Assembly (NCBI RefSeq): GCF_000422845.1
Contig: NZ_AUGV01000019.1
Coordinates: 1 to 64,000, forward strand
Source: Oceanobacter kriegii DSM 6294
GTDB lineage: Bacteria; Pseudomonadota; Gammaproteobacteria; Pseudomonadales; Oceanobacteraceae
Direction of reading: 5' to 3'
Length of the DNA: 64,000 nucleotides
Shown here: positions 1 to 64,000 of the stretch, piece after piece
How positions within the stretch are numbered: the first letter of the stretch is position 1
Layout: every line of letters starts with the position of its first letter
Notes under the pieces: generated by a model
The model's input: the letters and a program-made list of their open reading frames with translations, nothing else
Database searches by the model: none
Told to the model about the DNA's origin: nothing
Program-made: the position numbers and the translations under genes

Positions 1-1064
1 CCAGCCGCTACAGCAACCAGGCATTGCCAAGCCTTGAGATGGATCAGGTGCTGGCGCCTTATTGGGACGACTTGATCGATGCTGGCAATGGTAGCTACTC
101 CTACGCCATCACAGGTACGGCACCTGACCGCAAACTGGTCATTAATTACAACAACATCAACTATTTTGGGTCCAGATCCAGCACGGTCACCTTCCAGGTT
201 GTGTTGAACGAGTCCCTGCCCGTTGTCATGTTCAACTACCAGTCGGTGGTGTCCTCAGACAGTCGTGTCAGCAACGGCGCTTCGGCAACCGTCGGCCTTG
301 AGTTTGATGGCTACGGTGAAACCTACAGCCACAACAACCCGCTGCTGCAAGACGAGATGTCGCTGATGGTTGCTGGAGCAGATATTGAATACCCTCAAAT
401 CAGCCGCTTTGATTACTCCGGCCTGCCGCGCGTTGGCTATCCAATGACCTTCGTTGCAGAGCTGTCCTCTGACTCACCGGAAAGCAGCTATTTGCTGCTG
501 GACCTGAACGATGGCAACGGTCCACAAGCGTATGAATCCGGTACCGAAGTGACCGTCAGCTACGACGCTGAAGCCATTTATACGCCATCGGTGCAGGCTC
601 TGACCGACAATGCCAGCACCTCTGCCAGCCTGACCATTTCGGTTCTGAACCTGTCCGATGTGGAGCAAGCTCTGATTGACCAGGCTGCGGCAGAGCGTGA
701 AAGCGCCATCATCGCCAGCCCTGGCGATTATGGCCTGGTAACAACCGATGCGCTTGATGAACAAATCAGTGCTGCCGTTCAGGCAGTGCTCGACAACCCG
801 GCAGCCTACGGTCTGGCTGTTGTCATGAACACCTCGGAAGACATTGCCGCTCTGGAAGCCGGTACGCACCTGCTGGGAGCATCAACGGACATTACTGACC
901 TGGACAGTTTCTTTACCGACGTGCGCTTTGTGTGGGTCTATGAAGACGGTGCTTTCAAAGGCTGGTCTCCTGACGCGAACCTGCTAATCCAGCTGCAGAA
1001 CTCCGGCTACAGCGTGCTCGACAGCATTGAATCCGGTCAAGGCTTCTGGGTGACCAAACAATGA
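1..1064 (+). CDS. Secreted PKD-type surface protein, 5' end outside window
   Basis: Partial gene: the frame is already open at the first base, so the true start lies upstream. The visible 350 residues begin with a beta-rich module containing APYWDDL and RKLVINYNN, a pattern typical of domains in secreted bacterial proteins. A PKD-like Ig fold follows (around SSYLLLDLNDGNG and VSYDAEAIYTPSVQALTD), then an alanine-rich linker. The C-terminal module ends in GQGFWVTKQ and looks like a terminal carbohydrate- or surface-associated beta domain. The stop TGA overlaps the ATG of the next lipoprotein gene (ATGA), so the two are probably translated together. The PKD assignment is from fold-like motifs; no function is claimed. 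Confidence 0.55.
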   Translation, partial: SRYSNQALPSLEMDQVLAPYWDDLIDAGNGSYSYAITGTAPDRKLVINYNNINYFGSRSSTVTFQVVLNESLPVVMFNYQSVVSSDSRVSNGASATVGLEFDGYGETYSHNNPLLQDEMSLMVAGADIEYPQISRFDYSGLPRVGYPMTFVAELSSDSPESSYLLLDLNDGNGPQAYESGTEVTVSYDAEAIYTPSVQALTDNASTSASLTISVLNLSDVEQALIDQAAAERESAIIASPGDYGLVTTDALDEQISAAVQAVLDNPAAYGLAVVMNTSEDIAALEAGTHLLGASTDITDLDSFFTDVRFVWVYEDGAFKGWSPDANLLIQLQNSGYSVLDSIESGQGFWVTKQ

Positions 1065-1957
1065 ACAAGACCATAAGCAAGAAAGCCATGTTGCCAGCAC
1101 TGCTGGCAACCATCGGACTGACCGCCTGTGGAGGCGGTTCCGGTGACTCCGGGAACAGCACCGAGAGCCTGCAAGGCAGCGTCAGCAAAGGGCTGGTGGT
1201 CGGCGGCCAGGTAGACATCCTGACGTCAGCCAATGGCGAGTTACTGGCGCAAGCCACCACCAACAGCAACGGCGTATTTACCGTCGAACTGGACGCCATG
1301 CCGGATGTCATCTTCGTACGCGTTACCGCAGCCTCAGATGGCTCCACCATGATGCAGTGTGACTGGTCAGAATGCGGAGCGACCAATAGCCAGGACGAAG
1401 ACAGCAACAACAACGGTGTGATCGACTTTGGTGAATGGCAACAGGTCGATGAAAGCTTTGAACTGACAGGCTGGATAACTGCCGAACAGGCACGCCAACA
1501 GTCGTTCAGCATCAACCCGTTTACCCATGCTGCCGCCCAGCAGTTCAGCAGTGCACCGTCTGGCAGCGCGCTGGACGATGCCTATGCGGATATCCAGAGC
1601 ACCTTCTCGCTGTACAGCCGTCCGGACCAGATTCAGGTACAGGACGTGGCAGACTCCAGCCTCGACACGGCTCAACTGCAAGACCAGTTAATGGCCGCCA
1701 GTGTATTGAGAGTCTATGCACCGCAGAGCAGCAGTGTCGAGGAAGCCTTGCAGGCTGTCACCGAGAGCAATCAGGCGGTGACGGATATCAGCATGACGGA
1801 TGTCACCAACATCGTCTTGCAAGCCGTCATGACACAAGCGTCCAACGACGATTATGCCGATATGACAGCCTCCCTGACCGAAGCCAACAACGAAGCGTCA
1901 GAACAGGAAAATCGCCTTTCCAACAGCGACCTTCCAATGCTGCCGCCCTTGCAGTAA
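1061..1957 (+). CDS. Secreted lipoprotein of unknown function
   Basis: The protein has 298 residues. An N-terminal signal (positively charged MNKTISKK, then a hydrophobic stretch) ends in the lipobox LTAC followed by a glycine-rich linker, so it is predicted to be acylated at Cys23 and carried to the outer membrane. The mature part begins with a carboxypeptidase-regulatory-like beta module (GSVSKGLVVGGQVDI, NSNGVFTVELDA), then an Asp/Asn-rich stretch (DEDSNNNGVIDFGEW) resembling a calcium-binding loop. The rest is helical and Gln/Ala/Ser-rich. Its ATGA overlap with the upstream PKD-type gene indicates translational coupling and a shared surface function. I do not recognise a named family. Confidence 0.7.
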   Translation: MNKTISKKAMLPALLATIGLTACGGGSGDSGNSTESLQGSVSKGLVVGGQVDILTSANGELLAQATTNSNGVFTVELDAMPDVIFVRVTAASDGSTMMQCDWSECGATNSQDEDSNNNGVIDFGEWQQVDESFELTGWITAEQARQQSFSINPFTHAAAQQFSSAPSGSALDDAYADIQSTFSLYSRPDQIQVQDVADSSLDTAQLQDQLMAASVLRVYAPQSSSVEEALQAVTESNQAVTDISMTDVTNIVLQAVMTQASNDDYADMTASLTEANNEASEQENRLSNSDLPMLPPLQ

Positions 1958-1983
1958 CAGCCAGGGCACCAATAACAAGAGCC

Positions 1984-2931
1984 TTAATAGCCCTTCGCTG
2001 TATCCACCGGATGCAGCAAGGGCTTGCCTTCCAGGATGTGACGACCATTGTCCACCAGCTGGCCAAGAATGGCTTTGCCGGAGGCCGCTGAGGCCATGTG
2101 TGGGGTAACCACCACGCCTGCGGTGCTCCACAGCGGGTTGTTTGTATCCAACGGCTCTTGCGGGAACACATCCAGCACTGCGCCACGCAGATGGCCGCTT
2201 TCCAGCGCGGTAATCACGTCTGCTTCGTTGAGGTGTTCACCGCGACCACAGTTCATCACCACCGCACCTTGCGGTAGCTGCTGAAACAGCGACTGGTTCA
2301 AAATGCCGTCGGTTGCAGGAGTTAATGGCAGCAGGTTCACCAGCAGATCACAGCGTGACAGAAATTCCGGCAGGTCTTCCTCGCCCCAGAGGCAGCTGAC
2401 CTGATCGACCCGTTTTTCCGAGCGCGACCAGCCCGCCACCGGGTAGCCGAATTTGGCCAACCCTTCGGCAATAAAGCAGCCCAGCTGTCCCATGCCCATC
2501 ACGCCAATGCGCATCTTGCCCGCACGACGCTGTGGGTGCAGTTTCCAAACCTTGTCGGCCTGTTGCGCCAGTGCCTTGTCGAAGTCGCGCTGGTAATGCA
2601 GTACACCCCACAACACGTATTCCAGCATGCCCTGCTTCTGGCCTTCATCGACCACCCGACACACTGGCAATCCGGCTTGCATCAGGCTGGCCGGAATGTG
2701 ATCCACCCCTGCTGATACCGCTTGCAGCAGTTTCAGATTGGGACAGGTTTGCAACAGGTCTTGTGGTGGATACCAACAGGCGGCAACGTCGGCGTTAACC
2801 GCTTCCGGGTCATCCAGACGATAGCAGGTAACGTCGTCGTACCAGCTTTCCATGCGGCTGATCAGCCGGTCGGCAAAGCCGCTGTCGTTGGTGGCGAAAA
2901 CAATCTTCAGCGGTGTGTGATGGGTTTTCAT
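1984..2931 (-). CDS. D-2-hydroxyacid dehydrogenase (GhrA-like glyoxylate/hydroxypyruvate reductase)
   Basis: This 315-residue protein belongs to the NAD(P)-dependent D-isomer 2-hydroxyacid dehydrogenases and is closest in layout to GhrA. Its nucleotide-binding motif is GVMGMGQLG, near residue 142. The catalytic Arg lies in NCGRGEHLN, the Glu in FPQEPL and the His in TPHMASAAS. The family reduces glyoxylate, hydroxypyruvate or related 2-oxoacids. It is the last gene of the minus-strand operon that starts at gbuA, 21 bp after the aldolase gene, so it probably acts on a 2-oxoacid released by that aldolase or by the oxygenase route. The exact substrate is inference. The Shine-Dalgarno is weak (GAG eight bases before the ATG). 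Confidence 0.85.
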   Translation of the reverse strand: MKTHHTPLKIVFATNDSGFADRLISRMESWYDDVTCYRLDDPEAVNADVAACWYPPQDLLQTCPNLKLLQAVSAGVDHIPASLMQAGLPVCRVVDEGQKQGMLEYVLWGVLHYQRDFDKALAQQADKVWKLHPQRRAGKMRIGVMGMGQLGCFIAEGLAKFGYPVAGWSRSEKRVDQVSCLWGEEDLPEFLSRCDLLVNLLPLTPATDGILNQSLFQQLPQGAVVMNCGRGEHLNEADVITALESGHLRGAVLDVFPQEPLDTNNPLWSTAGVVVTPHMASAASGKAILGQLVDNGRHILEGKPLLHPVDTAKGY

Positions 2932-2952
2932 AGTGAACTCGGTTGCAGGCGC

Positions 2953-3705
2953 TCAGTGTTTGTAGGAAGGGTCGATACGGTCCAGCTTACGCAACCAGGC
3001 CTTCCAGACCAACTGGCGTTCGTGCTCTACCCCACGAAATTGGTCGCAGACATGACGGGCCAATTGCGCTTCGATCGGCTGGACCGGTGTCAGCGCCGCT
3101 ATTTGCGCCGCTGCCAGTTGAATGTCGCAAGCCTGATTGAGGGTGTACATAATCTGAAAGGCATCGGCGATGGTTGGCCCTACCGACAATAGTCCGTGGC
3201 TGCGCAGGATCATGGCAATGTTGCTGCCCAACGACGCCTGAATGCGCTCGCGCTCTTCCAGATTGAACGCCACCCCCTCGTAATCGTGGTAACCAATGCG
3301 CTCGTAAAACTCGGCACTGATCTGGTTCATTGGCAGCAGGCCATGCTCACAGGCAGCCACAGCCATGCCCGGCAAGGTGTGGGTGTGAATCACACAATGG
3401 GCGTCGCCGCGCGCCATATGTACTGCACTGTGAATGGTAAAACCGGCCGGGTTATAGGCCTGATCACCGTCCACCACTTCACCCTTGAGATTCACAACGA
3501 CGAGGTCGCTGGCGCAGATTTCCTCGAACAGAAAACCGAACGGATTGATCAAAAACCGGGGCTCTCCACCACCCGGCAAGCGCACCGAGAAGTGGGTATA
3601 AATGGTGTCGTCCCAGCCGAACATGGCGGCCAATCGGTATGCGGCAGCCAGCTCTTCGCGCAGTTGCTGCTCGCTTGCCTGTGGGTGTTGAGTTACATCA
3701 GACAT
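2953..3705 (-). CDS. Class II aldolase/adducin-family protein
   Basis: At 250 residues this is the normal length for the zinc-dependent class II aldolase/adducin fold (fuculose-phosphate aldolase type). The metal ligands are visible as the HTH of CVIHTHTLPG and the later His in ILRSHGLLSVG. A candidate catalytic acid sits in SAEFYERIGY. The family cleaves or decarboxylates hydroxy-acid or sugar-phosphate substrates. It starts 4 bp after the ABC transporter gene in the same operon. No sugar kinase is nearby, so an unphosphorylated hydroxy-acid substrate is more likely than a sugar phosphate. That is inference from context. Confidence 0.83.
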   Translation of the reverse strand: MSDVTQHPQASEQQLREELAAAYRLAAMFGWDDTIYTHFSVRLPGGGEPRFLINPFGFLFEEICASDLVVVNLKGEVVDGDQAYNPAGFTIHSAVHMARGDAHCVIHTHTLPGMAVAACEHGLLPMNQISAEFYERIGYHDYEGVAFNLEERERIQASLGSNIAMILRSHGLLSVGPTIADAFQIMYTLNQACDIQLAAAQIAALTPVQPIEAQLARHVCDQFRGVEHERQLVWKAWLRKLDRIDPSYKH

Positions 3706-3709
3706 GAGC

Positions 3710-5260
3710 TTATCCCTGGTTAGCGGGCTCGGTCACCAATCCCATAAAGTGGCGAATACGTTGCAACTGAGGACTGACAACCGAGCTATCACGAATGGCA
3801 TCCGGAGCAGCATCAACCTGCACCACACCATGTTCCATCATCATTACCCGGTCAGATACCTGCAGGGCAAACTCCATTTCGTGAGTCACAATCAGCATGG
3901 TCAAACCGGCCTTGGCCAGATCCTGCATCACCTTCAGCACCTCACCGACCATTTCCGGGTCCAGTGCCGAGGTGGGCTCATCAAACAGAATGATGTCCGG
4001 GTCCAGCGCCAGGGTACGCGCAATGGCCACCCGCTGCTGCTGGCCACCGGACAGCTGATGCGGGTATTTATCGGCGTGGGCCAGCATGCCCACCTGATCA
4101 AGCAGATATAACGCCCGTTCGCGAGCCAGCTGTTTCGATTCAATCTGGCCGTGGTAGCGCGGTGCCAGCATGACGTTTTCGGCTACGGTGTAGTGCGGGA
4201 ACAGGTTAAAGCTCTGGAACACCATGCCAATGCGGCGAATGCCGTTGCGCAAGGTGGTTCTATCGGCGTGTTCTCCACCACGAATATAGCCCTCACCAAA
4301 CAGCACCACTTCGCCACTGTCGAGGGTCTCAAGCTGGTTGATGGTACGAATCAGGGTGGTTTTGCCCGAGCCTGACGGGCCAATGATGCTGATCACCTCG
4401 CCGCTGGCGACGTTCAGGTTGATGTCTTTCAGCACCTGATGGTCACCGTAGGATTTCGACAGGTGCATCAGATTCAGCGCTGGCGGCTCTCCCGCTCGCA
4501 GGCTTGTGGGTTTGCTGATCGCCCCCTTGCCTTGCAAGCTGGTGCGCAGCGCTGCCACGGTGCTGTCAGACAAAGTGCCCGGATTGCGGGAAGGAATGTC
4601 CATGCGACGCTCCAGCCACTGCAACACCGCGCCGAAGATAGTCACAATCAACACGTAGTACACCGCCACCGCAAACAGGGTTTCCAGCACCAGAAAGTTT
4701 TGGGCATACAGCCGTTGGCCCGTCATCAGCAGCTCCGGCAGCGAAATCGCCGACACCAACGAGCTGAGTTTAATGATGGTGACGTACTCGTTGATCATGG
4801 TGGGCAGCGAGATGCGGAACGCTTGCGGGATCACAATCAGACGTTGAATACCGGCAAAACCCAGCGCCAGTGCGTGGCCCGCTTCACGCTGCCCTTTGGC
4901 AACAGAAATCAGGCCACCGCGGTGGATTTCGGCCATGTAAGCGGCTTCGGTCGCAACCATACTGACCAGACCAGCCACAAACGGAATGCCCAGTACCGAA
5001 CCGGCCGCCGGAAACAGTTGCGGCAGGTTGTACACAAACACCAGCACCACCAGCAGCGGCACACTGCGGAAAAACCAGATATACACACCCGCCGGTACAG
5101 ACAACCAGCGGTGCTTCGACATTTTGGCAATCGCCAACAGGAAGCCAAGTACCAGTCCAATGCCCCATGACAAGGTGCTCAGCACCACCACGGTGACACA
5201 TGCCTGCCAAAACGACGACATGGTGAACAGCGAGAAAAAATAGTCCCAGTCCAGACTCAT
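3710..5260 (-). CDS. Fused permease-ATPase of a polar amino-acid ABC transporter
   Basis: One 516-residue polypeptide joins two transporter parts that are usually separate. Residues 1-230 are a HisM/GlnP-type permease with about five membrane helices and the EAA-type loop around GHALALGFAGIQRLIVIPQ. Residues 265-510 are a GlnQ/HisP-type ATPase, with Walker A GPSGSGKTT near 291, signature LSGGQQQR near 402 and Walker B ILFDEPTSALDPE near 423. A single fused permease implies a homodimeric channel. The cognate binding protein is encoded 45 bp upstream. A clear Shine-Dalgarno (CAGGAG) precedes the ATG. Uptake of an amino-acid-like, probably guanidino-bearing substrate is inferred from the operon. 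Confidence 0.9.
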   Translation of the reverse strand: MSLDWDYFFSLFTMSSFWQACVTVVVLSTLSWGIGLVLGFLLAIAKMSKHRWLSVPAGVYIWFFRSVPLLVVLVFVYNLPQLFPAAGSVLGIPFVAGLVSMVATEAAYMAEIHRGGLISVAKGQREAGHALALGFAGIQRLIVIPQAFRISLPTMINEYVTIIKLSSLVSAISLPELLMTGQRLYAQNFLVLETLFAVAVYYVLIVTIFGAVLQWLERRMDIPSRNPGTLSDSTVAALRTSLQGKGAISKPTSLRAGEPPALNLMHLSKSYGDHQVLKDINLNVASGEVISIIGPSGSGKTTLIRTINQLETLDSGEVVLFGEGYIRGGEHADRTTLRNGIRRIGMVFQSFNLFPHYTVAENVMLAPRYHGQIESKQLARERALYLLDQVGMLAHADKYPHQLSGGQQQRVAIARTLALDPDIILFDEPTSALDPEMVGEVLKVMQDLAKAGLTMLIVTHEMEFALQVSDRVMMMEHGVVQVDAAPDAIRDSSVVSPQLQRIRHFMGLVTEPANQG

Positions 5261-5305
5261 ACTGGCTCCTGTATTACAGCAAATGAAAACGTCAGAACGC
5301 GGGGA

Positions 5306-6133
5306 TTATTCCGCCGCCAGCAGGTTGTACTTCTTCAGCAGCTCGGGGTAATCGCCATCGGCGGTGATTTCAGCCAGCGCGCTTTGCAGCGCCTGCTTCA
5401 GCTCGGCGTTGCCCTTTTTCACGTAGATACCCAGGGTTTGCGGGTACACCAGATCCGGCGAGCTGATCTCAATGCGGCCACGGGTACGCTCGGCGAACAT
5501 CATTGCGGCACCGGCAATTTCCAGCTGGGCATCGACGTTACGGGACAGCAGTGCTTGCGAAACTTCCGGTGCCGACGGGAATTCACGAATGGTGATGGCT
5601 TCTTTGCCATTCGGCACACAGTAGCTGGCCGACAGCTCCGTCAACTGCTTGACCCAGGCGGTACCCTGCTGCAAACCCACTTCCACGCCACACAGGTCTT
5701 CCTTGGTTTTGGGCTGAATAGCGCTGCCCTTGTTCACCATGATGTAGGCACCTGTACGGGCGTAAGGGATGGCTTCGGCCTGTTTCTGACGCTCGTCAGT
5801 GACGTACATGCCCGAGATCACCGCATCAAACTTGTTGGCACCCAGACCCAGAATCAGGCTGGTGAATTTGGTATCCACAAAGCTCGCCTCGGCACCCAGT
5901 TTGGCGGCCAGCAAGGCCGACATTTCCGGGTCAAAACCAACTACTTTGTCGCCCTCGTAGGATTCGAACGGTGGGTAGCTGATTTCCATGCCCACTTTCA
6001 TGGTGTCGCCGCTCAGCAGAGGATCGGCAACTACCGGTGAAGACAGCATCGCCGCAGGGGCCAGCACGGCCGCCATGCCCAGCGCCAGCGTCGCCCGACG
6101 GAACAGGGATTGGGTTTTATCAGTGTTCAACAT
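5306..6133 (-). CDS. Periplasmic amino-acid-binding protein of ABC transporter
   Basis: This 275-residue protein belongs to solute-binding protein family 3. A cleavable signal peptide (hydrophobic LALGMAAVLAPAAML, predicted cleavage near VVADP) precedes the mature domain. The family hallmark is MEISYPPFESYEGDKVVGFDPEM, in which aromatic and acidic residues contact the alpha-amino acid part of the ligand. Two cysteines (DLCGVEV and ASYCVPNG) could form a disulfide. The gene has a strong Shine-Dalgarno (GGAGAGTCATC before ATG) and lies just upstream of the fused permease-ATPase, with which it should form one importer. The ligand is not determined. Confidence 0.9.
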   Translation of the reverse strand: MLNTDKTQSLFRRATLALGMAAVLAPAAMLSSPVVADPLLSGDTMKVGMEISYPPFESYEGDKVVGFDPEMSALLAAKLGAEASFVDTKFTSLILGLGANKFDAVISGMYVTDERQKQAEAIPYARTGAYIMVNKGSAIQPKTKEDLCGVEVGLQQGTAWVKQLTELSASYCVPNGKEAITIREFPSAPEVSQALLSRNVDAQLEIAGAAMMFAERTRGRIEISSPDLVYPQTLGIYVKKGNAELKQALQSALAEITADGDYPELLKKYNLLAAE

Positions 6134-6179
6134 GATGACTCTCCTTCATCAAGAGTTTGGTTTTCAAAGTCAGTGGGTT

Positions 6180-7292
6180 TCAGCGGGTTGATGCAGTGCA
6201 TTCAGGGTCGAGGCTGTTGGCAGCCTTCTTTTTCATATGGCCAAAGGTGGCCACCCCACGAGCCCGTTGAGGCAGCGATAACTCGCCTGCCGCCACCCGG
6301 TCGCGCAAGTAGGAATAGGTTTGCAGGGCCTGACTGTACATATGATCGCCAATACTAAGCGCTTCGTACTCGCTCGCCTCAGCCTCCTGCAAGAACTGTG
6401 GCAATGGCTGAATTTGCGTGTGGTAATCGCAGGCAAAGAACAACGGGAATGAGTAACGCTCGTCAGAGACCTTGCGAACCCGGTGCGACGTGGCGACAAA
6501 CTGGCCGGCGGTCATCACTTCGAGCATGTCGCCAATGTTGATCACAAAGGCTTCTTCGCCCTGCTGTGATACCGGTGGCGCATCGATCCAGTCGCCGTCT
6601 TCGTTCAGCACTTCAAGTCCTGGCTGGTCTGCCAGCAACATGGTGAAGCACTCATAGTCGGTATGCGCACCAATACCGGGCGCGTCTTCGGCCGAAGCAT
6701 CGTATGGATAATGAATCAGCCGCAGCTTTGATGGCGGGCACGTCACCATTGCATCGAAATAGTGCTCATCAAGGCCCAATGCCAGTGCAAATCCACGAAA
6801 CAAGGTACGACCGAAGGCAAACACATCGTCGTAATAAGCCAATACCGGTTGTTTGAAATCCGCCAGCGGCGGCCATTCGTTGGGGCCAATCAGAGGGGTA
6901 TTGGCTTGCACCAGTGGATGATCCAGCGATGCCTGAAAGCCGACATCAAAGGCTTCTTTCAGGTCCGGTTTGGCCGAGCCGTAGATTTCCTCTCCCCGTG
7001 GCACAAATCCCTTGTGACTGGCCGATGAGCCAATGTAGTAGTCCATCTTGGCTTCAAACGGCTGGGCAAAAAACGCCTTCGCTGCCGCCCGGATACCCGC
7101 CATGCGCTGAGCGGAAATACCATGACCCGTGACGTAGAAAAAACCCACCTCACGAGCGGCCTGACCCAGTTGCCCGGCCACCGCCTGACGCTCGTCCAGT
7201 GAATCACTGAACAGGCCCGCCACATTGATCACCGGCAGCGCCTGAAACGCGCCTTTGTTCGCTGCACTGCTGTTACTCGTATTTGTGGTCAT
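6180..7292 (-). CDS. Isopenicillin N synthase-family 2-oxoglutarate/Fe(II)-type oxygenase
   Basis: This 370-residue non-heme iron oxygenase has an N-terminal DIOX_N part (LPVINVAGLF, VGFFYVTGHGI) and a C-terminal double-stranded beta-helix. The iron facial triad is visible as HTD in GIGAHTDYECF and the later His in VATSHRV. The 2-oxoglutarate-binding Arg-x-Ser is in DERYSFPLFF. Members hydroxylate or desaturate small molecules; homologues include isopenicillin N synthase and ethylene-forming enzyme, which also oxidises arginine. I chose the ATG at 7292, not the longer frame, because it forms an ATGA overlap with the stop of the preceding isomerase gene. Acting on a guanidino substrate is inferred from the ureohydrolase in the same operon. 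Confidence 0.85.
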   Translation of the reverse strand: MTTNTSNSSAANKGAFQALPVINVAGLFSDSLDERQAVAGQLGQAAREVGFFYVTGHGISAQRMAGIRAAAKAFFAQPFEAKMDYYIGSSASHKGFVPRGEEIYGSAKPDLKEAFDVGFQASLDHPLVQANTPLIGPNEWPPLADFKQPVLAYYDDVFAFGRTLFRGFALALGLDEHYFDAMVTCPPSKLRLIHYPYDASAEDAPGIGAHTDYECFTMLLADQPGLEVLNEDGDWIDAPPVSQQGEEAFVINIGDMLEVMTAGQFVATSHRVRKVSDERYSFPLFFACDYHTQIQPLPQFLQEAEASEYEALSIGDHMYSQALQTYSYLRDRVAAGELSLPQRARGVATFGHMKKKAANSLDPECTASTR

Positions 7293-8140
7293 GCTGATTG
7301 GCTCCATTGATCGAATTGCTGGCGCTGACGTTTGGCCATCCAGGCATTGAGCTGCCAAAGATCGGCCACCGGCACATTGGTAAACGGCAAGTGGTGCAAA
7401 TAGCCATCACGGCCAAATTCCGGCGTCAGGGTTGTCTTGCTGAACCCCCGGGCCTGTTGGCTGGCCCAGACGCGCTGCCAGAAGGCTTCAAAGAAGGCCA
7501 GCTCATTGGCATATTCCGGTGCTGCCGGATGAGGCAGCTGCGGCCCCTGTGGATAACCTGCCCGAGCCTGAATGTGGTCAACCCGTTCTATAAATGGCTG
7601 CATCGCCTGCCAGTCCAGGGGGTGATCCAGCAGTCGCTCGGCTACCAGCACCCAATGACTGATATCGGCGGTAAAACGCATATCCGGCAGCTGCGCCAAC
7701 AACTCCAGTGTCAGCCATGGGGAATACAGGGAAGTCGCGCGATGGGTTTCAAACAGACAACGAACTCCGGCCTGCTGCGCCAGCTCCAGCGCCGCACCAA
7801 AGAAATCCACTTGCATCGAAAGCGACCAACGGTCGTTGCCCGGCAGAATGTTCACCAGCTCTGGGCTTAATTCGGCCGCTTTCGGCAGCATGTCTCGCAG
7901 TCGCTGCAGATGCTGTTGCGGGCCTTCGGACTGATCCGGAATCACGTCGCCACCGCTGAACAAAATAGCGATGTAGCCCAGGTCGTCGCTGCGCAGTCGC
8001 TGTTGTAGCTGACGTCGTGCTGCTGCTTCCAGCGGCACCCGGGCTTCAATGCCCACACAACCAGCGGTGCGCAGTTCATCAACCACTTGTGGCCAGTCAT
8101 CCGTTACGCCCCACAGGGTGCGGTGTATATCCAGTTGCAT
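7289..8140 (-). CDS. Sugar-phosphate isomerase/epimerase-like TIM barrel
   Basis: This 283-residue AP-endonuclease-2/xylose-isomerase-like TIM-barrel protein carries typical strand ends: GCVGIEARVPL, LFETHRATS, FTADISHWVLV and HIQARAGYPQG. The acidic and His residues at these ends usually hold a divalent metal. Family members isomerise or epimerise sugars and hydroxypyruvate or act as lyases on polyols; the sequence does not fix the reaction. The start at 8140 is preferred because AGGAGG lies ten bases before its ATG. A longer TTG-started frame lacks such a site. Its stop overlaps the start of the oxygenase gene (ATGA), so the two proteins are likely made in fixed ratio. Confidence 0.78.
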   Translation of the reverse strand: MQLDIHRTLWGVTDDWPQVVDELRTAGCVGIEARVPLEAAARRQLQQRLRSDDLGYIAILFSGGDVIPDQSEGPQQHLQRLRDMLPKAAELSPELVNILPGNDRWSLSMQVDFFGAALELAQQAGVRCLFETHRATSLYSPWLTLELLAQLPDMRFTADISHWVLVAERLLDHPLDWQAMQPFIERVDHIQARAGYPQGPQLPHPAAPEYANELAFFEAFWQRVWASQQARGFSKTTLTPEFGRDGYLHHLPFTNVPVADLWQLNAWMAKRQRQQFDQWSQSA

Positions 8141-8167
8141 TTGCCTGTGCCTCCTGACTGACAACCG

Positions 8168-9118
8168 TTAGCGATAGCTCACACCCGGAAGCACACACAG
8201 CATTTCGTACAGCAGGTTGGCCCCCAGCTGAGAGGTGTTGCCGCTGACGTCGTACGGTGGCGACACTTCCACCAGATCACCGCCGATCAGGTTCAGGCCT
8301 TTGCACCCGCGAACGATCTCCAGCCCCTGAATAGACGTCAGGCCACCCACTTCCGGAGTGCCGGTGCCCGGCGCCCAGGCCGGATCGATGCCGTCGATAT
8401 CGAACGACAGATAGACAGGACCATCGCCCATGATTTCACACACTTGCGCCATCAAGGGCTCCAGCGACTTGTGCCAGCACTGCTCGGCGGTGATCAGTTT
8501 GAAGCCCTGATCCTCACCCCAGCGAAAATCCTCGGCGGTGTAACCCTGAGCCCGCTGGCCAATCTGCACCACCCGGTTGCAGTCCAGCAGGCCTTCCTCC
8601 ACCGCCCGGCGAAAAGTAGTGCCATGAGCGATTTTCTCGCCGAACATGTTGTCGTTGGTGTCGGTGTGGGCATCGATATGAATCAACCCAACCGGGCCGT
8701 GTTTCTTGGTCAGCGCCCGCAAAATCGGCAGCGTGACCGTGTGGTCACCGCCCATGGTGAGCGGAATCAGGTTGTAGTCGTTGAAGCGGGTGTAGTGTTC
8801 TTCGATCAGTTCGACCGACTTCAGCAAGCTGTAGGTATTGATGGCGACATCACCGATATCCGCCACCGACAACGAATCAAACGGCGCAGCACCGGTGGCC
8901 ATGTTGTAAGGACGGATCATCACGGACTCATTGCGAATCCCGCGCGGGCCATAGCGGGTGCCCGGACGTTGTGACGTGCCCACATCCAGTGGAATGCCCA
9001 CAAACCCCACATCCAGCCCGCTCAGGTCTTCCACAAGGGGCAAACGCAACATGGTGCCGCGACCGCCAAAGCGTGGCATCTCGTTTCCGCCCTGGGGCTG
9101 GTGCAGTACTTTTTCCAT
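8168..9118 (-). CDS. gbuA: Guanidinobutyrase-like ureohydrolase
   Basis: This 316-residue member of the arginase/agmatinase family hydrolyses a guanidino group to an amine plus urea. The binuclear manganese motifs are all present: GGDHTVTLP, DAHTDTND and SFDIDGIDPAWAPG. The N-terminus (LHQPQGGNEMPRFGG) and loop MFGEKIAHGTTFRRAVEEG resemble, as I recall them, the 4-guanidinobutyrase GbuA of pseudomonads more than agmatinase. The chosen ATG at 9118 has GAGG nine bases upstream. It is the first gene of a seven-gene operon and is divergent from a LysR regulator, as expected for inducible guanidino-acid catabolism. A guanidinopropionase or guanidine-hydrolase specificity cannot be excluded. Confidence 0.82.
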   Translation of the reverse strand: MEKVLHQPQGGNEMPRFGGRGTMLRLPLVEDLSGLDVGFVGIPLDVGTSQRPGTRYGPRGIRNESVMIRPYNMATGAAPFDSLSVADIGDVAINTYSLLKSVELIEEHYTRFNDYNLIPLTMGGDHTVTLPILRALTKKHGPVGLIHIDAHTDTNDNMFGEKIAHGTTFRRAVEEGLLDCNRVVQIGQRAQGYTAEDFRWGEDQGFKLITAEQCWHKSLEPLMAQVCEIMGDGPVYLSFDIDGIDPAWAPGTGTPEVGGLTSIQGLEIVRGCKGLNLIGGDLVEVSPPYDVSGNTSQLGANLLYEMLCVLPGVSYR

Positions 9119-9212
9119 CGTTACAAACCTCATATCAACACGATCAGCGCCCAGGCATCGGGCCGCTGCTGAATCATGTGTTCATCCTGAAAGAGCGCCC
9201 TTGCGGGTTAAA

Positions 9213-9241
9213 TATCAGAAGCGTGATAATCAGTTCATGAA
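9213..9241. promoter_or_regulatory. Candidate LysR-type operator between gbuA and its regulator
   Basis: The divergent spacer holds an interrupted dyad TATCA-N6-TGATA (9213-9228) and a second small palindrome TTCATGAA (9234-9241). Interrupted dyads between a LysR gene and its divergent target are the usual LysR binding place. Binding is inferred; the LysR gene starts 40 bp downstream. Confidence 0.45.
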
Positions 9242-9280
9242 TTGCTGAACTTAAATTTTCCGGGCGGGAGGCATTTGATT

Positions 9281-10177
9281 TTGGAAAAAGGATTTAATAT
9301 CAGGCACTTACAGGTTTTTTCGGCGGTCGTTCGGCATCAAAGCTATTCCGGCGCCCAGCAGGAACTGAACCTGACGACCTCCGCCATCAGCAATTACATC
9401 AGCGAACTCGAAAGTCGCACCGGCTTTGTGCTGTGCCAGCGTGGCCGAGGGGGTTTTGCGTTAACCGAGAAAGGCCAGCAGTTTCTGCAACAAACCCGCC
9501 GAACCCTTGATGAACTGGAGGAACTGGAGCGTCAGACCGAGGCCTTGAAAGACGATATGGGCGGTACTTTTCGCATGGCGATTCTGGATGCCACCAGCTC
9601 GGAACCGGCCTTGTCGATGCCCTCGGTGATTGCCCAATTCCGGCAGCAATTCCCCGCGGTGCATTTGAATTTGCAAATTCGCAGCCCCTACGAACAAGTT
9701 CATGCCATTCTGAACAATCAACTGGATTTTGCCATTGGCAACTACCCAACCACGGTCAATAACGTCATTACCGACCCCTTGTACCGCGAACAGCACTGGC
9801 TGTTTTGCAGCAGCCAACACCCGCTGTACCAGCAATCGCACATTCAGCGCGAAGACATCATGAACGCCGGCATTGTGACCCGCAGCTACTGGAACGCCGC
9901 CGACCTGAAGAAACGTGGCTTTCTGTACAGCACCGCCACCGTCGAGAGCATGGAAGCACAACTGATGCTGATTCTGTCCGGGCAATACATTGGCTATTTG
10001 CCCGAGCACTACGTTAATCAATGGGCTCACTCCAACCAGCTGCGCTGCTTGCTGCCGAGTGAATTTGGCTATCAGGCGGAGTTTTCGATGTTGTACCGAC
10101 GTGGCCGCAGCCGCGAGCCCTTTATTCGCAGCATGCGCGAACTGCTGCAAAAGCAGACCGCCGCACAAATGAAATAA
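9281..10177 (+). CDS. LysR-family transcriptional regulator (GbuR-like role)
   Basis: The protein has 298 residues. An N-terminal winged helix-turn-helix (LQVFSAVVRHQSYSGAQQ, then TTSAISNYISELE) is followed by a periplasmic-binding-like effector domain from about residue 90 (GTFRMAILDATSSEPALS). The TTG at 9281 is the favoured start because GGGAGG lies nine bases upstream; no ATG is available. It is transcribed away from the gbuA-led operon, the standard arrangement for a LysR activator of catabolic genes. The inducer is probably the imported guanidino compound or a breakdown product, which is inference. A metallo-beta-lactamase-fold gene follows on the same strand. Confidence 0.85.
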   Translation: MEKGFNIRHLQVFSAVVRHQSYSGAQQELNLTTSAISNYISELESRTGFVLCQRGRGGFALTEKGQQFLQQTRRTLDELEELERQTEALKDDMGGTFRMAILDATSSEPALSMPSVIAQFRQQFPAVHLNLQIRSPYEQVHAILNNQLDFAIGNYPTTVNNVITDPLYREQHWLFCSSQHPLYQQSHIQREDIMNAGIVTRSYWNAADLKKRGFLYSTATVESMEAQLMLILSGQYIGYLPEHYVNQWAHSNQLRCLLPSEFGYQAEFSMLYRRGRSREPFIRSMRELLQKQTAAQMK

Positions 10178-10291
10178 CGCCTGGCCCTTTTTGTGCCCCT
10201 CTTTGGTCGGATTGAGACCCCTTTGCTAACGCGGTCTACTGGACCACATGACTCAGAAAAGACCAATTGCGCCAGGAAAGGACTTCCAGCC

Positions 10292-11275
10292 ATGAGCACT
10301 CGCAGCACACCGGAAACCGGCAAATACCCTTGCCCACACAACCACCCACACGGGGTCTGGCAGCTGGATGCCGACTATGTGACCGAGGGCGCGGCGTGTG
10401 TCTATCTGATAGAGCAGGGCGACCGGCTGGCCATTGTTGAAACCGGTACTGTTCACAGCGTGCCGCACCTGCTCGACCAGATTCAGGTACTGGGACTCAG
10501 CCCGGAACAGGTTGACTATGTGATCCCAACCCACGTGCATCTGGACCATGCCGCCGGTGCAGGTCATTTGATGGCCCACTGCCCCAACGCCCGACTGGTG
10601 ATTCACCCTCGCGGGCGTGTCCACATGGTCGACCCAGCCAAACTGGAAGCTGGTACCCGGGCGGTGTATGGCGATGACAAATACGAGGCGCTCTACGGCA
10701 GCCTGATCCCCGTCGACCCACAACGCATCATTGAAGCCCCCGACCAGTTCTGCATCGACTTCCATGGCCGAACCTTCACCTTTATCGATACCCCCGGCCA
10801 CGCCAACCACCACTTTTGCGTACACGACAGCGGCAGCAACAGCATTTTCAGCGGCGACACCTTTGGCATTTCCTATCCGGTATTCGACACCCCCGATGGC
10901 CGCAACCTGCTGTTCGCCTCCACCACCCCGGTACAGTTCAACCCGGAAGCCTTACTGCAAAGCCTCGACACACTGGCAGCACTGGAGGCCGACTTCGTTT
11001 ACCTGACTCACTATGGCCAGATTCAACCCAGCCCGGATAACCTGCGCCAGCTGCGTGATTCAATTCACGCCTTCGTCGCCATCAGCAACGCCTTTGAGCA
11101 AACCACCACAGGCCGTAAAGACAAGATTGCCGCAGGCCTGAAAACCTGGCTGTTGGAACAAGTGCAGCAGTACTTTCCACACGTCAGCCCCGCACAAGCC
11201 AGCCACTGGCTGGCGCAGGACATTGAATTAAACGCCCAGGGGCTGGATGTGTGGTTGAGCAGGCGGGCGAGGTAA
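10292..11275 (+). CDS. MBL-fold metallo-hydrolase
   Basis: This 327-residue metallo-beta-lactamase-fold protein has the binuclear metal motif HVHLDHAAG. Further ligand histidines and an aspartate are in DTPGHANHHF, IFSGDTFGI and LTHYGQ. It resembles large glyoxalase II-like or lactonase-like hydrolases with a C-terminal helical extension. The start at 10292 has AGGAAAGGA eleven bases upstream. It follows the LysR gene by 114 bp and may belong to the same regulon as the guanidino-compound operon, where a lactamase or thioesterase step would be plausible. The substrate is unknown. Confidence 0.78.
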   Translation: MSTRSTPETGKYPCPHNHPHGVWQLDADYVTEGAACVYLIEQGDRLAIVETGTVHSVPHLLDQIQVLGLSPEQVDYVIPTHVHLDHAAGAGHLMAHCPNARLVIHPRGRVHMVDPAKLEAGTRAVYGDDKYEALYGSLIPVDPQRIIEAPDQFCIDFHGRTFTFIDTPGHANHHFCVHDSGSNSIFSGDTFGISYPVFDTPDGRNLLFASTTPVQFNPEALLQSLDTLAALEADFVYLTHYGQIQPSPDNLRQLRDSIHAFVAISNAFEQTTTGRKDKIAAGLKTWLLEQVQQYFPHVSPAQASHWLAQDIELNAQGLDVWLSRRAR

Positions 11276-11295
11276 CCATAGCGCTTCGGCTGCTA

Positions 11296-11952
11296 TCACT
11301 TCTGCGTCAGCACCCACGCCGACGACCGTTGGCGCATGGCGTGCAGCCATTGGCCGGTGGCCGAATCGTCGCTGACCAGTTTGCCGTTACCGTCGAGGTC
11401 CGGTACTGAGGCGGCGTAGTCTATAAATGGGGTCAGGATGCTGTCGGCGTAGCTGTAATCAGCTGTCGCCAGGCCGCCTTGCTCCTTGCCCTGCTGGGCT
11501 TGCAGCTGCTGTTCAATAATCGCCAGAAATGCCCGAGCCTTGGGCAGGTTTTCCACTACCACATCCAATCGCGGTTTGCCGTTCTCCCCTTTCGGAAAAG
11601 CCAGCTCCAGCAGTAGCCCTTCCATCACTGCTCGACTGGCGTTACTGGCCACAGCGCCTGCCCACTGGTCGATCAAGGCTTGTTGTTGTGGCTCGGCATT
11701 GGCTTTGCCCGCGACGCCATTCAGGTAACGGCAGATAGAAGCCGTCTCGAACAGGTGGAAGTCACCGTCAAACAACACCGGCATTTGCCCAAAAGGGTTC
11801 AGCGCCAGATGCTGTGGCGATTTGAATTCAATTTTTTCACCAAACGGCGCCATGCTGCTTTCAAGCTCAATGCCCAGTTCGGCAGCGTACAAACGCACAG
11901 CGCGGACGTATGGGCTGAACGGGGCTCCGTAGAGTTTCAGTGAATCGGTCAT
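11296..11952 (-). CDS. Glutathione S-transferase-family protein
   Basis: This 218-residue protein has the normal length and two-domain form of cytosolic GSTs. The N-terminal thioredoxin-like part starts LKLYGAPFSPYVRAVRLYAAELGI, with Ser/Tyr candidates for activating glutathione. The glutathione-binding PVL element appears in NPFGQMPVLFDGD and ETASICRYL. A helical C-terminal domain follows. It is divergent from a TetR regulator with a near-ideal palindrome between the two, so expression is probably repressed by that TetR and relieved by a toxic ligand. The detoxified compound is unknown. Confidence 0.85.
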   Translation of the reverse strand: MTDSLKLYGAPFSPYVRAVRLYAAELGIELESSMAPFGEKIEFKSPQHLALNPFGQMPVLFDGDFHLFETASICRYLNGVAGKANAEPQQQALIDQWAGAVASNASRAVMEGLLLELAFPKGENGKPRLDVVVENLPKARAFLAIIEQQLQAQQGKEQGGLATADYSYADSILTPFIDYAASVPDLDGNGKLVSDDSATGQWLHAMRQRSSAWVLTQK

Positions 11953-11981
11953 AACGGCTCCTTGTGGATAACGTGAGGGAC

Positions 11982-12025
11982 TTGACGCACTTTAGATGCC
12001 ACCACAATATGTTCAATAACATATT
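11982..12025. promoter_or_regulatory. TetR-type operator and tetR promoter
   Basis: A perfect 8-4-8 palindrome AATATGTT-CAAT-AACATATT occupies 12006-12025, between the divergent GST and TetR genes. Plus-strand TTGACG at 11982-11987 makes a good -35 box, and the weak -10 about 17 bases further on (CAATAT) overlaps the left arm. A repressor bound here would block the promoter. This is the usual autoregulatory layout for TetR proteins. Confidence 0.7.
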
Positions 12026-12043
12026 TTGAGAGTGAGCAGGGTC

Positions 12044-12682
12044 ATGGCCTGGAGCAAGGATCACAAACAGCAAAGCCGCAGCAGAATCATCAGCGCCGCA
12101 GCGCGGCTGTTTACGCAGCAGGGGTTTGATGGTGTAAACATCGATCAGGTGATGGCCGAAGCCGGTATGACCCGGGGGGCGTTTTACAGTCACTTCAAGT
12201 CGAAGTCTGATCTTTACTGCGAAGCCATGAAACACGCCGCCCGCAGCCGTTTTCAAATGGCGCTGGAATGCCCGCTTGCTGCCGACGACACATCCCCCGA
12301 CAACCCGCAGTCCAACAACCCACAGCCCAGCAACCCTCAACCCAGACTTAATGTCGGCAAGCTGATTCGTGGTTACTTGTCCGATATGCACCTGAATACC
12401 ACCGACAGTGGCTGCCCGCTGGCGTTTCTGGTCACCGATGTGGCACAGCAGGATGACGCCATTCGTAACACCTACACGCGCTTGTTCAGAGGCATGGCAG
12501 AGGAATTGGCTGCAGTCAGCCAGGCCGAGCGTGATCAGATATTGCGAAACATGGTGATGATGATTGGCGGTGTGGCCATTGCCCGGGCATTGGCCGATGA
12601 AGCGTTACAGCAGGAGGTATTGAGCGCTGTTCGAACGGGTCTGGGCGGGCATAAAAAAACCGCTGTGGGGGCAGCGGTTTAA
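12044..12682 (+). CDS. TetR/AcrR-family transcriptional repressor
   Basis: The protein has 212 residues. The N-terminal helix-turn-helix is clear: RIISAAARLFTQQGFDGVNI, then MAEAGMTRGAFYSHFKSKSD. The C-terminal ligand-binding domain contains a Pro/Asn/Gln-rich low-complexity insertion around residues 84-105 (DNPQSNNPQPSNPQP). The start at 12044 has AGGG five bases upstream; a longer TTG-started frame would overlap the operator. It is divergent from the GST-family gene and probably represses it and itself. Its last codons double as the stem-loop terminator of the convergent ahpF gene. Confidence 0.87.
   Translation: MAWSKDHKQQSRSRIISAAARLFTQQGFDGVNIDQVMAEAGMTRGAFYSHFKSKSDLYCEAMKHAARSRFQMALECPLAADDTSPDNPQSNNPQPSNPQPRLNVGKLIRGYLSDMHLNTTDSGCPLAFLVTDVAQQDDAIRNTYTRLFRGMAEELAAVSQAERDQILRNMVMMIGGVAIARALADEALQQEVLSAVRTGLGGHKKTAVGAAV
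12653..12680 (-). terminator. Rho-independent terminator of ahpF inside the tetR 3' end
   Basis: On the minus strand AAACCGCTG and CAGCGGTTT form a nine-pair stem with a six-base loop, followed by seven T. It lies 125 bp after the ahpF stop codon, yet its bases also encode the last residues and part of the stop codon of the convergent TetR gene. Confidence 0.85.
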
Positions 12683-12804
12683 AGGGATAAGCCGGAAAGA
12701 TCCAGCCTTTGACTACCGCAGTAGCCAGCCACTGCCAAAGGATGGAAATCTTCGGCAGTCACTTTGTTGGCCTGCCTGTTGGCAAGCCGAATCGGGGGCC
12801 TGAA

Positions 12805-14367
12805 TCAGTTACGAATCAGGTAATCGAACGCACCCAGTGCAGCGGTCGCACCAGCACCCATCGAGATGATGATCTGCTTGAACGGTACGGTGGTCACGTC
12901 ACCGGCAGCAAATACGCCGTCCATACTGGTCTGGCCTTTGGAGTCGATCACAATCTCACCACGGTTGGTCAGTTCCAGCGTGTTCTGCAGGAATTCGCTG
13001 TTCGGTACCAGACCGATCTGAACGAAGATGCCAGCAACGTCGAGGTCGTGCATTTCGTCAGTCAGGCGATCCTTGTACTTCAGACCCGTCGCCTTGCTGC
13101 CATCACCAACCACTTCAGTGGTCATGGCGTTCTTGATGATGGTGACGTTAGGCAGGGATTCTGCTTTCTTCACCAACACGGCATCGGCACGCAGGGTGTC
13201 GCCGAATTCCAGTACGGTCACGTGTTCGACGATACCAGCCAGGTCGATGGCCGCTTCAATACCGGAGTTACCACCACCAATGACCGCGGTTGGCTTGCCT
13301 TTGAACAGCGGGCCGTCGCAGTGTGGGCAGAAAGCAACACCCTTGGTCTTGTACTGGTCTTCACCCGGAACGTTCATTTCTCTCCAACGTGCACCGGTGG
13401 CCAGAATCACGGCTTTGGTGGTCAGAACCGCGCCATTTTCCAGCTCAACTTCTTTCAGCTTCTTGCCGTCGACTTCGATTTCGCGAATCTCTTTGGCGCG
13501 CTGGTTGGTCATCACGTCGATGTCGTAGTCTTTAACGTGTTCTTCCAGACCGGCAACCAGCTTTGGACCCTCGGTGGCTTTGACAGAAATAAAGTTCTCA
13601 ATCGCCAGTGTATCCATCACCTGACCGCCGAAGCGTTCAGCAACGATACCGGTGCGAATGCCCTTACGTGCGGTGTAAATCGCCGCAGAAGCACCGGCAG
13701 GACCACCACCGACAACCAGTACGTCGAACTGTTCCTTAGCAGAGATTTCAGCGGCTTTCTTGGCTTCCGCATCGTCGTCAACCTTGTTGACGATCTCTTC
13801 CAAGGTCATACGGCCGTTACCGAATGGTTCGCCGTTCAGCATCAGCGTTGGTACCGCCATGATGCCGACTTCTTCCACTTCTTTCGGGAACACACCGCCG
13901 TCAATCATGGTGGCCTGAACATTCGGGTTCAGTACCGCCATCAGGTTGATGGCCTGAACCACGTCCGGACAGTTGTGACAGGACAGCGATACGTAAACTT
14001 CGAAGTTCAGCGCCTTGGTCAGGCCTTTCACTTGCTCCAGCAGCTCTGGGGCTGCCTTGCTTGGGTGACCACCGGCTTGCAGCAGTGCCAGCACCAGCGA
14101 GGTGAACTCATGGCCCATTGGTACGCCAGCGAAGGTAACACGGGCGGCTTCGCCTTCCGGGCCAACCGTCATACGTGGAGTACGACCGCTGTCGCCAGAA
14201 ACGATCTTCAGGGACACCTTGGCAGACAAACCGGCAATGTCGTTACCCAGGCTTTCCAGCTCGGCGGATTTGTCATTACCTTCTTTGGTGAAAACAGTCA
14301 CTTCAATCGGACGCTGGATGTTCTGCAGGTAAGTGCCCAATTGTTGCTTCATTGCTGTATCAAGCAT
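12805..14367 (-). CDS. ahpF: Alkyl hydroperoxide reductase subunit F
   Basis: This 520-residue flavoprotein disulfide reductase passes electrons from NADH to AhpC; the length matches E. coli AhpF (521). It has an N-terminal tandem thioredoxin-fold domain with the CHNC redox pair in [10 protein letters not shown], an FAD-binding motif ([19 protein letters not shown]), the catalytic CPHC in [15 protein letters not shown] and an NAD motif [12 protein letters not shown]. The ATG at 14367 is preceded by GGGAG. AhpC is encoded 770 bp upstream on the same strand. The long spacer, a separate OxyR-like site and a good -10 box suggest that ahpF has its own peroxide-induced promoter. Confidence 0.96.
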
Positions 14368-14467
14368 GATGAACTCCCAAATTCGTTAGTTTCACTCGTA
14401 TCGCCATCGCTGGCAGTGACAAGCGCTTTTGTTCAGATGATGTAAATATATTAGCGCCGCCTTTCTG

Positions 14468-14537
14468 ATTATATAAATCAATCTTTCCTAAGGCCCTGAT
14501 AGCTATCAGCTAAAAACTTCTAATAGAAGAAAGCTAT
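14468..14537 (-). promoter_or_regulatory. OxyR-activated promoter of ahpF (predicted)
   Basis: Two 15-base boxes fit the OxyR pattern ATAG-N7-CTAT: ATAGCTATCAGCTAA (14499-14513, one mismatch in the outer bases) and ATAGAAGAAAGCTAT (14523-14537, outer bases perfect). They are nine bases apart, against seven in the E. coli consensus. On the minus strand a perfect TATAAT lies at 14473-14468. The position 17 bases upstream (GGGCCT) is a poor -35 immediately next to the boxes. A good -10, a bad -35 and an adjoining OxyR site are what an OxyR-activated promoter looks like. Confidence 0.7.
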
Positions 14538-15138
14538 AAAAATGTCCGCTAACCATCGTGATATCTGCGCTTTACTGGCCTTGCTCTGACCTACGGAGCA
14601 CCGCCACTGGCGCTTGCCACAAACAAAAACAGCCATATCCGAAGATACAGCTGTTGTATTGACTGCAGGGATTTCGGAGCCCCCTGAAGCTGCCTGGTTG
14701 CATTTCCGACACCTGTCTGGAAACCGCAACCTGTTTGGGCGGCCCCGCCACCGATGCATTCGGAGTGACGGTGAATAACATCGGGGCAGAACCATAAAAA
14801 TCGGTTGTTTGCTTCTGATAACAACAGCCTGGAGGCTGGATAAGAAGCAGGCGGACCCAATAGATCCGCCTTCAAGCTGGTGCCAAACCAAAAGCGTTGG
14901 CACCGCTGGCTTGTGGGCAGGGCCCACACTACTCGCGTAAGGTTTCTCACTAAAGCGAAGCGCTAACGCAAGTAGCTTTCAGCAGGTCACCTCATCAAAC
15001 ACCGAAGCGACCAGTCTGACACGGCAGGTGAGATGGAGAACAAGGCGCTTTGACGCGAGGACTCAAGACATACCGCACTGGTAGGCGCAGAGCCGAGCGT
15101 CAAAGCAACACCGTTATCCGCTCACATGTGAAGTCAGA
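14538..15138. other. Non-coding spacer between ahpC and ahpF, rich in hairpins
   Basis: No convincing gene lies in these 600 bp. Four stem-loops follow one another: CAGCCT/AGGCTG (14825-14838), GGCGGA/TCCGCC (14850-14870), GGTGCCAA/TTGGCACC (14879-14904) and TGTGGGC/GCCCACA (14912-14928). A ten-base perfect inverted repeat GCTTTGACGC/GCGTCAAAGC (15047-15056 and 15097-15106) encloses 40 bp. None has a T-tract that would make it a standard terminator. The function is unknown; transcript processing between ahpC and ahpF, or a degenerate mobile repeat, are possible. Confidence 0.6.
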
Positions 15139-15696
15139 TTAGATTTTGCCAACCAGATCCAGAGAAGGAGCCAGAGTCGCTTCACCTTCTTTCCACTTGG
15201 CTGGGCAAACTTCACCTGGGTGAGAAGCAACGTACTGAGCGGCTTTCACCTTACGCAGCAGGTCCTCTGCGTCACGGCCGATGCCTTCAGCAGTGATTTC
15301 CATCGCCTGGATAACACCTTCTGGATCGATCAGGAAGGTAGCGCGGTCTGCCAGGCCAACGCCTTCACGCATTACGCCGAAGTTGTTGGTGATAGTGCCA
15401 GTCTGGTCGCCAACCATGTAGTAGTTGATCTTGCCGATGGCTTCGGAAGTGTCGTGCCATGCTTTGTGACAGAAATGGGTGTCGGTAGATACAGAGAATA
15501 CTTCTACGCCCATTTTCTGCAGTTCTTCGTACTTGTCAGCCAGATCTTCCAGTTCGGTTGGGCACACGAAAGTGAAGTCAGCTGGGTAGAAGAAGAATAC
15601 GGCCCACTTGCCTTTAACGTCGGCTTCGGTGATGTCTACGAATTCACCGTTTTTGAAAGCGGTAGCTGCAAATGGCTTGATTTCAGTGTTGATCAT
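15139..15696 (-). CDS. ahpC: Alkyl hydroperoxide reductase subunit C (typical 2-Cys peroxiredoxin)
   Basis: This 185-residue peroxiredoxin reduces hydrogen peroxide and organic hydroperoxides with electrons from AhpF. The peroxidatic Cys is in [13 protein letters not shown] and the resolving Cys in [13 protein letters not shown]. The C-terminal part with the YF-type helix (PSLDLVGKI) is the over-oxidation-sensitive region. The start at 15696 has GGAG nine bases upstream and gives the normal family length. Upstream, a TATAGA -10 box and CTAT half-sites suggest OxyR control. It stands alone rather than directly joined to ahpF. Confidence 0.96.
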
Positions 15697-15994
15697 TGTC
15701 GTTCTCCAAATCGTTTGGATCATGGGTTAGGAAACAGGATCTATAGTGCACCCGATCAAGCAATAGCGAAAATTGATGTTTTCAAACACCATGATAGGTT
15801 TGCCTGATCAGCCGATTCCATCGGGCTGTAACCGAACATCAGCATTGCACGGTGGCTGCCACTGAGTCACGGGCATCGCCACAGCACATCGCTTCGGCAA
15901 CCATCATACGCCGACAGTTCCGCCATTCTGTGTGACAAATTGGTGGCGAAATGTCAGCGAATACAGCCGCTGTTATGAGCTTACTCAGAGGCTG
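15697..15994 (-). promoter_or_regulatory. ahpC upstream region with weak OxyR-like site
   Basis: On the minus strand TATAGA (15745-15740) is a plausible -10 box. A CTAT half-site (15763-15766) falls where the -35 should be, with another CTAT at 15794-15797. This repeats the layout seen before ahpF, but the full OxyR pattern is only partly matched. Nothing else was recognised in the rest of this stretch. Confidence 0.4.
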
Positions 15995-16087
15995 GGGACC
16001 CTCTGAATAACTCGGTGCCCGCTCTGGATGACAGGGCGAAGCAGGAAGCCAGAGCCGAGAGCTGTGCAGAGTTATTCAGCGGGTCCC
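15995..16087. mobile_element. Short inverted-repeat element (MITE-like), copy A
   Basis: This 93-bp unit is bounded by 19-base inverted repeats GGGACCCTCTGAATAACTC (15995-16013) and its complement (16069-16087), with one mismatch. The inner part, including CGGTGCCCGCTCTGGATGAC, recurs in a longer relative at 60409-60685. It has no coding capacity and no clear target duplication. The right repeat supplies the last three codons and the stop of the StpA-like gene. Confidence 0.65.
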
Positions 16088-17356
16088 AAGATAATGATTG
16101 AAGAACTGGGTGTACTGACGGTAACCGTCGGCGGCCACCCAGTTCACCCGCAAGGGGTCGTGTTGGTCGGACAGGCCGGAGACCCCCTGCCAGAAGTTGC
16201 TGTCCTGCGGGCCGTATTGTTGCAGGCTGGCGGCATCCACAGAGGGTCGCATCACTTCGCCACCGCTGCTGTCCACCAGCAGCACCACGTTGTCGGATTC
16301 AAACGCCAGCCCGAGGTCTTGCACCAGCGTCAGAAAGCCGCGGTCGCTGCCCCCGCGAAGGGTTTGCTCGACGCCTTCGGTTTCAATGGTCGATGAGGTA
16401 ATGGTGTCGCCAACGCCGATGATTCTGGGCATCAAGTCGGGATCGAAGCGGGCTCTGGCGAGGGTCACCAGATCATCGTGGGAGGCTGGCGCGTTGCGGG
16501 CGCTGAAATCCTCACCCAGCGGGTAGTCGCCGGTCTTGCGGAAGTAATAGTCGTTCAGTAATGCCATCACCCCGGCTTCCTTGACCGCACCCCGCAGCAT
16601 GAACTGAAAATCGGTGGTGCCCCAATGATTGCCGCTGGCGGGTTTGATGCGCTCCACTCCGGTTGACGGGTCACGTCCCAGGTTGGGGGCGTAATGCACG
16701 AAGAAGGAATCCTCCATGCCCTGATCACGGGCTTCCTGAAGCAGCTGGTTCATAAAGCGCTGAATATCGGCCTGCAACTGGCTCACCGCCGAGACACTGC
16801 CCAATACCGCGCACAGCAGGTTGGCGTTAATGGTGGGCGACACCCGGTTATCCAGCACCACGGTTTCAGCCAGCAACTGAATGTTTTCCTTGGCCAGGTT
16901 GTATGGCGGATTGCCCAGCAGGTTGATCAGGAAGTAGCGTGCCTTCACCGGCACCTGGAACAGGAACGCCAGTTCTTGCGATTGAACCCCCGGGTGGCTG
17001 ACCTTGCCAAACCGGCTTTGCCACTGCACCCCACCGGCCGCCAGCCCAGGCAGATACAAGCCTTCGTGCTTGGCCAAATCGCGGCCACAGGTGCGATCAA
17101 TAATAGGGTTTACGCCACGTTTTCCCACGTGCTCGCCATTGGTCAGCACGTAGAAGCGGCCGTCCAGCTTTTGCACCGCCCGCACGTAGTCCGGCGCAAT
17201 GGTGCGGCTGAGTGGATCGTTCACCAGCCCCATGCAGACACCATCGAGATCCTGAATCACCAGAAAGTCCTGCTGTTGCCGCAACTGCTCACCCAGCAGG
17301 TTCAGGCGGGTATTCCAGCAATGGGATGACAAGGGAATGGACGATGACTCTGGCAT
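16076..17356 (-). CDS. Glucosylglycerol 3-phosphatase-like protein (StpA family)
   Basis: This 426-residue protein resembles StpA, the cyanobacterial salt-tolerance phosphatase that removes phosphate from glucosylglycerol 3-phosphate to give the osmolyte glucosylglycerol. The HAD-like nucleophile motif is QDLDGVCMGLVND (Asp36, Asp38), followed by FYVLTNGEHVGKRGV; later motifs include IIGVGDTITSS and GGSDRGFLTLV. The start at 17356 has GGAGG four bases upstream. No glucosylglycerol-phosphate synthase is visible in this window. The final Gly-Thr-Arg and the stop are encoded by an inserted inverted-repeat element, so the C-terminus may be altered. The family call is from motif memory, not a search. 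Confidence 0.65.
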   Translation of the reverse strand: MPESSSIPLSSHCWNTRLNLLGEQLRQQQDFLVIQDLDGVCMGLVNDPLSRTIAPDYVRAVQKLDGRFYVLTNGEHVGKRGVNPIIDRTCGRDLAKHEGLYLPGLAAGGVQWQSRFGKVSHPGVQSQELAFLFQVPVKARYFLINLLGNPPYNLAKENIQLLAETVVLDNRVSPTINANLLCAVLGSVSAVSQLQADIQRFMNQLLQEARDQGMEDSFFVHYAPNLGRDPSTGVERIKPASGNHWGTTDFQFMLRGAVKEAGVMALLNDYYFRKTGDYPLGEDFSARNAPASHDDLVTLARARFDPDLMPRIIGVGDTITSSTIETEGVEQTLRGGSDRGFLTLVQDLGLAFESDNVVLLVDSSGGEVMRPSVDAASLQQYGPQDSNFWQGVSGLSDQHDPLRVNWVAADGYRQYTQFFNHYLGTR

Positions 17357-17477
17357 GAAACCTCCGTGACGAATGGACACTGGCTGTGACCAGTGTACGC
17401 CGGTTTCGGTTGCAGATTCATCTGCTGATAACCGCAGTAGCAGAAGTGCGGGCTGGCCAGAGCGGCCAATCAGAAAG

Positions 17478-17515
17478 TAAAAACTCACCGCTACGAGCCA
17501 TTGGCCGCAGCGGTG
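17478..17515 (-). terminator. Terminator of the MscS gene
   Basis: On the minus strand CACCGCT and AGCGGTG form a stem around a GC-rich loop, followed by GAGTTTTTA. It lies 41 bp after the mscS-family stop codon. Confidence 0.6.
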
Positions 17516-17555
17516 TCGAGTGATATTCCAGAGCTGTTACGTTGTTTTGTTGCTG

Positions 17556-18716
17556 TTATTTCGCAGTCGTCTGAGCCGGTTCTGGCACCGGGGCAGACGG
17601 CGGATTGGAGGCCGGCGCCTGCATCGAACGTTGCAGGTTTTCCGGCATGCTTTCCAGGTGCAGGGTACGAGTCGGGAAGGCGCAGTCGGCCCCTTCGTCG
17701 TGAATGATGTTGATGATCTGCAACATCACATCCTGCTTCACCTTGTGGAAGGTGGCCCAGTCGGTGGTTTTGGTAAAACAGTAAATAAAGAAGTCGAGAC
17801 TCGATGCCCCAAAGGCGTTGAAATTCACCATCAGGGTTTGATTGGTGTCGATGTCATCGTGGTTACGCAGCATGTCTTCCACCCGGCTCAGCACCGTCGC
17901 CATACGATGGCTGTCTTCATAACGCACGCCAATGGTTTCGTTGATACGACGGTTCAGCATCCGCGACGGGTTCTCTACCGCAATGCTGGTAAACACCGAA
18001 TTGGGTACGTACAACGGCCGTTTGTCGAAGGTGCGAATGCAGGTTACCCGGAAGCCAATGCTCTCGACCGTGCCTTCAATATTGCGGTCTGGCGAACGAA
18101 TCCAGTCGCCAACACGGAACGGGCGGTCCATATACACCACCAGCGATCCAAAGAAGTTGGCCAGCAAATCCTTGGCCGCCAAACCGACCACCAGACCGCC
18201 CATACCACCAAACGCCAACAGGCCCGAAATGGTGATGCCCAACGCCTGCAAAATCGGCAGCACCATCAAAACAATCACCACCACCCGGGCAATTTTCCCC
18301 ACCAGCTCGATGGTGGTCGGGTCGGCACCGCGGCTGATCTGACGATGTTCCACCCGGTTGATCAGACGCCAGATGGCCCAGGCCACCAGCACAATCAGCG
18401 ACAGCTGACGCGCCAGCGGGATGCTGGTCATCATATCCAGATCGAAATTGCGGGCGGTGATGTCCGCAATCCAGCTGGCACCCACCGCCAGAATGATCCA
18501 GTTAACCGGCACACCGACCGCTTCCACCACCACATCGTCCCATTGGTTATTGGTGCGGGTGACCAGTTTCAACAAGCGTCGACGGGCAAAACGCCAGACA
18601 AACCCCACCACCAGGGTGAGAGTCAGGGCAATGGAAACGTCCCAGAACCAGTCGTAATTCTGGTTCAGCAAATCCTGCCACCAGGCAGGCAGACTGGTGA
18701 TATCGATATTCAGCAT
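17556..18716 (-). CDS. MscS-family mechanosensitive ion channel
   Basis: This 386-residue membrane protein has about four hydrophobic helices. The last is the pore-lining glycine/alanine-rich TM3 (ISGLLAFGGMGGLVVGLAAKDLLANFFGSL region), followed by the beta domain motif DRPFRVGDWIRSPD and a cytoplasmic vestibule. It releases solutes when turgor rises suddenly. The C-terminus is a Pro/Ala-rich tail. It shares direction with, and lies next to, the StpA-like osmolyte gene, which fits an osmotic-stress theme, although a terminator separates the two. Which MscS subfamily it belongs to was not resolved. Confidence 0.92.
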   Translation of the reverse strand: MLNIDITSLPAWWQDLLNQNYDWFWDVSIALTLTLVVGFVWRFARRRLLKLVTRTNNQWDDVVVEAVGVPVNWIILAVGASWIADITARNFDLDMMTSIPLARQLSLIVLVAWAIWRLINRVEHRQISRGADPTTIELVGKIARVVVIVLMVLPILQALGITISGLLAFGGMGGLVVGLAAKDLLANFFGSLVVYMDRPFRVGDWIRSPDRNIEGTVESIGFRVTCIRTFDKRPLYVPNSVFTSIAVENPSRMLNRRINETIGVRYEDSHRMATVLSRVEDMLRNHDDIDTNQTLMVNFNAFGASSLDFFIYCFTKTTDWATFHKVKQDVMLQIINIIHDEGADCAFPTRTLHLESMPENLQRSMQAPASNPPSAPVPEPAQTTAK

Positions 18717-18837
18717 GGTGGTCCTTGCACGTCGTCAGATGAAGCGCCGTTGGCTGCGGCAGCGTATCAAATTAACGCGGTTGGACAAGTGACACAGGCG
18801 CAGAATTCCGACGCCAATTTTGGGGAATAGGTAGTGA

Positions 18838-18896
18838 TGTGGGAGGCAGCTTGCTGCCGATGGCTTCGACTTATCGAGAGCAAGCTCTCTCCCACA
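18838..18896. repeat. REP-like palindromic repeat
   Basis: The outer arms TGTGGGAG and CTCCCACA pair, with an inner hairpin GGCAGC-TTGC-type stem. Such units are usually scattered between genes in related genomes. This one sits 16 bp after the hybrid kinase stop codon and may help end or stabilise that transcript. Confidence 0.6.
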
Positions 18897-18911
18897 AGCA
18901 CGCCCGACAGA

Positions 18912-21900
18912 TTACACATCACCACCCAGTTGGTTACGAATCGCTTCGCGGGTTTGCCGCCATACGCCTTTTGCAGGCTGGCAATCCACCTCAGGCTGCT
19001 GTTCCAGCGCAGTTGCCAGTGCCGCAAGACTCTCGGACAGCCTCAGCAGTTGCACGTGAGCGGCGGCTTTGCCAATCCGTTGCAGGTCGGCTTGTAAGCC
19101 TTCAAAGATCACCGACTGTTCTTCCGCAAACCAGACGTCAAGGGTTGGCCCAAAGCGGCTGGCGAATTTTTCCAGAAAGTTGGCGTAGCGTTCCTCGCTG
19201 CCCCAGCTGGCCAGAGCAGCCGAGCTGTCCAGCAGCGGTGTCTCTTTGGCCGCCGTCGATTTGGAAGAAGCATCCGCCTCGGCCTGGATGCCGGGTACAC
19301 AGCTGACCATTTGCTGGCGCAACTGCTGTTGGGTAAAGGGTTTTGGCAGGAAGCCGCACAAACCTGACTCTTGTGCCTGCTCCCGCTGTGACTGAGTCAC
19401 TCCGGCGGAGCAGGCCAGTACCGGCAGTTCGGCCCAGGCGTCCAGCTGATGAATTTCCCGAGTGGTCTGGAAGCCGTCCATATCTGGCATTTGCAGGTCC
19501 ATCAGCACCAGATCCACCTCGGGTGGCGGCGTTTGCGACAGGTAAGCCAATACCTCCTGGCCCCCTTCAAAGGTATGCACAGAGCAGCCCCACAAACGCA
19601 GGAATTCCTCTGCGACTTCGCGGTTAAAAGCGTTGTCGTCCACCACCAGCAAGTGTTTGCCCGACAAATCCAGCGTTTGTTCAAGGTTGCTGTCTGTTGT
19701 ACCCGCGGTGCGTTCCTGCGTATCAACCACCAGCTCAAACCAGAAGGTACTGCCCTTGCCTTCAGCGCTGGTGACGCTGAGCTCACCGCCCATGCATTGC
19801 ACCAGCTCCCGAGAGATCGACAGCCCCAGCCCGGTACCGCCAAAGCGACGAGTGACCGAGTTATCGGCCTGATTAAAGGCGCTGAAGATGTTCTTGCTTT
19901 GCTCTTCGGTCATGCCGATGCCGGTATCGCTGACGCGAAACGCCAGCTGCCATTGCTCACCTTGTATGAGCTGGGCTTCGATCTCCAATGCAACTTCACC
20001 TTGCTCGGTAAACTTGATGGCATTGCCCAACAGGTTAATCAGCACCTGCTCCAATCGGGCTCGATCGCCCACCAGCAGCAGCTCTGCTTGCAGGGTGTGG
20101 TGCAGTTTCAGCTGCAGCCCTTTTTTCTCAACCGTCAGATCAAAAATGCTATGCAGTTTGCTGATGACATCATCAAGCGCAAAAGGGGCTTGCTCCAGCG
20201 TCAGCTTGCCCGCTTCAATCTTGGAGTAATCCAGTACGTCGTTGATGATGGTCAGCAGGTTGCTGCCGGCCTGATTAATCTTGCCGATGGTGTCCCGGTC
20301 CTTGCCGAACAGGGTCTTGCTGTGGGCCAGAATCTCGCTCATGCCGATGATGGCGTTCAGCGGGGTACGGATCTCGTGGCTCATGTTGGCCAGAAAATCG
20401 CTTTTCAAACGGGCGGTTTCGATGGCCTGCTGACGGGCCAGGTCGAGCTGATACATTTTTTCCTGCTGCAAGGTGGCCGCCAGTTCTTCGGCTTCAACCC
20501 GGGCGGTCACGTCGTCCATGCGGGCAATGATGTGGGGCTCGTCCCACAAAACGAACTGATTCAGCAGCACTTCGGTGTGGAAGACCGAACCATCCTTGCG
20601 CACGGCCAACACCCGGTTCGCATCCGCCAGCGCTGCCGCGGGCTCCGGCTCGTCGTCTCTGGACGTTGCCACATACACCCCGGAGTGCATGGCCGAAGGA
20701 GCCAGTTGCTCCAGCTCCATGCCTTCAATTTCGGTGCGACTGTAACCAAACATCTGACAAGCCGGATCACTGGCCATCACCACAATGCCGGATTTATTCA
20801 CCACGATCATGCCGCCTGCGGTGGCGTTAAAGACGCTGCGAAAGCGCTGCTCATCGTCATTGAACTGCTGCAATTTGCGCTGGAATTCTTCGCTTTTCTG
20901 GCGCGCCAGACTGGCATTACGCTGGCCCCGAACCCACCCTCGGTAAAACTCCAGCAGTACAAACAGCACCACGCCCAACAGCGTAAAGAAGCCGAACACC
21001 GACAACCGGTACAGTCGTTTGGCCGCCGCAATTTCCTGATCCGACAGGCGATGCACCAATATACCCATGGCGTTCGTATCCGCCGCCAAACTGGTGCGTT
21101 CAGGAGGCAGCACCGAGCCCCACACCCAGTATTCGGCACGGTCGACCGTGCCGCCGACCCGATGATCTGTTAATTGCAGCTTTTTCGACAAAACATCGTC
21201 TTCGACCGGGAAATTAGCCGGTGGGCCGTACTGCCAGGGGCTATCGCCGCTTTGTTTGTGCAGCCAGATGCCAGAGGAGAAATAAAAGGCGGTCACGCCG
21301 GGGTCGCGCAGTGTCCACTCGCCAATCAGGTTCAGCGCCCGCTGCATCGAAATATTCACCACCACAAACGCGGTGGTATCTCCCGAGCTGCTGCGCAGGC
21401 GTGTACCAAGCCGAACGGTCAGCAACAGTGGCAATTCCACGGCGTCATTTTCAATATTGAAGTCGACCGGGCTGACGTATATACCACCGTCCCACATCAT
21501 ATTGAGGTCATTGATGTAATAGCGGCCAGCCTTGTTCTGGGTCTCTTTCAGCTCCACTCCCGACTGACCCAAAACATCCACACTGCTTTCCCTCTCAAGG
21601 GGTTGTTCCAGCCGGATCAGCTCCTGGCCGTCGGATCGAATCAGCCGAATCTGGTAGTAGTCCGGGTTGCGTTGCAGCAAGGTAACCAACGACTCCACCC
21701 GCTCTGGTTGCAAGCCCGATTCGATCTTGTCGAGGTAGTCGATGATTGAGGTTTCATGGGCCAGGCTGTCGATGTGTTCCAGATCTTCGTTGAGCTGGAT
21801 ACGGAACATCGAGGCTTCGGCTTCCAGCTGCACCACCTTGCTTTCCAGCAGCTTGCTGATGGTGCGCTCCGCCAGCCATTCAGACCACAGCCAGCCAAGC

Positions 21901-21995
21901 AACATCACCGGAACCAACCCCAGTAACAGCATCAAGCGACCGTACTTTACCAGCCAGTCGGGCACGGACATGCCATGCGAAGTGTCGTGGCTCAT
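18912..21995 (-). CDS. Hybrid sensor histidine kinase with PAS, receiver and degenerate HPt
   Basis: This 1027-residue membrane kinase has TM1 near residues 15-35, a large periplasmic Cache-like sensor domain to about 320 and TM2 near 325-345. A PAS domain follows (about 380-500; FGYSRTEIEGMELEQLAP). The HisKA domain has its phospho-His in ANMSHEIRTPLNA near 540. The HATPase has GTGLGLSISRELV, and the receiver domain its Asp in LVLMDLQMPDMDG near 831. The C-terminal 90 residues look like an HPt domain, but Gln stands where the phospho-His should be (LQRIGKAAAHV). Its start overlaps the response-regulator stop by ATGA. A free HPt protein encoded first in the operon probably completes the phosphorelay. 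Confidence 0.93.
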   Translation of the reverse strand: MSHDTSHGMSVPDWLVKYGRLMLLLGLVPVMLLGWLWSEWLAERTISKLLESKVVQLEAEASMFRIQLNEDLEHIDSLAHETSIIDYLDKIESGLQPERVESLVTLLQRNPDYYQIRLIRSDGQELIRLEQPLERESSVDVLGQSGVELKETQNKAGRYYINDLNMMWDGGIYVSPVDFNIENDAVELPLLLTVRLGTRLRSSSGDTTAFVVVNISMQRALNLIGEWTLRDPGVTAFYFSSGIWLHKQSGDSPWQYGPPANFPVEDDVLSKKLQLTDHRVGGTVDRAEYWVWGSVLPPERTSLAADTNAMGILVHRLSDQEIAAAKRLYRLSVFGFFTLLGVVLFVLLEFYRGWVRGQRNASLARQKSEEFQRKLQQFNDDEQRFRSVFNATAGGMIVVNKSGIVVMASDPACQMFGYSRTEIEGMELEQLAPSAMHSGVYVATSRDDEPEPAAALADANRVLAVRKDGSVFHTEVLLNQFVLWDEPHIIARMDDVTARVEAEELAATLQQEKMYQLDLARQQAIETARLKSDFLANMSHEIRTPLNAIIGMSEILAHSKTLFGKDRDTIGKINQAGSNLLTIINDVLDYSKIEAGKLTLEQAPFALDDVISKLHSIFDLTVEKKGLQLKLHHTLQAELLLVGDRARLEQVLINLLGNAIKFTEQGEVALEIEAQLIQGEQWQLAFRVSDTGIGMTEEQSKNIFSAFNQADNSVTRRFGGTGLGLSISRELVQCMGGELSVTSAEGKGSTFWFELVVDTQERTAGTTDSNLEQTLDLSGKHLLVVDDNAFNREVAEEFLRLWGCSVHTFEGGQEVLAYLSQTPPPEVDLVLMDLQMPDMDGFQTTREIHQLDAWAELPVLACSAGVTQSQREQAQESGLCGFLPKPFTQQQLRQQMVSCVPGIQAEADASSKSTAAKETPLLDSSAALASWGSEERYANFLEKFASRFGPTLDVWFAEEQSVIFEGLQADLQRIGKAAAHVQLLRLSESLAALATALEQQPEVDCQPAKGVWRQTREAIRNQLGGDV

Positions 21996-23092
21996 TGGAT
22001 TTTATTGACCGCTTCAAGGATCGATTTCAGATCGTGCTCCATCGACGCGCCAACATCCTGCTGATCCATCATTTCATCGAGTCCGGCCTCCACCAGCCCG
22101 AGCAGGCGAGTCTCCTGCTCGTCATCAAGCCCCATGGTCAAAAACGATTCCTGCAGGTCGCTGACCACTTTATCGAGGATTCTGCGGCAGCTGTCCTGAT
22201 GGTTCTGGTTGGCAATTTCAAAACGCTGCAGGGCGTCCTGGCACACACCGATCAGAATCTTGTTGCGCTCGCGGGCCAGCAGCGCCTCCAACTTGGGTAC
22301 GGTGCCTTCCAGCAAGGTCGGCACATGGTCACGGTAACGGCCGCGCAAGTCGTCATCGTCGGGCATGTTTTTCACCAGCAACGACAGATTGCGGAAGTTG
22401 AAAATGGAGCGCTGGCCACGCTCGACAATACGGCCGCCGTCCTTCAGCTGGGTCAGCAGCTCCCGTTCCAGACCGGAAACATCACCGCTGGATGAATAGT
22501 GGCGTAGCTCGTTGCCATCACGAATCTGGAACACGCTGCTGCAACCAAAACGGCCAACGCACTGAACCACCAAAGCTCCCAGCGCGTCGAGGTCTTCGGT
22601 GGCATTCAACGCCCGCATAAACTCCAGCACAATGCCCAGTTCACCGGCATTGGTGAGCGCCGTCATCGCCGTTTGAAAGGCTTGCTGCTTTTCCGCCGCC
22701 AGAGCCTGACGCTGGTGCTGCTGCTGAATGCAGTAACGAATCTTGCTGCGCAGTATTTCACTGTCGAAGGGCTTGGTGATGTAGTCCACCGCACCGGCTT
22801 CCATCCCCAGCAGCTTTTCTTCCGTGGTGTCGTTGGCCGACAGGAAAATCACATCAATGGCGCGCAGGCGCTCGTCGCTGCGCATTCGCTGACAGGTTTC
22901 ATAGCCATCCATTTCCGGCATCGAAATATCCATGATAACGATATCCGGCAGGTCGTCAGCGGCCAGCTTTTCCAGGCACGCGGCACCACTGCGAACAGCA
23001 TTCACCCGGTACTCGTCCTTCAGCTTGTTCATCAACAGCATCAGGTCATTGGGGTTATCGTCGACCAGCAAAATATGGGGTAACTCGCTCAT
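21992..23092 (-). CDS. Response regulator with C-terminal GAF-like domain
   Basis: The protein has 366 residues. An N-terminal receiver domain (ILLVDDNPNDLMLL, phospho-Asp in VIMDISMPEMDG, Lys in ITKPFDSE) is followed by a coiled linker and a GAF-like or related sensor region (LDALGALVVQCVGRFGCSSVFQIRDG). There is no DNA-binding or cyclase output. The C-terminal 100 residues are helical and end with an acidic stretch. It sits between the HPt gene and the hybrid kinase gene with ATGA overlaps on both sides, so the three make one phosphorelay. The lack of a classical output suggests action by protein-protein contact. Confidence 0.88.
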   Translation of the reverse strand: MSELPHILLVDDNPNDLMLLMNKLKDEYRVNAVRSGAACLEKLAADDLPDIVIMDISMPEMDGYETCQRMRSDERLRAIDVIFLSANDTTEEKLLGMEAGAVDYITKPFDSEILRSKIRYCIQQQHQRQALAAEKQQAFQTAMTALTNAGELGIVLEFMRALNATEDLDALGALVVQCVGRFGCSSVFQIRDGNELRHYSSSGDVSGLERELLTQLKDGGRIVERGQRSIFNFRNLSLLVKNMPDDDDLRGRYRDHVPTLLEGTVPKLEALLARERNKILIGVCQDALQRFEIANQNHQDSCRRILDKVVSDLQESFLTMGLDDEQETRLLGLVEAGLDEMMDQQDVGASMEHDLKSILEAVNKIQ

Positions 23093-23691
23093 GCGCCCTC
23101 CAGGTGATCAATCAGTTGGCGCACAGCCTGTTGGCTGGCTTCGGCATCGAATTCGAACAGGGTATCGAGGGTTTGGTTGGCCAGCGTCTCGCCAGCGGTG
23201 CCCGCCAGTTGCGGCACTAGTGCTTCAAAGCACTGCATGGCAGCGCCATAGTCGCTTTCCAGCAACGACAACACCTCAGCCAGCTGTTGGTTCAGCTCGG
23301 CCGTGCCCGTTGGCTCCCCTGCACATTCGGCCTGACTTTCCGAGCGACTGGCCAGCGCCGCTGAGCAATGAGCCGAGAGCTGTTCAATTGCTTGCAGCAA
23401 CTGGCGCTTGTGGTCATCCGTCAGGGCATCACCCTGCTTCAGGATTTGCTCGCAGTCGCTGGCCATGGCTTGAAGGCTGGCAGCCGACATATTGCCGCTG
23501 TTGCCCTTGAGCTGATGCAACCAGGATTGCAGCTCGTCGCCCTGCAAGGATTGCAAGCTGGCTGGCGCAGTCACCAGCATGTCGTTAAAACCGGCCAGCA
23601 AACGCCAGAACAGGTCTTCGTGACCGTTCATGCGTTGCAGCGCATTGGCGATGTCGATTCCAACAATATTGGGGATGGCAGATGTGGCCAT
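23089..23691 (-). CDS. Stand-alone histidine phosphotransfer (HPt) protein
   Basis: The 200-residue protein contains a canonical HPt motif, SWLHQLKGNSGNMSAASL, with phospho-acceptor His59. Its C-terminal half resembles the end segment found on many HPt-bearing hybrid kinases (SDYGAAMQCFEALVPQL). It is the first gene of the phosphorelay operon and overlaps the response regulator by ATGA. Because the hybrid kinase's own C-terminal HPt-like domain lacks the histidine, this protein is the likely shuttle from the kinase's receiver to the response regulator. Confidence 0.88.
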   Translation of the reverse strand: MATSAIPNIVGIDIANALQRMNGHEDLFWRLLAGFNDMLVTAPASLQSLQGDELQSWLHQLKGNSGNMSAASLQAMASDCEQILKQGDALTDDHKRQLLQAIEQLSAHCSAALASRSESQAECAGEPTGTAELNQQLAEVLSLLESDYGAAMQCFEALVPQLAGTAGETLANQTLDTLFEFDAEASQQAVRQLIDHLEGA

Positions 23692-24072
23692 AGAAGGCCT
23701 CGCTATTCCGGATACTCTCTACAGAATAGACACGAAAATCAGCGCCTCTGACGCGGGCGCCAGTGATGGGATAAATGGCAGCCGGAATGTCCCGCTGTGT
23801 TCACAACCCGCCGCGCGGGACAAGAAAAGCTCTCTTGCTATTTACACTGAATAGCCTGAATTTATTGTTCCATTTTTGAAGTCTTTTTAAATAAAACAAA
23901 TCCGATAGTCTCGCTGTCCTTTCTTAAAGCGCTGCTATGTCCCGAAATAACACCTAGGCCCCGAAATAACACTCAGGTCCCGGAATAACACCCAGGTGTT
24001 GTAACGGCTAGCGCAACCGTGACACCCCAGCGACATCCTCTCGTCGCCCCATAAAAGAACTACAGGCTTTTC
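23692..24072. promoter_or_regulatory. Divergent spacer with three tandem 19-bp repeats
   Basis: Between the HPt gene and the beta-barrel gene lie three adjacent 19-bp units at 23940-23958, 23959-23977 and 23978-23996. They read TCCCGAAATAACACCTAGG, CCCCGAAATAACACTCAGG and TCCCGGAATAACACCCAGG. The last ends 76 bp before the beta-barrel ATG. Equal unit length with conserved core CGRAATAACAC suggests a cooperative protein-binding site. An AT-rich stretch (23860-23900) precedes it. No gene is seen in this spacer. Confidence 0.6.
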
Positions 24073-24903
24073 ATGTACTCACGCTCCCTTCGCTCTTTTG
24101 GACTGCTGGCTTCCAGCGCTGTTGTTTTCCTTGGTATGGCCAACCCAGCCAGTGCCGCCATGCGCCAACAAGGCCAGTTTTACGGCTATTGGGGCTGGAA
24201 CAACGCCACCTACTCCGACAGCGATATTCACTTCAAAGGCGATGACTACGATTACACCCTGCACAACGTCAGTGCCAGTGACCGCCAGACGCCGTTCAGC
24301 ATCGCCCAGATTTTTCACAGCTACCTCAATCCGGGCCGCTTGACGATCCCCCAATACAACTGGCGCGTTGGTTATTTTGTTGCCGACAACTGGTCGGTAT
24401 CGCTGGGCTGGGACCACATGAAGTACGTGATGGACCAGGGCCAGACCGTCACCATGACCGGCACCAATGAGCGCGAAGGCTTCGAGAAAAGTGATCCGGC
24501 GGCTGAAGACAAAGTGCTCAGCAGCGACTTTCTGACCTACGAACACACCGACGGCTTTAACCAGATTTCATTGGAAACCGAAGCCTACTTGCCGGTGTGG
24601 CAGTTCAGTGAGGAGCGGGATATCGCGCTGTTTGCTGGTGTTGGTGCCGGGGTGTTGTACCCGAAAAGTAACGTCACCCTGATGGGCGGCGACCGCAACG
24701 ACGAATGGCACGTGGCCGGCTACAGCACGCTGGTAAAAGTGGGCGTTGAAGCCAACCTCTGGAAAGGCCTGTTTGTGCGCTTTATTGGCAAATACGGCTA
24801 CGCCGATATGGACGATGTCCTTACCAGCAAATACAGCAGCGACCGCGCCAGCCAGACCTTCTATTACGACGAGTACATTGGCGCGATCGGCTACCGGTTC
24901 TGA
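24073..24903 (+). CDS. Outer-membrane beta-barrel protein, uncharacterised
   Basis: This 276-residue protein has a signal peptide (SFGLLASSAVVFLGMANPASA, predicted cleavage before AMRQQ). The mature part is built of alternating, aromatic-rich strands such as GQFYGYWGWNNATYS, NWSVSLGWDHMKYV and LFVRFIGKYGYADM. It ends in an aromatic C-terminal residue (YIGAIGYRF), the recognition signal for the BAM machinery, so a small outer-membrane barrel is predicted. Between strands it is rich in Asp and Gly. I do not recognise the family. The triple 19-bp repeat upstream suggests dedicated regulation. Confidence 0.75.
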   Translation: MYSRSLRSFGLLASSAVVFLGMANPASAAMRQQGQFYGYWGWNNATYSDSDIHFKGDDYDYTLHNVSASDRQTPFSIAQIFHSYLNPGRLTIPQYNWRVGYFVADNWSVSLGWDHMKYVMDQGQTVTMTGTNEREGFEKSDPAAEDKVLSSDFLTYEHTDGFNQISLETEAYLPVWQFSEERDIALFAGVGAGVLYPKSNVTLMGGDRNDEWHVAGYSTLVKVGVEANLWKGLFVRFIGKYGYADMDDVLTSKYSSDRASQTFYYDEYIGAIGYRF

Positions 24904-24922
24904 TTACCGGGCAAACACCAAT

Positions 24923-24948
24923 AAAAAAGCGAGCCTTGGCTCGCTTTC
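24923..24948. terminator. Terminator shared by the beta-barrel gene and rlmB
   Basis: AAAGCGAGCC and GGCTCGCTTT pair over ten bases with a two-base gap. On the minus strand the stem is followed by a run of T, making a strong terminator for rlmB. In the plus direction it follows the beta-barrel stop by 22 bp with a shorter T-tract. Confidence 0.85.
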
Positions 24949-24974
24949 AGGGTTCCGCTATTCAATAACAGCCA

Positions 24975-25712
24975 TTACAAACCGCGCTGACGTACCGCTT
25001 CAAACAGGCAGATACCGGTGGCGACGGAAACGTTCACCGAGCTGACTTCACCGGCCATCGGGATATTGATCAGGCCGTCGCAGTGTTCACGGGTCAGGCG
25101 ACGCATGCCAGCGCCTTCGGCTCCCATCACCAGCGCCAGCGGGCCTTTGAGGTCTTGCTGATAAACAGACGAAGTAGCTTCACCGGCGGTGCCGATGATC
25201 CAGACACCGCGTTCTTGTAAGTCTTTCATGGTGCGCGCCAGATTGGTCACTTGCACGTAAGGCACCACTTCGGCTGCGCCACAGGCAACTTTGGCGGCGG
25301 TGGCGTTCAATGGCGCCGATTTGTCTTTCGGCGCAATCACCAGATGCACACCGGCGGCGTCGGCAGTACGAATACAGGCACCGAGGTTATGTGGGTCGGT
25401 CACACCGTCCAGAATCAGGATAAACGGCGTGCCTTCGATCTTTTCCAGAATATCCGGCAGGTTGCGTTCAGAGGCTTGCTGAATGGGCTTGCGGAATGCG
25501 ATCACACCCTGATGGTTACCTTCGACCTTCTGGTTCAGCAGGCCTTTGTCGGCTTCACGCACGGCGATGCCAAGCTTCATGGCTTCGTCCAACACCCGCT
25601 CCATCCGTTTGTCGAGGCGGCCTTTCTGCACCCAGACTTCAGTTACCTGATCCGGGCTGCGTTGCAGCAAGGTGGTAACGGCGTGGAGTCCATAGACAGC
25701 TTCGAGTTTCAT
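24975..25712 (-). CDS. rlmB: 23S rRNA 2'-O-methyltransferase RlmB
   Basis: This 245-residue SPOUT-family enzyme methylates the 2'-OH of G2251 in 23S rRNA. It has the N-terminal substrate-binding domain ([15 protein letters not shown]) and the SpoU motifs [30 protein letters not shown] and [20 protein letters not shown], which form the knotted SAM site. Length matches E. coli RlmB. It lies downstream of rnr as in enterobacteria, but here a 503-bp repeat-filled spacer separates them, so read-through from rnr is doubtful. Confidence 0.95.
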
Positions 25713-26215
25713 ACGGTGATTTCTCTGATGGTTCGGTGTTAAGTGGTATTAAGCAAAGCGCGGCCAGAAATCAGGCCGCGCTTTGGGTTTTGCTGTTTCT
25801 AAGTGCTGTGCGTCTGACATCCAGGCTGTAGGTTGGGCCCCGCCCAACTTTTGCTGGGCGAGGCCCAGCCTACAAGCTGCCTGGGATCGGGAATAAATTC
25901 CCTCCTACAAAGACCCAAGGCGGCCAGTTCAACGCCAGACGCCCAGCCTTGGGATGCAGCCTTCGGTGCGCAGTGCACACCCTACGCTTTTACAAGCTTC
26001 CGACAGTAGATTGGGCCCCGCCCAACTTTTGCTGGGCGAGGCCCAGCCTACAAGCTGCCTGGGATCGGGAATAAATTCCCTCCTACAAGTACCCAGGGCG
26101 GCCCGTTCGACGCCAGAGCCTGCGCGGCCCGCTCAACGCCAGACTCCAGACTCCAGACTCCAGACTCCAGACTCCAGACTCCAGACTCCAGACTCCAGAC
26201 TCCAGACTCCAGACG
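25713..26215. repeat. Repeat-filled spacer between rnr and rlmB
   Basis: Two direct repeats of about 112 bp occupy 25828-25939 and 26006-26117 with few differences. Each contains the palindromic module GTAGGTTGGGCCCCGCCCAA...GGCCCAGCCTAC and a second hairpin GGGAATAAATTCCC. A relative of the first module is at 37143-37190. Between the copies a stretch ending TGCGCAGTGCACACCCTACG resembles another common intergenic repeat. There is no credible gene here. Confidence 0.8.
26139..26214. repeat. Tandem heptamer array (CCAGACT)n touching the rnr stop codon
   Basis: Ten perfect copies of CCAGACT (26139-26208) are followed by a partial copy, CCAGAC, one base before the rnr stop codon. The unit of seven is not a multiple of three, and copy-number change by slipped pairing is likely. 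It is non-coding in both directions as far as can be seen. Confidence 0.9.
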
Positions 26216-28882
26216 TTAAGCCTTCTTCGCCTTCTTGGCGGCTTTTTTCTTGGCGTTCTTTTTGGCGTTCAGCTTCTGGCGTTTGCTGGGCTTTTTCTTG
26301 TCGGATTTTGGTGCCGACTCACTGCTTTCAGCATTGCCTGAAGGCTTCTTGCCAAATGGCTTTTTGCCGCCTTTTTTGGCCGGTTTGCGTTTGCCAGAGC
26401 CGGATTTTTTCGGTCCAAACGGACGGTCTTCCGCCGGTACCACATCGACCAGTTCACCGGTCATTGGGTCAACGGCTTTGCCAACATCGGCGTTCAGACG
26501 CGGTTTTTTGGTGCGATTTTTCGGCTTGTTTCCAACCTTCAATGGCTGCTCTTCAACGCCCTTGGCGGTCGCTACGCGCTTGCGTGGTACTCGCGCTGGT
26601 TCCGGCATTGACTGACGGCCGCTGTTGGTTGGCGCTGTTGCCAGTTCAAAGTCGATCTTGCGTTCGTCGAGGTCGACCGCGGTCACCATCACCCAAAGGC
26701 TGTCGCCGAGGCGGAAGCTGCGACGGGTGCGCTCGCCGGTCATGCGGTGTTTGACGGCATCGAAGTGGTAGTAGTCGTTGCCCAGTGAGGACACATGCAC
26801 CAGACCTTCAACGTAAACGTCTTTCAGCTCAACGAACAAACCGAAGCCGGTGACGGCGGAAATCACGCCTTCAAACACTTCACCCACGCGATCGCGAATG
26901 TACTCACACTTGAGAAAGTCGGTCACGTCGCGGGTGGCGTCGTCGGCACGGCGTTCGGTCATTGAGCAGTGTTCACCCAGCTCGATGATTTTGGCCATGT
27001 CGTACGGGTAAATTTCCGACTTCGGCAGCGGCTTGGCCGTTTCCACCCGCACGCAGTTGCGGCATTCCTGTTCGGAGCGAATCACGCTGCGAATGGCACG
27101 GTGCACCAGCAAATCCGGGTAACGACGAATCGGCGAGGTAAAGTGGGTGTAGGCCTTGTAAGCCAGACCAAAGTGGCCTTCGTTGTCCGGCTGATACACC
27201 GCCTGACTCAGCGAGCGCAGCAGTACGGTCTGGATCAGATGAGAATCCGGACGGTCGGCAATTTGCTCCAGCAGAATCTGGTAGTCCTTCGGATGCGGAT
27301 CACGCTTGCCGGTGTTCACCGACAGGCCCATTTCGCCAAGGAAAGCCCGCAGGTTTTCCAGCTTGTCGGCACTTGGGCCGGCGTGCACGCGGTACAGGCA
27401 CGGCACTTCGTATTTTTGCAGGAAGTTGGCGGTACAGACGTTGGCCGCCAGCATGCACTCTTCGATCAGCATGTGGGCGTCGTTGCGCTCGGTCGGCACT
27501 ATTTCCTGAATCTTGCGCTCGGCGTCAAACTGGATGCGGGTCTCGACCGAGTCGAAGTCCATCGCGCCGCGCTCTTCGCGCTTGCTGCGCAGCAGTTTGA
27601 ACAGCTCGTACAGGTTGTCGATGTAGCTCACCAACTCACCGTAGTGATCGCGCCATTCCTGACCGGCGTCGGTGATTGGCGTCTGGATCATCGACCAGAC
27701 CTTGTTGTAGGTCAGGCGGGCATGGGAGTGAATAATGCCTTCCTGGAACTTGTAGCCGGAGATGTTACCGGCCTTGGAGATGGTCATTTCACACACCATC
27801 ACCAGACGATCAACATTCGGGTTCAGCGAGCACAAACCGTTGGACAGCTTCTCTGGCAGCATCGGCACCACAAAGCCCGGGAAGTACACCGAGTTACCCC
27901 GCTTGTGGCCTTCTTTGTCCAGCTCGGAACCGGCTTTTACGTAATGGGATACGTCGGCAATGGCGACGTACAAACGCCAGCCACCGGTGCTCTTGTTCTT
28001 TTCGCAGTACACCGCGTCATCGAAGTCACGGGCGTCTTCGCCATCGATGGTCACGAACGGCAGGTGACGCAGGTCGATGCGATTCACCTTGTCGGCTTCC
28101 GCCACTTCAAACGGAATGGCGTCGGTTTCTTCCTGAACGCCTTCACCCCATTCGTTGGGAATGTCGTGGCTGCGAATCGCCACTTCAATTTCCATCCCCG
28201 GCGCCAGGTGTTCGCCCAGCACTTCCACCACCCGACCCAGCGGCATGCTGCCCGGGTTCGGCTGTTGGGTAATGTCCACCACCACAAACTGGCCGTGTTC
28301 TGCCTTATTGCGGTTTTCCGGCGCAATCAGCACTTCCAGCGGAATACGCTTGTTGTCTGGCTGCACCACGCCCATGCCGGATTGGTCGTAATAACGACCG
28401 ACAATCTGGCGGGTGTTGCGCTCAATCACCTGAACGATCTTGCCTTCCGGCCGACCACGACGGTCGTGACCCATGATCTGCACCGCGACCTTATCGCCGT
28501 GGAAGACCTTACGCATCTGGCGGTTGGACAGAAAAATATCGTCATCGCCGTCGCGCAGCACAAAGCCAAAGCCGTCTTTATGGCCCATCACCTTGCCAAC
28601 AATCAGGTCGGCTTTTTCGAGTGGGAAAAACTGGTTGCGACGATTGCTCATCAGCTGGCCGTCACGGCACATGGCGATCAGGCGACGACGCAGGGCTTCA
28701 ACCCGCTCTTCGTCGGTTTCAGCCAACGCCTGGCACACTTCCTCGTGGGTCATCGGCCGGTCGGCTTGGTCCAGAAAAGCAAGTAGCGCTTCCCGGCTTG
28801 GCACCGGATTGTCGTACTTCTGCGCTTCCTGCGCGGCATTGGGATCGTTGATGACCGGGGTTTTGGAAGGGGAATCCGCCAA
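26216..28882 (-). CDS. rnr: Ribonuclease R
   Basis: This 888-residue 3'-5' exoribonuclease degrades structured RNA. It has an N-terminal winged-helix domain (REALLAFLDQADRPMTHEEV), cold-shock domains (GKVMGHKDGFGFVLRDG), and an RNB catalytic domain with the acidic cluster DGEDARDFDDAVY near 284. An S1 domain follows (EGVISAVTGFGLFVELKDVYVEG), then a long Lys-rich tail of about 140 residues thought to unwind RNA or bind ribosomes. I place the start at TTG 28882, because AGGAG lies seven bases upstream. The longer frame has no ribosome site. Its stop codon abuts the heptamer array. Confidence 0.95.
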   Translation of the reverse strand: MADSPSKTPVINDPNAAQEAQKYDNPVPSREALLAFLDQADRPMTHEEVCQALAETDEERVEALRRRLIAMCRDGQLMSNRRNQFFPLEKADLIVGKVMGHKDGFGFVLRDGDDDIFLSNRQMRKVFHGDKVAVQIMGHDRRGRPEGKIVQVIERNTRQIVGRYYDQSGMGVVQPDNKRIPLEVLIAPENRNKAEHGQFVVVDITQQPNPGSMPLGRVVEVLGEHLAPGMEIEVAIRSHDIPNEWGEGVQEETDAIPFEVAEADKVNRIDLRHLPFVTIDGEDARDFDDAVYCEKNKSTGGWRLYVAIADVSHYVKAGSELDKEGHKRGNSVYFPGFVVPMLPEKLSNGLCSLNPNVDRLVMVCEMTISKAGNISGYKFQEGIIHSHARLTYNKVWSMIQTPITDAGQEWRDHYGELVSYIDNLYELFKLLRSKREERGAMDFDSVETRIQFDAERKIQEIVPTERNDAHMLIEECMLAANVCTANFLQKYEVPCLYRVHAGPSADKLENLRAFLGEMGLSVNTGKRDPHPKDYQILLEQIADRPDSHLIQTVLLRSLSQAVYQPDNEGHFGLAYKAYTHFTSPIRRYPDLLVHRAIRSVIRSEQECRNCVRVETAKPLPKSEIYPYDMAKIIELGEHCSMTERRADDATRDVTDFLKCEYIRDRVGEVFEGVISAVTGFGLFVELKDVYVEGLVHVSSLGNDYYHFDAVKHRMTGERTRRSFRLGDSLWVMVTAVDLDERKIDFELATAPTNSGRQSMPEPARVPRKRVATAKGVEEQPLKVGNKPKNRTKKPRLNADVGKAVDPMTGELVDVVPAEDRPFGPKKSGSGKRKPAKKGGKKPFGKKPSGNAESSESAPKSDKKKPSKRQKLNAKKNAKKKAAKKAKKA

Positions 28883-29010
28883 GGGTCGGCTCCTTATGTT
28901 GATGCTTGTAAGGGGCACCGGGGCTTGCCATCGATTCGGTTGCGGCACGGCCTGCGGTGTTCAGCCGGTGTTCGGAAGCACCGGCAGATTGGTAGTATTG
29001 GCACAGTATA

Positions 29011-29041
29011 CCGAAAGCAGGCCTGACGCGCCTGCTTTCGG
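29011..29041. terminator. Strong stem-loop between the DUF971 gene and rnr
   Basis: CCGAAAGCAGGC and GCCTGCTTTCGG pair over twelve bases around a seven-base loop, 30 bp after the DUF971 stop. No T-tract follows in the minus direction, so it may slow or process transcripts rather than end them cleanly. Confidence 0.5.
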
Positions 29042-29070
29042 GGTCAGCTATTTTTCAGGCTGATTTCAGG

Positions 29071-29442
29071 TTACAGCGCCTTGAAATTAATATTGAGACT
29101 GTCGCGGCTGGCACCGGCTTGCTCAAGCTGGTCGAGGTATTCCTGCCACATGCTGTCGTGATTCAGGCACACATGACGCAGATAGTTCCAGTCGTAGAGG
29201 CCGGAATCGTGACCATCATCAAACACCAGTTTGAGAGCGTAATTGCCCGCCGGTTCAATGCGCAGCAGGCCAACGTTTTTCTTGCCGGTTTGCAGCACAC
29301 CATTACCGGTGCCGTGCCCGCGCACCTCAGCCGAGGGTGACCACACCCGCAGGAATTCAAAGCTCAGTGCATACACTTGCTCACCGTAGCGCAGTTCAAC
29401 GCAGCGACTGTTCTTTCTGACTTTTATGCCATCTGGCTTCAC
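29071..29442 (-). CDS. DUF971 (GBBH-like N-terminal domain) protein
   Basis: This 123-residue single-domain protein of the DUF971 family resembles the N-terminal domain of gamma-butyrobetaine hydroxylase. Typical motifs are LSFEFLRVWSPSAEV and LKLVFDDGHDSGLYDWNYLRHV. Stand-alone members are common in proteobacteria; a role in iron-sulfur cluster or metal handling has been suggested for some relatives. It lies upstream of rnr on the same strand but is separated from it by a strong hairpin. The start gives the normal family length. Confidence 0.88.
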   Translation of the reverse strand: MKPDGIKVRKNSRCVELRYGEQVYALSFEFLRVWSPSAEVRGHGTGNGVLQTGKKNVGLLRIEPAGNYALKLVFDDGHDSGLYDWNYLRHVCLNHDSMWQEYLDQLEQAGASRDSLNINFKAL

Positions 29443-29609
29443 TCATGCCACCTTTCTGACGATAACCATTGCAAGTCTGAAATATAACCTAGACTCAAAA
29501 GACCATCTATGAAATCCGCCCGCAGGCGGACGATGGTCGACCCACACTATCGCCCTTGCCGGACGCAAGGCGTGACCGACAAGAATGAGAGCAATACAGG
29601 TACCCGGGA

Positions 29610-31250
29610 ATGAATTCACTGCGCCAATTGAGTATCAAAACCCGCTTGTGGATGCTGCTGGCTGCCACCATCGTGTGCGTTGCCGTCATCGTACTGCAAG
29701 GCTTGAACCAGACCTACGAGTCGACTCTGGCAGCCAAGAAGGCCTTCACCAAGAATCTGGTGGACGACACCTACAGCATCGTCCAGCACTACGCCGAACA
29801 CGCGCGTGAAGGCCTGACCACCACAGAGCAGGCCCAGAAAGACGCCATGAAAGTGCTGATGGCCAAGCGTTACGACGATGGCAAGGGCTACTATTTCATT
29901 ACCTCGCCACAGAACGTGATGGTCGGCCACCCGATCAAACCCCAGCTGATCGGCAAGGACCTGACCAACAATCAGGACGCCAACGGCAAATACCATTTCC
30001 GTGAGATGAGCAAGGTGACCGCCGAGAATCCGGCCGGTGGCTTCGTGTCCTATTTCTGGGAACACCCGGAACAGAAGCAACCAATGGAGAAGGTCAGCTA
30101 CGTGCGCCTGTTCAAGGAGTGGGGCTGGATCATAGGCACCGGCGTGCATCTGGATGATGTGGCCGCCGCCAGCCGCGATGCCGGTATCACCATGATGACC
30201 ACCTCGGTAATCTTTGTTGGCCTGCTGGTTGCCGTGATTCTGATGATTTCCCGCAGCATCGGCCAGCCGCTGTCGAACCTCAACAACGCCATGTCGAACA
30301 TTGCCCAGGGCGAAGGTGACCTGACACAGCGACTGCCCGCCCGTGGCGACGATGAAATCACCGCCATTGCCCAGAATTTCAACCTGTTTGTGGAAACCAT
30401 CCAGAATCTGGTGCGCGAGAGCCAATCAACAGCGCGTAACCTGTCAGGCCTGACCAGTGAGATCACCGGCCTTGGCAACGAAACCCGCCAGATGGCCGAC
30501 AGCCAGCTGCAACAAACCGATCAGGCCGCCACTGGCTCCCAGCAAATGAGCCTGACCATTCAGGAAGTGGCCGGTAATGCCGAACGTGCGGCAGCCGCCG
30601 CCCGTGACGCCGATGACAACGCCCAGCGCGGCTTGCAGACCATGAAGCAAACCCGCGAACGCATTATGGAGCTGGCCTCCAATATTGATGAATCCAGCAA
30701 TGTGATCCGTGGCCTGCAATCCGAAACCGACGCCATTGGCTCGGTGCTGGATGTGATTCGTGGCATCGCCGAACAAACCAACCTGCTGGCACTGAACGCC
30801 GCCATTGAGGCCGCCCGTGCCGGTGAGCAAGGTCGTGGCTTTGCGGTGGTCGCCGACGAAGTGCGGACCCTGGCGTCGCGTACCCAGGAATCCACCGAAG
30901 AAATCAACAAGATGATTTCCCGACTGCAGAATCAGGCTGCCCAGGCGGTCAGTTCCATGGAAGAAAACGCCCGCCATTCGGAAGCCACCTCCGAAATGTC
31001 GCGCTACGCCAGCGAAGCCATTTCAACCATTTCCGACGCGGTCAGCACCATTTCTGAAATGAACCTGAGCATCGCCGGTGCTGTGGAACAGCAAAGCGCG
31101 GCGGCCAACGAAATCAGCGGTAACGTCAACGAAGTGGCCGAAGCATCGCGCCGCATTGCCGACAACATGGGCCGCACCGAAGCTACCGCCAAAACCCTGG
31201 CCAGCAGCACCCAATCCCTGAGTTCGCTGATTGCCCGTTTCCGGGCCTGA
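29610..31250 (+). CDS. Methyl-accepting chemotaxis protein with single Cache domain
   Basis: This 546-residue chemoreceptor has TM1 near 12-32 and a periplasmic sCache_2-type sensor to about 190 ([34 protein letters not shown]). TM2 is near 192-212, then a HAMP domain ([20 protein letters not shown]). The cytoplasmic coiled-coil has the invariant tip [20 protein letters not shown] near 386. No C-terminal methylation-enzyme pentapeptide is present (it ends ARFRA). The ligand is unknown; small carboxylates are common for this sensor class. It is a single-gene unit ended by a strong terminator. Confidence 0.95.
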
Positions 31251-31303
31251 CGCCATCCATGTTTGACTGACGCTCTCTACTCGACGACGCCATTGGCGTC
31301 CTT

Positions 31304-31334
31304 GCCCGCTCCTCCCCGGAAGCGGGCTTTTTTA
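31304..31334 (+). terminator. Terminator of the chemoreceptor gene
   Basis: GCCCGCT and AGCGGGC form the stem with a ten-base loop, followed by TTTTTT. It begins 54 bp after the stop codon. Confidence 0.9.
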
Positions 31335-31352
31335 TGGCCGCAAAACGCCCAT

Positions 31353-31385
31353 AAAAAAACCGGCGGTGCGATGCACGGCCGGTTT
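31353..31385 (-). terminator. Terminator of hslVU
   Basis: On the minus strand AAACCGGC and GCCGGTTT pair, with the stem continuing through GTGC/GCAC, followed by seven T. It starts 26 bp after the hslU stop. Confidence 0.9.
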
Positions 31386-31410
31386 CTTCATTTTTCTTCA
31401 ATGACAGATA

Positions 31411-32751
31411 TCAGAGAATAAACTGGCTGAGATCCTGGTTCTTGGCCACTGCACCCAGTTGTTCGTCCACATAAGCGGCGTCGATCACAACGGCTTCGGT
31501 CAGGTCTGTGGCTTCAAACGAGACTTTTTCCAGCAAACGCTCCAACAGGGTGTGCAGACGACGGGCACCGATGTTTTCGGTGGTTTCGTTAACGTCGTAG
31601 GCGATTTCTGCGATGCGCTTGATGGCGTCTTCGCGGAATTCCAGATCTACCCCTTCGGTTTTCAGCAACGCACGGTACTGTTCGGTCAGTGATGCACTTG
31701 GCTCGGTCAGGATGCGCTCGAAATCGTTCGGCGTCAGCGCCTGCAATTCAACCCGAATCGGCAAACGGCCTTGCAGTTCAGGAATCAGATCAGACGGCTT
31801 GGCCAGATGGAACGCGCCGGACGCCACAAACAGGATGTGGTCAGTCTTGACCATGCCGTGCTTGGTGGAAACCGTGCAACCTTCAATCAATGGCAGCAGG
31901 TCACGCTGAACCCCTTCACGGCTGACGTCACCGCCAGAGCCGCTTTCGCCGCGCTTGGCAACCTTGTCAATTTCGTCGATGAAGACAATACCGTTCTGTT
32001 CCACCAGCTCGACCGCACGAACCTTCAGATCTTCCATGTTCACCAGCTTGGCGGCTTCTTCGTCACGAATCAGCTTCATGGCATCGGCGATCTTCATCTT
32101 GCGAGAGGTTTTCTTCTCGTTGCCAAGATTGGAGAACATGTTTTGCAGCTGGCTGGTCATTTCTTCCATGCCCGGCGGCGTCATGATCTCAACACCCATT
32201 GGCGCCTGCGCCACTTCGATGTCGATTTCCTTGTCGTCCAGTTCGCCCTGACGCAATTTCTTGCGGAATACCTGGCGGGTAGAAGAATCTTCGCGCTTCG
32301 GCTCGGTGGTGGTATCCCAGTCAGAAGCCGGACGGGCTGGCGGCAGCAGGGCATCCAGAATACGCTCTTCAGCGGCTTCTTCGGCCTTGTTGCCGACCTT
32401 CTTCATTTCCTGCTCGCGCAGCAGCTTGATGCCGGTTTCGACCAGATCACGAATGATGGATTCAACGTCCTTACCAACGTAACCCACTTCGGTGAACTTG
32501 GTGGCTTCCACCTTGATGAACGGCGCGTTGGCCAGCTTGGCCAAACGACGGGCGATCTCGGTTTTACCCACACCGGTCGGGCCAATCATCAGAATATTCT
32601 TTGGGGTCACTTCGTCGCGCAGCTCAGGGTTCAGCTGCATCCGACGCCAGCGGTTACGCAGGGCAATCGCCACCGCACGCTTGGCATCGTGCTGGCCGAC
32701 AATATGGCGGTCCAGCTCGTGAACAATTTCTCTTGGAGTCATCTGGCTCAT
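31411..32751 (-). CDS. hslU: HslU, ATPase of the HslUV protease
   Basis: This 446-residue AAA+ unfoldase feeds substrates to the HslV peptidase. It has Walker [18 protein letters not shown] near residue 54, the pore motif GYVGKDVES, Walker [17 protein letters not shown], the sensor region GRLPIRVEL and the C-terminal tail ending DLSQFIL that activates HslV. The ATG at 32751 overlaps the hslV stop codon (ATGA). The longer frame starting MSGRRRR is an artefact that reaches into hslV. A sigma-32 promoter upstream of hslV drives the pair. Confidence 0.97.
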
Positions 32752-33299
32752 ACGTTTTCTCCGCCGTTGACGTCTGCGCCTTCCAGACATTCAATGGTCA
32801 TATTGTCGTTGGTGAAGACACAAATTTCACCGGCAATGGCGAGGCTCTTCTCGGCAATGTCGCGGGCGTTCATATCGGTGTTACGCAACAACGCCCGGGC
32901 AGACGCCAGCGCAAAATGACCGCCGGACCCCACACCAATCAAATCTTCTTCCGGCTGCACCACATCACCGTTGCCCGTAATAATCAGGGAAGCGGTATGG
33001 TCAGCCACGGCCAGAATGGCTTCCAGCTTGCGCAGTGCGCGGTCGGAACGCCACTCTTTCGCCAGTTCCACCGCCGCACGGGTCAGCTGACCGTGGTGCT
33101 GCTGCAACTGGGCTTCGAATTTCTCGAACAAGGTGAATGCATCCGCCGTGCTGCCTGCGAATCCGGCCAGCACCTTGTTGTTGTACAAGCGACGAACCTT
33201 GCGGGCGTTGCCTTTCATCACGGTATTGCCCAGGGAAACCTGGCCGTCACCGGCAATCACCACCTGGTCGCCACGGCGTACGGATACAATCGTTGTCAT
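32748..33299 (-). CDS. hslV: HslV, peptidase subunit of HslUV
   Basis: This 183-residue proteasome-like threonine peptidase starts [12 protein letters not shown], so after Met removal the N-terminal Thr is the nucleophile. Supporting motifs are [18 protein letters not shown] and the [14 protein letters not shown] near 125, which holds metal- and structure-forming residues. It degrades heat-shock substrates with HslU. Translation is coupled to hslU. The gene is divergent from slyD, and a heat-shock promoter lies just upstream. Confidence 0.97.
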
Positions 33300-33333
33300 A
33301 CGTTTTTCCTGTCGGCTTTCGGTTAAAGGAGAG

Positions 33334-33361
33334 AAATGGGGGCAACAATTTTGAAATCAAG
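33334..33361 (-). promoter_or_regulatory. Sigma-32 heat-shock promoter of hslVU
   Basis: On the minus strand CTTGAT (33361-33356), a 14-base spacer and CCCCATTT (33341-33334) match the heat-shock consensus CTTGAA-N13-15-CCCCATNT, with one mismatch in the -35 box. The -10 box ends 35 bp upstream of the hslV start codon. Confidence 0.85.
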
Positions 33362-33505
33362 GGGCTGACAGCGCAGACCAGAATTGTTCTCAAACAGACT
33401 ATTGCCAAGCCGCCCGCCGGTGTAGACACTGCGCAGCCAGAGACACGCTTCGCCCGGACACACACCGTGACCGCAAGCGCGCCACACCCAGACAAGAGAC
33501 CCACC

Positions 33506-33991
33506 ATGATTACCAAAAATTCCGTCGTTGAACTGCATTACGAACTGTCTGAAAAAGGCGGTGAGCTGATTGAATCCACCCGTGCCGCCAACAGCGACCC
33601 GATTTTGTACCTGCACGGCCACAACCAAATGCTGGCCGCCTTTGAAGCCGCCATCGAAGGCCATCAGGCTGGCGACACCTTCGACATGGAACTGAGCCCG
33701 GAACAGGCCTACGGCCAACCGAAGCCAGACGCCACCATGCGCATTCCGGTCAAGCACCTGCAAGGGGCCAAAAAATGGAAGGCTGGCATGCTGGCCGATG
33801 TACAAACCGAGCACGGCCCTCGCAAGGTACGGGTGATCAAGCCAGGTCGTTTTATGGTCGAAGTTGACACCAACCACCCATTGGCCGGCAAAAGCCTGAA
33901 ATTCGCAGTAGAGGTGATCAGCGTGCGTGAAGCCACCGCCGAAGAACTGGCCCACGGCCATGCTCACGCTGGCGGTCACTGCCACAGCTAA
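33506..33991 (+). CDS. slyD: FKBP-type peptidyl-prolyl isomerase SlyD
   Basis: This 161-residue protein catalyses prolyl cis-trans isomerisation and acts as a chaperone and nickel carrier for hydrogenase maturation. The FKBP half (MITKNSVVELHYELSEKGG) is split by an insert-in-flap domain (GQPKPDATMRIPVKHL) and ends with FAVEVISVREATAEEL. A short His-rich tail HGHAHAGGHCHS binds metal; it is shorter than the tail of E. coli SlyD. The ATG at 33506 is the first that gives the family N-terminus. It is divergent from the hslVU operon. Confidence 0.93.
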   Translation: MITKNSVVELHYELSEKGGELIESTRAANSDPILYLHGHNQMLAAFEAAIEGHQAGDTFDMELSPEQAYGQPKPDATMRIPVKHLQGAKKWKAGMLADVQTEHGPRKVRVIKPGRFMVEVDTNHPLAGKSLKFAVEVISVREATAEELAHGHAHAGGHCHS

Positions 33992-34179
33992 ACAGCCCGC
34001 AAAACGGTCACATGGATGGTCGAAAATCTGACCTGCAACCTGTATCCGGCCATCCCGTTGCTGGCATACTGTTCTCTACCCAAAAGGGCATCGCAGTATG
34101 GCAGCGGCGTGATAAGCTGCCAACACGATGCATTTGACCGTCACAGCCTTCTGGCTTTGCCTCCCCTATCAAGGAGAAG

Positions 34180-34758
34180 ATGATGAAGATTCGTACTACC
34201 CTGGTCATGCTGGCTGCTGCCGCAACCCTGGCCGCCTGTGGTGAAACCAAGCCCCAGGCCGTCGATTGTCCTTACCCGGGCACCAACCAACCGGCACCTG
34301 CCTGGGTGTGTGGTGAAGCCCCTGAAGGCGCTGGTTTGACCGCCGTTGGTTTTGCCGACAAGTCCGGTGCTGGCATGAACTTCATGAAGCAAATGGCTTC
34401 TGCGGCAGCCCGTGCGGAACTGGCCACCACCATGAAGGTGGAAGTGTCCAACATGATCAAGCAGTACGCCGAAACCACCGGCGCTGGCGACGATGAAACC
34501 GTCGATCTGGTGAACACCTCGGTCACCAAGCAGATCACCTCGGAAACCCTGATTGGCACCCGCATTCTGAAGCAGGTTTCGATGCCAAATGGCGGTCTGG
34601 CGGTACTGATTGGTCTGAACCCGGAAGGCGTCAGTGAAATTGCCGAGCAGGCACTGAAGACCTCTATGGCCAACGATCGCGCTTTGTGGCAGAAATTCCA
34701 GTCTGAAAAAGCGTTCGATGAAATGGCAGAAGACATTGCTGCCATGAAAGGCGAGTAA
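34180..34758 (+). CDS. LPP20-family lipoprotein
   Basis: This 192-residue lipoprotein has a signal ending in the lipobox LAACG (Cys21). The mature part begins with a Cys/Pro-rich segment (DCPYPGTNQPAPAWVCGEAP). It then follows the LPP20 pattern, in which amphipathic helices and strands include MASAAARAELATTMKVEV and a later VSMPNGGLAVLIGLNPEG. LPP20-type proteins are outer-membrane lipoproteins of uncertain role, often linked to envelope or flagellar functions. A good Shine-Dalgarno (AAGGAGA) precedes the ATG. A terminator separates it from the transglutaminase-like gene that follows. Confidence 0.85.
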   Translation: MMKIRTTLVMLAAAATLAACGETKPQAVDCPYPGTNQPAPAWVCGEAPEGAGLTAVGFADKSGAGMNFMKQMASAAARAELATTMKVEVSNMIKQYAETTGAGDDETVDLVNTSVTKQITSETLIGTRILKQVSMPNGGLAVLIGLNPEGVSEIAEQALKTSMANDRALWQKFQSEKAFDEMAEDIAAMKGE

Positions 34759-34775
34759 CCGACTCGCCAGACGAT

Positions 34776-34803
34776 AAAGCCGGCGTCTGCCGGCTTTGTT
34801 GTT
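34776..34803 (+). terminator. Terminator of the LPP20 lipoprotein gene
   Basis: AAAGCCGGC and GCCGGCTTT form a nine-pair stem with a four-base loop, followed by GTTGTTTC. A second, T-less hairpin GGCGAGT/ACTCGCC spans the stop codon at 34750-34768. Confidence 0.75.
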
Positions 34804-34833
34804 TCTGACACTGTATTCGTTGTGAGGGCCGAT

Positions 34834-36324
34834 ATGGCTCATTGTTCTGTGATGACCTTGTCCACCAGATTGCTGGCCGGTGCGCTGGCGCTACTGCCAC
34901 TCAGCAGCCTCGCCAATTCCGAATACCAGCAATGGCTACAACAAACCCGCAAGGAATATCAGGCCTACCTGGATGCCAACGACAAGGCATTTCTGGGATT
35001 CCTGCAACAGCAGTGGGAGGTCGTGGATATCTCCGCGCCGGAACAGCGCGATAACACCCCCAAGCCCGTCGATCTGCCGCAAGCACCAGAGCCGGAGCCG
35101 GTCATTGAAGACGACACGCCGCTGGTGACCCTGCCGCCTGTACTGCCAGAAGCACCGAACAAGCCGACACCACGACCAAAAGACGCAGATACAGATTCAG
35201 ATACAACAGCCACACCATCCGCACCGAAAAACCAGCGGAAGGCACAGCTGGATTTCTTTGGCGACCGCATCACCATTCACTACCCGAAAACCTTTCGCCA
35301 GCAACGCTTCTTCCGTCGCGTCAGCAGCGACGGCATCGCCAAGGCCTGGCAAACCCTCGCTGAAACCCCGCATCAGGCATTGGTGAGCGAGCTACAGCAA
35401 ACCGTCCAGCAGCTGCAACTGAACGACTGGGGGGCCGCATTGCTGTTCGACCAATTTGTTCGCAGCCTCAATATTTCCGAACATAGCCGGGTGCTCACCA
35501 GCTGGTTCCTGCTGGTCAAGGCTGGCTACGATGCCCGCGTCGCCTATGACGACAAGCAGGTTTACCTGTTAATCGCGACCTCCGAGCAGCTTTACGGTGT
35601 CACCTTCTTTACGCTCAACGGCAAGCGCTATTATTCGGTCAACCTCAACGGCGACAACCTGACCGCCAGCTCGGTGTACACCTACGACGGCCAACACGAC
35701 CTTGGCAAAGCACCGATCCGCTTCGATCAACCCAACCGTTTTGTCGCCGGCGGCAATACCGAACGCCGTACCCTTGAATTCAACTACGACGGCCACCCCT
35801 GGTCGGTGCAGCTGGACTTGCCACAAGGCTACGTCGGTTACTACGCCCAATACCCGCAACTGGCATTAGCCAGCTATTTCCGAGCAGGCGTACCCACCGC
35901 CATTGGCCAGCAATTGCTGCAACAGTTGCAGCCACTGGTAAAAGATCAAACCGAACTGGAAGCCGCCAACCGCCTGATTCGCTTTGTGCAAACAGCATTC
36001 GCCTACGAAACCGACGAACAGCAGTTCCAGCAGGAGAACTACCTGTTTGCGGCCGAGACCCTGTATTACCCCTACTCCGACTGCGAAGACCGCGCCATTC
36101 TCTATTCCTGGCTGGTCAACGAGCTGTTGGGACTGGACACCGTGATCATGTCGTTTCCGGGCCATGTTGCAACGGCGATCAACTTTCGCGGCCACGTGGA
36201 GGGGACTGGCTGGCAGCAAAACGGTAAACGTTACGTCATTGCCGACCCGACCTTTGTGAACGCCAACGTCGGCATGGTGATGCCACAGTACAGCAAACTG
36301 ACGCCCACGCTGACCGGCTTCTGA
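34834..36324 (+). CDS. Secreted transglutaminase-like protein
   Basis: The protein has 496 residues. The predicted signal peptide ends at SLANSEY, and a Pro/Asp/Thr-rich linker (about 70-130) leads into a beta-rich middle domain. The C-terminal domain has a transglutaminase/cysteine-protease-like triad: Cys in YSDCEDRAILY (about 417), His in SFPGHVATAI (about 444) and Asp in YVIADPTF (about 471). This order matches periplasmic transglutaminase-like cysteine peptidases. The start at 34834 has GAGG eight bases upstream. Function is unknown; cross-linking or trimming of an envelope protein is possible. It follows the LPP20 lipoprotein gene. Confidence 0.7.
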   Translation: MAHCSVMTLSTRLLAGALALLPLSSLANSEYQQWLQQTRKEYQAYLDANDKAFLGFLQQQWEVVDISAPEQRDNTPKPVDLPQAPEPEPVIEDDTPLVTLPPVLPEAPNKPTPRPKDADTDSDTTATPSAPKNQRKAQLDFFGDRITIHYPKTFRQQRFFRRVSSDGIAKAWQTLAETPHQALVSELQQTVQQLQLNDWGAALLFDQFVRSLNISEHSRVLTSWFLLVKAGYDARVAYDDKQVYLLIATSEQLYGVTFFTLNGKRYYSVNLNGDNLTASSVYTYDGQHDLGKAPIRFDQPNRFVAGGNTERRTLEFNYDGHPWSVQLDLPQGYVGYYAQYPQLALASYFRAGVPTAIGQQLLQQLQPLVKDQTELEAANRLIRFVQTAFAYETDEQQFQQENYLFAAETLYYPYSDCEDRAILYSWLVNELLGLDTVIMSFPGHVATAINFRGHVEGTGWQQNGKRYVIADPTFVNANVGMVMPQYSKLTPTLTGF

Positions 36325-36462
36325 TCCGAGCTATTTCTGAGATGGGCTGCCTCTGAGTCGGGCTGTGTGCCAAACAGCAGCCCCTCGATGCGCAGGACGG
36401 GAGTTTGATACACTGCCAGTCGCAACCACCATTCACGATAACAACAGCGAAGGGCCAACACA

Positions 36463-37110
36463 GTGGCACTGATCTACCGGGTCATTCCCGTTACTGCCTT
36501 TGCGCAGAACTGCACCATCTTCATGTGCGAAGACACCAAAAAAGCCGCCATCATTGACCCCGGTGGCGACGTCGCAAAGATCGAAGCAGCGCTGGCCGAG
36601 ATGGGTGCTGTAGCGGAAAAAATCCTGCTGACCCACGGTCACCTGGATCACGTTGGCGGCACCGCCGAACTGGCCAGCAAACATCAGCTGCCGATCATTG
36701 GCCCGCACAAAGACGATGGCTTCTGGATTGACGCACTGGCCCAACAAGTACAGATGTTCGGCTTTGCGCCGGTGGAAGGATTCGCGCCCGATCAGTGGCT
36801 TAACGACGGCGACACAGTGCAGGTAGGCAACGTGGAGTTGAACGTGATCCATGCCCCTGGCCACACCCCGGGACACGTTATCTTTTACCAGCCAGAGCAA
36901 CAGCTGGCGCAAGTGGGCGACGTACTCTTCAATGGCTCCATTGGCCGCACTGACTTCCCCAAAGGCAACCACGACGACCTGATTCACTCCATCCGTGAAA
37001 AACTCTTCCCATTGGGCGATGAGGTACGCTTTATTCCCGGCCACGGCCCGGAATCCACCTTCGGACAAGAGCGCCGCAGCAACCCGTTTGTGTCAGATCA
37101 CAGGGGCTGA
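36463..37110 (+). CDS. gloC: Type II glyoxalase-like MBL hydrolase GloC
   Basis: This 215-residue metallo-beta-lactamase-fold hydrolase has the same length as E. coli YcbL/GloC and matches it throughout. Metal motif THGHLDHVGG, further ligands in HAPGHTPGHVIFY and VLFNGSIGRTDFPKGNH, and the C-terminal FIPGHGPESTFGQERR are present. GloC hydrolyses S-lactoylglutathione, the second step of methylglyoxal detoxification. The gene begins with GTG at 36463 behind a GAAGGG site. It is monocistronic as far as can be seen and is followed by a REP-like repeat. Confidence 0.93.
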   Translation: MALIYRVIPVTAFAQNCTIFMCEDTKKAAIIDPGGDVAKIEAALAEMGAVAEKILLTHGHLDHVGGTAELASKHQLPIIGPHKDDGFWIDALAQQVQMFGFAPVEGFAPDQWLNDGDTVQVGNVELNVIHAPGHTPGHVIFYQPEQQLAQVGDVLFNGSIGRTDFPKGNHDDLIHSIREKLFPLGDEVRFIPGHGPESTFGQERRSNPFVSDHRG

Positions 37111-37142
37111 GGAGTCGGATGTCGGATGTCGATAAAACGATC

Positions 37143-37190
37143 GTAGGCTGGGCCCCGCCCAGCAATCGTTGGGCATGGCCCAACCTACAA
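37143..37190. repeat. REP-like palindrome, relative of the rnr-rlmB spacer repeats
   Basis: GTAGGCTGGGCCCCGCCCAG and the following GTTGGGCATGGCCCAACCTA form a long imperfect hairpin. The same module opens the 112-bp direct repeats at 25828 and 26006. Here it stands alone, 32 bp after gloC. Confidence 0.8.
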
Positions 37191-37221
37191 GACTCTTCCG
37201 CAACGTTGCCCAAACGACAGC

Positions 37222-37257
37222 CACAAAAAAGCCCGCACAATGGCGGGCTTTTTTGTG
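37222..37257. terminator. Bidirectional terminator between gloC and rpmE
   Basis: CACAAAAAAGCCCGC and GCGGGCTTTTTTGTG form a fifteen-pair stem with a six-base loop and a T-run on both strands. It serves rpmE on the minus strand (22 bp after its stop) and gloC transcripts on the plus strand. Confidence 0.93.
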
Positions 37258-37278
37258 AGCGTTGGTGTGGCAGTAAAA

Positions 37279-37488
37279 TTACTTGCCGAAACCACCAAAA
37301 CGCTTCTTGAAGCGGTCGATACGACCACCAGTGTCTACCACTTTCTGCTTACCAGTGTAGAAAGGGTGACATGCAGAGCACACGTCCAGGTACATTTCGC
37401 CTGGCTTGGCGGATTTAGTGTTGATCACGTTACCGCAAGAACAGGTTGCAGTCAGTTCAGCGTATGCTGGATGAATACCGTCTTTCAT
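37279..37488 (-). CDS. rpmE: 50S ribosomal protein L31, zinc form
   Basis: This 69-residue L31 of the zinc-binding (C+) type has Cys16 and Cys18 in TATCSCGN and Cys37 and Cys40 in [12 protein letters not shown]. The start at 37488 is supported by GAGG six bases upstream and by the conserved N-terminus MKDGIHP. The C-terminus [14 protein letters not shown] is typical. In many bacteria this form is replaced by a zinc-free paralogue under zinc starvation; no such paralogue is in this window. Confidence 0.96.
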
Positions 37489-37689
37489 GGAACACCTCGA
37501 AATCTTCACGCCGCTAACACCTTGTGGGATGCCACCGCGCTACTGTTATTGACCTGATTAACAGGCTACCAAGTTAAAGTTGCCTCGGCTTTATATGGCT
37601 GGCTTGGCTATTTTCAAGCGATCCAGCCCCTTGCGGAGACAATAAGGACGCGCATAATACCAGACACTTTTCAACCAGCAAGTTTTTTC

Positions 37690-39900
37690 ATGTCTTTTTA
37701 CGTTGTACGGGTTGCCGTGCCAGTGCCGTTACGGCGCAGCTTTGATTACCTGCCTACCGAGGGCAGCCAACGCAGTGACTGGCAGGCCGGACAGCGGGTA
37801 CGGGTGCAGTTTGGTCAGCAGTTGTTGACCGCCATTGTACTGTCGACCGAAACCGACACCGACGTGCCTGAAAAAAAGCTCAAACCCTTGCTGGAACGAC
37901 TCGACAATGAGCCGGTGCTAAGCGCTGAACAGCTGCAACTGGGCCAGTGGCTGAGCCGCTATTACCACCACAGCATTGGCGAAGTGCTGGAACTGATGCT
38001 GCCCGCGCTGTTGCGTAAGGGCAGCTCACTGGACGAAGCCCTGGAAGACGGCTGGCAACGCCGCCCCCATGAACAGGAACCCAGCCTGCGTGGCAGTCAG
38101 CAACAGGCGCTATGGGCCTGCTTTCAGCAGCAACCCAAATGGGCCCACAAGGCACTCACCAGCCAGGGCTTTGGCGCTGCGCAAATGCGCCGCCTGGAGG
38201 AGCTCGGCCTGATTGAGGCCACTCGTACCCTGCCAGTGCCCGAGCTCGAAACCGAGCTGCGCGAAGCGCTGCCCTTAAACAGCGAACAGCAAAAGGCCCT
38301 CGATGCCCTGCTGCCGCTGTTGGGCAGTTTCAAACCGGCACTGCTGGAAGGTGTGACCGGCTCGGGCAAAACCGAAGTGTATTTGCAGCTGATTGCAGCG
38401 GCTCTGGAGCGCGGTGAACAGGTCATGGTGCTGGTGCCGGAAATTGGCCTGACACCGCAAACCGTACAGCGTTTCAGGGAACGCTTTAGTGTACCGATTG
38501 TGTCGGTACATTCCGGCCTCAATGACCGTGAACGCCTGCAAGCCTGGAGCCTGTGCCGCAATGGCACGGCCCGCATTCTGATTGGCACCCGATCCGCCGT
38601 GTTCACGCCGATGCCAGAGCTTGGCCTGATCGTACTGGACGAAGAACACGACGGCTCGTTCAAGCAACAGGATGGGGTGCGCTACTCCGCCCGCGACTTT
38701 GCGCTGGTGCGGGCACAAAAAGCCAGTGTGCCCGTGCTGCTGGGCTCGGCAACGCCGGCACTGGAAACCCTCCACAATGCCCTCAGCGGCCGCTACCTGC
38801 ATCTGAAGTTGACCCAGCGTGCGGGCAACGCCCGGCCACCGGGCATGAAGCTGCACAGCATTTTGCATCAACCACTGACCTTCGGACTGGCCCAGCCGGT
38901 GCTGGCCAATATCCAGAAACACGTGGAAGCCGGTCGTCAGGTGCTGATTTTCATCAACCGCCGGGGCTATGCGCCGCTGTTTGCCTGCCCCGACTGTGGC
39001 TGGCTGGCGGAATGCCAGCATTGCGATGCCCGCATGACGCTGCACCAGTCACCGTTGCGGCTGCACTGCCATCATTGCGACCACCAGCACGGTGTACCGG
39101 CCTTCTGCCCCAAGTGTCACAGCGACAAGGTCACCGCATTGGGTCAGGGCACCGAACGACTGGCCGAAGATTTGGCGGTGCTGTTTCCGTACATTCCCAT
39201 CACCCGGGTCGACCGTGATACCGCTCGCACCCGCAACGCCTTTGAAGAACTGCTGGAGCAGGTTCACGAACCCGGCCCACGGATTCTGATTGGCACCCAG
39301 ATGCTGGCCAAGGGCCATCATTTCCCGGCCGTCACCATGGTGGTGATTCTGGATGCCGATGCCGGTTTGTTCAGCGCCGATTTCCGCGGTATGGAGCACA
39401 CTGCCCAGTTGGTGCTGCAAGTCGCTGGCCGAGCTGGCCGGGCCGAGCACCCGGGTGAAGTCTGGATTCAGACCCTCTACGCCGACCATCCACAGCTGAA
39501 TCTGCTGATCAACGACGGTTATCACGCCCTGGCCCAAACCCTGCTGAAGGAGCGCCTGCACCAGCAGTTGCCACCGCATGGCTATATGGCGATTTTGCGG
39601 GCCGAGTCGCCCCAGAAGCATCTGGCCGAGCAGCTTCTGCATCAGGCCCGCGGCTTCCTGCAACAGATATCCACACCCATTCAGGTCAGCGACGGCCCGG
39701 CACCGCTGGTGCTGGTTGGCCCGTTTCCGGCCATTATGGAACGTCGCGCCGGTCGCTTCCGCCAGCAGTTGCAGCTGTTCAGCCCGGAACGTGGCGGCTT
39801 GCACAGCAAGCTCGATCCCCTGATTGATTACCTGCAAAGTCTGAAAGGCTTCCATCAGGTGCGCTGGCACCTGGACATTGACCCCACAGATACCATTTGA
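37690..39900 (+). CDS. priA: Primosomal protein N' (PriA helicase)
   Basis: This 736-residue replication-restart helicase has an N-terminal DNA-binding domain (VVRVAVPVPLRRSFDYL), Walker A GVTGSGKTEVYLQ near 221 and the DEEH box VLDEEHDGSFKQQ near 317. Eight zinc-binding cysteines lie between about 433 and 478 (CPDCG, CQHCD, CHHC, CPKCH). Helicase motifs RILIGTQMLAKGHHFP and QVAGRAGRAEHPGEV follow. PriA reloads DnaB at stalled forks. The gene is divergent from rpmE, its usual neighbour in gammaproteobacteria. Confidence 0.97.
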   Translation: MSFYVVRVAVPVPLRRSFDYLPTEGSQRSDWQAGQRVRVQFGQQLLTAIVLSTETDTDVPEKKLKPLLERLDNEPVLSAEQLQLGQWLSRYYHHSIGEVLELMLPALLRKGSSLDEALEDGWQRRPHEQEPSLRGSQQQALWACFQQQPKWAHKALTSQGFGAAQMRRLEELGLIEATRTLPVPELETELREALPLNSEQQKALDALLPLLGSFKPALLEGVTGSGKTEVYLQLIAAALERGEQVMVLVPEIGLTPQTVQRFRERFSVPIVSVHSGLNDRERLQAWSLCRNGTARILIGTRSAVFTPMPELGLIVLDEEHDGSFKQQDGVRYSARDFALVRAQKASVPVLLGSATPALETLHNALSGRYLHLKLTQRAGNARPPGMKLHSILHQPLTFGLAQPVLANIQKHVEAGRQVLIFINRRGYAPLFACPDCGWLAECQHCDARMTLHQSPLRLHCHHCDHQHGVPAFCPKCHSDKVTALGQGTERLAEDLAVLFPYIPITRVDRDTARTRNAFEELLEQVHEPGPRILIGTQMLAKGHHFPAVTMVVILDADAGLFSADFRGMEHTAQLVLQVAGRAGRAEHPGEVWIQTLYADHPQLNLLINDGYHALAQTLLKERLHQQLPPHGYMAILRAESPQKHLAEQLLHQARGFLQQISTPIQVSDGPAPLVLVGPFPAIMERRAGRFRQQLQLFSPERGGLHSKLDPLIDYLQSLKGFHQVRWHLDIDPTDTI

Positions 39901-39977
39901 GCCCCGTCCGGCAAAACCGTCAGCCTTGACTATACTGAGGGCAACCGCGAAAACGCCTATCAGCATCAGGTTTTGCC

Positions 39978-40805
39978 ATGGAATATCTCAGCTTTTCACA
40001 CGATGACAATCACTACGCCGTGTCATTGAATCGGGTCCGCTACATCGCCGCCGACAACAGCTTGCCGGAAACGCCGATCGCCCAGAGCGGCAAAAAGATG
40101 ATCAACACGGTGCAGTTTGAAAAGCAGGTGTGCCAGCTATTGGGCATGGAAGAACTGCTGGGGGCGGCGTCCAAACGCCACGAAATTCAGGATTTGACCC
40201 AGCAGCTGAAAGACCATGAGCAGGACCACCTGCAATGGATGGACGCCCTGGAACAAGCCATTCGTAACAACAAGGAATTTGCGCTCAGCCGCGATCCCGA
40301 CACCTGCAAGCTGGGCCGTTGGTACAACGATTTCCACAGCGATGACCAGAACCTGACCCACCTGCTGAAAAAATTCGACCAGCCCCACCGTCGTATCCAT
40401 CAGCTGGCCGGTGAATTGCTGACACTGGCCGCCGACGGCCACCAACAACAGGCGCTGAAAGAACTGCAACACCACCGTGAAACCACCCTGCAACGACTAC
40501 GTGACCTGTTTGCCGACGCCCGCGAACTGGTGTCTGGCAGCTTGCGCCCCACCATCATCATGCTGCAAAAAAACGACACCAGCATGGTTGGCCTGAAAGT
40601 CGAAACCATCGGAGAAGTGTTTTCGACCAGCGAGCCCCAGCGGGACTCCAGCTCCGATGGTTTCCTGCCGTCGTTTGCCTGCGGCTGGCTCAAACACGTC
40701 AAACTGGTGGAGGGTGTGCGGCCAACCATTATGGTGATTGACCCGGCCCGACTCGGCGTTGAAGACGTGCCGCAGCAACCGCTGGCCAGCGCTCAATCCG
40801 CCTGA
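39978..40805 (+). CDS. CheW-like protein with inserted zinc-binding CZB domain
   Basis: This 275-residue protein has an N-terminal part (YLSFSHDDNHYAVSLNRVRYI) that looks like the first strands of CheW. From about 64 to 180 lies a helical CZB (chemoreceptor zinc-binding) domain with His80, Cys110 (in CKLGRWYND), His137 and His141, the ligand spacing of DgcZ (H22, C52, H79, H83). After it, RPTIIMLQKNDTSMVGLKVETIGEV resumes a CheW-like fold to the end. So the CZB domain sits within the CheW fold rather than beside it. It may tune chemotaxis signalling to zinc or to reactive oxidants. It follows priA by 77 bp. Confidence 0.8.
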   Translation: MEYLSFSHDDNHYAVSLNRVRYIAADNSLPETPIAQSGKKMINTVQFEKQVCQLLGMEELLGAASKRHEIQDLTQQLKDHEQDHLQWMDALEQAIRNNKEFALSRDPDTCKLGRWYNDFHSDDQNLTHLLKKFDQPHRRIHQLAGELLTLAADGHQQQALKELQHHRETTLQRLRDLFADARELVSGSLRPTIIMLQKNDTSMVGLKVETIGEVFSTSEPQRDSSSDGFLPSFACGWLKHVKLVEGVRPTIMVIDPARLGVEDVPQQPLASAQSA

Positions 40806-40892
40806 TCCGAACTCCGCGGCTGGTCAATAGTTTTTGTATTCGGCGGCCGCTGCCTTATCATCCCCGACCTTGTTTCTTGCGGGGGAATCACC

Positions 40893-41363
40893 TTGGCCAC
40901 CAACACACTCACGCGCTGGCAGCACTGGCTGGCATTCGGACTGGGCTCGGGCCTGGCACCCAAAGCACCGGGTACCTGGGGCACCCTGGCGGCCGTTCCG
41001 GTTTGGTGGTTGCTGTTACAAGACCTGCCGATGACCGCGTATCTGGTGATGCTGGTAGCCACCAGTGTGCTGGGTATTTATCTGTGTGGAAAAACCGCCC
41101 ATGACATGAATCTGCACGATCATCCGGGCATTGTCTGGGACGAGTGGGTCGGTTTCTGGATTACCTGCATCGCCCTGCCTGCGGGCTGGCCATGGATCGT
41201 GGCCGCCTTTGTGCTGTTCCGCTTCTTCGACATTCTCAAGCCCTGGCCAATCCGTTGGCTCGACGATCAGGTGCACGGCGGCTTTGGCATTATGGTGGAC
41301 GATATTCTCGCGGGTTTGATGGCTTTGGGGATTATTCAGCTGGCCGCCTGGTGGCTTGGCTAA
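40893..41363 (+). CDS. pgpA: Phosphatidylglycerophosphatase A
   Basis: This 156-residue inner-membrane enzyme dephosphorylates phosphatidylglycerol phosphate to phosphatidylglycerol. Family motifs are GLGSGLAPKAPGTWGTLAAV, DHPGIVWDEWVGFWIT and FRFFDILKPWPIRWLD, with the C-terminal GGFGIMVDDILAG. Several hydrophobic helices are present. The start is TTG at 40893 behind GGGGGA. The next gene on the opposite strand is a YugP-type protease. pgpA often clusters with ribA, thiL and dxs in gammaproteobacteria; ribA and dxs are also in this window, though not adjacent. Confidence 0.94.
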   Translation: MATNTLTRWQHWLAFGLGSGLAPKAPGTWGTLAAVPVWWLLLQDLPMTAYLVMLVATSVLGIYLCGKTAHDMNLHDHPGIVWDEWVGFWITCIALPAGWPWIVAAFVLFRFFDILKPWPIRWLDDQVHGGFGIMVDDILAGLMALGIIQLAAWWLG

Positions 41364-41399
41364 CCTCGCAAATAACGCAACCAATGCCACACACTGGCG

Positions 41400-42077
41400 T
41401 CAGCGCCGTAGAAAGCGCAACCAACGCCACACATTCAGCAGGCTCATCAACGAGCCTGCCACATAGGTAAAGGCCGCCGCCCGCAGAATCGTCCTTGCCT
41501 TGGCCATATCACGGGCATCCAGATACTCCCCTTGCTGCAACATCGGCAGCGCCTTGCCAAAGCTGGCATCCAATTCCACCGGCAGGGTTACCAGATGCAC
41601 CAATGTGCTGATGAGCATGGCTCCCAGTGCAATCAGGATTGACCAACGACTGACCGCCGGATTCACAAACGCCAACAGCGGCGTTGCCAGCAGCGCCACC
41701 GGAGCCAACCGTTGCACCCAGGCTGAAAATACCGCCAGCCGCCCCCGGGTCAGGAACATCGGCTCCTGACGATGATGCTGCAATGCATGACCCACCTCAT
41801 GGGCGGCAACCACCACGGCAGTCAGGCTGCGCCCCGCAAATTTGTCCTGGGTCAGCCGCACCGCTCGTTTTGATGCATCGTAGTGATCCCCCAGCTCCGT
41901 ACTTTCTACCACCACGCCGTCGATGCCATGACGGGCAATCAGATGGCGCGCCATGTCGGCGCCGTCGCCGGGAAAATCCTTGCGCACCTTGCTGTGTTTG
42001 CGCAGCACATGCTGCACCCAGAGATTGGGCAGCAACACGATGGCCAACAAAATCAGCACTGACATCACGATCAACAT
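41400..42077 (-). CDS. YugP-type neutral zinc metallopeptidase, membrane-bound
   Basis: This 225-residue protein has an N-terminal helix (LIVMSVLILLAIVLLPNLWVQ), a zinc-protease motif HEVGH in VVVAAHEVGHALQHH (about 110) and further hydrophobic helices (LAPVALLATPLLAFV, LIALGAMLISTLVHLVTLPV). The segment LPVELDASFGKAL after these helices is characteristic of the YugP family. Its substrate is unknown. The C-terminal part (AAAFTYVAGSLMSLLNVWRW) is another membrane segment. It is convergent with pgpA and divergent from ribA. Confidence 0.88.
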   Translation of the reverse strand: MLIVMSVLILLAIVLLPNLWVQHVLRKHSKVRKDFPGDGADMARHLIARHGIDGVVVESTELGDHYDASKRAVRLTQDKFAGRSLTAVVVAAHEVGHALQHHRQEPMFLTRGRLAVFSAWVQRLAPVALLATPLLAFVNPAVSRWSILIALGAMLISTLVHLVTLPVELDASFGKALPMLQQGEYLDARDMAKARTILRAAAFTYVAGSLMSLLNVWRWLRFLRR

Positions 42078-42318
42078 AAAAAGCGCACCTGCATGAATGA
42101 AACACAGTGTTGGCGGGGGTTAACCACAGAGCACAGTTTAACGACGATTCAGCTCATATTTGTGCCGATTTTGGCCGTTTCTGCGCCCCTGCTCCCATGT
42201 AACGGCTGCCAGTGCCAACAAACGACAGCCGATGACGCCTGACCATTGTAACCCGTACTTTGGTGAACACTGCGACTGCTGGTAGACTACGCCGCCTGTT
42301 TCATCGGAGGTGGAAGCC

Positions 42319-42957
42319 TTGACCATTCAGTACATCGCATCATCCAAATTGCCGACGCCCTTCGGTGTCTTCACCATGCACGGCTTTGAAGACACGATTA
42401 CCGGCAAAGAGCACGTCGCTCTGACGATGGGTGATGTGGCCAATGGTGAACCGGTACTGGCTCGCGCGCACTCAGAGTGCCTGACCGGCGATGCCTTGTT
42501 CAGCATGCGTTGTGACTGTGGTTATCAGCTGGAAACTGCTCTGCGTTCCGTGTCCGAAGCTGGCCACGGCGTGGTGTTGTACCTGCGTCAGGAAGGTCGT
42601 GGTATTGGTTTGCTGAACAAGATTCGCGCCTACAACCTGCAAGATCAGGGCGCTGACACAGTAGAAGCCAATGAACAGTTGGGCTTTGGTGCGGATATGC
42701 GTGAATACAGCATGTGTGAGCCGATGCTGAGCCATCTGGGCATTCATTCCATCCGTTTGATGACCAACAACCCGCGCAAGGTAAAAGCCCTCAGCGATGC
42801 CGGTGTGAACGTGGTGGAGCGAGTAGCGATTGAAGTGGGCCGCAACCCTCATAACGACGGTTACCTGAACACCAAGGCCAGCAAACTGGGCCATATGATG
42901 ACCGCTCAGGCAGCGCCTGCGGCCGAGATCACTCATCAGGACGACCACGCCAGCTGA
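42319..42957 (+). CDS. ribA: GTP cyclohydrolase II
   Basis: This 212-residue enzyme opens GTP to the first intermediate of riboflavin synthesis. The zinc cysteines are in [18 protein letters not shown], with catalytic motifs [20 protein letters not shown] and [11 protein letters not shown]. The start is placed at TTG 42319 because GGAGG lies eight bases upstream; the GTG at 42310 would overlap that site. It is a stand-alone RibA without a fused RibB domain. No FMN riboswitch core was found in the 240-bp spacer upstream, so control is probably constitutive. Confidence 0.95.
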
Positions 42958-42994
42958 TACCTTCAGCTGGCTATTAGCTCTGCCTTATCTGGTT

Positions 42995-44326
42995 TTAATC
43001 TGTCCCTTCTTTCACCGTCAGCAAGATCTTGTGACCTTCGTACTGGCGCGCCAGCGCGGCCATTTTGATCACATGACGGTCTGTCAGCTTGGTACCTTCT
43101 GACAACAGCACCACACCTGCGGGGCTGACCAGACTGGACGCCAGCACCATGCCGGCGCGCGCTTCTTCCACTGGCACCTTATCCAGATTCGACGCTACCC
43201 CTTCGCCAAAGTCGTCCAGCACTTCCATAAACAGGTCGACCAGCTCCCGGTCATAACGGCTGCCTGCGGATTTCAACAAAAAGGCGCGGGCATCGGCGTC
43301 CTTCATTTTTTCACCCAAAAAGTTGTGCTCCCGCTGCAGGTCGGCAAAGTCGGTGACAATGCGCAGCAGGCGAGCTGGCAACGGAATGGCCTTGCCTTCC
43401 AGCTTGTCGGGGAAGCCCTTGCCGTTGAACAGCTCCATGTGCGAGCGAATGATGTTGGCGGAGTTGTGCAAAGGTTCCAGCAGCATCAGGGTGGTTTGAC
43501 CGTTCACCGGAAAGCGCGAGTACTCTTTCTTCTCGACCAGATTCATATCGGTCAGTGACTTCACCAGCACCACATCTGGCAGTGGCACCTTGCCGATGTT
43601 TTTCAACAAGGCGGCGTAATACAGGTCCTGAATTTCCTGCCCCACCAGACCGGCAAATTCACCAAACAACTTCGACAAGCGCGCCAGCCTCTCGCTGCTG
43701 CCCGGCTCTTCACCAATGCGCTGCTCAACGATGCCCACCAGCAGATGCACCATGCTGTTGAATTCCTGTACCAGGCTGCGATAGGCGGTATCCAGCTTGG
43801 CCTCGGCGGCACCGGCTTCGGAGGATTTGACCTCAACCTGACTCGACAGCTCCTTGTTCAAGCGTGCCAGCTCGGCGTTCTGATCAACGATGCGGGCCTG
43901 CAAGCGTTGGTTGGCGTCTTTCAGCACCGCGGTTTGCAGGGCATCGGCAATGATGCCGCGCAGCTCCTGGTTGTCCCAGGGCTTGTTGACGTAGCGGAAG
44001 ATGTTGCCTTCGTTAACCGCCTTGATGGTCGATTCAATGTCGGAATAACCGGTCAGCAGCACCCGCACCATGTCCGGGTAACGCTCGTAACAGGTTTTCA
44101 GCAACACATCGCCGGTCATGCCGGGCATCCGCATGTCCGAAATGATCAGATCGAATTCTTCGTCTTCCAGAATTTGCAGTGCGGCTTCACCACCTTCTGC
44201 GGTTACCACTTCGTATTGGCGATACAGCAGTCGCTTCAGCGCCTGCAATACCGCCGGTTCGTCGTCGACCAGAAGAATCCGACCGGACTTTTCATTGGTG
44301 TCTTCAACCACGAAATCATCAAACAT
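42995..44326 (-). CDS. Response regulator with degenerate HD-GYP domain
   Basis: The protein has 443 residues. Its receiver domain (ILLVDDEPAVLQAL; phospho-Asp in LIISDMRMPGMTG; Lys in RYVNKPWDNQE) is followed by a coiled-coil (NQRLQARIVDQNAELARLNK) and an HD-GYP-like domain. The catalytic signature is eroded: the HD pair of HDIGK reads LLKNIGKVP, and the HHE...DGxGYP stretch reads HMELFNGKGFP. It is therefore unlikely to hydrolyse cyclic di-GMP, but could bind it or partner proteins. The start at 44326 has GGAG nine bases upstream and lies 8 bp inside the end of the kinase gene, so both are co-translated. Confidence 0.88.
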   Translation of the reverse strand: MFDDFVVEDTNEKSGRILLVDDEPAVLQALKRLLYRQYEVVTAEGGEAALQILEDEEFDLIISDMRMPGMTGDVLLKTCYERYPDMVRVLLTGYSDIESTIKAVNEGNIFRYVNKPWDNQELRGIIADALQTAVLKDANQRLQARIVDQNAELARLNKELSSQVEVKSSEAGAAEAKLDTAYRSLVQEFNSMVHLLVGIVEQRIGEEPGSSERLARLSKLFGEFAGLVGQEIQDLYYAALLKNIGKVPLPDVVLVKSLTDMNLVEKKEYSRFPVNGQTTLMLLEPLHNSANIIRSHMELFNGKGFPDKLEGKAIPLPARLLRIVTDFADLQREHNFLGEKMKDADARAFLLKSAGSRYDRELVDLFMEVLDDFGEGVASNLDKVPVEEARAGMVLASSLVSPAGVVLLSEGTKLTDRHVIKMAALARQYEGHKILLTVKEGTD

Positions 44327-45401
44327 TGCCGCTCTCCTCTTCCCGGGGCAAAGGCAGGAAAATCCTGAATGTGGTGCCCTTGCCAGTCTCACTCTCCACT
44401 TCGATGCGCCCGTTGTGTTCGCGCACCAACTGCATACTCAGGGACAACCCCATACCGGTTCCGTCGTCGTCACCCTTGGTGGTAAAAAAGGGATCAAATA
44501 TTTTTTCCCGAACCTCGTCGGTCATGCCCGGGCCGTTATCTTCAATCACCAGTTCCAGCTCACGCTCGTGCAGTCGTTCCAGCAAGCGGATATGGCCAGA
44601 CTCCGGGTCTACTGCCTGAATGGCGTTAACCAGAATATTCAGCACCACCTGACCAATCTGGGAGGCGTTGCACAGCAGCGTCGGGCTGACGTCCAGCAGC
44701 TCGGCGTGCAGGGACAAGCCGCCCTTGAGACGGGTTTTGGCGATGTTAACGATGGCTTGCAGCTCTTCATTGATAACGCACGGCACCTTGGGACCGTGAC
44801 CGCCCTTCACCAACCGCTTCATGTCACGGACGATCTGGCCAATGCGCTCAATGCCATTCACCGCATCTTCCAGACGGTCAGGCAAGAACTCGAGCACTTC
44901 GGGAATGCGATTCTGGCGGTAAGCCGCGATCATGTGCTGGGTGGCAGGATGATCCCGGCCGATGAGGTCGGCGGCGCCATCCATCGATTTGATGAAACCA
45001 CGCAGGCTGTCGAAGTCCTCCTGCAACTCACGCAGGTTACTGTCGACGTACGCCACCGGGTTGTTGATTTCATGGGCAATGCCCGCCGATAACTGGCCCA
45101 ACGCCGCCAGTCGCTCGGTTTGTTCAATTTGCTGCAAGCGTTCGAAAGAAATGACCAGACCCGCGCCAATATCGGTTGCCGCCGCAGGCGCTTCAGGCTC
45201 TGGCTGCAAACCGGCTTCAGACGGCTCAGCCTCTGGCAGCGCAGCGTCAGACGACGCAGTGTCAGACCGCGGCAAAGACCGGAAAACCCACGCCGTTGCC
45301 GCCATGGCGACAACCACCCAGGCAACGGTACTGGTCGGCGCAAACCACAAGGCTGCGGCCAGAATCAAGGCTGGTAAAACGAGCAAGCGATTGACGACCA
45401 C
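44319..45401 (-). CDS. Sensor histidine kinase with minimal membrane anchor
   Basis: This 360-residue kinase has two short N-terminal helices (LLVLPALILAAALWF, VAWVVVAMAATAWVF) and no visible sensor domain. A Pro/Glu/Ala linker to about 80 leads to a HisKA domain (LSAGIAHEINNPVAYVDSNL) and an HATPase domain (NILVNAIQAVDP, IEDNGPGMTDEVREKIFDPF, GTGMGLSLSMQLVREHNG). The signal may come from membrane state or a partner protein. It overlaps the degenerate HD-GYP regulator gene by 8 bp and is surely its partner. Confidence 0.92.
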   Translation of the reverse strand: MVVNRLLVLPALILAAALWFAPTSTVAWVVVAMAATAWVFRSLPRSDTASSDAALPEAEPSEAGLQPEPEAPAAATDIGAGLVISFERLQQIEQTERLAALGQLSAGIAHEINNPVAYVDSNLRELQEDFDSLRGFIKSMDGAADLIGRDHPATQHMIAAYRQNRIPEVLEFLPDRLEDAVNGIERIGQIVRDMKRLVKGGHGPKVPCVINEELQAIVNIAKTRLKGGLSLHAELLDVSPTLLCNASQIGQVVLNILVNAIQAVDPESGHIRLLERLHERELELVIEDNGPGMTDEVREKIFDPFFTTKGDDDGTGMGLSLSMQLVREHNGRIEVESETGKGTTFRIFLPLPREEESGNV

Positions 45402-45613
45402 CGCTACCCCCCTAACGTACAGTGTTACCAGTAAGTTAAGCAGTTTTTCGGGAAAACGCAGGGCGGCTTTGTAACCCCGAATAACAACGCGGGTTACGGA
45501 GTGTGTTTGAGGGGATCAGACGGGTATCCGATGATTGATAGATGGTTGATAAACCGGGCTGCTGTGGCCATATGCTGCCATACAGCAGTCCTTGTCTATG
45601 AATCAGAAGCCGC

Positions 45614-47497
45614 TCAGATGCGGCTCAGACGTTGCTCAATGGCGGCCAGAAGCTGTTCGGTATCCAGCTGAATGTCCTGCCACTGACGGGCTGGACTGGC
45701 GTGTTCAATGTAGCGATCCGGAATACCGCGTAACAGCACCGGACAGGCAATGCCCTGCTCGGCCATGGATTCCAGCACGGCGCTGCCAGCACCGCCCATG
45801 GTGGCGTTTTCTTCCAACGTCACCAGCAGGTCATGGTTGGCTGCCAGCTCGGCAATCAGCTGATGGTCGATCGGTTTTACAAAGCGCATGTCGGCAACGC
45901 TGGCATCCAGCGATTCCGCCACTTGCAGCGCATTGGCCAGAGGCGCACCGAACGCCAGAATGGCAACTCGTTTACCCGCTTCCGCCGCCGATTCACGCAT
46001 CATACGGCCTTTGCCCATTGGCAAGGATCGCATGGTGTTTTCTGGCACCGCACCGGTACCACTGCCACGTGGATAACGCACCGCCGCCGGGCCTTCAAAC
46101 TGATAGCCGGTGTACAGCATCTGACGGCATTCGTTTTCATCGGATGGTGTCATCACCACCAGATTCGGAATGCAGCGCAGGTAACTGAGATCGTAGGCGC
46201 CGTGGTGGGTTGGGCCATCTTCGCCGACCAGACCAGCACGGTCGATGGCAAACAGCACATCCAGATTTTGCAGCGCAACATCGTGAATCAGCTGATCGTA
46301 GGCCCGTTGCAGGAAGGTGGAGTAAATCGCCACCACCGGCTTGCTGCCTTCACAGGCCAGGCCCGCCGCCAGCGTCACAGCGTGCTGTTCAGCAATCGCC
46401 ACATCGTAGTAGCGATCCGGGTATTCATGGGAAAAACGAATCAGGTCAGAGCCTTCACGCATGGCTGGAGTAATGCCCGCCAAACGCTGGTCGGCAGCGG
46501 CCATGTCGCACAGCCACTCACCAAACACATTCGAATAGGTCGGTTTCGACTTACCCGCACTGGCACTGCTGGCGACCGGCTTGAGCGCGTGATAACCGAT
46601 AGGGTCCTGCTCTGCTGGCAGGAAGCCCTTGCCCTTGCGCGTCACAATGTGCAGGAAGCGCGGGCCCTTGAGTTCGGACAGGTTACGCAGGGTTTTCACC
46701 AGCTCTTCAATGTCGTGGCCATCCACCGGGCCAAAATAATTGAAGCCGAATTCTTCAAACAGGGTGCCCGGAGCCACCATGCCTTTCATATGTTCTTCGG
46801 TGCGGCGAGCAAATTCCCACGCCGCCGGAATCTTCTCCAGTACCTTTTTGCTGCCTGCGCGCATGGCAGAGTAGGTTTTGCTGGACCAGATTCGGGTCAG
46901 GTATTTGTTCAGAGCGCCAACGTTGTTGGAGATCGACATGTCGTTATCGTTGAGGATAACCAGCATGTCGGCCTTTTCGTGGCCGGCGTGGTTGAGGGCT
47001 TCAAACGCCATACCGGCGGTAATCGCACCGTCACCAATAACCGCCACGGTGTCTTGCTCGCGGCCTTGTTGGCGATGTGCCAAAGCCATGCCCAGCGCCG
47101 CACTGATGGAGGTGCTGGAATGCCCCACGCCAAAGGTGTCGTAGTCGGATTCGTCACGCGTCGGAAATGCCGCCGGGCCGTCTTCACGGCGGATTTTGGT
47201 CATTTGCTCGCGGCGGCCAGTCAGCACCTTGTGCGGATACGCCTGATGGCCCACGTCCCACACCAGTTGGTCGTCCGGAGTGCTGAACACGTAATGCAGG
47301 GCCACGGTCAATTCGACCACGCCCAGACCGGCAGCAAAGTGCCCGCCCGACTGGCCAACGCTGTAGAGCAGGAATTCGCGCAGTTGTCGGCAAACTTCCT
47401 GCAACTGCTCTGGCGGCAATTCTCGCAGGTCGGCAGGGCTGTTTATTGCGTCCAGTAACGGTGTTTCCGGGCGCAAACTCGGTATTTCGGTAAACAT
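45614..47497 (-). CDS. dxs: 1-deoxy-D-xylulose-5-phosphate synthase
   Basis: This 627-residue thiamine-diphosphate transketolase-like enzyme condenses pyruvate and glyceraldehyde 3-phosphate, the first step of the MEP isoprenoid route. Motifs: catalytic region [36 protein letters not shown], cofactor motif [18 protein letters not shown] then [15 protein letters not shown], and [15 protein letters not shown]. The ATG at 47497 is preferred over a TTG 21 bp upstream. It is the last gene of xseB-ispA-dxs, the standard gammaproteobacterial order that places prenyl precursor synthesis under one promoter. Confidence 0.97.
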
Positions 47498-47640
47498 CAC
47501 GGTCGAGTTTCCGGTCAATCAACCCGGACGTCGGCGTCTGAGCTGATGCGGGTTTGGCAAAAAAGGGCGACCATTCTAACGATTGTGGCCGTCAAAGAGT
47601 AGGCCAACCGTTGCTGACCCGTTATTCAGGGGGATTGTAG

Positions 47641-48540
47641 TCAATGATCCCGTTCGATGACGTAACGCGCCAACTGCTCCAGCAGGCGGGTTTCGCCCCC
47701 CTGCTGACGCAGGCAATCCAACGCTTCCAGCGCCTGTTCGACCAGTTCCCGGGCTTTCAAACGGGCTTCGTCCATTCCCAGCAAGGCCGGGTAGGTTGGC
47801 TTGTTGAGTGCCATGTCAGCACCTGCCTGCTTGCCCAGCGTGGCGGTATCGCCTTCAACATCGAGAATGTCGTCCTGCACCTGAAACGCCAAACCAATGG
47901 CTTCAGCGTAGGTTGTCAGCGCCTGTTGGCTGCTGTCAGGCAGCGGCCATTGCACCGCCATCGCACCCAGTTGCACCGACGCCAGAATCAAAGCACCGGT
48001 TTTGCCACGGTGCATGGCTTCCAGCTGCTGCAGGGTCATGGCTTTGCCAACATGGCCAAGGTCGATCGACTGACCACCAACCATACCAGCGGCACCCGCG
48101 GCACGCGCCAGCAAGCGGGTCATGGCAACCTGTTGCCCCGGCTGCAAGGAGGCATCTTCCAGCAGAATTTCGAACGCGCCGGTCAACAAGCCATCACCGG
48201 CCAGAATGGCGGTGGCTTCGTCGTAAGCGATGTGGGTGGTGGGTTTGCCACGGCGCAGATCGTCGTCGTCCATGGCTGGCAGATCATCGTGAATCAGGCT
48301 GTAGCTGTGGATCATTTCCATCGCCACAGCCGCAGAATGGGCTTGCTCGCTCTGGCCACCTACGGCCTCTGCGGCGGCCATGGCCAGCAGCGGGCGCAGG
48401 CGTTTGCCACCATTCAACAGGCCATAGTTCATGGCCTCGGCAAGGCGGGCGTCGAGGCTGCCAAGCTGGTCTACAGCCTGTTGCAGCAGGCCGTCCATTT
48501 GTTGCTGTACCTGACCCAGACGGGCTTTCAGATCGGTCAT
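47641..48540 (-). CDS. ispA: Farnesyl diphosphate synthase
   Basis: This 299-residue trans-prenyltransferase joins isopentenyl units to give farnesyl diphosphate. The first Asp-rich motif is [18 protein letters not shown], the second [38 protein letters not shown] starts the substrate-binding part. Length fits bacterial IspA. Its ATG overlaps the xseB stop codon (ATGA), and dxs follows after 143 bp. Confidence 0.96.
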
Positions 48541-48785
48541 TCAAAGCCGCCTTGCTGTGGCGGTGTAAAGGCTTGCTCAACACTCTGGCCGTTCTGTTCA
48601 GTCAGCAGCCGTACTTTTTGCTCAGCGTCGGCCAATGCTTGCTGGCAGGCGCGGGTCAAACGCACCCCTTGCTCAAACGCACCCAGCGATTGCTCCAGTG
48701 TCATTTCGCCGCTTTCCAGCTGTTCCACCAGGCCCTCCAGTTGGGCCAACGACTGCTCAAAATCAAAATTCTGTTGTTCAGACAT
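48537..48785 (-). CDS. xseB: Exodeoxyribonuclease VII small subunit
   Basis: This 82-residue subunit of the nuclease that degrades single-stranded DNA is needed with XseA. The motif [20 protein letters not shown] and the following [20 protein letters not shown] form the helical hairpin typical of the family. The start at 48785 is the first that matches the family N-terminus; a longer in-frame stretch upstream ([10 protein letters not shown]) is not conserved in type. It overlaps ispA by ATGA. Confidence 0.94.
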
Positions 48786-48931
48786 ATCTGCACCTGTGTT
48801 CCATGGCGCAACAGTAGCGGTTGCGCCCCGCTTCAACAAGTCAGCGGGACGGATTTTGACCACTCGGAGGAAGAAACCAAATGTTTGTCTAAACTCATTT
48901 CAGGGTTCTGTGAATTCAAAAAGGAGCCGTT

Positions 48932-49690
48932 GTGGATCTCGCGACGCTGGTAGGAATTATTGGTGCATTCGCCATCGTGGTCATGGCGATGGTGATGGGT
49001 GGTGATATCGGTATGTTCATCAACGTACCCTCCATCCTGATCGTATTTGTCGGCAGCTTTTTTGCCGTAATGATCAAATACGAACTCGGCCAGGTGCTCG
49101 GTTTGGGCAAGGTGATGGGCAAGAGCTTTTCGTTCAAGCTCAGCAAGCCGGAAGTCATCATTGAAGAAGTGGTTGAACTGGCGGGCCTGGCTCGTAAGGG
49201 CGGCCTGCTGTCGCTGGAGGGCAAGGAAGTCAGTGATGATTTTCTGTCAAAAGGCATTCAGCTACTGGTCGATGGCCACGACCCGGACGTGGTGCGCACT
49301 ATTCTGTCGAAAGAAGCCAAGCTGGCCAGCGATCGTCATGACGTTGGCTCGTCTATTTTCGCCGCCCTCGGTGATACCGGCCCGGCGATGGGGATGATCG
49401 GTACCCTGATTGGTCTGGTGGCCATGCTGGCCAACATGGACGACCCCAAAACCATTGGCCCGGCGATGGCCGTGGCACTGCTGACCACGCTCTATGGCGC
49501 CATGTTGGCGACCATGTTCTCACTGCCAATTGCCGACAAGCTCAAGCTGCGTAAGGACGAGGAAGACCGTTTACGCGCCATGATCATCGATGCCCTGCTG
49601 GCCATTCAGGCCGGACAGAACCCGCGTGTGATTGAATCCATGCTGCAGGCCTACATTGCCGAAGGCAAACGCGCACCTTCAGGAGAATAA
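48932..49690 (+). CDS. pomA: Flagellar stator protein PomA (MotA family)
   Basis: This 252-residue channel subunit of the flagellar stator has four hydrophobic helices: two at the N-terminus (GIIGAFAIVVMAMVMGGDIG, PSILIVFVGSFFAVMIKYEL) and two in the second half (GMIGTLIGLVAMLANMDDP, MAVALLTTLYGAMLATMFSL). A cytoplasmic loop lies between the pairs and contacts the rotor. It resembles sodium-driven PomA more than MotA. The GTG start at 48932 has AAGGAG seven bases upstream. It is followed at 6 bp by pomB and then a PilZ gene, and is divergent from xseB. Confidence 0.95.
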   Translation: MDLATLVGIIGAFAIVVMAMVMGGDIGMFINVPSILIVFVGSFFAVMIKYELGQVLGLGKVMGKSFSFKLSKPEVIIEEVVELAGLARKGGLLSLEGKEVSDDFLSKGIQLLVDGHDPDVVRTILSKEAKLASDRHDVGSSIFAALGDTGPAMGMIGTLIGLVAMLANMDDPKTIGPAMAVALLTTLYGAMLATMFSLPIADKLKLRKDEEDRLRAMIIDALLAIQAGQNPRVIESMLQAYIAEGKRAPSGE

Positions 49691-49695
49691 GCCGT

Positions 49696-50676
49696 ATGTC
49701 TGCTGAAGAAGAACAGGATTGCCCCCCCTGCCCCGCGGGGCTACCCGGCTGGGTAGCGACCTTCGCCGACTTGATGTCGCTGTTGATGTGCTTTTTCGTA
49801 CTGTTGCTGTCGTTCTCGGAAATGGACGCACTGAAGTTCAAGCGACTGGCCGGTGAGCTGCGTAATGCCTTCGGTGTGCAAACCGTCGTTAACGCCGATG
49901 ATCCGCCCAAAGGCACCAGTGTGATTGCCCGCCATTTCAGTCCATCGATTCCGGAACCGACCCCGATCAACGAGGTACGGCAAAAAACCAGCGACATCAC
50001 CAAAAGCTCGCTGGAGGTGATGTGTCAGGACGAAATCACCCAGCAGGAAGAAGCCCAGAACGACATGGGCGAACAAACCCGCACCATCACCCAGCCGGAG
50101 CCGTCGGAAAGCAACGAGGCGACCGAGGAAAACGCCTTGCAGGTGGCCAACCTGCTGGAAGAGGAAATTGCCCAGGGTCAGATTGAAATTGAGACCGTCG
50201 GCCAGAAGATCATTATCCGGATTCAGCAACGGGGCACGTTTGCCTCTGGCTCCGACTACATTGCCGACCGCTTTCTGCCGGTGATCGACAAGATCCGGGC
50301 TGCGCTGGTGACCATTCCCGGCATGATTTCGGTGGAAGGCCATACCGACGACATCCCGGTCAGTGGCGGCCGTTTCCGCTCCAACTGGGCGCTGTCGGCA
50401 GCCCGGGCAGTGGCGTTTGCAGAAGAGCTGTTTATTGCCCCGGAACTGGATGAAAACCGTTTCCAGATCGTCGGTCATGGCTCGGCACGGCCACTGGTGC
50501 CAAATGAGGATACCCTCTCCCGGGCTCGTAACCGTCGGGTCGAAATCATTATCCTGCGTACCCGCCCCAACTCCGACGACGACGAGCCGGAAATCGAACC
50601 GGATATGGACAGAATCAACGATGCGGTGAATGCTGCACCAGAAGACTTTGAGTTGAGACCAAATGAAATCTTCTGA
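49696..50676 (+). CDS. pomB: Flagellar stator protein PomB (MotB family)
   Basis: This 326-residue protein has one membrane helix near residues 20-42 with the ion-binding Asp25 in VATFADLMSLLMCFFVLL. An acidic linker follows, then a C-terminal OmpA-like peptidoglycan-binding domain (EGHTDDIPVSGGRFRSNWAL, GHGSARPLVPNEDTLSRARN). The linker contains a 'plug'-like segment (EEENALQVANLLEEEIAQGQ region). With PomA it forms the sodium channel that powers flagellar rotation. It ends inside the next gene, which overlaps it by 14 bp. Confidence 0.95.
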   Translation: MSAEEEQDCPPCPAGLPGWVATFADLMSLLMCFFVLLLSFSEMDALKFKRLAGELRNAFGVQTVVNADDPPKGTSVIARHFSPSIPEPTPINEVRQKTSDITKSSLEVMCQDEITQQEEAQNDMGEQTRTITQPEPSESNEATEENALQVANLLEEEIAQGQIEIETVGQKIIIRIQQRGTFASGSDYIADRFLPVIDKIRAALVTIPGMISVEGHTDDIPVSGGRFRSNWALSAARAVAFAEELFIAPELDENRFQIVGHGSARPLVPNEDTLSRARNRRVEIIILRTRPNSDDDEPEIEPDMDRINDAVNAAPEDFELRPNEIF

Positions 50677-51298
50677 TTCCAACACGCCATGGGATGGCGT
50701 CGAACGACGTGAATACTTTCGCCTGGACGACCGCGCCCTGCTGGGGCTCGAGATCATCGAACGGCTGGAAGACGTTGCCCCGGAAATCGGTTCCCTGCAA
50801 CAACTGGAACAGCAGATTTCCACCCTGCTGTATCGGGTGGAATCCAAGCACCCGGACATTGCCCAGCTGTTGCAGTTAATGAACCAGAAGCTAAACCGGG
50901 TCGCCGGTCTGGATCAGGACCCCAATGTGTCGATCCCGGACAAACCGGTCGACATCAACCTGAGTGCTTGCGGCATCCGTTTTGAAACCTCGGTAGACCT
51001 TGAAGCGGCCCGCTTTATCCGGCTGCACCTGACCTTGTTACCGGATCATATGAATCTGGTGCTGACCTCCCGCATTGTGGCGCTGGAAGCCGGTTCAGCG
51101 GCGGGTATGACGCTGGTGCGAGCAGCCTTCGAGCCGGTTGATGAAAACAATCTTGAAGTGCTGGTTCAGCATATGATGCAGCTGCAACGGCGGCAGGTAA
51201 AAGCCACCCTTGATGCCAAGGCGCTGGCCGCTGTTGCCAACACGGCCCCTGAAGCAGCCACGGAAAAAGCCAACCCGCCCCTAGATCAGCCAGACTGA
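50663..51298 (+). CDS. PilZ-domain protein downstream of the stator genes
   Basis: This 211-residue protein has the c-di-GMP-binding signs of a PilZ domain: an RxxxR box in VERREYFRLDD and a D/NxSxxG box in VDINLSACGIRFE (about 93-103), separated by an unusually long helical insert of about 70 residues. It ends in a Pro/Glu/Ala tail. Its start lies 14 bp inside pomB, so translation is coupled to the stator, and it may act as a c-di-GMP-dependent brake or assembly factor on the motor. That role is inferred from context; YcgR-type proteins behave so in other bacteria. Confidence 0.8.
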   Translation: MKSSDSNTPWDGVERREYFRLDDRALLGLEIIERLEDVAPEIGSLQQLEQQISTLLYRVESKHPDIAQLLQLMNQKLNRVAGLDQDPNVSIPDKPVDINLSACGIRFETSVDLEAARFIRLHLTLLPDHMNLVLTSRIVALEAGSAAGMTLVRAAFEPVDENNLEVLVQHMMQLQRRQVKATLDAKALAAVANTAPEAATEKANPPLDQPD

Positions 51299-51351
51299 CC
51301 ACGACCGGCTTTGGTATGATGCAGGCTCCGACATTCGAGTTTGCTGACACC

Positions 51352-52077
51352 ATGGCCGCCCCACGCATTTACACCCCGGAACCCCTTACCGTCGACGCCA
51401 CCATCAGTCTGGAAGAACAAGCCAGCATCCACCTGCTCAGGGTGCTGCGCATGGCCGTTGGCGACCCGATTCGGCTGTTTAACGGCGACGGTAACGAGTA
51501 TCAGGCAGAGATTGTTCAGGCCGGCAAAAAGCAAGCTGACGTTCGTGTACGCGGCATCAATCAAAGCGATGAAGAGCTGCCGCTGAACATTCAATTGGGA
51601 CAGGTGATTTCGAAAGGCGACAAGATGGACTTCACCATCCAGAAAGCCACCGAATTAGGGGTTTCTGCCATCACCCCACTGATCAGTGAGCGCTGTGACG
51701 TGCGCCTTAAAGGCGACCGCATGGACAAGAAGCTGGAGCACTGGCGCAAGGTGGCCATTTCGGCCTGTGAACAGAGCGGCCGCAACCGCATCCCCGAGAT
51801 TCTGCCAGTGCAGCAGATGAGTGACTGGGTGCAGGACTGCGATGCCAACCTGAAACTGATTCTGCACCCGCACAACCAGAAACCTCTGGCTACCCTCGAC
51901 AAGCCCTACAGCATTGCGCTGATGGTCGGTCCGGAAGGCGGCTTTACCGAAGCCGAAGTAGCGCAGGCCCAACAGGCAGAATTTTCCGGCCTGATTTTGG
52001 GCCCACGTATTTTACGTACCGAAACCGCGGCATTGGCGGCGGTGTCAGTATTGCAGTACGTCTGGGGCGATTTTTAA
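51352..52077 (+). CDS. rsmE: 16S rRNA m3U1498 methyltransferase RsmE
   Basis: This 241-residue SPOUT methyltransferase modifies U1498 of 16S rRNA. It has an N-terminal PUA-like domain (RIYTPEPLTVDATISLEEQA, HLLRVLRMAVGDPIRLFNGDG) and a C-terminal knotted catalytic domain (LMVGPEGGFTEAEVAQAQ, LGPRILRTETAALAAVSV). The start at 51352 gives the normal family length, although the ribosome site is weak; a longer frame begins 36 bp earlier. It follows the PilZ gene on the same strand. Confidence 0.95.
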   Translation: MAAPRIYTPEPLTVDATISLEEQASIHLLRVLRMAVGDPIRLFNGDGNEYQAEIVQAGKKQADVRVRGINQSDEELPLNIQLGQVISKGDKMDFTIQKATELGVSAITPLISERCDVRLKGDRMDKKLEHWRKVAISACEQSGRNRIPEILPVQQMSDWVQDCDANLKLILHPHNQKPLATLDKPYSIALMVGPEGGFTEAEVAQAQQAEFSGLILGPRILRTETAALAAVSVLQYVWGDF

Positions 52078-52091
52078 TCAGAACAGCAAAC

Positions 52092-52176
52092 GACAAACCC
52101 CGAGGTTTGTCAGCTGCTCGGGTTTGCAAATGGCCAGTTTTACAAATGACTGAATAGGATGGGCACTTGTGCCCAT
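52092..52176. repeat. Two perfect hairpins after rsmE
   Basis: GACAAACC-CCGA-GGTTTGTC (52092-52111) and ATGGGCAC-TT-GTGCCCAT (52159-52176) lie in the convergent spacer between rsmE and the FRAG1-like gene. Neither has a clear T-tract, so a rho-independent terminator role is only possible. Confidence 0.5.
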
Positions 52177-52186
52177 CACAGCCCCG

Positions 52187-52846
52187 CTACTCCTGCCCGA
52201 TACTGATGCGCACGTCCTTCCAGTCCCACCAGCTACTGATAAAGTAAAAACCGATAAACAGCGTCGCCCACCATTCGATGATGCGCTTGCCGTTGGTCAT
52301 TTCAACGCCGATGGTGACGCCCGCAAAAGCAATAAACTGGAACCACAGCAACGCGATCAACACGGTTTTAAACCAGAAAGACGGCACCTGAAAACCGCTG
52401 CGACGAGCGCGGAAAATCAGCACATAGTTAATGGTCAAAGCGATCAGCATGCCCTGGAAAAACAGGTTGGCGCCCTTCACATGCACGGTCCAGTTAGTGT
52501 CGGCTTTTTCCGGCAACAACACCGCCGTCCCGGCCAGCAAACCAACCGCCGCCAGCACCCCAAAAAAGCTCATAAAGCCACGACTGACCTTGCCCGCCAC
52601 CGGTGCCAGCCACACTGACATCAGCATCCACCAGACCACAAAATACACACAGGCCGCGACCATACCGCCACGGAAAATAAAACCGCCGTCGCCCTTCATG
52701 CCGGTGTGGGTAATGTCGGTACAGCCTTCAATAAAGGGGTTACAGATTTCTGCCGTGCCCTGTAGCGCCGCTACCCAGTAGGTAACCGCGATGGTGCCCA
52801 TCGACAGCAAAAAACTCATCAAGGCGATATGACGACCAAACGACAT
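52187..52846 (-). CDS. FRAG1/DRAM/Sfk1-like six-helix membrane protein
   Basis: This 219-residue membrane protein has about six hydrophobic helices: HIALMSFLLSMGTIAVTYWV, then VAACVYFVVWWMLMSV, FMSFFGVLAAVGLLAG and others. Between helix 1 and 2 is the conserved extracytoplasmic loop with two cysteines (ICNPFIEGCTDITHTG), the pattern I associate with the FRAG1/DRAM/Sfk1 family. The start at 52846 is favoured by GGGAG seven bases upstream; an upstream in-frame ATG at 52882 is possible. The function in bacteria is unknown. It is divergent from radA. Confidence 0.6.
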   Translation of the reverse strand: MSFGRHIALMSFLLSMGTIAVTYWVAALQGTAEICNPFIEGCTDITHTGMKGDGGFIFRGGMVAACVYFVVWWMLMSVWLAPVAGKVSRGFMSFFGVLAAVGLLAGTAVLLPEKADTNWTVHVKGANLFFQGMLIALTINYVLIFRARRSGFQVPSFWFKTVLIALLWFQFIAFAGVTIGVEMTNGKRIIEWWATLFIGFYFISSWWDWKDVRISIGQE

Positions 52847-52958
52847 GTCAGCTCCCGTAGTGAAATTCAAATCGGTGGCCATTATGCCCGCCCCACTGCC
52901 CTTGTGCAGCGTGTTATTCTGCATTCCATCGAGATAGCAGGGTGTAGAGTTCAACGAC

Positions 52959-54329
52959 ATGGCCAAGAAAAAAACCGCCTACGTTTGCAATGACTGTGGC
53001 ACAGACCACTCCAAATGGCAGGGCCAATGTACCGGCTGTGGTGCCTGGAACACCTTGCAGGAATTTGTGGTGTCGTCGTCCAAAACCGCCGCCCGCAGCC
53101 AGAACTTTGGAGGCTACGCCGGTGCTGCCGGACAAGCGGGAATCCAGACGCTGGCCAGCGTCGACCTGGCTGAACGGCCGCGCTTCAGCTCCGGCATGCA
53201 GGAATTCGACCGAGTGTTGGGTGGTGGTCTGGTGCCGGGTTCAGCGATTCTGATTGGCGGTCATCCGGGTGCAGGTAAGTCCACACTACTGCTGCAAACC
53301 ATGTGTCATCTGGCGGCTCAAATGCCTGCCCTCTATGTGACCGGTGAAGAAAGCCTGCAACAGGTGGCGCTGCGTGCCCATCGACTGGGACTGCCCACCG
53401 ACAAGCTCAGCATGCTCAGCGAAACCAGCGTCGAACAGCTGATCAATACCTTGCAGCAGCACAAACCGTCGATTGTGGTAATCGACTCGATTCAGGTGAT
53501 GCACGTCGAGGGGGTGGAGTCCGCCCCGGGTTCGGTGTCCCAGGTACGCGAAAGTGCCGCCATGCTGACCCGCTTTGCCAAGCAAACCAACACCGTGCTG
53601 TTACTGGTGGGCCACGTAACCAAAGACGGCACACTGGCGGGCCCGAAAGTGCTCGAACACATGATCGACTGCTCCATCATGCTGGAAGGCTCTGGCGACA
53701 GTCGTTACCGCACTCTGCGAGGCATCAAGAACCGTTTTGGCGCCATTAACGAACTTGGCGTATTTGCGATGCTGGACACCGGCCTGCGGGAAGTAAAAAA
53801 CCCCAGCTCAATCTTCCTCAGCCGCGACGACAACCCGTCGCCGGGCAGTGTGGTGATGGTGATCTGGGAAGGCACCCGGCCCTTGCTGGTCGAGATTCAG
53901 GCCTTGGTCGACGACAGCCATTTTGGTCATCCAAAACGGGTGGCCGTCGGTCTCGATCAGAACCGTCTGAACCTGCTGCTGGCGGCGCTGCACCGCCACG
54001 GCGGTATCGCCCTCGGCGATCAGGATGTCTATATCAACGTCGTGGGTGGTGTGAAGGTAACCGAAACCAGTGCCGACCTGGCCTTGCTGATTGCCGCCCT
54101 GTCGAGCTTCCGCGACAGCGCCATTCCACAGGATACGATTGTGTTTGGTGAGGTGGGATTATCGGGTGAAATTCGCCCGGTGCCGTCCGGTCAGGAACGT
54201 ATTCGGGAAGCCGCCAAACATGGCTTCAAGCGCGCCATTGTGCCCAAGGCCAATATGCCGAAACAGTCTCCGGAAGGTATGACGGTGATTGGGGTTGAGC
54301 GCCTGCAACAGGCGCTCGAAGCGATCTGA
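52959..54329 (+). CDS. radA: DNA repair protein RadA (Sms)
   Basis: This 456-residue branch-migration ATPase of homologous recombination has an N-terminal four-cysteine zinc finger (YVCNDCGTDHSKWQGQCTGC), RecA-like Walker A GGHPGAGKSTLLLQT, the RadA-specific KNRFG motif in LRGIKNRFGAINELG and a C-terminal Lon-protease-like domain (VGGVKVTETSADLALLIAAL). Length fits the family. Its stop codon lies in a palindrome that also covers the mnhG stop codon. Confidence 0.97.
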   Translation: MAKKKTAYVCNDCGTDHSKWQGQCTGCGAWNTLQEFVVSSSKTAARSQNFGGYAGAAGQAGIQTLASVDLAERPRFSSGMQEFDRVLGGGLVPGSAILIGGHPGAGKSTLLLQTMCHLAAQMPALYVTGEESLQQVALRAHRLGLPTDKLSMLSETSVEQLINTLQQHKPSIVVIDSIQVMHVEGVESAPGSVSQVRESAAMLTRFAKQTNTVLLLVGHVTKDGTLAGPKVLEHMIDCSIMLEGSGDSRYRTLRGIKNRFGAINELGVFAMLDTGLREVKNPSSIFLSRDDNPSPGSVVMVIWEGTRPLLVEIQALVDDSHFGHPKRVAVGLDQNRLNLLLAALHRHGGIALGDQDVYINVVGGVKVTETSADLALLIAALSSFRDSAIPQDTIVFGEVGLSGEIRPVPSGQERIREAAKHGFKRAIVPKANMPKQSPEGMTVIGVERLQQALEAI

Positions 54330-54337
54330 TCGGACGA

Positions 54338-54730
54338 TCAGTGCTCTGCGGGACGCTGTTCATCCGTGGTCGGCTGCTCTGGCGCTTTACGATCACGGAC
54401 TTTTTCAGCCAGCTCGCTGTTGGCCGTGCCTTTCAACATCGACACCCGACGGTGCAGTGATGCCTTGGCAATCATATAGGCCGACACCGGCGCGGTGATA
54501 AACAGGAACAGGCTGATGACCATTTCCTGAATACTCAGGCCACGGCCCTCGGCCACGTGCAAACACATGGAAGCAATCAGGATACAGCCAATCCCCAGCG
54601 TGGTGGTTTTGGTCGGCGCGTGCAAGCGGGTGTAAACATCCGGCAGTTTGACCATGCCGACCGCACCGATCAGCACAAACAAACCACCCAATACCAGCAA
54701 AAACGACGCAACCCATTCAAGTACGGTCAC
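54338..54730 (-). CDS. mnhG: Mrp Na+/H+ antiporter subunit G
   Basis: This 130-residue membrane protein has three helices (VLEWVASFLLVLGGLFVLIG and following) and the family signature VKLPDVYTRLHAPTKTTTLG. It is the last gene of the six-gene Mrp operon, with a polar C-terminal tail of about 30 residues. Its stop codon sits 9 bp from the convergent radA stop. MnhG is essential for complex assembly in studied Mrp systems. Confidence 0.93.
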   Translation of the reverse strand: MTVLEWVASFLLVLGGLFVLIGAVGMVKLPDVYTRLHAPTKTTTLGIGCILIASMCLHVAEGRGLSIQEMVISLFLFITAPVSAYMIAKASLHRRVSMLKGTANSELAEKVRDRKAPEQPTTDEQRPAEH

Positions 54731-54741
54731 TGCACTTTCTC

Positions 54742-55011
54742 CTACTCAATGATGTCGCCGCGCAACAGGTATTTGGACAACGCCGAGGTACTCACAAAGC
54801 CCAACATGGCAATCAGCAACGCTGCTTCGTAGTACAACGCGGTCTGGAAATAGATACCCAGTAACACAATCAGCGCGATGCAGTTAATGTACATGGTATC
54901 CAGCGCCAGAATGCGGTCGGTCACGGTAGGACCAATGATCAGACGCCAGGCATTCAGCACCAGCGCCAGACCCACCAGCACGGCAACGCCAAGCAGTACG
55001 GTTGCTAGCAT
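54742..55011 (-). CDS. mnhF: Mrp Na+/H+ antiporter subunit F
   Basis: This 89-residue small membrane protein has three helices and the family signature GPTVTDRILALDTMYINCIAL. Its start lies 7 bp inside mnhE, so translation is coupled. Confidence 0.93.
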   Translation of the reverse strand: MLATVLLGVAVLVGLALVLNAWRLIIGPTVTDRILALDTMYINCIALIVLLGIYFQTALYYEAALLIAMLGFVSTSALSKYLLRGDIIE

Positions 55012-55493
55012 GAGAAAATCTCCTTCAGTGGCGTTTCATAGCGCTGCTTGATCGACTGAATCACATCGTCCTCGGTCTTCATGTGCAGCACATGCACGTA
55101 CAGCCACTTCATGTCTTCGGAAAAATCGACACTGACGGTGCCCGGTGTCAGTGAAATGGTGCTGGCCAGCACTGCCAGCGGGAATTCCCCTTCCAGATCC
55201 AGCGGCAAAGCCACCAGACCAGGGCGCAGGCTGGAGTTCGGGGACAATACCCGGATCGCCACTTCAAAGTTGGACAGCAGAATGTCCCACAGCACCATCA
55301 GGAAGTATTTCAGCGCCTTGAACGGCTTCTGTACCTTCGGATGGTCGTCACTCATAGGCGCTACCAACAGGCAGATACCAATGCTGAGCATCAAGCCCAG
55401 CACCAGATGACCGGTGCTGAAATCGTTCAGAAACAGCCACACCAACGTCAGCATGACGGCATGCAGCGGCATAGGGAAAAGACGTTTGATCAT
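55005..55493 (-). CDS. mnhE: Mrp Na+/H+ antiporter subunit E
   Basis: This 162-residue subunit has two N-terminal helices (MPLHAVMLTLVWLFLNDF, HLVLGLMLSIGICLLVAPM) and a cytoplasmic beta domain with the family pattern STISLTPGTVSVDFSEDMKW and YVHVLHM. It overlaps mnhD by ATGA. Confidence 0.93.
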   Translation of the reverse strand: MIKRLFPMPLHAVMLTLVWLFLNDFSTGHLVLGLMLSIGICLLVAPMSDDHPKVQKPFKALKYFLMVLWDILLSNFEVAIRVLSPNSSLRPGLVALPLDLEGEFPLAVLASTISLTPGTVSVDFSEDMKWLYVHVLHMKTEDDVIQSIKQRYETPLKEIFSC

Positions 55494-56998
55494 TTCGATA
55501 CACCTCCCGCCAGAACCGAGGTATCAATGCCCTCAAACAAATCGGCCGCGGCACGTTCGCTGAATTCGCTCATCCAGCCAGCACCAACCACCAGCGCCAA
55601 CAAAGCCACCAGCAAGACCGCGATGCCTGCCCATTGCAACGGGTGCACCTCAGCCGTACCCGGCTTGCCCTCACGGGTACGCCAGAACAAGGTACTGCCA
55701 GTACGCGACAACATTACCAGAGCCGCCAGACTGGAAATCAACAGCGGTGGCCAGATCCAACCGGCCTCACCTGCGTCCAGTGTGGCCTGCATCATCAGCG
55801 CCTTGCCAATAAAGCCGGACAGCGGTGGCATGCCAATCAGCGCCAGCGCCGCAATAAAGAACACGGTGCCGATCAATGCCGCCTGCGGCATCGCACGCGC
55901 CGATACCAAACGGTCTTCGGCCTTGCCGCGCTGGTTCACCACCAGTCCGGCCACCAGGAAGATCAGCGCCGTTGCCAGCGTGCTGTGGACCAGATAGTAC
56001 AAACCGGCACTGGTTGCCGTTTCAGTAGCGGTGGCCACCATCAACAGCAGACTACCGACCGACACCATCACCAGATTGGCAGCCAAATGACGCAGGGTTT
56101 CACTGGCCAGCACCGAGATAATCCCCACCACCAGCGTCAACCATGCCAATGGCCAGATCCATGGCAGTGCCAGATCCGCAAGACCACCGGCTTCAGGGCC
56201 AAAGATACCCAGATGCACCCGCCAGAGGCTGTAGATGCCCACCTTGGTCATGATGGCAAACAAGGCCGCGACAGGCGCAGGAGCAGCGCTGTAGCCTTTT
56301 GGCAGCCAAAACTGCAACGGCAGCATGGCCGACTTCAAGCCAAACACCACCACCAGCAACAAGGCACCGCTCTTGGCCAGCGTCAGGTTACCGCCTTCAA
56401 TGGTCGGTGCTACACGGGCCATATCGGCCATGTTCAGCGTACCGAAGGTGCCGTAGAGGATGCCCAGCGCAATCAGGAACAAGGCCGAGCCGGCCAGGTT
56501 AAGAATCACGTAGTGGACGTTGGCAGCGGTCTTCTGTTTGCCGCCGCCGTGCACCAGCAAACCATAGGAGGCGATCAGCAGCACTTCGAAGAATACAAAC
56601 AGGTTGAAGATGTCGCCGGTCAGAAACGCGCCCTGAATACCCATTACCTGGAACATCAGCAGCGGCTGGAAGAAACGGCCGTGGCCATCTTCACCTGAGC
56701 TGGCAAACAGCTGCACCGACAACGTCAGCACACTGGTCAACACCAGCAGAATGGCCGACAAACGATCGACCACCATCAGGATGCCGAATGGCGGCTGCCA
56801 TTCACCCACGGCGTACAAATGAGTACCGCTGGTATCCACTTCCACCAACAACAGAATCGAGATCATCAGCATCAACACGGATGCCAGAGCACCCAGTGTG
56901 CGCTGCACCGCATTCACCTGATTAAACGGCGGGATCAGCATCAAGGCGCCAATCACCATTGGAATCAGGATCGGCAAGACCGGCAAATGCGTCATCAT
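55490..56998 (-). CDS. mnhD: Mrp Na+/H+ antiporter subunit D
   Basis: This 502-residue subunit is homologous to complex I NuoN/NuoM antiporter-like proteins, with about 14 membrane helices. Conserved charged residues in membrane segments include the Glu in FLTGDIFNLFVFFEVLLIAS and the Lys in GLKSAMLPLQFWLPKGYSAA, both needed for ion coupling in relatives. ATGA overlaps join it to mnhC and mnhE. Confidence 0.95.
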   Translation of the reverse strand: MMTHLPVLPILIPMVIGALMLIPPFNQVNAVQRTLGALASVLMLMISILLLVEVDTSGTHLYAVGEWQPPFGILMVVDRLSAILLVLTSVLTLSVQLFASSGEDGHGRFFQPLLMFQVMGIQGAFLTGDIFNLFVFFEVLLIASYGLLVHGGGKQKTAANVHYVILNLAGSALFLIALGILYGTFGTLNMADMARVAPTIEGGNLTLAKSGALLLVVVFGLKSAMLPLQFWLPKGYSAAPAPVAALFAIMTKVGIYSLWRVHLGIFGPEAGGLADLALPWIWPLAWLTLVVGIISVLASETLRHLAANLVMVSVGSLLLMVATATETATSAGLYYLVHSTLATALIFLVAGLVVNQRGKAEDRLVSARAMPQAALIGTVFFIAALALIGMPPLSGFIGKALMMQATLDAGEAGWIWPPLLISSLAALVMLSRTGSTLFWRTREGKPGTAEVHPLQWAGIAVLLVALLALVVGAGWMSEFSERAAADLFEGIDTSVLAGGVSK

Positions 56999-57381
56999 CG
57001 CTTGGCCTCCTTGACGTCCTTACGGTATTTGCGATCCAGCAACTCACCGTTGGTCAGTGAGGACTCACGTCCGTCGACCTGGTCATTGCCAAGGTCGGTA
57101 CGGGCACGAATGGCCAGAATGATCACAAAGGCCGTCATCGCAAAACCGATCACGATGGCCGTTAACACCAGAGCTTGCGGCAGTGGGTCAGAGTACGCAT
57201 CGGCAGTGCCCAGAATCGCGGCACCATCGATCATCAGTCGACCGCTGGCAAACAGGAACAGGTTGACGGCATACGACAGCAAGGTCAGACCCAGAATCAC
57301 CGGGAACGTCTGGCCACGTAGCATCAGGAACACACCGGCGCCGGCCAGAAAGCCGACACCCAGAGCAAAACTGAACTCCAT
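56995..57381 (-). CDS. mnhC: Mrp Na+/H+ antiporter subunit C
   Basis: This 128-residue NuoK-like subunit has three helices (ALGVGFLAGAGVFLMLRG, LGLTLLSYAVNLFLFASG, LPQALVLTAIVIGFAMTAFV). It overlaps mnhAB by one base and mnhD by ATGA. Confidence 0.95.
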   Translation of the reverse strand: MEFSFALGVGFLAGAGVFLMLRGQTFPVILGLTLLSYAVNLFLFASGRLMIDGAAILGTADAYSDPLPQALVLTAIVIGFAMTAFVIILAIRARTDLGNDQVDGRESSLTNGELLDRKYRKDVKEAKR

Positions 57382-60176
57382 TATTCCTGACCTCCCCGCA
57401 AGCGCTCGGACGTCGTCATCTTGCCGAGGTTGGCCAGAATCAGCAGGGTTGCACCAATCACGGTCAAATACACTCCCAGATCAAACACCATGGCACTGGC
57501 AAGTTCGAACTTGCCGATGCCTGGCAGGTAGAAATAGTCGTACCAGGTCTTGAGGAAGTTGTGGCCAAAGAACCAGCTACCCACCCCGGACAAAATGGCA
57601 ATACACAGGCCACTGGCAATCAGTCCCTGATAGTTGATCGGCATACGCTGCTTCATCCACTCAACACCGTGGGCAACGTACTGCTGGATCAAGGCAATGG
57701 CGGTAATCAGACCAGCGATAAAACCACCGCCTGGCATGTTGTGACCACGCAGGAAGATATAAGCCGATACCAGCAGCGCCAGCGGCAGCAAGCTCTGTGA
57801 TATCAGTGCCAGCAGCACCGGGTGGCTCTCTTTCGACCATGGAATGCCATCGCTGTTGGCGGTTGGCATCGCCAGCGTGATACGCGCCAGCAGTTTGTAG
57901 ATGCCCAGCGCCGCAATGCCCAGTACGGTGATTTCACCGAGGGTATCGAAGCCACGGAAGTCGACCAGAATCACGTTCACCACGTTGGTACCACCGCCGC
58001 CGGATTTCGAGTTGGCAAGGAAGAACTCGGAAATCGAGTGCAACGGCCGCGTCAGCATGGCGTAGCAGATGGTTCCCACCACACTGCCAAACATGGCGGC
58101 AATGCCAAGGTCTCGAACAATCTTGCGCAAGGAGCTGTCCAGCGCCGGGCTGTGCTGGGGCAGGAAGAACAGCGCCAGCAGGAACAGCAGAATGGTGACC
58201 ACCTCAACCGACAGCTGGGTCAGCGCCAGATCCGGTGCCGAGAAGTAGGCAAAGGCGATCGATACCACCAGACCCACCACCGACAGCGCCAACAGCGCCC
58301 GTAAACGACGATGACTCCACCAAACGGTCAAAATGGTCGACACAATCAACAGGCCGGTACAGAAGGTCACTACCCAGTTGGTCGGAATTTGCGGCCGCGA
58401 GCCTTCAACAGAATCCATGCTCAACAGCGGGTAAGACACCATCGCCAGCGCCAACAACAGCAACAGGAACATCGCTCGTTGCAGCGAGTCGGTATCCAGC
58501 CAATTCTGGATTGCTGTTGCCACCCGGACCGTTCTTTGAACCAGTCCTTCGAAAATCATTTTGGCGTCCATTTCGTTGAACTGGCCCTGGAAATGGAACA
58601 GGTGACGACGCTTGATATACAGCATTGAGCCAACGGTAATGGCCACTGCACTCATCGCCAGTGGCACGTTAAAGCCGTGCCATATGTGCAAATGGAATTC
58701 CGGCAAACGGGTCTGCAGCACCGCTGAGGATGCCGCATTCAGCAAGTCGCCGACGACAAATTGCGGGAAGATACCCACCAGCAAACACAGCACCACCAGG
58801 ACCTCGACCGGCACCCGCATGTAACGTGGTGGCTCGTGCGGGGTTTTCGGCAGGCCAATCGGTTCACCGTTGAAGAACACGTCGTGCATAAAGCGCAGCG
58901 AGTACGCCACCGACAGTGCGCCACCGACGGTCGCCAACAGCGGAATCCACCAGGACAAGGCCCCAAGGGTGTACTGGTTAAGGGTTTCCGCAAACATCAT
59001 TTCTTTCGACAGGAAACCGTTCAGCAACGGCACACCGGCCATTGAGGCTGCGGCCACCATCGCCAACGTGGCAGTAATCGGCATGTACTTGAACAAGCCA
59101 TTGAGCTTGCGCATATCACGGGTGCCCGACTCGTGATCAATGATCCCCGCTGCCATAAACAGCGACGCCTTGAAAATGGCGTGGTTGATCACGTGGAACA
59201 CCGCAGCAATCGCCGCCAGCTGACTGCCCAGACCCAGCAGCAAGGTAATCAGACCCAGGTGACTGATGGTGGAGTACGCCAACAGGCCTTTCAGATCGTG
59301 TTTGAACAGCGCGGTGTAAGCACCGACCAACAGCGTCGCCATACCCGTCAATGAAACAACAATGAACCAGGCATCGGTATCGGCCAGCAGCGGGAAGAAG
59401 CGCGCCATCAGGAAGATACCGGCTTTCACCATGGTCGCCGAATGCAAGTAAGCACTTACCGGCGTAGGTGCCGCCATGGCATGAGGCAGCCAGAAGTGGA
59501 ACGGAAACTGTGCCGACTTGGTGAAGGCTCCCAACAGGAACAGCACCAGGATGGCCGGATAATAGCCGCTGGCATGCACCACATCGGACATCCCCAGCAC
59601 TTCGTCGAGTTGGTAGGTACCAGTCACGTGACCAATCATCAACAAGGCGGCCAACAGCGCCAGACCGCCCGCACCGGTGATGGTCAACGCCATACGAGCG
59701 CCCTTGCGAGCATCGGTACGGTGAGACCAGAAGCTGATCAGCAGGAAGGAACTGATGCTCGTCAGTTCCCAGAAAAACCACAGCTGAATCAGGTTGTTGG
59801 ACAGTACAATGCCCAACATGGCCACCATAAACAGCATCAGGTATGCATAGAATTTGGGCATCGAATCCTGCTCGGACAGGTAGTACCGGGCATAGAGAAT
59901 GACCAACAAGCCAATACCAAGTATCAGCAAGGCAAAGAGGTACGCCAGTCCGTCAAGGTGAAGCTCGACATTGAGTCCAAGGACCGGTATCCATTCCATT
60001 GAAAAGGCATCAACCTGACCTGCAAACACGCCGTTGGTTTGCTGCATCAGGATGACAAGTGCCGCAAAAGGCGCGACTGCCGTGGCCCAGGCACAGGCAG
60101 AACGCCCGAGTCTGGCCGCAAGCAAGGGGGCCATAATACCCAAAATGGGTAACAGCAATATCCAGAAAACATTCAT
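57381..60176 (-). CDS. mnhA: Mrp Na+/H+ antiporter subunit A fused to subunit B
   Basis: This 931-residue subunit combines a NuoL-like MrpA part (about 1-760) and an MrpB part at the C-terminus. The proton channel pattern FHFWLPHAMAAPTPVSAYLH is followed by ATMVKAGIFLMARF. The MrpB part has VVNVILVDFRGFDTLGEITV and RGHNMPGGGFIAGLITAIAL. The fusion places the operon in the six-gene (PhaAB-C-D-E-F-G) type. The complex exports sodium or other monovalent cations in exchange for protons. It is the first gene of the operon, and the 570-bp spacer upstream must hold the promoter. Confidence 0.96.
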   Translation of the reverse strand: MNVFWILLLPILGIMAPLLAARLGRSACAWATAVAPFAALVILMQQTNGVFAGQVDAFSMEWIPVLGLNVELHLDGLAYLFALLILGIGLLVILYARYYLSEQDSMPKFYAYLMLFMVAMLGIVLSNNLIQLWFFWELTSISSFLLISFWSHRTDARKGARMALTITGAGGLALLAALLMIGHVTGTYQLDEVLGMSDVVHASGYYPAILVLFLLGAFTKSAQFPFHFWLPHAMAAPTPVSAYLHSATMVKAGIFLMARFFPLLADTDAWFIVVSLTGMATLLVGAYTALFKHDLKGLLAYSTISHLGLITLLLGLGSQLAAIAAVFHVINHAIFKASLFMAAGIIDHESGTRDMRKLNGLFKYMPITATLAMVAAASMAGVPLLNGFLSKEMMFAETLNQYTLGALSWWIPLLATVGGALSVAYSLRFMHDVFFNGEPIGLPKTPHEPPRYMRVPVEVLVVLCLLVGIFPQFVVGDLLNAASSAVLQTRLPEFHLHIWHGFNVPLAMSAVAITVGSMLYIKRRHLFHFQGQFNEMDAKMIFEGLVQRTVRVATAIQNWLDTDSLQRAMFLLLLLALAMVSYPLLSMDSVEGSRPQIPTNWVVTFCTGLLIVSTILTVWWSHRRLRALLALSVVGLVVSIAFAYFSAPDLALTQLSVEVVTILLFLLALFFLPQHSPALDSSLRKIVRDLGIAAMFGSVVGTICYAMLTRPLHSISEFFLANSKSGGGGTNVVNVILVDFRGFDTLGEITVLGIAALGIYKLLARITLAMPTANSDGIPWSKESHPVLLALISQSLLPLALLVSAYIFLRGHNMPGGGFIAGLITAIALIQQYVAHGVEWMKQRMPINYQGLIASGLCIAILSGVGSWFFGHNFLKTWYDYFYLPGIGKFELASAMVFDLGVYLTVIGATLLILANLGKMTTSERLRGGQE

Positions 60177-60746
60177 ATTAAGGCAAAGCCCTGTCAGTTA
60201 AGTCCATCATACCGGGCTGGTCACACCCGGGGCCCAAAGGGGCATTTCCGACCATTACAGACATACTGGAGCTTAGCATGATTAGGATCATGAGTTGACT
60301 GCCTGTCTCCGACAGATAGCCAGCGTCAATACTACTTTGAGGCGGGGATAATAAAGCTAAAGAGAGGCTGAAAAGAGGCTTACCAGCAAGAAAGCAAAGT
60401 GGATGCCAGGGCCCCTCTGAAAAACCCGGTGCCCGCTCTGGATGACAGGGCGAAGCTGAGTCACCAAGCTGATTTGCAGGCCTGGCGGGTCAAGTCAAAA
60501 ATCAGCGACACAGAGTCAGCGATGCCCTGCCATCCCCGCAGGGCGCGGCCTGCAGCCCGCCAGAACGGTGTTGGCGAACCTGCGCGGCCCGATTTGGAAA
60601 GGGCCAGCCATTCCGCTGCATTCGCCGCCTTGTTCTGACGACCTGCAGGACTCGCAGAGCTGTGCAGAGTTTTTCAGAGGGCCCCTAGCTTGCTGGTGAA
60701 AATGCCCAAGCGTAGCTGGGCCAGCCTGACGCGTCAGCGGTCAGGC
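60177..60746. other. Spacer between the Mrp operon and hemE
   Basis: This 570-bp stretch holds no supported gene. Its part nearest mnhA (60177-60400) is AT-richer and should carry the Mrp promoter, but no clear box pair was found. The rest is the MITE-like element copy B. Outside that element, ACCAGCAAG (60382-60390) and CTTGCTGGT (60689-60697) form a further inverted pair. Confidence 0.6.
60409..60685. mobile_element. Short inverted-repeat element (MITE-like), long copy B
   Basis: The unit of about 277 bp starts GGGCCCCTCTGAAAAACCC and ends with the near-complement GAGTTTTTCAGAGGGCCCC. The left about 48 bases and right about 26 bases (AGAGCTGTGCAGAGT) match copy A at 15995-16087, but about 190 bp of extra core is present. 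An open frame of 79 codons crosses it but shows no recognised motif. A nonautonomous mobile repeat is the simplest reading. Confidence 0.6.
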
Positions 60747-61811
60747 TTACAGATGATATTCAGGGCTGAGTTCAACCACCGCTTCAACAAAGGCTTTGGC
60801 GTGTTCCGGGTCTACGAACTGGTGAATACCATGGCCCAGGTTGAATACCTGACCGGAGCCCTTACCGTAGCTGTCCAGAATGCGTTTTACCTCCGCGCGA
60901 ATGGTCGCCGGTGAAGCGTACAATACCGATGGGTCCATATTGCCCTGCAGCGCCACCCGGTCACCCACGCGAGCACGGGCGTTACCAATATCAGTGGTCC
61001 AATCAAGGCCCAGCGCGTCGGCACCGGTATCGGCCATGGCTTCCAGCCACTGACCACCACCCTTGGTGAACAGGATCACCGGGATCTTCTGGCCGCCGTG
61101 CTCACGGATCAGACCGTCAACAATCTGCTTCATGTACTTCAGCGAGAATTCGCGGTAACACACATCACTCAAGCTACCGCCCCAGGTATCGAACACCTGT
61201 ACCGCCTGAGCACCGGCTTTGATCTGGGCGTTGAGGTAATCAATCACGGATTTGGCCAGCACATCCAGCAGCTGGTGCATAACCTCCGGCGTGTCGTACA
61301 TCATCGCCTTGATGTGGCGGAAGTCTTTGGAAGAGCCGCCTTCAACCATGTAGGTCGCCAGTGTCCACGGACTACCGGAGAAGCCTATCAGAGGCACACG
61401 GCCGTTCAGTTCGGAACGGATGGTCGACACTGCTTTCAGCACGTAATCCAGATCGGACTCGGTGTTCACCACGGACAGCGCCTGTACATCGGCTTCGGTG
61501 CGAATGATCTTGTTGAAACGCGGGCCCTCGCCGGTTTCAAAGTACAGACCCAGCCCCATGGCATCCGGAATGGTGAGGATATCGGAGAACAGAATGGCAG
61601 CATCCAGCGGGAAGCGTTCCAGCGGCTGAATGGTCACTTCACAGGCCAACTCAGGATTCTTGCACAGCGACATAAAGTCACCAGCATGGGCACGGGTAGC
61701 CTTGTATTCAGGCAGATAGCGGCCCGCCTGACGCATCATCCAGATAGGGGTACGGTCTACCGGCTGACGCAGCAGAGCCTTGAGGAAACGATCGTTTTTG
61801 AGTTGGGACAT
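60747..61811 (-). CDS. hemE: Uroporphyrinogen decarboxylase
   Basis: This 354-residue enzyme converts uroporphyrinogen III to coproporphyrinogen III in haem synthesis; length equals E. coli HemE. Conserved motifs are [15 protein letters not shown]-like [16 protein letters not shown] near the N-terminus, [15 protein letters not shown] and [17 protein letters not shown]. The start at 61811 (MSQLKND) is preferred over the ATG-like extension 15 bp upstream. It is transcribed toward the repeat-filled spacer and not obviously part of an operon. Confidence 0.97.
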
Positions 61812-61856
61812 GCCATCATCCGTCACGAAAAATTCAGTGCCGGATGATAGCAGAGA

Positions 61857-61889
61857 TTGCTACCCCTGAATTGATTCCAGTGGTAGCAA
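61857..61889. terminator. Inverted repeat between the Ig-like gene and hemE
   Basis: TTGCTACC and GGTAGCAA form an eight-pair outer stem with CCTG/CAGG-like pairing inside, 15 bp after the Ig-like gene stop. The minus-strand T-tract is poor, so termination is possible but not certain. Confidence 0.4.
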
Positions 61890-61903
61890 GTCGAAAGAAC
61901 TAA

Positions 61904-64000
61904 TCAAGGTGCGGTCAGACGCATCGACACGCCTTCAAAGTCAGAGTGGGAGACCGTCAGTTCGATATCAACCGGGTCATCGTCGTCGTCGTATTCAACG
62001 TAGTAGAGCTTACCGAAGGTCGGCAAACCGCTGTAGCTTGAATTAATTGAGCGCAGGAAGCCCAGTGTATTGGTACTCACGTCACCACTGTTGTCGAAGA
62101 TGTCATAACCATCACCGGTCACCGCCAGGTTCACACCTTCAGCCGGGTAATTGCCATTGCCGTCTTGCAGCAGAATGTAGAAAGAACCACTGCCTGTAGC
62201 GCTCAAGGTAAGGCTGTTGTTCTCAACAAAGGTGACGCCATCGGCTGACTCATACAAACGCATCACCACATTGGAGTCACTCTGAATGATACGGATAGAG
62301 TCACGTACGTGGGTCAGGCTGGCACAGTGACCTGCGGACAGGGCACTGTCAGAGCAGGTAATCCCCTGATACACGGAAGAAGCCGCGGAATCGTGGTAGC
62401 CGTCGGCATCGAAGTCCATGAAGCTTTCAACCGGGGCACCGTCATACACATTCAGGTCACCGTCCCAGTTATCATCACGGAAGGCTTCTGCAAGACCTAC
62501 AAATGGTTCTGGGCTGCCGCTGTCCAGAACATCGAACAAGCCATTGCCGTTGGTGTCTGTGTAACCACCCTCACCTGTGGTGTATGCAGTAATGGTCGTC
62601 ATACCCAGAATGGTGTTAGCCCTCTCGTCCTCGGCGGTGCCCGGATCATCCACCGGATAGGTTTCATTCACACGGTGCAGGTCCGCATCGAAGTTGCCAG
62701 GGCGGGTGCCGCTGCTGTACCAGGTGACGGAGCAAGAGCCTCCGCTCATCACACAGGTGCTGGTGATGGTGCCGCTTTCGGCAGTGAAGTTAACTTCGGT
62801 ACCATCCGCGACCGGGTTCTGGTATTGGTCAGAAGCAAATACGGTGAGTTCAACCTCAGAGCCAGAGTAATCATAGCCTCGTGGGTTGAAGATATCGGCA
62901 ACCAGCTCAAAGCTGTCCTGGTCCGGATAACCTGTCGTAATCGTGATTGGCTGTGAATTGGTGGAAATGGTCACGCCTGCGCCGGATACGGTGGATGCCC
63001 GCACCGAGGTCACTGCATGACTGGAGCCAGAGTTGATCAAGACCGAGACTTCACCATTGGTATCCGACACATCCGTCGCTGTTTCAGTGCCACTGCCAAG
63101 GGTAATACCACCCGTGGTATTGGTCAGTTCAAAAGAAACTTCCTGGCCTTCAACAGCCTGACCTTGCTGGTCATAAACGGTGAAGTACACCGTCGTATAC
63201 TCAGGGATATTCGGGTTACCGGTGTCCTTGATGGCCAGCGAAGTATCATCAACACTGTCGAAGCTGATACCACCAACCTCTGCCGGTTGAATAAAGATAA
63301 TGCCGGTAATTGCCGTCGTGGTCAGACGCGTAGCCAGTGCACCGTCTTCGACGGTATACAGGTGGGCCTGAAATTCATCGGACAAACAGCCGGCAGCAGT
63401 ATAAGTGAAGCGAACTTCGCCGGACGTGGTGGTCTTCTCTGCTTCATCCAGTGTTGCATCACCATCCGCCACACAGCCGGACGTCAGGCTAACACCGTAA
63501 GTCGTACCAGAAATCTGGCCATTGCTGTTGTTGGCATCAACGATATTGGCCTTGATCAGCATGGTGCCACCGGCAGCCAGTTTGTCTTCGTCATCCACGG
63601 AGTCTGACGTCGGGCTGTCACCGTATTCGCTCTCACGCATGCCGTTGACCAGCAGCTCGGCGTAGAAGGTGTCATCAACCAGTACGCCCAGCTCAGGATC
63701 TTCTCCGAGGGTTACTTCAATGGTTGCATTCAATGTGGCGTAACAACCGCTGGTGTCAGCGAGGCTACAGTTTGATGTGTCTGAGCCCGATACGAGCAGG
63801 CTGATGTTGTTGTCACCCGCACAGTCGGCATAGTCCGCAAGGTACTGGTTTTCAAAGGTACCCGTTGAATTGGTCGCGCGGATGATCGAAAACGTACCGT
63901 CTTCACAGTCACTGAACCAACGGCCAATGTAAGTTGAATCGGTAATCAGGGCATTGGAATCCAGCGGGTTAACCAGATTCACCGACAGGCTGGTACCGGC
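61904..64000 (-). CDS. Large Ig-like (Big-1 type) surface protein, N-terminal part outside window
   Basis: Partial: the frame is still open at the last base of the window, so only the C-terminal about 698 residues are seen. Repeated beta-sandwich modules recall Big-1/invasin-like domains (GQAVEGQEVSFELTNTTGGI, GSGTETATDVSDTNGEVSVL, NPVADGTEVNFTAESGTITS). They are joined to Asp-rich, calcium-binding-like stretches (DTNGNGLFDVLDSG, DFDADGYHDSAAS). Paired cysteines (CVMSGGSCSV, CSDSALSAGHC) may form disulfides. There is no sorting signal or membrane anchor at the C-terminus (VSMRLTAP). A secreted or surface adhesin-like role is likely but not proven. Confidence 0.7.
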   Translation of the reverse strand, partial: AGTSLSVNLVNPLDSNALITDSTYIGRWFSDCEDGTFSIIRATNSTGTFENQYLADYADCAGDNNISLLVSGSDTSNCSLADTSGCYATLNATIEVTLGEDPELGVLVDDTFYAELLVNGMRESEYGDSPTSDSVDDEDKLAAGGTMLIKANIVDANNSNGQISGTTYGVSLTSGCVADGDATLDEAEKTTTSGEVRFTYTAAGCLSDEFQAHLYTVEDGALATRLTTTAITGIIFIQPAEVGGISFDSVDDTSLAIKDTGNPNIPEYTTVYFTVYDQQGQAVEGQEVSFELTNTTGGITLGSGTETATDVSDTNGEVSVLINSGSSHAVTSVRASTVSGAGVTISTNSQPITITTGYPDQDSFELVADIFNPRGYDYSGSEVELTVFASDQYQNPVADGTEVNFTAESGTITSTCVMSGGSCSVTWYSSGTRPGNFDADLHRVNETYPVDDPGTAEDERANTILGMTTITAYTTGEGGYTDTNGNGLFDVLDSGSPEPFVGLAEAFRDDNWDGDLNVYDGAPVESFMDFDADGYHDSAASSVYQGITCSDSALSAGHCASLTHVRDSIRIIQSDSNVVMRLYESADGVTFVENNSLTLSATGSGSFYILLQDGNGNYPAEGVNLAVTGDGYDIFDNSGDVSTNTLGFLRSINSSYSGLPTFGKLYYVEYDDDDDPVDIELTVSHSDFEGVSMRLTAP

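Follow-up and report, generated by a model that had tools for sequence, protein, structure and literature searches.

The window analysed here, a stretch of 64,000 nucleotides from a contig of Oceanobacter kriegii DSM 6294, carries a minus-strand operon of seven genes (1984-9133) whose first gene encodes a GbuA-like ureohydrolase of the arginase family (8168..9133; Pfam Arginase, 2e-89). It is followed by a xylose-isomerase-like TIM barrel (7289..8140; AP_endonuc_2, 5e-12) and a 2-oxoglutarate (2OG)-Fe(II) oxygenase (6180..7292; DIOX_N and 2OG-FeII_Oxy), the three having probable starts at 9118 (ATG), 8140 and 7292, respectively. An importer is encoded by the next two genes, a family-3 periplasmic binding protein (5306..6133; SBP_bac_3, 1e-31) and a fused polar amino-acid ABC permease and ATPase (3710..5260; BPD_transp_1 and ABC_tran), whose best NCBIfam model is GlnQ (267 bits, under the cut-off of 379). 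The run closes with a class II aldolase/adducin-family enzyme (2953..3705) of the PRK07044 subfamily (330 bits, cut-off 207) and a 2-hydroxyacid dehydrogenase (1984..2931; 2-Hacid_dh_C, 2e-44) that resembles GhrA, scoring 218 bits under that model's cut-off of 403. Pfam and NCBIfam profile searches of the window proteins thus bear out the positions and families named in a preliminary description of this DNA. Because the intergenic gaps are short (4-46 bp) and the TIM-barrel and oxygenase genes overlap by 4 bp, a single operon is likely, and the divergent LysR regulator on the plus strand (9242..10177) probably controls it.

Four other genomes (loci L062, L070, L071 and L164) carry the same seven genes in identical order beside a divergent LysR, so the set is not a product of chance. 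In L070, L071 and L164 the regulator is 64-68% identical to that of the window and divergent from the operon; in L062 it occupies the equivalent position. The preliminary description had staked its proposal on the oxygenase, ureohydrolase and aldolase being neighbours elsewhere too, and they are indeed conserved together in other genomes. It had also listed an MBL hydrolase (10193..11275) beside the set; this gene lies outside the conserved set and was dropped from the pathway, as a tblastn search of the fetched loci at E 1e-8 matched only the window's own stretch. A GST was dropped likewise, giving one weak match at an unrelated locus. Two loci, L064 and L073, carry an AHL-lactonase-like MBL protein of another subfamily beside the TIM gene. 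As a guide to the substrate the aldolase was tried and set aside. It has matches at E 1e-60 in 10 of 274 genomes of the class, among which G386 is the only one besides the window with the operon; seven more of these genomes, G508 being left out, supplied eight further aldolase contexts (L165-L172), and the roughly 4.5-15.5 kb covered in each (L171 is 5.7 kb long) show no operon neighbours.

The ureohydrolase has its best solved relative in the guanidinobutyrase GbuA of Pseudomonas aeruginosa (3nio; 542 bits, 75.7% identity over the aligned part), as opposed to 315 bits for guanidinopropionase (3nip) and 157 bits for 7esr, titled 'Probable agmatinase 2', which we take to be the guanidinase GdmH (7esr/7oi1). 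The carboxylate-capping Arg of GbuA and its MFGEKIAHG stretch are both kept; in the consulted portion of one report, R72 is given a role in capping the substrate carboxylate (PMC9772407). The retained Arg argues that the enzyme sees guanidino acids, and the GbuA type named in the preliminary description is supported. At 23 positions the five operon ureohydrolases agree with one another but not with GbuA (the Klebsiella sequence being partial), and these include two changes within the DAHxDxND motif, A to T and V to T. Hydrolysis of free guanidine was weighed as a role because deiminase, ureohydrolase and carboxylase seem interchangeable across loci, and it was rejected since the resemblance of the enzyme to GbuA far exceeds that to 7esr and the carboxylate Arg is present.

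The oxygenase retains H210, D212, H270 and R279-x-S281, presumably its iron and 2OG ligands, so the earlier reading of intact motifs stands. H210, H270 and R279 are identical in all 28 aligned rows, D212 in 27 (the remaining row reads X) and S281 in 25 (three have Ala). Its best solved relative is 9ovh, titled ethylene/succinate-forming enzyme, at 218 bits; other chains of that title, among the matches listed, score 64-75 bits. Trees of 29 and 49 rows were built, and in the larger one 32 oxygenases paired with the TIM barrel, including that of the window, form one clade (98/84), separate from the clade of oxygenases paired with MgdL-like proteins (100/99). TIM-paired L072 falls outside and joins L140 on a long branch. 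Residue 94 follows the same split, being K/R in 33 of 33 TIM-paired rows and S/T in 14 of 14 MgdL-paired rows. The oxygenase appears to belong to the MgdH-type family, a label that rests on the MgdL-like partner of its relatives and on the D-x-R motif found in all 14 of these MgdL-type neighbours, the trees being built without the published Vreelandella boliviensis MgdH and MgdL sequences.

MgdH, a methylguanidine hydroxylase published in October 2025, works with the lyase MgdL: hydroxylation beside the guanidino nitrogen is followed by C-N cleavage, for a net N-demethylation (PMC12508155). MgdL residues D49 and R51, which the D-x-R motif matches, are essential (PMC12508155), and activity confined to methylguanidine and N,N-dimethylguanidine is a mark of MgdH. 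The V. boliviensis system and the window operon have in common a 2OG oxygenase of apparently the same family, a dedicated partner gene and, in relatives, a tie to the guanidine carboxylase pathway. They differ in the partner, a D-x-R MgdL in one case and a TIM barrel in the other, and in the setting: MgdH-MgdL lies inside a guanidine carboxylase operon, whereas the window operon has an amino-acid-type importer, an aldolase, a dehydrogenase and a GbuA-like enzyme, and no riboswitch (none in the window at gathering score). Ethylene-forming enzyme and the plant homoarginine-6-hydroxylases are likewise 2OG oxygenases that free guanidine after hydroxylation beside the guanidino nitrogen; their substrates, however, are α-amino acids, and the excerpted source mentions no dedicated lyase (PMC11018352). 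Where the preliminary description had hydroxylation followed by removal of urea, the MgdL-paired relatives point to hydroxylation of the carbon beside the guanidino nitrogen, with C-N cleavage to follow.

The TIM-barrel protein differs from the D-x-R lyase MgdL: it is a xylose-isomerase-like barrel, and an MgdL-like query drew no tblastn match in the TIM-carrying loci derived from the window, nor any match in the O. kriegii genome at E 0.001. It has no sequence relative in the PDB at E 0.1. A structure model built from two sequences and used for fold only (mean pLDDT 69.5) has 3-keto-glucoside and psicose epimerases as its nearest solved chains, with a glycoside β-eliminase also listed. E131, D159, H189 and E241 are invariant in all 19 rows, and R34 is present in 30 of 30 loci with a polar ABC importer but in one of nine without. 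The TIM barrel is the usual partner of the window's oxygenase clade; of the 38 further TIM contexts that were read, a number of which had been found through the oxygenase itself, 32 hold the oxygenase and six (L073-L078) have no such enzyme. The preliminary description had taken it for an isomerase and given it no role in the pathway, a reading that gives way to one as a lyase. We propose that the 'isomerase' is an alternative guanidino-hemiaminal lyase partnering the oxygenase, and the two probably form a hydroxylase-lyase pair.

The company of the pair is also distinctive. A polar ABC importer accompanies it in 29 of the 32 contexts, and the class II aldolase and the GhrA-like dehydrogenase in 22 each (L033 is without the aldolase, perhaps because the contig stops there), as against 0 of 14 MgdL-paired contexts for each of the three at identical bit-score thresholds. 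Below threshold, these contexts, of which L148 is only 6 kb long, give a GhrA-like match in L142 (31%, 118 bits) and generic ABC-ATPase matches of 67-147 bits in eight of 14. In the binding protein of the window and seven relatives, the Arg that presumably contacts the carboxylate is kept and the Asp that presumably contacts the α-ammonium group has become Ile, so that of the two contacts expected in an α-amino-acid importer one is present and one missing. This holds for all eight aligned binding proteins of operon members outside the Acetobacter group, whose own proteins are of another line in which the Ile is not seen. Together with K/R at oxygenase residue 94 and the R34 pattern of the TIM protein, the change suggests that the imported substrate is an acid devoid of an α-amino group. 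Possible candidates are 4-guanidinobutyrate and its hydroxylated forms, guanidinoacetate, creatine, methylated guanidinobutyrates, 2-ketoarginine and argininic acid.

Several neighbours tie the pair to guanidine. In Paraburkholderia (L064) it sits immediately upstream of a Guanidine-I riboswitch and an operon for CgdAB, carboxylase, AtzF and an ABC importer. The guanidine carboxylase pathway (gca, cgdAB, atzF) is also linked to it in G899, G904, G885 and G890, and CgdB lies 22-24 kb from the TIM gene in four genomes; riboswitch scans left out L067-L069. O. kriegii has its own importer, CgdAB and carboxylase genes (L137) elsewhere in the genome, accompanied by two riboswitches of the Guanidine-I class and one of the Guanidine-II class, and AtzF was not found in the 19.9 kb around the carboxylase. 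A protein of the 2-ketoarginine decarboxylase family (879 bits, cut-off 500) is encoded close to the pair in L068. Sugar-acid pathways often contain class II aldolases, GhrA and sugar-isomerase folds, and the oxygenase superfamily is very broad, so that the operon could in principle serve the uptake and degradation of another polar acid with the ureohydrolase incidental. Such a role is highly improbable given the riboswitch and decarboxylase neighbours and the presence of a ureohydrolase in four and a deiminase in 15 of the 32 other TIM-oxygenase contexts. The first suggestion, breakdown of a guanidino acid that has its own importer, is supported.

Relatives of Acetobacter, of which 21 of the 30 with the TIM gene were examined, carry a variant in which a DDAH/ADI-like deiminase replaces the ureohydrolase, and in 10 of 20 contexts it occurs with an N-carbamoyl amidohydrolase (a carbamoylase-type M20 enzyme). 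CgdB is present in seven of seven deiminase-less but four of 14 deiminase-bearing TIM carriers (Fisher p 0.004, uncorrected for kinship, with about three independent deiminase-less lineages). In five loci (L194-L198) the oxygenase, TIM barrel, aldolase and GhrA persist, and the stretch fetched around them shows no guanidino hydrolase. Deiminase, GhrA, aldolase and ABC importer remain in Komagataeibacter L118, where the TIM gene is nowhere in the plasmid record and the sole oxygenase relative, at 37%, is some 100 kb distant, and Caballeronia L117 has only LysR, GbuA (89.5% identical to that of P. aeruginosa) and the aldolase. The aldolase and GhrA therefore need not depend on the oxygenase-TIM pair. 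L063, L118 and L123 are plasmid records, in which missing genes weigh little.

These variants bear on the order of steps. The preliminary description had a chain carbon hydroxylated, urea removed by the ureohydrolase, the hydroxy-acid cleaved by the aldolase and the oxo-acid reduced by GhrA, with the TIM barrel an ordinary isomerase. All these families do occur within one conserved operon, and the nearest folds of the low-confidence TIM model are sugar epimerases and isomerases. The scheme is nonetheless distinctly unlikely: it fits poorly with L194-L198, where aldolase, GhrA and pair stand with no guanidino hydrolase nearby, and with the guanidine-riboswitch loci L064 and L073, which have the TIM gene while aldolase, GhrA and ureohydrolase are absent from the fetched stretch, and the oxygenase groups with MgdL-paired enzymes.

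Alternatively, an N-methyl or otherwise N-substituted guanidino acid could be imported, the oxygenase and TIM barrel removing the substituent as an aldehyde and the resulting 4-guanidinobutyrate-like acid being hydrolysed to an amino acid by the ureohydrolase, or by the deiminase and N-carbamoyl amidohydrolase, which together would equal it. This agrees with the N-demethylation carried out by MgdH (PMC12508155), with the GbuA-type enzyme in all five full sets, including the window's, and with a Klebsiella record that has the operon and no full-length guanidine carboxylase. It is unlikely even so, as it would require a hydrolase that L194-L198 do not show in the fetched stretch and leaves the aldolase and GhrA unexplained, neither being found above threshold in the 14 MgdL contexts, in which the product should be formaldehyde.

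The preferred reading is a LysR-controlled catabolic operon for an ω-guanidino acid, a substrate with a guanidinium and a carboxylate group and no α-amino group. The ABC importer would take it up, the 2OG oxygenase would hydroxylate the carbon attached to the guanidino nitrogen, and the TIM protein would split the hemiaminal into guanidine and an oxo-acid, working like MgdH-MgdL with an unrelated lyase. The aldolase and GhrA-like dehydrogenase would use the carbon of the oxo-acid, the ureohydrolase would serve as a parallel hydrolytic arm removing urea from fitting guanidino acids, and free guanidine would pass to the carboxylase genes elsewhere in the genome, its likely sink. Were guanidine freed in every case, the presence of a ureohydrolase in this operon would be difficult to account for, and a deiminase with an N-carbamoyl amidohydrolase also suits a guanidino acid rather than free guanidine. 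Gene content, conservation, the split of clades by partner, the family memberships and the genome's own guanidine genes are observed; each reaction, the substrate and the sequence of steps are inferred. The model as a whole is tentative, somewhat short of probable, and a release of free guanidine by the pathway is an about equally guarded proposal.

A full-text literature search, in the portions of text it returned, yielded no description of the operon or of a TIM-barrel guanidine lyase; part of the chemistry that was first offered as undescribed is now published (PMC12508155). The oxygen-dependent step probably resembles that of MgdH-MgdL (2025), with a different and unstudied partner enzyme. 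It is possible, if rather doubtful, that with the TIM protein the guanidino-hemiaminal lyases gain a second, unrelated family, which underlies an undescribed pathway that oxidatively frees guanidine from guanidino acids and is common in Acetobacter relatives and scattered in other proteobacteria; the lyase would have teamed up with MgdH-type oxygenases and, in other bacteria, apparently with desaturase-like membrane oxygenases. If so, a second enzyme fold would cleave guanidino hemiaminals, and proteins annotated 'sugar phosphate isomerase', 'agmatinase' and 'isopenicillin N synthase' would gain their real roles. Guanidine riboswitches are widespread and, in the parts of the sources consulted, the known enzymes producing free guanidine are few (PMC11018352, PMC12508155). 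Were the operon to release guanidine from guanidino acids, it would supply both a source and a reason for these sensors, and it may be an overlooked natural origin of guanidine.

A minus-strand run of seven genes, extending from 9133 down to 1984 (gene calls and profile matches), encodes in order a ureohydrolase, a xylose-isomerase-like TIM-barrel protein (TIM), a 2OG-Fe(II) oxygenase, a periplasmic binding protein, a fused ABC permease-ATPase, a class II aldolase, and a GhrA-like dehydrogenase (GhrA). The intergenic gaps measure 4-46 bp, TIM and the oxygenase gene overlap by 4 bp, and a LysR gene (9242-10177) diverges from the run. Identical gene order with the divergent LysR recurs in four fetched loci: two from the same bacterial order as the window (L070 and L071), one from a different family of the same class (L164), and one in a Klebsiella pneumoniae record (L062), where the ureohydrolase is split across two frames. 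The oxygenases of these full sets are 71-74% identical to that of the window, and the ureohydrolases 80-84%. The Klebsiella record (CP125156.1, 5.37 Mb) is labelled a plasmid though evidently a chromosome, and several operon genes in it have no listed CDS. Reduced sets also occur, comprising only TIM, the oxygenase, and the importer in L067-L069, and the aldolase as well in L174. The TIM family is rare in the phylum, with 9 of 398 genomes at E 1e-30 (own genome counted), but frequent close to Acetobacter conturbans: of 100 genomes from this species and its relatives, 30 encode it, A. conturbans among them.

Oxygenase and lyase chemistry on a guanidino nitrogen has already been published for methylguanidine hydroxylase (MgdH) and its lyase MgdL (Sinn et al., 2025; PMC12508155). 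In 14 of 14 cases, the gene neighbouring an oxygenase 45-54% identical to that of the window encodes a member of one protein family, whose D-x-R motif is invariant; from its position and motif, this family is taken to be MgdL. In a 49-row tree (a 29-row version was also built), 32 TIM-paired oxygenases form one clade (98/84), the 14 MgdL-paired oxygenases and an orphan paralogue encoded elsewhere in the window's genome form another (100/99), and TIM-paired L072 and unpaired L140 join on long branches flagged by the program. The orphan (G000:C1:253588-254601; loci L031 and L080) is the genome's second oxygenase and belongs to the MgdH clade; a NitT-type importer match lies ~7 kb away, and no MgdL, TIM, or guanidine-carboxylase gene was found in the 19 kb fetched.

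MgdL is absent from all 32 TIM-plus-oxygenase contexts other than the window, where a polar ABC importer is found in 29, the aldolase in 22, and GhrA in 22. Each of these three is missing above the set thresholds from the 14 MgdL contexts, in which weaker matches exist. Four of the 32 loci were found via the oxygenase (L033, L062, L063, and L064), L164 via the aldolase, and the remainder via TIM; the pairing count is thus partly selected, because some loci were reached through the oxygenase itself.

The cleanest pairing sample consists of 20 contexts from Acetobacter relatives, taken for acetic-acid bacteria, that were picked through TIM alone (L033 and 20 of the 29 remaining contexts were fetched; counts cover those 20). 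The oxygenase adjoins TIM in all 20, an amino-acid ABC importer, a TonB-dependent receptor, and LysR are present in 19, and GhrA and the aldolase in 16 each. No ureohydrolase was seen in the 20. A relative of a Kozakia protein matching both Pfam ADI and DDAH (deiminase) is encoded in 14, of which 10 add a relative of a Kozakia M20 enzyme that itself scores above the hydantoinase/carbamoylase cut-off. Deiminase and carbamoylase would together be the two-step equivalent of the one-step ureohydrolase. Another deiminase-type locus, on Kozakia baliensis plasmid pKB16680_2 (L123), encodes two M20 hydrolases, a PuuE-like deacetylase-fold protein, an aldolase, a TonB receptor, and an amino-acid ABC importer, with neither TIM nor the oxygenase within the 12 kb fetched.

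Six more TIM loci outside the 32 (L073-L078) lack the oxygenase. In L073, TIM lies next to carboxylase genes and to riboswitches of the Guanidine-I and Guanidine-II classes. In L074-L078 it adjoins a gene read as a desaturase-like membrane oxygenase, together with NitT-type importer genes; three of these loci were scanned (L074, L076, and L077) and all match Pfam FA_desaturase. Possibly a different oxygenase shares the putative TIM lyase here. Some of these five carry a divergent MarR-like gene. The association of TIM with guanidine genes and with oxygenases of at least two kinds fits a lyase for hydroxylated guanidino compounds. Residues E131, D159, H189, and E241 are conserved in the TIM alignment and resemble the metal-binding residues typical of xylose-isomerase-like proteins, and structure comparison lists a beta-eliminase among solved chains sharing the fold. 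Two guanidine loci with riboswitches also encode, close to TIM, AHL-lactonase-like MBL hydrolases (L064:6351-7133 and L073:8598-9395) that are 58% alike and perhaps act on a cyclic or acylated guanidine.

Three residue signs point to a substrate that would carry a carboxylate and no alpha-amino group. The window's binding protein and those of seven relatives keep the carboxylate-holding Arg, and have Ile in place of the Asp, present in three reference chains, that holds the alpha-ammonium group; this change was not seen in the Acetobacter-group binding proteins. Oxygenase residue 94 is basic in all 33 TIM-paired enzymes, the window's included (K in 31, R in 2), versus S (13) or T (1) in the 14 MgdL-paired ones; the unpaired enzymes have R (L140) and S (L080). 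All 30 loci that carry the polar ABC importer encode a TIM with Arg at residue 34, compared with 1 of the 9 that lack the importer. These residues track the tree and are therefore not independent of it. The window ureohydrolase is 75.7% identical over the aligned part to Pseudomonas aeruginosa guanidinobutyrase (GbuA) and keeps an Arg whose GbuA counterpart is able to reach the carboxylate of the substrate (PMC9772407). The five operon ureohydrolases share 23 differences from GbuA. Both L067 and L068 encode, near the TIM-oxygenase pair, a protein containing the stretch GIPGVHTVELYRGL; the L068 copy scores 879 bits against a 5-guanidino-2-oxopentanoate decarboxylase model (cut-off 500).

Several observations favour free guanidine as a product. 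In a Paraburkholderia locus (L064), a Guanidine-I riboswitch and an operon for carboxyguanidine deiminase and guanidine carboxylase lie directly downstream of the TIM-oxygenase pair. Of 14 genomes or records queried, 11 encode a full-length guanidine carboxylase, the window's own genome among them; the three misses are two plasmid-only records and the Klebsiella record, whose lack of a carboxylase in the sequence searched argues against free guanidine. The own genome also has two Guanidine-I riboswitches and one Guanidine-II riboswitch. Four TwoAYGGAY RNA matches lie beside the latter, between cgdB and the carboxylase gene (L137:8667-9699). Among 21 of the 30 TIM-bearing Acetobacter relatives, CgdB occurs in 7 of 7 deiminase-less versus 4 of 14 deiminase-bearing genomes (Fisher p 0.004, kinship ignored; the tree suggests only ~3 separate deiminase-less lineages). 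In four of the seven, 22-24 kb separate CgdB and TIM, and in the remaining ones the two are on different contigs; the only deiminase-bearing genome that has them on a single contig places them ~940 kb apart. Against free guanidine, guanidino acids seem to be what the ureohydrolase, and likewise the combination of deiminase and carbamoylase, is suited to.

The main rival holds that the enzymes act in series: the oxygenase and TIM would strip an N-substituent as an aldehyde, and the remaining guanidino acid would then be hydrolysed by the ureohydrolase or deiminase. Because free guanidine and enzymes suited to guanidino acids are both indicated, guanidino-acid breakdown through two arms is held most likely. 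The oxidative arm would comprise the oxygenase, TIM and, in tentative roles, the aldolase and GhrA, with guanidine passed to the carboxylase pathway, and the hydrolytic arm the ureohydrolase or deiminase. Two loci count against this two-arm model: Komagataeibacter L118 has the deiminase, GhrA, aldolase, and importer, with TIM absent from the whole record, and Caballeronia L117 has only LysR, an aldolase, and a GbuA sharing 89.5% identity with the P. aeruginosa enzyme. Not found described in literature searches, the TIM-barrel partner, the guanidino-acid substrate class, and the operon itself would be what is new here relative to the published chemistry.
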